From: a bacterium
GTDB lineage: Bacteria; Blakebacterota; Blakebacteria; Blakebacterales; Blakebacteraceae
Direction of reading: 5' to 3'
NCBI GenBank assembly: GCA_025774615.1
Contig: JALGVQ010000076.1
Coordinates: 1-12,732, forward strand
DNA: 12,732 bases
Shown here: positions 1 to 12,732 of the stretch, in pieces
Layout: each line of letters starts with the position of its first letter
Position numbering within the stretch: the first letter of the stretch is position 1
Position numbers and translations under genes: made by a program
The notes under the pieces: model-generated
What the model was told of the DNA's origin: nothing
Seen by the model: only the letters and a program-made list of their open reading frames with translations
Databases searched by the model: none

Positions 1-1750
1 GGAGCGACAGGTGGTGGCCATCGCCCGCGAGCACGGCATGCGGGTGTTCGGCCCGAACTGCCAGGGGATCATCAACACCGACCCGGAGGTCCGGGCCTAC
101 TGCAACTTCACCTTCACCCGACCGGCTGAGGGTTCCATTTCGATCGTGGCCCAGAGCGGCGGTGTGGCCGAGATGATCAACCAGCGGTTCACCGAACTGG
201 GAACGGGGGTGAGGATGTATGCCTCCAACGGGAACGCCTGCGACGTTTCCATCCCTGAGGTGATCCGCTACTGGGGTTCCGATGAAGCGACAAAGGTGAT
301 CGTTGTCTATGTGGAGAGCCTCTCTGACCCGATTGAGTTCCTGGAAGCCGCGCGCGAGGTCGCGGCCCACAAGCCGGTGCTGGGGATGAAGGCGGGCAGG
401 ACGGTGGAGGGGGCTCAGGCCGTCTCCTCTCACACCGGTGGTCTCGCCCGGCAGGAGATCGTCACCGAACTCCTCTTCGAGAAGGCGGGCATGGTGACCT
501 TCCGGGACGTGGAGGAGATGTGTCAGGCGGCGGTGGCGTTTTCCACCCAGCCGATTCCCCGGGGGAATCGGGTGGGACTCATCACCAATACCGGCGGACC
601 GGCCATCATCGCCACCGATGAACTGGTGGATGCCGGGCTCCTGATCCCGCCTCTCTCAGATGCGGCCAGGCTCGATCTGAAGGAACAACTCCACGCAGCG
701 GCATCGATCTCCAATCCCATCGACGTGCTGGCGACCGCCGGGGCGGATCACTTCCGGGCTGCCATCGACACACTGATGGATGAAGAGGAGATCGACAGCA
801 TCTACATCAACTTCGTTACCCCCTTCTTTGTGGACAACGAGAGCGTCGCCAGAGAACTGGCCGAGGTCAACTCGGCGTGCAGAAAACCGATAGTCTGCAA
901 TCTGATGACCGATAAGCGGGAGTGGGCAGATACCGTGACGATCCTGCGGGAGGGGGGGATACCCACCTACACCTTCCCGGAGATGGCGGCCAGGTCGCTG
1001 GCGGCCATGACCCGTCTGCATCAGCTACGCTCCCGCGACTTGGGGGAACCGGTTCTGTTCGACGATGTGGACCGGGAGCGGGCCCGCGTGATCCTCGATG
1101 AGGCCTGGGAGGGTGAACATGCCTGGCTCTCATCCGGCCAGGTGTATGAAGTGCTGGAGGCGTACGGCATCCCGGTGGCCGGATGGAGGGTGGCCTGCGG
1201 CGCTGCCGATGCGATTGCCGCTGCCGAAGAGATCGGTTTCCCGGTGGTGGTCAAGGCAGACTCACCCGATATCGTGCACAAGAGTGACACTGGTGGAGTG
1301 GTGGTCGATCTGAAGGATGCCGATGTCGTCCGGGAAGCGATAGAGAGAATGGACGATATGTTCGATACAGGAGATCTCAGCTTCCTGGTACAGGAATACC
1401 TCCCTGGCGGCATGGAACTGATCGCAGGTGTGAAAGCCGGGAATGGTTCTGGACACCTCATCATGTTCGGGATGGGGGGGGTCCATGTCGAGGTGCTGAA
1501 GGATGTATCGTTCGCGCTGACACCGGTCACCCCTCCTGGAGCAGAACGGATGATCGATTCTCTCCGCTCCCGTCCTATCCTGGAAGGTGTGCGGGGCAGG
1601 AAAGGGGTGGATCGTGAAGCGATACTCGATCTCCTTCAGCGGCTCTCACAACTGGTCACCGAACAGCCATATATCAAGGAAATCGACCTCAACCCGATCA
1701 TCGCCTTCGAAGACCGGATCGTCGTGGTCGACGCCCGGATAGGTCTCTGA
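1..1750 (+). CDS. NDP-forming acyl-CoA synthetase, fused alpha-beta type, 5' truncated by window edge
   Basis: Acyl-CoA synthetase of the ADP-forming acetate-CoA ligase family, which interconverts acyl-CoA plus NDP plus phosphate with acid plus CoA plus NTP in the cytoplasm. The frame is open to the left edge (E-R-Q before the GTG at 11), so the start and most of the N-terminal CoA-binding Rossmann domain are missing; about 580 of the usual ~700 residues remain. Numbered from the GTG at 11, the end of the CoA-binding domain is seen as GPNCQG. The succinyl-CoA-ligase-like domain follows and carries SSHTGG, whose His141 aligns with the phosphorylated histidine of the alpha part. The C-terminal ATP-grasp domain (about 375-579) contains IVHKSDTGG with His423, the second phospho-transfer histidine, and EIDLNPI near the end. 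No residue looks damaged. Family assignment is firm; the acyl substrate cannot be told. The gene is followed by a 141-bp gap, so it probably ends its transcription unit. Confidence 0.92.
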   Translation, partial: ERQVVAIAREHGMRVFGPNCQGIINTDPEVRAYCNFTFTRPAEGSISIVAQSGGVAEMINQRFTELGTGVRMYASNGNACDVSIPEVIRYWGSDEATKVIVVYVESLSDPIEFLEAAREVAAHKPVLGMKAGRTVEGAQAVSSHTGGLARQEIVTELLFEKAGMVTFRDVEEMCQAAVAFSTQPIPRGNRVGLITNTGGPAIIATDELVDAGLLIPPLSDAARLDLKEQLHAAASISNPIDVLATAGADHFRAAIDTLMDEEEIDSIYINFVTPFFVDNESVARELAEVNSACRKPIVCNLMTDKREWADTVTILREGGIPTYTFPEMAARSLAAMTRLHQLRSRDLGEPVLFDDVDRERARVILDEAWEGEHAWLSSGQVYEVLEAYGIPVAGWRVACGAADAIAAAEEIGFPVVVKADSPDIVHKSDTGGVVVDLKDADVVREAIERMDDMFDTGDLSFLVQEYLPGGMELIAGVKAGNGSGHLIMFGMGGVHVEVLKDVSFALTPVTPPGAERMIDSLRSRPILEGVRGRKGVDREAILDLLQRLSQLVTEQPYIKEIDLNPIIAFEDRIVVVDARIGL

Positions 1751-1891
1751 CCGGTACCATCTCTCCTCTCTTGTCCCCGCAGGATACGCACCGTGGACAC
1801 AGAGTGTGCGTCGACGCAGTCGCGTCTGAATGAATCCAGGGGGGAAGGTCTATTCATTACACATCACGGTCTTACAACAGAAGAGGGAAAC
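1751..1891. other. Intergenic region with a 12-bp palindrome
   Basis: This 141-bp gap separates the acyl-CoA synthetase from the first lipoprotein gene. It contains the perfect palindrome TGCGTCGACGCA at 1807-1818 and an overlapping 6-bp inverted repeat (ACGCAC at 1786-1791 with GTGCGT at 1806-1811). Neither is followed by a T-run, so they are not convincing intrinsic terminators. A promoter for the lipoprotein gene is expected here, but I see no good sigma-70-like pair. A GAGGG at 1883-1887 serves as ribosome binding site for the ATG at 1892, though its 4-base spacing is short. Confidence 0.4.
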
Positions 1892-2686
1892 ATGAAAAAC
1901 AGAGTGATCTTGAGTGTGCTGCTGTGCGCGTTGATCCCGATGACAGGGTGTACAGAAGACAGCGTCACAGACGGCGAGGATGGAACGGGGATACTGACAT
2001 TCAGGACACTGAATCCATTGTCATCCGGCTCGACAGGTGCTGGATTAGCGAAAACTGCAGTGAATCCTCCTTTGACCGGTGACACCACAGCCACACATAT
2101 GACCAGTCTCAAGCTGGCCATCGGAGATGTATGGGTCTCGACAGGGGAGGTAACAGCCGGACAGCCTGATGATCTGGAATGGATACGACTCACCAGTGTC
2201 ACCAATACCGAACTGAGACTGTTCGAGGATTATTCCTTTTCAGAAGTCGCCATTCCTGCCGGCACATACAGAAGCATCAAACTGACCTTCAGAAATGTGT
2301 TCTACAGATATGCGCAGTTGATCTCAGACCCATCGGTGGCATATGAACTTCTTGAGACGATGGGAAGCTGGACGAGCCCGTGCGATGAAAACGATGCATC
2401 ATGGGCGACAACGAACTACTTCGGTGTAGATGGCAACCACAAGATCAACGACAGCGGGGTATTCGAGCTGGTTTCAGCGGGTGAGAGGCTTGGAGGTTTC
2501 ACCATTGAAGCGGGTAGAACTGCTTCTGTCAGCTGGAGGCTGGGAGCTGGATCGACCCAGCCCTGCATCAACTATCTGATCGATGAGAACGGTAACCTTG
2601 CATGGGATTGTGGTATCGATCGCATTGAATTCGAATGTCCTCCTGATTTCGAATATATGTGGGATTTTGTTGTCGATTACGACTGA
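1892..2686 (+). CDS. Secreted lipoprotein, DUF4382-like, function unknown
   Basis: Predicted 264-residue lipoprotein. The ATG at 1892 is chosen over in-frame starts upstream because it has a GAGGG just before it and gives a clean signal peptide: a basic start (MKNR), a hydrophobic stretch and a lipobox ending MTGC, with Cys20 as the lipidation site. Residues after about 30 resemble DUF4382: a strand pattern ending in LKLAIGDVWVS, a W-I-R-L strand, then IPAGTYRSIKLTF, which is typical of that domain's turn motif. Four more cysteines (164, 225, 240, 249) could form disulfides outside the cytoplasm. The protein is rich in Asp, Glu, Ser and Thr. Its GC content is visibly lower than in the metabolic genes of the window. 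The M28 peptidase gene follows 47 bp later on the same strand, so the two may be co-transcribed. The DUF4382 call is by pattern only and moderately sure; no function should be assigned. Confidence 0.72.
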   Translation: MKNRVILSVLLCALIPMTGCTEDSVTDGEDGTGILTFRTLNPLSSGSTGAGLAKTAVNPPLTGDTTATHMTSLKLAIGDVWVSTGEVTAGQPDDLEWIRLTSVTNTELRLFEDYSFSEVAIPAGTYRSIKLTFRNVFYRYAQLISDPSVAYELLETMGSWTSPCDENDASWATTNYFGVDGNHKINDSGVFELVSAGERLGGFTIEAGRTASVSWRLGAGSTQPCINYLIDENGNLAWDCGIDRIEFECPPDFEYMWDFVVDYD

Positions 2687-2693
2687 AGTAACA

Positions 2694-2724
2694 AGGAGGA
2701 ATGATCTTATCCATCAGGAAGGAG
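2694..2724 (+). promoter_or_regulatory. Two Shine-Dalgarno sites deciding the peptidase start
   Basis: AGGAGG at 2694-2699 lies only one base before an ATG at 2701, which is too close for normal initiation there. A second site, AGGAAGGAG at 2716-2724, sits 9 bases before the ATG at 2734. The second ATG also gives the better lipoprotein signal peptide, so 2734 is the preferred start. The first site could assist ribosome loading or translational coupling from the preceding gene, but that is speculation. Confidence 0.55.
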
Positions 2725-2733
2725 TCTGACAGC

Positions 2734-4356
2734 ATGCGTCTGATCCGATTGTTCTCTATCCTCACTCTCATCGTGCTTATCGGGGGGTGCAGCGGATATC
2801 CGGCCGGGACGGGTGGTGCGGTGGAGTCGATCACCACTGAGGAACTGAGGCTCCACCTCTCCTTCCTTGCGGCCGATGAGTTCGCCGGCAGGGATACTCC
2901 TTCGCCCGAACTCAAGATCACCTCCCGTTATCTGGCGACCATGGTGGAGAGTTACGGATTGCAGCCTCTCATGCCTGACGGTTCATGGTACCAGCCGATC
3001 CCGCTCGATATCACGGAAGCCGATCCGGTTGCCACCCGACTGATCGTCAGGGAAGGGTCCCGGCGTCACGAGTTCCATCTCTCCTCCGATTTCGGGATAC
3101 CTGGCAGGATATCTGAAGAGGGCAGGGTGACCGGTGTACTCCTCTTTGCCGGACTGGGGGTGAGCGCGCCCGATCTTGGCTGGGATGATATCGGGTCGGC
3201 CGATGTCGACGGAAAGATCGTGGTCGTTCTCGATCCCGCCATCCCCGACGGGCACCCGCTCGCGACACTGGAGGGAAGCCGGGCGATCAGGAACCGGAAC
3301 AACGCGCTCCTGAGAGCCGGAGCCCTGGCCGTTCTTTCAGTCATCAGTGAGGAGAGAGAAGAGTCATACAGTGAACAGGGGTACAGGTTCACATCATCGA
3401 GGTATATCTATCCCGCCGAGGAACTGCAGGCCGCCTACTACTCGAGACGCTCCTACCGTTTCTCCAGGGCTGAACTCCGTCACGCGACCGCCGCTTCTGT
3501 CCTCGGTGTGTCAAAGGATGATCTGGACCGGCTATTCGCCCGGATCAGGGAAGGGACCCGGGTATCCACCAGGACGATCCGTGACCGGACCGTCGAGATC
3601 TCAGTGGGAGTCGACCGGCGAGTGGAGGAATCATACAATGTCGTGGCGATGGTCGAAGGAAGCGACAGCACGCTTAAGGACGAATATGTGGTCCTCAGCT
3701 GCCATCACGATCATCTGGGGATGCGGGATGGAGAGGTCCTCAACGGGGCCGACGATAATGGATCCGGAACGGTCGCCATGCTCGAGATCGCCCAGGCTCT
3801 CATGCTGAAACGACCGAAACGGTCGACGATCCTGGTCTGGCATACCGGGGAAGAGCGGGGACTGATCGGATCGCAGTACTTCGTCCAGAGATGTCCTGTG
3901 CCGGTCGAGAACATCACTGCTGAACTGAACATGGACATGCTCTGCCGGAACGCACCCGACAGTCTGTATGTGATCGGATCGAACAAACTGAGTTCGGAGT
4001 TCGACGAGATCATCAACCTGGTGAACGATCGCCATATCGGTTTTGCGCTCGACTACCGGTATGAGGATCCGACCCACCCCAACCGGTTCTTCTTCCGCAG
4101 TGATCACTATCCGTTCATGCAGTACGGCATCCCCGGTGTGTGGTACTTCTGTGGAACGACCTCCGACTACCATCAGCCGACCGATACCATCGACCGTGTG
4201 GATTTCGACAAGATGGAACGGGCGACCAGACTGGTGTATCTGACTGCTCTGGAGATCGGGAATCTCCCGCACATACTGGAGCTCGATCTGCACCCGGAGA
4301 TCACGAGCAGGGGAGAGCACAACCTGGCGATAAACTGGCGGGAGGCAGGTCGATAG
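2734..4356 (+). CDS. M28-family metallopeptidase lipoprotein with inserted PA-like domain
   Basis: Predicted 540-residue di-zinc aminopeptidase-type M28 peptidase anchored as a lipoprotein, probably removing residues from peptides outside the inner membrane. The signal peptide runs to a lipobox LIGGC with Cys19. A PA-like region lies near residues 130-220 (strand ending VDGKIVVVLDP). The catalytic domain starts near residue 305. By comparison with Streptomyces griseus aminopeptidase, the metal ligands are His324 (in CHHDHLG), Asp341 (in GADDNGSG), Glu374 (in GEERG), Asp401 (in LNMDM) and His480 (in DYHQP). Asp326 and Glu373 are the catalytic partners. All are present, so the enzyme should be active. 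The 11-residue longer version from the ATG at 2701 is less likely because of ribosome-site spacing. It follows the DUF4382-like lipoprotein by 47 bp and ends before a strong hairpin. Family assignment is firm; peptide specificity is unknown. Confidence 0.93.
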   Translation: MRLIRLFSILTLIVLIGGCSGYPAGTGGAVESITTEELRLHLSFLAADEFAGRDTPSPELKITSRYLATMVESYGLQPLMPDGSWYQPIPLDITEADPVATRLIVREGSRRHEFHLSSDFGIPGRISEEGRVTGVLLFAGLGVSAPDLGWDDIGSADVDGKIVVVLDPAIPDGHPLATLEGSRAIRNRNNALLRAGALAVLSVISEEREESYSEQGYRFTSSRYIYPAEELQAAYYSRRSYRFSRAELRHATAASVLGVSKDDLDRLFARIREGTRVSTRTIRDRTVEISVGVDRRVEESYNVVAMVEGSDSTLKDEYVVLSCHHDHLGMRDGEVLNGADDNGSGTVAMLEIAQALMLKRPKRSTILVWHTGEERGLIGSQYFVQRCPVPVENITAELNMDMLCRNAPDSLYVIGSNKLSSEFDEIINLVNDRHIGFALDYRYEDPTHPNRFFFRSDHYPFMQYGIPGVWYFCGTTSDYHQPTDTIDRVDFDKMERATRLVYLTALEIGNLPHILELDLHPEITSRGEHNLAINWREAGR

Positions 4357-4400
4357 GAACCCGTAACCCCGATCGCTCGACTGAAATCAGGCTGAGATGA

Positions 4401-4436
4401 GAGCGGCCTCGCCGGCAGGTGCCGACAAGGCCGTTC
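4401..4436 (+). terminator. Hairpin between convergent genes, probable (bidirectional) terminator
   Basis: GAGCGGCCT at 4401-4409 pairs with AGGCCGTTC at 4428-4436 (one G-T pair). Inside it CGGC pairs with GCCG around a four-base AGGT loop, with two single mismatches between the helices. The stem sits in the 102-bp space between the M28 peptidase stop and the stop of the convergent lipocalin-like gene, the usual place for a shared terminator. The following T-run is very short (TTCTTAC), so it may be a weak or factor-assisted terminator. Confidence 0.55.
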
Positions 4437-4458
4437 TTACCAGCTGACCAGACCCGTA

Positions 4459-4929
4459 TTACTGGCGGGTCATCACGGTGTTGATCGAGGCTGTCGTGAC
4501 CGGGTTGAACACCTGATCATCAGAGAAGTCCCACGGCCCCTGTGCCCCACCGATCGTCAGCGAGTTGTCTGCGAAGGCGGTGATGGTCCAGGTCAGGGTA
4601 GGGATGCCTTCCTCATCGAAATCCTGCGTCAGAGTCTTGTTCAGAACGGTGAGTGTGCCCGTGTATTCCCATGTCATGACGTCGGGCAGGATCGTGGTAC
4701 CGGTAAATGTACCATCGGCCGTGATGACCATGGTGAGGCTGCCTCCACCGGCAACGAGGTCGTACTGTTGCGTCGGATTCCCGACTGCGGTATACACAAC
4801 CGACTGGGCTGTCCACGTGCCCACAAGGTCCCCGATCGTGATGTCTTCTTCCGATGATGTCGATTCACTGCAGCCGACAGCAAGGGTGCCGACTACCGCG
4901 AGAACTGAAATGGCGCGAAGTAATCTCAT
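4459..4929 (-). CDS. Small lipocalin-like lipoprotein
   Basis: Predicted 156-residue lipoprotein with a basic start (MRLLR), a hydrophobic core and a lipobox LAVGC at Cys20. After a short acidic Ser/Glu linker, the mature part begins with GDLVGTW (Trp39). This Gly-x-Trp motif opens the first strand in lipocalin-like domains. The rest is alternating Thr-rich strands (for example SLTMVITADGTFTGT and TLTWTITAFADNSLTI), consistent with a single beta-barrel ending at the C-terminus. Such proteins may bind a small hydrophobic ligand or act as stress lipoproteins, but nothing here identifies a ligand. The start has a GGAG seven bases upstream on the minus strand. It is a single-gene unit, convergent with the peptidase and divergent from the acyl-CoA ligase. 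Secretion is well supported; the lipocalin-like fold is moderately supported. Confidence 0.78.
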   Translation of the reverse strand: MRLLRAISVLAVVGTLAVGCSESTSSEEDITIGDLVGTWTAQSVVYTAVGNPTQQYDLVAGGGSLTMVITADGTFTGTTILPDVMTWEYTGTLTVLNKTLTQDFDEEGIPTLTWTITAFADNSLTIGGAQGPWDFSDDQVFNPVTTASINTVMTRQ

Positions 4930-5089
4930 GATGCTTCTCCGAGATGTCTGTTACCCCGGGTATTCGTTGCCCGGACCGTAGCGTATGCCATTACAATACC
5001 AGTATAGGTCAGGATATCCTGTATGGATAATCGTGTGTTTCGAAGGTTGAACGAAATATGCTACGGTTGGGTTCTAGGAGGGTTACCGC
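4930..5089. promoter_or_regulatory. Divergent intergenic region with 12-bp palindrome (possible operator)
   Basis: This 160-bp gap separates the divergently transcribed lipocalin-like gene (-) and acyl-CoA ligase (+), so both promoters should lie here. It is AT-richer than its surroundings. CAGGATATCCTG at 5010-5021 is a perfect 12-bp palindrome and could be an operator. A TATACT reading on the minus strand at 5001-5006 and a GATAAT on the plus strand at 5026-5031 are possible -10 elements flanking it, but neither has a convincing -35 partner. The regulator is not in view. Confidence 0.35.
5076..5082 (+). promoter_or_regulatory. Strong Shine-Dalgarno supporting a GTG start
   Basis: AGGAGGG lies seven bases before the GTG at 5090. 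This near-perfect site at ideal spacing supports the GTG as the start of the acyl-CoA ligase rather than the in-frame ATG six codons later. Confidence 0.8.
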
Positions 5090-6646
5090 GTGGCGAACTG
5101 GTTGAACATGGGCGAGATATTGCGGGTGAACGCAGGCAAGTTCAGGGGGAAGATGTGCCTGAAGGATGCCGAGCGGAGCTTCACCTTCGAAGAGATCGAC
5201 TCTCGTGTGAACCGGCTGGCACAGGGTCTCCTAGATCTCGGGCTGGAGAAGGGGGACCGGGTCGCGGTCTTCCTTGAGAACTCGGTCGAGATCTGCGAGG
5301 TCTATTTTGCAGCGGCCAGAACCGGTGTCGTGGTAGCGCCCATCAACTTCAGGCTCGATCCGGAGACGGTGCGGTATATCGCCGATGATTGCGGAGCCCG
5401 GGCCCTGATAGCCCACGATGAATGGGTACCGATGTTCGACGGGATGAAGAACGATCTGCCCGCGATCGAGCACTACCTGGTCGTGGGGGATGAGTGTGAG
5501 GGGTGGATCGGGTACGATTCACTCCTCGACGACTATCCTGATGAGGAACCAGACCGGATCGTCCTGCCCTCCGATCCCTGGATACAGCCCTATACGTCGG
5601 GGACGACCGGCCGGCCGAAAGGGACCGTTCGCTCCCACGAGTCGTATGTGGCATTCTATCTCATCAACGCCGCTGACTTCGGTTTCACCTCGCAGGATAT
5701 CTGCCTGAACGTGATGCCCCTCTGTCACGTGAACTCGACCTTCTTCACCCTCACCATCAGCTACATCGGGGGAGGGGTCGTCATCCATCCCGCCCGCTCG
5801 TTCGATCCGCTCGAGGTGCTGGATGTTATCGAGCGGGAGGGGATCACGTTCATTTCCCTCATCCCCACTCACTACAACATCATCCTGAATGCCCCACGGC
5901 AGCAGGCCTCGAAGTACAACGTCTCCTCGGTCCGGAAGCTCCTCTGCTCCTCGGCCCCGGTGTTCGCCGAATGCAAACAGGCCATCATGGAGTTCTTTCC
6001 GGCCGTGGAACTGTATGAAGCCTACGGCTCCACTGAAGCGGGAATCGTGACGACGCTCATGCCGTGGGACCAGATGAGTCATCTCGGCTCGATCGGCAGG
6101 GAGTCGGCCGGGACCGACATCATCAGGCTGCTGGATGAAGAGGGCAACGAGGTTCCGATCGGTGAAGTCGGCGAAATCCATTCCCGCAGTCCGATGATGT
6201 TCACCGAATACCACGGCATGCCTGAAAAGACCACGGATTCATTCAGGGGAGAGTACTTCTCAGCCGGTGATATGGGACGCAGAGATGAGGAAGGGTATTA
6301 CCACATCGTCGATCGCAAGGACAACCTGATCATCACCGGGGGAGAGCATGTCTACCCCTCCGAGGTGGAGGCAGTAGTCAGTTCCCACCCCGCGGTTTTC
6401 GAATCAGCGGTGATAGGTCTTCCGCACGAGAAATGGGGAGAAGCGGTGACGGCGATTGTGGTTCTCAAAGAGGGCGAAAGCGTCACCGGAGATGAGATCA
6501 TCAGCCACTGCGCTGATCGGCTCGCCACGTTCATGAAGCCGAAGGATGTCCTGTTTGTATCTATGGAAGAGATACCCCGCACCGGAAGCGGCAAGATCAT
6601 CCACCGATTACTGCGGGAACGGCTCGCCCAGGATAGTGCCGGCTGA
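5090..6646 (+). CDS. AMP-forming acyl-CoA ligase (ANL superfamily, class I)
   Basis: Predicted 518-residue cytoplasmic acyl-CoA synthetase that would activate a carboxylic acid with ATP to an acyl-AMP and then to the CoA thioester. The motifs are complete and in order: P-loop YTSGTTGRPKG (168-178), YEAYGSTE (309-316), SAGDMG with ribose-binding Asp394, the hinge region DRKDNLIITGG starting at Asp408, and PRTGSGKI with the catalytic Lys502. Length is normal for the medium/long-chain, CaiC-like and aryl-CoA ligase groups. I cannot predict which acid it uses. The GTG start is set by an AGGAGGG at 5076-5082. It stands alone on the plus strand, divergent from the lipocalin-like gene, and its stop directly abuts the stop of the convergent dehydrogenase gene. 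Being next to a benzoyl-CoA-reductase-like operon, it may supply that operon's acyl-CoA substrate, but this is inferred from position only. Confidence 0.93.
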   Translation: MANWLNMGEILRVNAGKFRGKMCLKDAERSFTFEEIDSRVNRLAQGLLDLGLEKGDRVAVFLENSVEICEVYFAAARTGVVVAPINFRLDPETVRYIADDCGARALIAHDEWVPMFDGMKNDLPAIEHYLVVGDECEGWIGYDSLLDDYPDEEPDRIVLPSDPWIQPYTSGTTGRPKGTVRSHESYVAFYLINAADFGFTSQDICLNVMPLCHVNSTFFTLTISYIGGGVVIHPARSFDPLEVLDVIEREGITFISLIPTHYNIILNAPRQQASKYNVSSVRKLLCSSAPVFAECKQAIMEFFPAVELYEAYGSTEAGIVTTLMPWDQMSHLGSIGRESAGTDIIRLLDEEGNEVPIGEVGEIHSRSPMMFTEYHGMPEKTTDSFRGEYFSAGDMGRRDEEGYYHIVDRKDNLIITGGEHVYPSEVEAVVSSHPAVFESAVIGLPHEKWGEAVTAIVVLKEGESVTGDEIISHCADRLATFMKPKDVLFVSMEEIPRTGSGKIIHRLLRERLAQDSAG

Positions 6647-7711
6647 TCAGTCGCCTGGTACCACTACTGCCCGTTTCGCGAGCTTCCCCTCGTGAGCCAT
6701 ACCGAACACATCGTTGATCTGATCGAGCGGATATCGCTCGATGAACGGTTTCACCGCGATCCGGTCTGAGGCGATCCAGTCGAGCACATCAGGGTAAAGA
6801 GTGGGATCGCTTCCCCAGTTGCCCCTCACCGTTGCATCGAACGCCATCAGGTTGCTGAGCCGTATCTCCAGCTTCTCCATCGTGAAGCCTACGACTGCCA
6901 GATGACCGCCGAAGCCGAGGAGAGCAAAGGCCAGTTCCTGGCCGGGCTTCGTGCCTGAAGTCTCGAATATCTTCCAGAGGGTGCGGGGAGCACCCATGGT
7001 GGAGACGGCTCCCTTTATCGCACCCTTCACCTCCTTGATGTCGAGGTCGGTACTGTTGATGACAATATCAGCTCCGTGCTGAGAGGCGATCTCGAGTTTG
7101 CCGTCATCGATATCGAGAGCGATCACCTTCGCGCCGATCGCCGCGGCTACCTGAACAGTATGGATACCGATTCCGCCGGTTCCCACGATGATGGCCAGGT
7201 CACCTTCTGTGAGCCCGGAGAGACGAACCGACTGGAAGGGTGTACTGATTGCGTCCGCGACGACGGCGAGTTCCCACAGTTCGTGGCCGGACAGTATCTC
7301 TTCACTCACGGGGCAGAGATAGCGGGAGGGGACGACGACGTGTGAGGCGAATCCGCCATGCCTGTCGTTGCCCGGCATGATCTGGGCACGGCAGATGCGC
7401 AGGTTGCCCGATCGGCAGAGGTCGCACTCACCGCAGGGCAGGACTGCCGGAACCAGTACCGGTGAGCCGATGAGGGAAGCATCGACCCCTTCACCCACTT
7501 CCACGACCGTGCCGCTGATCTCGTGGCCGAGGACCAGGGGGAGTTCCGCCCGGGTCTTAACGCCGAAGTGGAGGAAGGAGAGGTCGGTATGGCAGACACC
7601 GCATCCGGCGACTTCGATGAGCGCCTCACCGGGTGGCAGTGGATCGAACGGGATCTCTCCCTCTTCGAATGGTTCACCCTGACCGGTCATCATCCAGCCT
7701 CTGATCGTCAT
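6647..7711 (-). CDS. had: Zinc alcohol dehydrogenase, probable 6-hydroxycyclohex-1-ene-1-carbonyl-CoA dehydrogenase (Had-like)
   Basis: Predicted 354-residue NAD-dependent medium-chain dehydrogenase. In Thauera-type anaerobic benzoate degradation, Had oxidises 6-hydroxycyclohex-1-ene-1-carbonyl-CoA to the 6-oxo compound before ring cleavage. From memory of the Thauera enzyme, shared stretches include VEVAGCGVCHTDL, LGHEISG, IMPGND, GGFASH, VGFTMEKLEIRLSNLMAF (Thauera has D for E) and ERYPLDQI, a much closer match than to general alcohol dehydrogenases. Catalytic zinc ligands are Cys40, His63 and Asp153 or Glu64; structural zinc ligands are Cys93, Cys96, Cys99 and Cys107. The nucleotide fold has GTGGIG (177-182), and Asp200 at the end of the second strand favours NAD over NADP. 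It is the last gene of the operon, overlapping the preceding activase by 4 bp (ATGA), with AAGGAAG about seven bases before the start. No dienoyl-CoA hydratase or ring hydrolase is visible, so the exact substrate is an inference. Confidence 0.8.
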   Translation of the reverse strand: MTIRGWMMTGQGEPFEEGEIPFDPLPPGEALIEVAGCGVCHTDLSFLHFGVKTRAELPLVLGHEISGTVVEVGEGVDASLIGSPVLVPAVLPCGECDLCRSGNLRICRAQIMPGNDRHGGFASHVVVPSRYLCPVSEEILSGHELWELAVVADAISTPFQSVRLSGLTEGDLAIIVGTGGIGIHTVQVAAAIGAKVIALDIDDGKLEIASQHGADIVINSTDLDIKEVKGAIKGAVSTMGAPRTLWKIFETSGTKPGQELAFALLGFGGHLAVVGFTMEKLEIRLSNLMAFDATVRGNWGSDPTLYPDVLDWIASDRIAVKPFIERYPLDQINDVFGMAHEGKLAKRAVVVPGD

Positions 7712-8508
7712 GATGCATCTTCCTTTCGTACACTCTCGATCTCATGCAGACAGGCGAGCGCCGCTCCGAATGCCCCCATCTCCTGTGGATGGGGGGGGAC
7801 GATGATCGTGCCGCCGAACGCTTCCTCCATCATCGCCACGATCACCGGATGATGGGCGATCACTCCGCCTGTCGCAACGACCTGCCCCTCGAAGATATCC
7901 ATCTCCAGTACTCGTTTGACGACAGAGCGGTAGGAAGCGCGGGCGAGGTCAGCCGGGCGTTTCCCCTGACGGATGCTGGTAAGCACCTCGGTGCCGGTGA
8001 AGACGGTGCAGAAACTGCCCAGCTCCAGTTCCTCGGTGAACCCCGAGGCCAGATCGTGGAAGTCCTCTATCGATGTGCCCAGCCGGAGTGCCATCTCCTC
8101 GAGGAAACTGCCGGTTCCGGCCGCGCATTTCCTGTTCATCTTGTGCGAGATCCGCCGGCCCTGTGCGTCGAGCCTGACGACCTTGGCGTCCTGACCGCCG
8201 ATGTCGATGATCGTGACCGCGCCCTTCACGTAATGGTGCACGCCCCGGGCGTGACAATCGAGCTCGGTGCGCGTGCCGTCGGCGAAGGACACATTCGTGC
8301 GTCCGAATCCGGTTGCCCAGATCGCGGCACACTCCTCACGGGTGATACCGGCCCTCTCGATCGCCCCGTCAAACGCTCTCTCTGCCGCGCCGGCGAGGTC
8401 GGCAGCTGTGCGTACGACGAGGCTTCCCACCAGGCGGGCATCCCCGTCGATCACCACCGCCTTGGTGGTCCAGGTCCCGCAGTCGATTCCTCCCAAGAAC
8501 CGGGCCAT
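7708..8508 (-). CDS. ATP-dependent acyl-CoA reductase/dehydratase activase (BcrA/BcrD/HgdC family), canonical copy
   Basis: Predicted 266-residue ASKHA-fold ATPase. In this family a dimer holds one [4Fe-4S] cluster and couples ATP hydrolysis to injection of a low-potential electron into a HgdB/BcrB-type partner. All family signatures are seen: the first phosphate loop GGIDCGTWTTK (6-16), DIGGQDAK (102-109), the cluster-loop CAAGTGSFLE with Cys128, the second ligand Cys167 in GSFCTVF, ATGGV (212-216) for adenosine contact, and GAFGAAL near the end. The length matches HgdC and short Bcr/Bzd-type activase subunits. The start overlaps the upstream reductase-like gene by one base (TGATG), and its stop overlaps the dehydrogenase start by four bases, so translation is coupled. 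It is probably the functional partner of the 415-residue protein just upstream, and may pair with the divergent activase at 9808-10581 as a heterodimer, as BcrA and BcrD do. Confidence 0.93.
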   Translation of the reverse strand: MARFLGGIDCGTWTTKAVVIDGDARLVGSLVVRTAADLAGAAERAFDGAIERAGITREECAAIWATGFGRTNVSFADGTRTELDCHARGVHHYVKGAVTIIDIGGQDAKVVRLDAQGRRISHKMNRKCAAGTGSFLEEMALRLGTSIEDFHDLASGFTEELELGSFCTVFTGTEVLTSIRQGKRPADLARASYRSVVKRVLEMDIFEGQVVATGGVIAHHPVIVAMMEEAFGGTIIVPPHPQEMGAFGAALACLHEIESVRKEDAS

Positions 8509-9755
8509 CAGTCGCCTACTCCTTCACCAGGGCGGCCGCGATCCTCCAGCTGTTCGATGAATCCTTCAAGACTCGTTTTGGTCTGTTCGGAGGAGTAACA
8601 ACGGAGGTCGATCTGATCTCCCTCGATCGTGATAACGGGGATGTCGAGCTGTTCACGCAGTCGCTCGGGCATGCCGTAGCGGCAGTTCGAGTTGCTCGGA
8701 CAGGTCCGGCTGTCGTGGAACACGATGCCGTCTACCGAGAATTCCCGCACCATACGCTCGATGTAACTCTCCTTCGGCGTGTCAGATCGGACGATGAAGA
8801 GTTCAAGGGACGCTCGCGCCATCGACCGGAACGGATCGGCCGCGTCGAGCGCGTCGAAGATCCAGCTGTTGCAGTACGTCGAGGCCACGACCGTGGTCGA
8901 GAGCGCCGCGAAGAGCTCTGACAGCTCCCGAAGTTTTCCCCAGATCGGCATCCCCTCCCAGTAGAGGCGAAAACGTTCTCCTTCGACAGCCGCCACTCCG
9001 TCATCGACACGCTTCTGCAGTTCACTCAGGAAGAGGCGGTAGTACTCATTGGCCGCGGGTATTCCCCGCATCGTGACGACCGGTCCCATATGGATGGTGC
9101 TGTCGAAGAAGGTAACGGGAGAGGGTTTGTGGGCCGCCATCTCCATACACGATTTCCACAGGTCTACGCACTCCTTTGACAGGGCAATGATCTCACTGAA
9201 GTTGTCAGAAGTCAGTCGGGTTCCCGCGATCTCCTCGAGCGGAGGCACGAGGTCCTCCATCTGGCTCGCGATCGCGTCGACCTGGATATCGGTTACGTTC
9301 TCGATCATGTGCATTGATTCTATGCCGATGACCGGGACGTCCCAGGTCCGGCCGTAGAACTCATACCAGTCGCGAACGTCGCGGCACTGGTTGGTGTTGA
9401 AGACCAGGACATCGGGTTTCGGCACTTCCTCAAGGCCGAAGGCGGAGAAGGGGGTCTCGCCGGCGAGGAAGGCACCGATGTCAGCGGTGAGGTAGGAGCA
9501 GATATCCTGCGAGTAACCGCGGGCGTGCGCCCGGGTCATGTAGTCATTGGCGGTCCTGGCCGCGCCCAACATGGAGCTGTGATTCTCCGGGAAGTGCACC
9601 TTGTAACCGAGCGCCCTCAGGATCTCCACCGGCCCGGTGCTGGTGCACCAGGCTACCGGCGCTGACTTCGCGGCGGCGGCACTCCCGAGTTCGAGATAGT
9701 ACCCCACCATCGTTTCTTTCAGGCTGGCCGTGCTCTCCAGAACCCTTCGCTTCAT
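8508..9755 (-). CDS. HgdB/BcrB/BcrC-type reductase/dehydratase subunit, cysteine-rich copy
   Basis: Predicted 415-residue member of the 2-hydroxyacyl-CoA dehydratase D-component (PF06050-type) superfamily, which holds iron-sulfur clusters and binds acyl-CoA substrates. The N-terminal lobe has CTSTGPVE with Cys37 (family CTxxxPxE signature), Cys86 in DICSYL and Cys124 in NTNQC. The C-terminal lobe has Cys295 in ASTYC and the pair Cys352/Cys358 in RTCPSNSNC, followed by IEGDQID and an amphipathic C-terminal helix typical of the family. Other cysteines are 196, 203 and 386. The N-terminal triad suits one [4Fe-4S] cluster; the C-terminal set could bind more (see findings). A GGAG lies six bases before the ATG. 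It is preceded by a 52-bp gap and followed by its activase with a one-base stop/start overlap. It is clearly paralogous to the fused domain at 10603-11840. Whether it acts on benzoyl-CoA, a 2-hydroxyacyl-CoA or something else is unknown. Confidence 0.9.
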   Translation of the reverse strand: MKRRVLESTASLKETMVGYYLELGSAAAAKSAPVAWCTSTGPVEILRALGYKVHFPENHSSMLGAARTANDYMTRAHARGYSQDICSYLTADIGAFLAGETPFSAFGLEEVPKPDVLVFNTNQCRDVRDWYEFYGRTWDVPVIGIESMHMIENVTDIQVDAIASQMEDLVPPLEEIAGTRLTSDNFSEIIALSKECVDLWKSCMEMAAHKPSPVTFFDSTIHMGPVVTMRGIPAANEYYRLFLSELQKRVDDGVAAVEGERFRLYWEGMPIWGKLRELSELFAALSTTVVASTYCNSWIFDALDAADPFRSMARASLELFIVRSDTPKESYIERMVREFSVDGIVFHDSRTCPSNSNCRYGMPERLREQLDIPVITIEGDQIDLRCYSSEQTKTSLEGFIEQLEDRGRPGEGVGD

Positions 9756-9807
9756 CGCCTGCTCCGATCCTCTGCTTCCACTCTTGCACTCCCCGGCTGG
9801 ATACAGG
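9756..9807. other. 52-bp operon-internal gap between the two reductase/activase pairs
   Basis: This is the longest non-coding gap in the minus-strand operon and falls exactly between the divergent pair and the canonical pair. It holds the GGAG ribosome site of the downstream gene. I see no terminator hairpin or promoter in it. Confidence 0.5.
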
Positions 9808-10581
9808 TCAAAGAACCCTCAATGCGGCACCGAGGGCGCCGGTCATGATCGGTTCCGGGACCGCTTCGACATGGAATCCGGTGAGCTCGGAGAGTGACTT
9901 GAGTACGCCGGGGAAATACTCGGCCACACCTCCCGAGACCACGACCGGCTCACGCAGCCCTCCGATCTCGTAGATTCTCTCGGCAACCGACTGCATGGTG
10001 CCGAGCGCGATATCCTCACGGTTGGTGCCATCCCGCAGCTGCTCCAGGATCTCCACCTGGGAAAAGACCGAACAGTAGCTGCCGATCGGCGCTGCCCTCT
10101 CTGCCTCCGCCGCAAGTTCCTGCAGTTGCGTCGGGTGCACATCGAGATGCCGTGCCGTGAACATGAGGAACGTACCTATACCGATCGCGCACCTCCGGAC
10201 CAGCCGCGTGTCCAGGACATGTCCGCTATGATCGATCCGGACGACTTTCGGATCACTCCCTCCGATGTCGATCACCGACATTGCCCGGGGGTGATGATGG
10301 AAGGCGCCAAGTGCGTGACAGGTGGTCTCACCGGTGACAGAAACGGCATCGGGTACGCATTCAGCGGCGAACCCGGTGGCTGCGATGGCTTCGATATCCG
10401 AACGGGTGATCTTTGCCTCATCGAGGGCCTGATCCATCGCCTCTTCGACCCGGTGCTGGAAGTAGCCTCTGGTCGGCACGATCGCCCGGCCCCGGATCCC
10501 CACATCCTTTTCCATGACCACAGCCTTGACGCACTCAGTGCCGACATCCACGGCTGCGACTACCCTGTTGGATTCAGTCAT
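9808..10581 (-). CDS. Acyl-CoA reductase activase-like ATPase, divergent copy
   Basis: Predicted 257-residue BcrA/BcrD/HgdC-family protein. The overall ASKHA layout is kept: AVDVGTECVKAVV (10-22), DIGGSDPK (105-112), VSGGV (215-219) and TGALGAAL near the C-terminus. Both cluster cysteines remain, Cys131 in RRCAIGIG and Cys170 in GSYCSVF. Several signatures differ from its paralogue at 7708-8508: the phosphate loop TTK is CVK, the family DIGGQD is DIGGSD, and the cluster loop AAGTG is AIGIG. It can therefore probably still share a [4Fe-4S] cluster at a dimer interface, but its ATP turnover may be weakened or specialised. Start: ATG at 10581 with AGGA six bases before it, 21 bp after the fusion gene. 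A heterodimer with the canonical activase, like BcrA-BcrD, is the natural expectation; a regulatory or structural role is the alternative. Confidence 0.88.
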   Translation of the reverse strand: MTESNRVVAAVDVGTECVKAVVMEKDVGIRGRAIVPTRGYFQHRVEEAMDQALDEAKITRSDIEAIAATGFAAECVPDAVSVTGETTCHALGAFHHHPRAMSVIDIGGSDPKVVRIDHSGHVLDTRLVRRCAIGIGTFLMFTARHLDVHPTQLQELAAEAERAAPIGSYCSVFSQVEILEQLRDGTNREDIALGTMQSVAERIYEIGGLREPVVVSGGVAEYFPGVLKSLSELTGFHVEAVPEPIMTGALGAALRVL

Positions 10582-10602
10582 GTTGTTTCCTGTTCATCTG
10601 GT

Positions 10603-12732
10603 TCAGAGAACCTCCTGCGGCATTGTGAGGTCGGTCATCGATCCTTCGTGCTGTTCGAGGAAATCGAGGACCTGCTGCTGGATATGCCGGATCGAGAAGA
10701 GACGGAGATCGTGGGCGTCGGCTTCGATCACAATGGATGGCAGGCCGGTCGATCGGCGGAGTTTGACCTCGAGTCCGTACCGGACATTACTGTGCTCCGG
10801 TGATGTTCTCCCCTCGTGGTACACCACAGCGTCGACGGCGTTGGCTTCGAACTGGGAACGGAGCCAGCTTGCCTTGTAAGCATCCGAACGGTTGGGAAAG
10901 ATGCCGGTGTAGGCGCGGGCCATGCTCTCGATCGGATTCTTCGGATCGAGTCCCTCAAGCCCCCAGATCGTGCAGTAGGTAGAGGAGATCAGTGCGATCT
11001 GGTGGTCGAAGAAGAGACTGGCCAGCGGCATGAGAGCTCCCCAGATCGGCGGGCCTTCCCAGTAGAAGCGGAACCGTTCCCCCGGCACAGCGGCCAGTGT
11101 GTTCGACACCCGATCTTCGATCTCCGCTTTCAGGATCTCGTAATACTCGACTGCCTGAGGAGTTCCCCGCATCAGGACCATCGGCGCCATATGCACGAGA
11201 AGGTCGAAGGTGGTCAACGGGGAGGGGACGTTCCGGGCCAGCTGGACGATCTCCGACCAGAGACCGGCCGCTCTCCCGGCATTGTCGACCGTCTCGGCCA
11301 ACCGGTCGATGTCAAGCGCCCGGCCGGTCATCTCCTCCAGTCGGGTTATCATCCGCTCCATCTGTCCGGCTGCCGCGTCGACCTCGATCTTGCCCACTTC
11401 TCCGAGAGCAGTGGGGGGGTGCAGGCTGAGCGCAGGTACCCCGAAGTGACCGCTGTAGTAATCGAACCACCTGATGAGGCCGTGTCCGAAGTTGGTGCTG
11501 TAGATGACAACATCGGCCCGTGGTGGTCCTGATATGTCGTAAACAGATACCAGCGGACTGTCACCGGCGAGCATGGCGCCGATGTCGCAGGTCATGGCTG
11601 AACTGGCGAACTGCGAGAAACCTTCAGTGATCGCACGGGGAATGTACCGACTGGCCTGGCGGCTCGCTCCGATCAGGGCGGCGTGGTTCTCGGGGAAATA
11701 GGGAGTGAACCCCATGGCACGCACGATCTCGACCGGTCCCATGCCGGATGCCCAGGCGACGAGTCGATCGGGATCATCACTCGCACTCTGGATATCCAGG
11801 TAGTAGTCGCGGACAAGCTCCTTCAGGGCCGGCGCAGTCTCGAGCGGAACCCGTCCCGATGGCATGGCGCGTCCATCCTCAAGACGGACAGGCTGGGCAG
11901 CAGGTCTTGGTACGGCTTCAGTAGCGCTCTTCAGGGTAACGGTGATCTCCTGCTGTCGCTGGAGGTTCTTTCTCTCTTCAGAATGGATCAGGCGGCACAG
12001 GGCCTGGTTGATCGGCGCCGGCAGACCGAAGCGTTCCGCTTCACGAACGATAGGGCCGTTTATGGCATCGACCTCGGTCAGTGTGCCGCGGGACAGGTCC
12101 TGCCACATCGACGGGCGGTTCTTGCCGAGCGCCCTCTGCGAGTTGGTGACAGGCCGGTAGGGGTCCTCCTCGTCGATGATCGGAATCCCGCGCGCCTTCA
12201 TCACTTCGATGATCTCCATGCAGAGGTCCCGCATGAAGTCCTGCAGGTCGTCATCCAGCAGGAGTTCCCGGCAGGTGAGGCCGGTCACGGCCGAGACCGG
12301 ATTCACCACGGCGTTGTGGAGGAGTTTCTGCCAGATCGTTTCATCGATGTTCTCAACGATATCAGTTTCCAGGCCGGCCTTGCCGAAAACCTCGCCGATC
12401 TCCTTCAGCCTTGGTGTGATGGTGCCATCATAGGGAGCGATCTGGATCGGCTTGATCCCCGGACGGAAACGGATACGGTTGGGACCGGTATGCTGGATGC
12501 TGTGATAGGTGATACCGCAGATGACCCGTTCTCCGCCGATGATTCCGGCCATCGTATCGGTGTTCCCGATGCCGTTCTGCATCGAAAGGACGTAGGCATC
12601 GGATTTGAGAAAGGTCTGCGCGGTCAGGGTCGCTTCTTCCGTCTGGTAGCTCTTGACCGCGACGAAGACGAGGTCAGCCTCATCAACCTCTTCGGCGGAG
12701 GTCACCACCCGGATCGGGACGCACCGTTCACC
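10603..12732 (-). CDS. Ketopantoate-reductase-family domain fused to a HgdB/BcrB/BcrC-type domain lacking cluster cysteines; 5' end outside window
   Basis: The frame is open to the right edge, so the NADPH-binding glycine loop of the first domain is not seen. Numbered from the GTG at 12708, residues 1-255 are a ketopantoate reductase (PanE/ApbA) domain with the key residues present: Lys19 (AVKS), Asn45 (MQNG), Lys128, Asn132 and Asn136 (WQKLLHNAVVN), Ser200 and Glu212, equivalent to E. coli PanE Lys72, Asn98, Lys176, Asn180, Asn184, Ser244 and Glu256. A Pro/Ala-rich linker (about 256-290) follows. Residues 291-701 are a reductase/dehydratase-type domain, clearly paralogous to the 8508-9755 protein (shared FPENH, DIGAMLAG, FYWEG and STYC). 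It has Ala320, Ser369, Gly408, Ser636 and Val642 where the paralogue has cysteines; only Cys579 is kept. The frame runs unbroken through the linker. PanE relatives include D-2-hydroxyacid dehydrogenases, so the reductase substrate is open. First visible gene of the operon. Confidence 0.9.
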   Translation of the reverse strand, partial: GERCVPIRVVTSAEEVDEADLVFVAVKSYQTEEATLTAQTFLKSDAYVLSMQNGIGNTDTMAGIIGGERVICGITYHSIQHTGPNRIRFRPGIKPIQIAPYDGTITPRLKEIGEVFGKAGLETDIVENIDETIWQKLLHNAVVNPVSAVTGLTCRELLLDDDLQDFMRDLCMEIIEVMKARGIPIIDEEDPYRPVTNSQRALGKNRPSMWQDLSRGTLTEVDAINGPIVREAERFGLPAPINQALCRLIHSEERKNLQRQQEITVTLKSATEAVPRPAAQPVRLEDGRAMPSGRVPLETAPALKELVRDYYLDIQSASDDPDRLVAWASGMGPVEIVRAMGFTPYFPENHAALIGASRQASRYIPRAITEGFSQFASSAMTCDIGAMLAGDSPLVSVYDISGPPRADVVIYSTNFGHGLIRWFDYYSGHFGVPALSLHPPTALGEVGKIEVDAAAGQMERMITRLEEMTGRALDIDRLAETVDNAGRAAGLWSEIVQLARNVPSPLTTFDLLVHMAPMVLMRGTPQAVEYYEILKAEIEDRVSNTLAAVPGERFRFYWEGPPIWGALMPLASLFFDHQIALISSTYCTIWGLEGLDPKNPIESMARAYTGIFPNRSDAYKASWLRSQFEANAVDAVVYHEGRTSPEHSNVRYGLEVKLRRSTGLPSIVIEADAHDLRLFSIRHIQQQVLDFLEQHEGSMTDLTMPQEVL
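11863..11879 (-). promoter_or_regulatory. Possible internal translation start within the fusion linker
   Basis: On the minus strand an in-frame ATG at 11863-11865 (Met282 of the fusion, numbered from the GTG at 12708) is preceded by GAGGA with a ten-base spacing. It lies in the Pro/Ala-rich linker just before the HgdB-like domain. If used, it would produce the reductase-like subunit alone, about 420 residues and close to the length of its unfused paralogue. The site is weak and may be chance. Confidence 0.25.

Follow-up and report, generated by a model that had tools for sequence, protein, structure and literature searches.

A ketopantoate reductase family domain fused to an HgdB paralogue without cluster cysteines, in an operon apparently tied to benzoyl-CoA catabolism

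The stretch of DNA that we analysed (the window; 12,732 nucleotides) is the whole of contig C81 in a 3.3 Mb draft genome that is 82% complete. Its features are listed in Table 1. On the minus strand, 12732..10603 is a single open frame of 709 codons without a stop or an N. The frame exits the contig end, and its first ~60-80 residues are missing, including the start codon and the GxGxxG motif. ApbA (PF02558) matches residues 2-102 (profile positions 49-149 of 150; 71.5 bits versus a cut-off of 22.2), ApbA_C (PF08546) matches residues 128-251 (profile positions 1-123 of 125; 118.4 bits versus a cut-off of 22.7), and HGD-D (PF06050) matches residues 332-693 (profile positions 4-340 of 342; 156 bits, E = 2e-45). 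E values for these three matches run from 8e-20 to 2e-45. TIGR00745 also matches, with 192.8 bits versus a cut-off of 141.35. The initial annotation had placed a PanE domain, a linker, and an HgdB-like domain on one frame, and the Pfam matches agree. The linker is 45-68 amino acids long in relatives, is variable in length and sequence, and is poorly conserved; it is predicted to be disordered (pLDDT below 50 at residues 328-366 in a predicted model of the L012 protein).

Table 1. Features of the window
Feature	Coordinates	Strand	Evidence
PanE/ApbA domain (ketopantoate reductase family), N-terminal part lost at contig end	11968..12732	-	PF02558/PF08546, invariant residues, fold of full-length relative
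Inter-domain linker	about 11830..11967	-	lengths in relatives; low pLDDT in L012 model
HgdB*: full-length HGD-D domain, HadB/BzdO type, without cluster cysteines; stop codon included	10603..11829	-	PF06050, Cys count, fold
ActA, BcrA/BcrD/HgdC-type ATPase (activase)	9808..10581	-	TIGR00241 over cut-off; both cluster Cys 37/37
HgdB2, catalytic-type alpha subunit with three cluster cysteines	8508..9755	-	profile match, Cys count 35/35
ActB, second activase, 1-base overlap with HgdB2	7708..8508	-	TIGR00241 over cut-off; both cluster Cys 34/34
HAD dehydrogenase, 6-hydroxycyclohex-1-ene-1-carbonyl-CoA dehydrogenase family	6647..7711	-	TIGR03201 454.8 bits vs cut-off 338.65
AMP-forming acyl-CoA ligase, convergent with HAD dehydrogenase	5090..6646	+	PF00501/PF13193
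ADP-forming acyl-CoA ligase, cut at contig start	2-1750

The fusion, ActA, HgdB2, ActB, and HAD dehydrogenase genes are on the same strand with spacings of 21, 52, -1, and -4 bases, so we consider them an operon. ActA adjoins the fusion wherever the contig extends that far. Both activases keep the main ATPase motifs and the two cysteines that are expected to form a bridging cluster. The HAD dehydrogenase is single copy (it is the sole match below E = 1e-70 in its genome).

The usual gene order, in Gemmatimonadota and several other groups, is PanE-HgdB*, ActA, HgdB2, ActB, ligase, HAD dehydrogenase, and many relatives have a ligase gene close to the fusion genes. A Krumholzibacteriota-like group has HgdB2-ActB together with an ADP-forming ligase in an operon of their own, which is either close by or on a different contig. 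(Relatives of the window's ADP-forming ligase adjoin HgdB2-ActB in Krumholzibacteriota-like and Deltaproteobacteria genomes.) Upstream of the fusion there are usually genes for a 4-hydroxybenzoyl-CoA-reductase-like Mo enzyme, a TetR regulator, an SDR, a thiolase, and an enoyl-CoA hydratase. In one group, the thiolase is BbsB-like and is accompanied by a BbsA-like OB protein. At L016:5458-7081 and in the Krumholzibacteriota-like group, the thiolase and an OB/zinc-ribbon protein resemble the benzoylsuccinyl-CoA thiolase BbsB/BbsA, below equivalog cut-offs. The Mo hydroxylase at L016:332-4050, L012:82-3803, and other loci is nearest to the 4-hydroxybenzoyl-CoA reductase alpha subunit (885 bits versus a cut-off of 994.55); its gamma subunit is fused to alpha and there is a short, XdhB-like FAD subunit. 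This Mo hydroxylase may work in the oxidative direction. No aminotransferase was seen. One genome only (G060) has an indolepyruvate ferredoxin oxidoreductase alpha-like gene near the operon (L116:14665-16293; 523 bits versus a cut-off of 651), which is a weak hint at aryl-2-oxoacids.

PanE, linker, and HgdB run uninterrupted in 35 genomes from several phyla (our own count of genomes with the fusion on one frame, from a genome contig scan and surveys), with lengths of about 770-830 amino acids. Relatives at 55-68% identity come from MAGs labelled Eisenbacteria, Krumholzibacteriota, and Gemmatimonadetes, and from further bacteria. In our surveys, the PanE domain occurs in 16 of 395 genomes from the phylum of G009, always fused; in 10 of 195 from the phylum of G012, with 7 of them fused and 3 unfused; and in 11 of 80 from the phylum of G008, fused except where a contig end cuts the gene. 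The initial annotation had proposed that absence of the fusion from all close relatives, along with reads that show an indel near the linker, would mark an artefact; we looked in relatives, and the same architecture is there, so the fusion is real. (G514, from the Gemmatimonadota phylum, has two copies of the fusion gene, on G514:C60 and G514:C144; loci L126 and L128.) A separate internal start for HgdB* was considered and rejected: many sequences have a methionine ~12 residues before the domain, and it is missing in several Gemmatimonadota. No Shine-Dalgarno-like motif is conserved ahead of HgdB*.

The unfused PanE proteins come from three Deltaproteobacteria. They are 62-65% identical to the fused domains and are surrounded by similar genes; in two of the three genomes, HgdB2-ActB lies at a distance of ~10 kb. 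HgdB* was not found in these three genomes. The three unfused sequences nest among the fused ones in the tree, and the outgroup is very distant, so both fission and fusion are compatible with the tree.

As the initial annotation supposed, the fusion seems to be undescribed, as far as the searched literature shows: we found no paper that names the PanE and HgdB families together and no description of such a fusion. bcrABCD has been reported in Krumholzibacteriota (PMC10936416), and a word search of that text found neither "fusion" nor "dehydratase".

We examined the cluster ligands of the two HGD-D proteins. Three residues of BzdO, Cys95, Cys128, and Cys380, ligate the active-site [4Fe-4S] cluster, and the coordination in HadB is the same (PMC11971306). 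The corresponding residues of HgdB* in the window are S377, G416, and S644. Across 36 HgdB* sequences, the first cysteine is present in 0/36, the second in 0/36 (Gly in 35/36 and Ser in 1/36), and the third in 1/36. In contrast, HgdB2 from the same loci and close relatives has all three cysteines in 35/35 (C86, C124, and C352 in the window). The equivalent of Glu65 is kept in 34/36 HgdB*. The predicted HgdB* structure (L012) matches the HadB alpha subunit (3o3m_A) with Z = 42.6 over 396 residues, versus Z = 31.2 for the HadC beta subunit. In a phylogenetic tree, HgdB* forms one clade (100/100) that lies with HgdB2 and away from the BcrC/BzdN type, although the order of branching close to the long canonical branches is uncertain. 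The tree and the closer fold match to HadB than to HadC rule out that HgdB* is a BcrC/HadC-type beta subunit. Nor is it a decaying pseudo-domain, because it diverges at just 1.18 times the rate of HgdB2 and has 90 near-invariant positions. By the alignments and the predicted model, HgdB* is a conserved, apparently cluster-free paralogue of HgdB2, of the alpha, HadB-like type. Thus, of the initial assignment to an HgdB/BcrB/BcrC-like domain, the full length holds and the type narrows to alpha (HadB/BcrB/BzdO); the BcrC/HadC type falls away, as does the idea that the fused half acts at an Fe-S cluster, since the full ligand set occurs in 0/36. With the ligands of HgdB* gone, catalysis must sit in the separate HgdB2.

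HgdB2 scores best against the HadB profile (213 bits, versus 132 for BcrB and 81 for BzdO). It has Val at the position of BzdO His131 in 35/35; other true BCR subunits likewise lack His131. HgdB2 from the window and 34 relatives has five invariant cysteines, which are the three ligands and two more. One of the extra cysteines aligns with a BzdN cysteine and the other lies beside a BzdN cysteine column. They could bind an additional ligand or a larger cluster.

The PanE half of the window protein has N53, K136, N140, N144, S208, and E220. Among 41 fused and unfused sequences, K136, N140, N144, and E220 are kept in 41/41, the position of N53 is invariant apart from one gap, and the position of S208 is Ser or Thr in 41/41. 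The catalytic Lys/Asn/Glu set that was noted at first is therefore confirmed and invariant across homologues. The nucleotide motif lies beyond the contig end, outside the window; GAGALGG is present in 39/39 relatives that reach it. A model of the PanE domain from L012 matches ketopantoate reductase and D-mandelate dehydrogenase across the whole domain (Z 33-35; Z 32-35 for the D-mandelate dehydrogenase matches). So this half seems to be an intact PanE-type dehydrogenase and is apparently active. Some PanE-family members are 2-hydroxyacid dehydrogenases, and the D-mandelate dehydrogenases are NADH-linked. A Glu at the end of beta-strand 2 usually accompanies NAD(H), and 37/39 sequences carry it, which makes NADPH, the cofactor first suggested, doubtful. 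From this one Glu and general knowledge of the family, we infer that the PanE half uses NADH rather than NADPH.

Gene content ties the fusion to benzoyl-CoA catabolism. The HAD dehydrogenase is above cut-off in 26/26 PanE-positive genomes from two surveyed phyla (23 fused, 3 unfused), against backgrounds of 33/395 and 33/195 genomes (hypergeometric 9e-20 and 5e-9; this treats genomes as independent, and the HAD dehydrogenase is often in the fusion operon itself). In six carriers of the second phylum, the HAD dehydrogenase gene is not part of that operon. Where it is located elsewhere (G057, G060, G065, and G066), the fusion genes are still beside FadJ-like and thiolase-like genes. Canonical BCR genes are contiguous with the fusion genes in L063, L134, and L138. 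Canonical OAH is over its cut-off in 19/28 carriers or near relatives. No 6-oxocyclohex-1-ene-1-carbonyl-CoA hydrolase was over cut-off in G009, G222, G253, G308, G336, G374, G006, or the window's own genome. Instead of the hydrolase, there is a BadI/MenB-like ring-opening candidate below cut-off (the own copy is G000:C251:4107-4625), and in genomes of the Gemmatimonadota phylum this candidate lies inside the fusion operon. The own genome also has a genuine Bzd-type BCR set, separate from the window's operon (G000:C43:1755-6071; L067). Its BzdN (506 bits) and BzdO (691 bits) are both over the NCBIfam cut-offs, and two activases follow. Judging by gene content, the fusion may mark an undescribed entry route into anaerobic aromatic degradation. 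It is a sharp genomic marker, with a benzoyl-CoA-pathway dehydrogenase in all 26 carriers of the two surveyed phyla. The carrier phyla have few cultured members, and their aromatic catabolism is known mainly from genomes.

With somewhat less than even confidence, we favor the following explanation: the protein ties an NADH-dependent 2-oxoacid reductase to a subunit that is not catalytic itself but partners the catalytic one in a 2-hydroxyacyl-CoA-dehydratase-like enzyme. This enzyme would be ATP-driven, have a single cluster, and feed benzoyl-CoA-type catabolism. HgdB* would pair with HgdB2, and the dimer would then have one [4Fe-4S] cluster, in HgdB2, rather than two. The ActA-ActB heterodimer should hold one bridging cluster. 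HgdB2 is the only catalytic-type subunit of the set that bears ligands, so if HgdB* is its partner, the ATP-energised electron has to enter HgdB2 straight from the cluster of ActA-ActB. HgdB2 would remove water from an (R)-2-hydroxyacyl-CoA by ketyl chemistry. PanE chemistry yields the (R)-2-hydroxyacid, as such a dehydratase needs: the tethered PanE would convert a 2-oxoacid and NADH to the 2-hydroxyacid, and the nearby ligase would attach CoA. The hydratase, the dehydrogenase, and the thiolase would then process the enoyl-CoA, and a benzoyl-CoA-type product would result. A route from aryl-pyruvate via aryl-lactate to cinnamoyl-CoA would account for the other genes of the operon, although the substrate is a guess; if it ended in benzoyl- or 4-hydroxybenzoyl-CoA, it would, speculatively, explain the whole gene set. 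Handing a 2-hydroxyacid over to the CoA complex, as the initial annotation proposed, remains the best functional idea, but not with the fused HgdB half itself as the catalyst.

The invariant PanE active site, the match to D-mandelate dehydrogenase, the contrast in cysteines between HgdB* and HgdB2, and the enoyl-CoA hydratase, SDR, thiolase, and ligase of the operon all support this dehydratase-like reading. So do two features of HgdB2, its similarity to HadB and the Val where BzdO has His131. In known dehydratases, each subunit has a cluster, and the electron goes from the homodimeric activator to cluster A and on to cluster B, where the substrate is bound (PMC8473912). BzdNO stores electrons in a double-cubane cluster on its second subunit (PMC11971306). 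Ketyl dehydration proceeds with one electron and can do without such a second store, again in favor of dehydratase chemistry. Several points weaken the reading. Two different activases are a trait of BCRs, and the tight linkage to the HAD dehydrogenase and to canonical BCR genes suits ring reduction too. Also, the tether is not indispensable, as the three Deltaproteobacteria have an unfused PanE and no HgdB* that we could find. The lack of a visible aminotransferase counts against the reading too.

The main rival is a second BCR-like enzyme that acts on an aroyl-CoA with a substituent (a hydroxyl, for instance) or on a ring intermediate from a later step. HgdB2/HgdB* and ActA-ActB would reduce the ring, and the tethered PanE would reduce a ring ketone that arises by tautomerisation. 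This fits the neighbourhood (the contiguous BCR genes, the 4-hydroxybenzoyl-CoA-reductase-like Mo enzyme in many operons, and the HAD dehydrogenase in all 26 PanE carriers) as well as a dehydratase does, and the two non-identical activases, as in BcrA/BcrD, fit it better. But ring ketones are not known to be PanE substrates, HgdB2 is nearer to HadB than to BzdO, the operon itself lacks a BcrC/BzdN-type gene, and the own genome already has a canonical class I BCR. Furthermore, Bzd-type class I BCRs store electrons in the double-cubane subunit (PMC11971306), and HgdB* has no ligands. We consider ring reduction doubtful, but a serious contender.

It is unlikely that the fusion serves only for co-expression, with PanE working alone in the catabolic pathway, HgdB* acting as a chaperone or dimer filler for HgdB2, and a link that means nothing mechanistically. 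The Deltaproteobacteria with their separate PanE and the poor conservation of the linker speak for this; yet the fusion has been retained in 35 genomes across phyla despite the drift of the linker, and HgdB* is strongly conserved. If PanE instead gated the radical enzyme as a sensor of redox state or of a ligand, with no turnover by itself, a tether to the partner of an ATP-spending enzyme would make sense. But the catalytic residues, Lys and Glu included, are invariant in all 41 sequences, and a catabolic operon houses the unfused PanE, so the initial suggestion that PanE was co-opted purely as a sensing module is very unlikely. Although the gene in the window is interrupted by the contig end, the chance that an assembly error or frameshift merged two genes is negligible, because 35 genomes show the same fusion.

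Taken further, the dehydratase-like reading would describe a third architecture in the BCR/HAD family: a single-cluster dimer, a ligand-free partner with a tethered NADH-dependent 2-hydroxyacid dehydrogenase, and a heterodimeric activase. Together they would form a channelled module from aryl-2-oxoacid to cinnamoyl-type CoA, by which Gemmatimonadota, Krumholzibacteriota, Eisenbacteria, and relatives would enter the benzoyl-CoA pathway along an undescribed route. We see this as possible, if less than likely. The radical enzymes concerned work at the edge of biological reduction, where they break aromatic rings or take off unactivated hydroxyls. In the known heterodimeric members, both halves of the catalytic dimer contain Fe-S clusters, and a one-cluster dimer would reveal what the second cluster is for. 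In the fusion, a mild reaction that uses NADH would be coupled to a radical reaction that costs ATP.

How does this system compare with those already known? With the PanE/ApbA family (ketopantoate reductase and D-mandelate/D-2-hydroxyacid dehydrogenase; PDB 5ayv, 3wfj, 5x20), it shares the complete fold, the invariant Lys/Asn/Glu, and, in relatives, GAGALGG; it differs in the fusion to HgdB*, the setting in an anaerobic aromatic operon, and the acidic residue that suggests NAD(H). With the (R)-2-hydroxyisocaproyl-CoA dehydratase of Clostridioides difficile (HadBC and HadI; PDB 3o3m), it shares the HadB alpha type in both HgdB2 and HgdB*, the three cluster cysteines in HgdB2, and an ATPase activase encoded alongside. 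However, the operon has no HadC-type beta subunit, and the presumed partner is an alpha paralogue that lacks a cluster and is fused to a dehydrogenase. HgdB* has the HGD-D domain and HadB/BzdO fold of a catalytic alpha subunit, but not the three ligand cysteines. The HadI-type activase is a homodimer, whereas two different activases are encoded here. Thus the cluster in each subunit and the homodimeric activator that characterize (R)-2-hydroxyacyl-CoA dehydratases (PMC8473912) are both lacking, with HgdB* ligand-free and the activases unlike. With class I BCRs (BcrABCD, BzdNOPQ, MbdONPQ), the system shares two HGD-D subunits, a benzoyl-CoA neighbourhood, and two different ATPases with cluster cysteines (ActA 37/37, ActB 34/34). 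But the second subunit lacks cluster ligands and is fused to PanE, HgdB2 has Val for BzdO His131, and the operon itself has no double-cubane (BzdN/BcrC-type) subunit, although canonical BCR genes are nearby in several genomes. Finally, the system belongs to the same superfamily as DCCP and the cluster-loss series DCCP - BCR - HAD - TudS, in which Fe-S ligands were lost stepwise (PMC11971306). Here, one subunit has lost all of its ligands, a step that is absent from that scheme.
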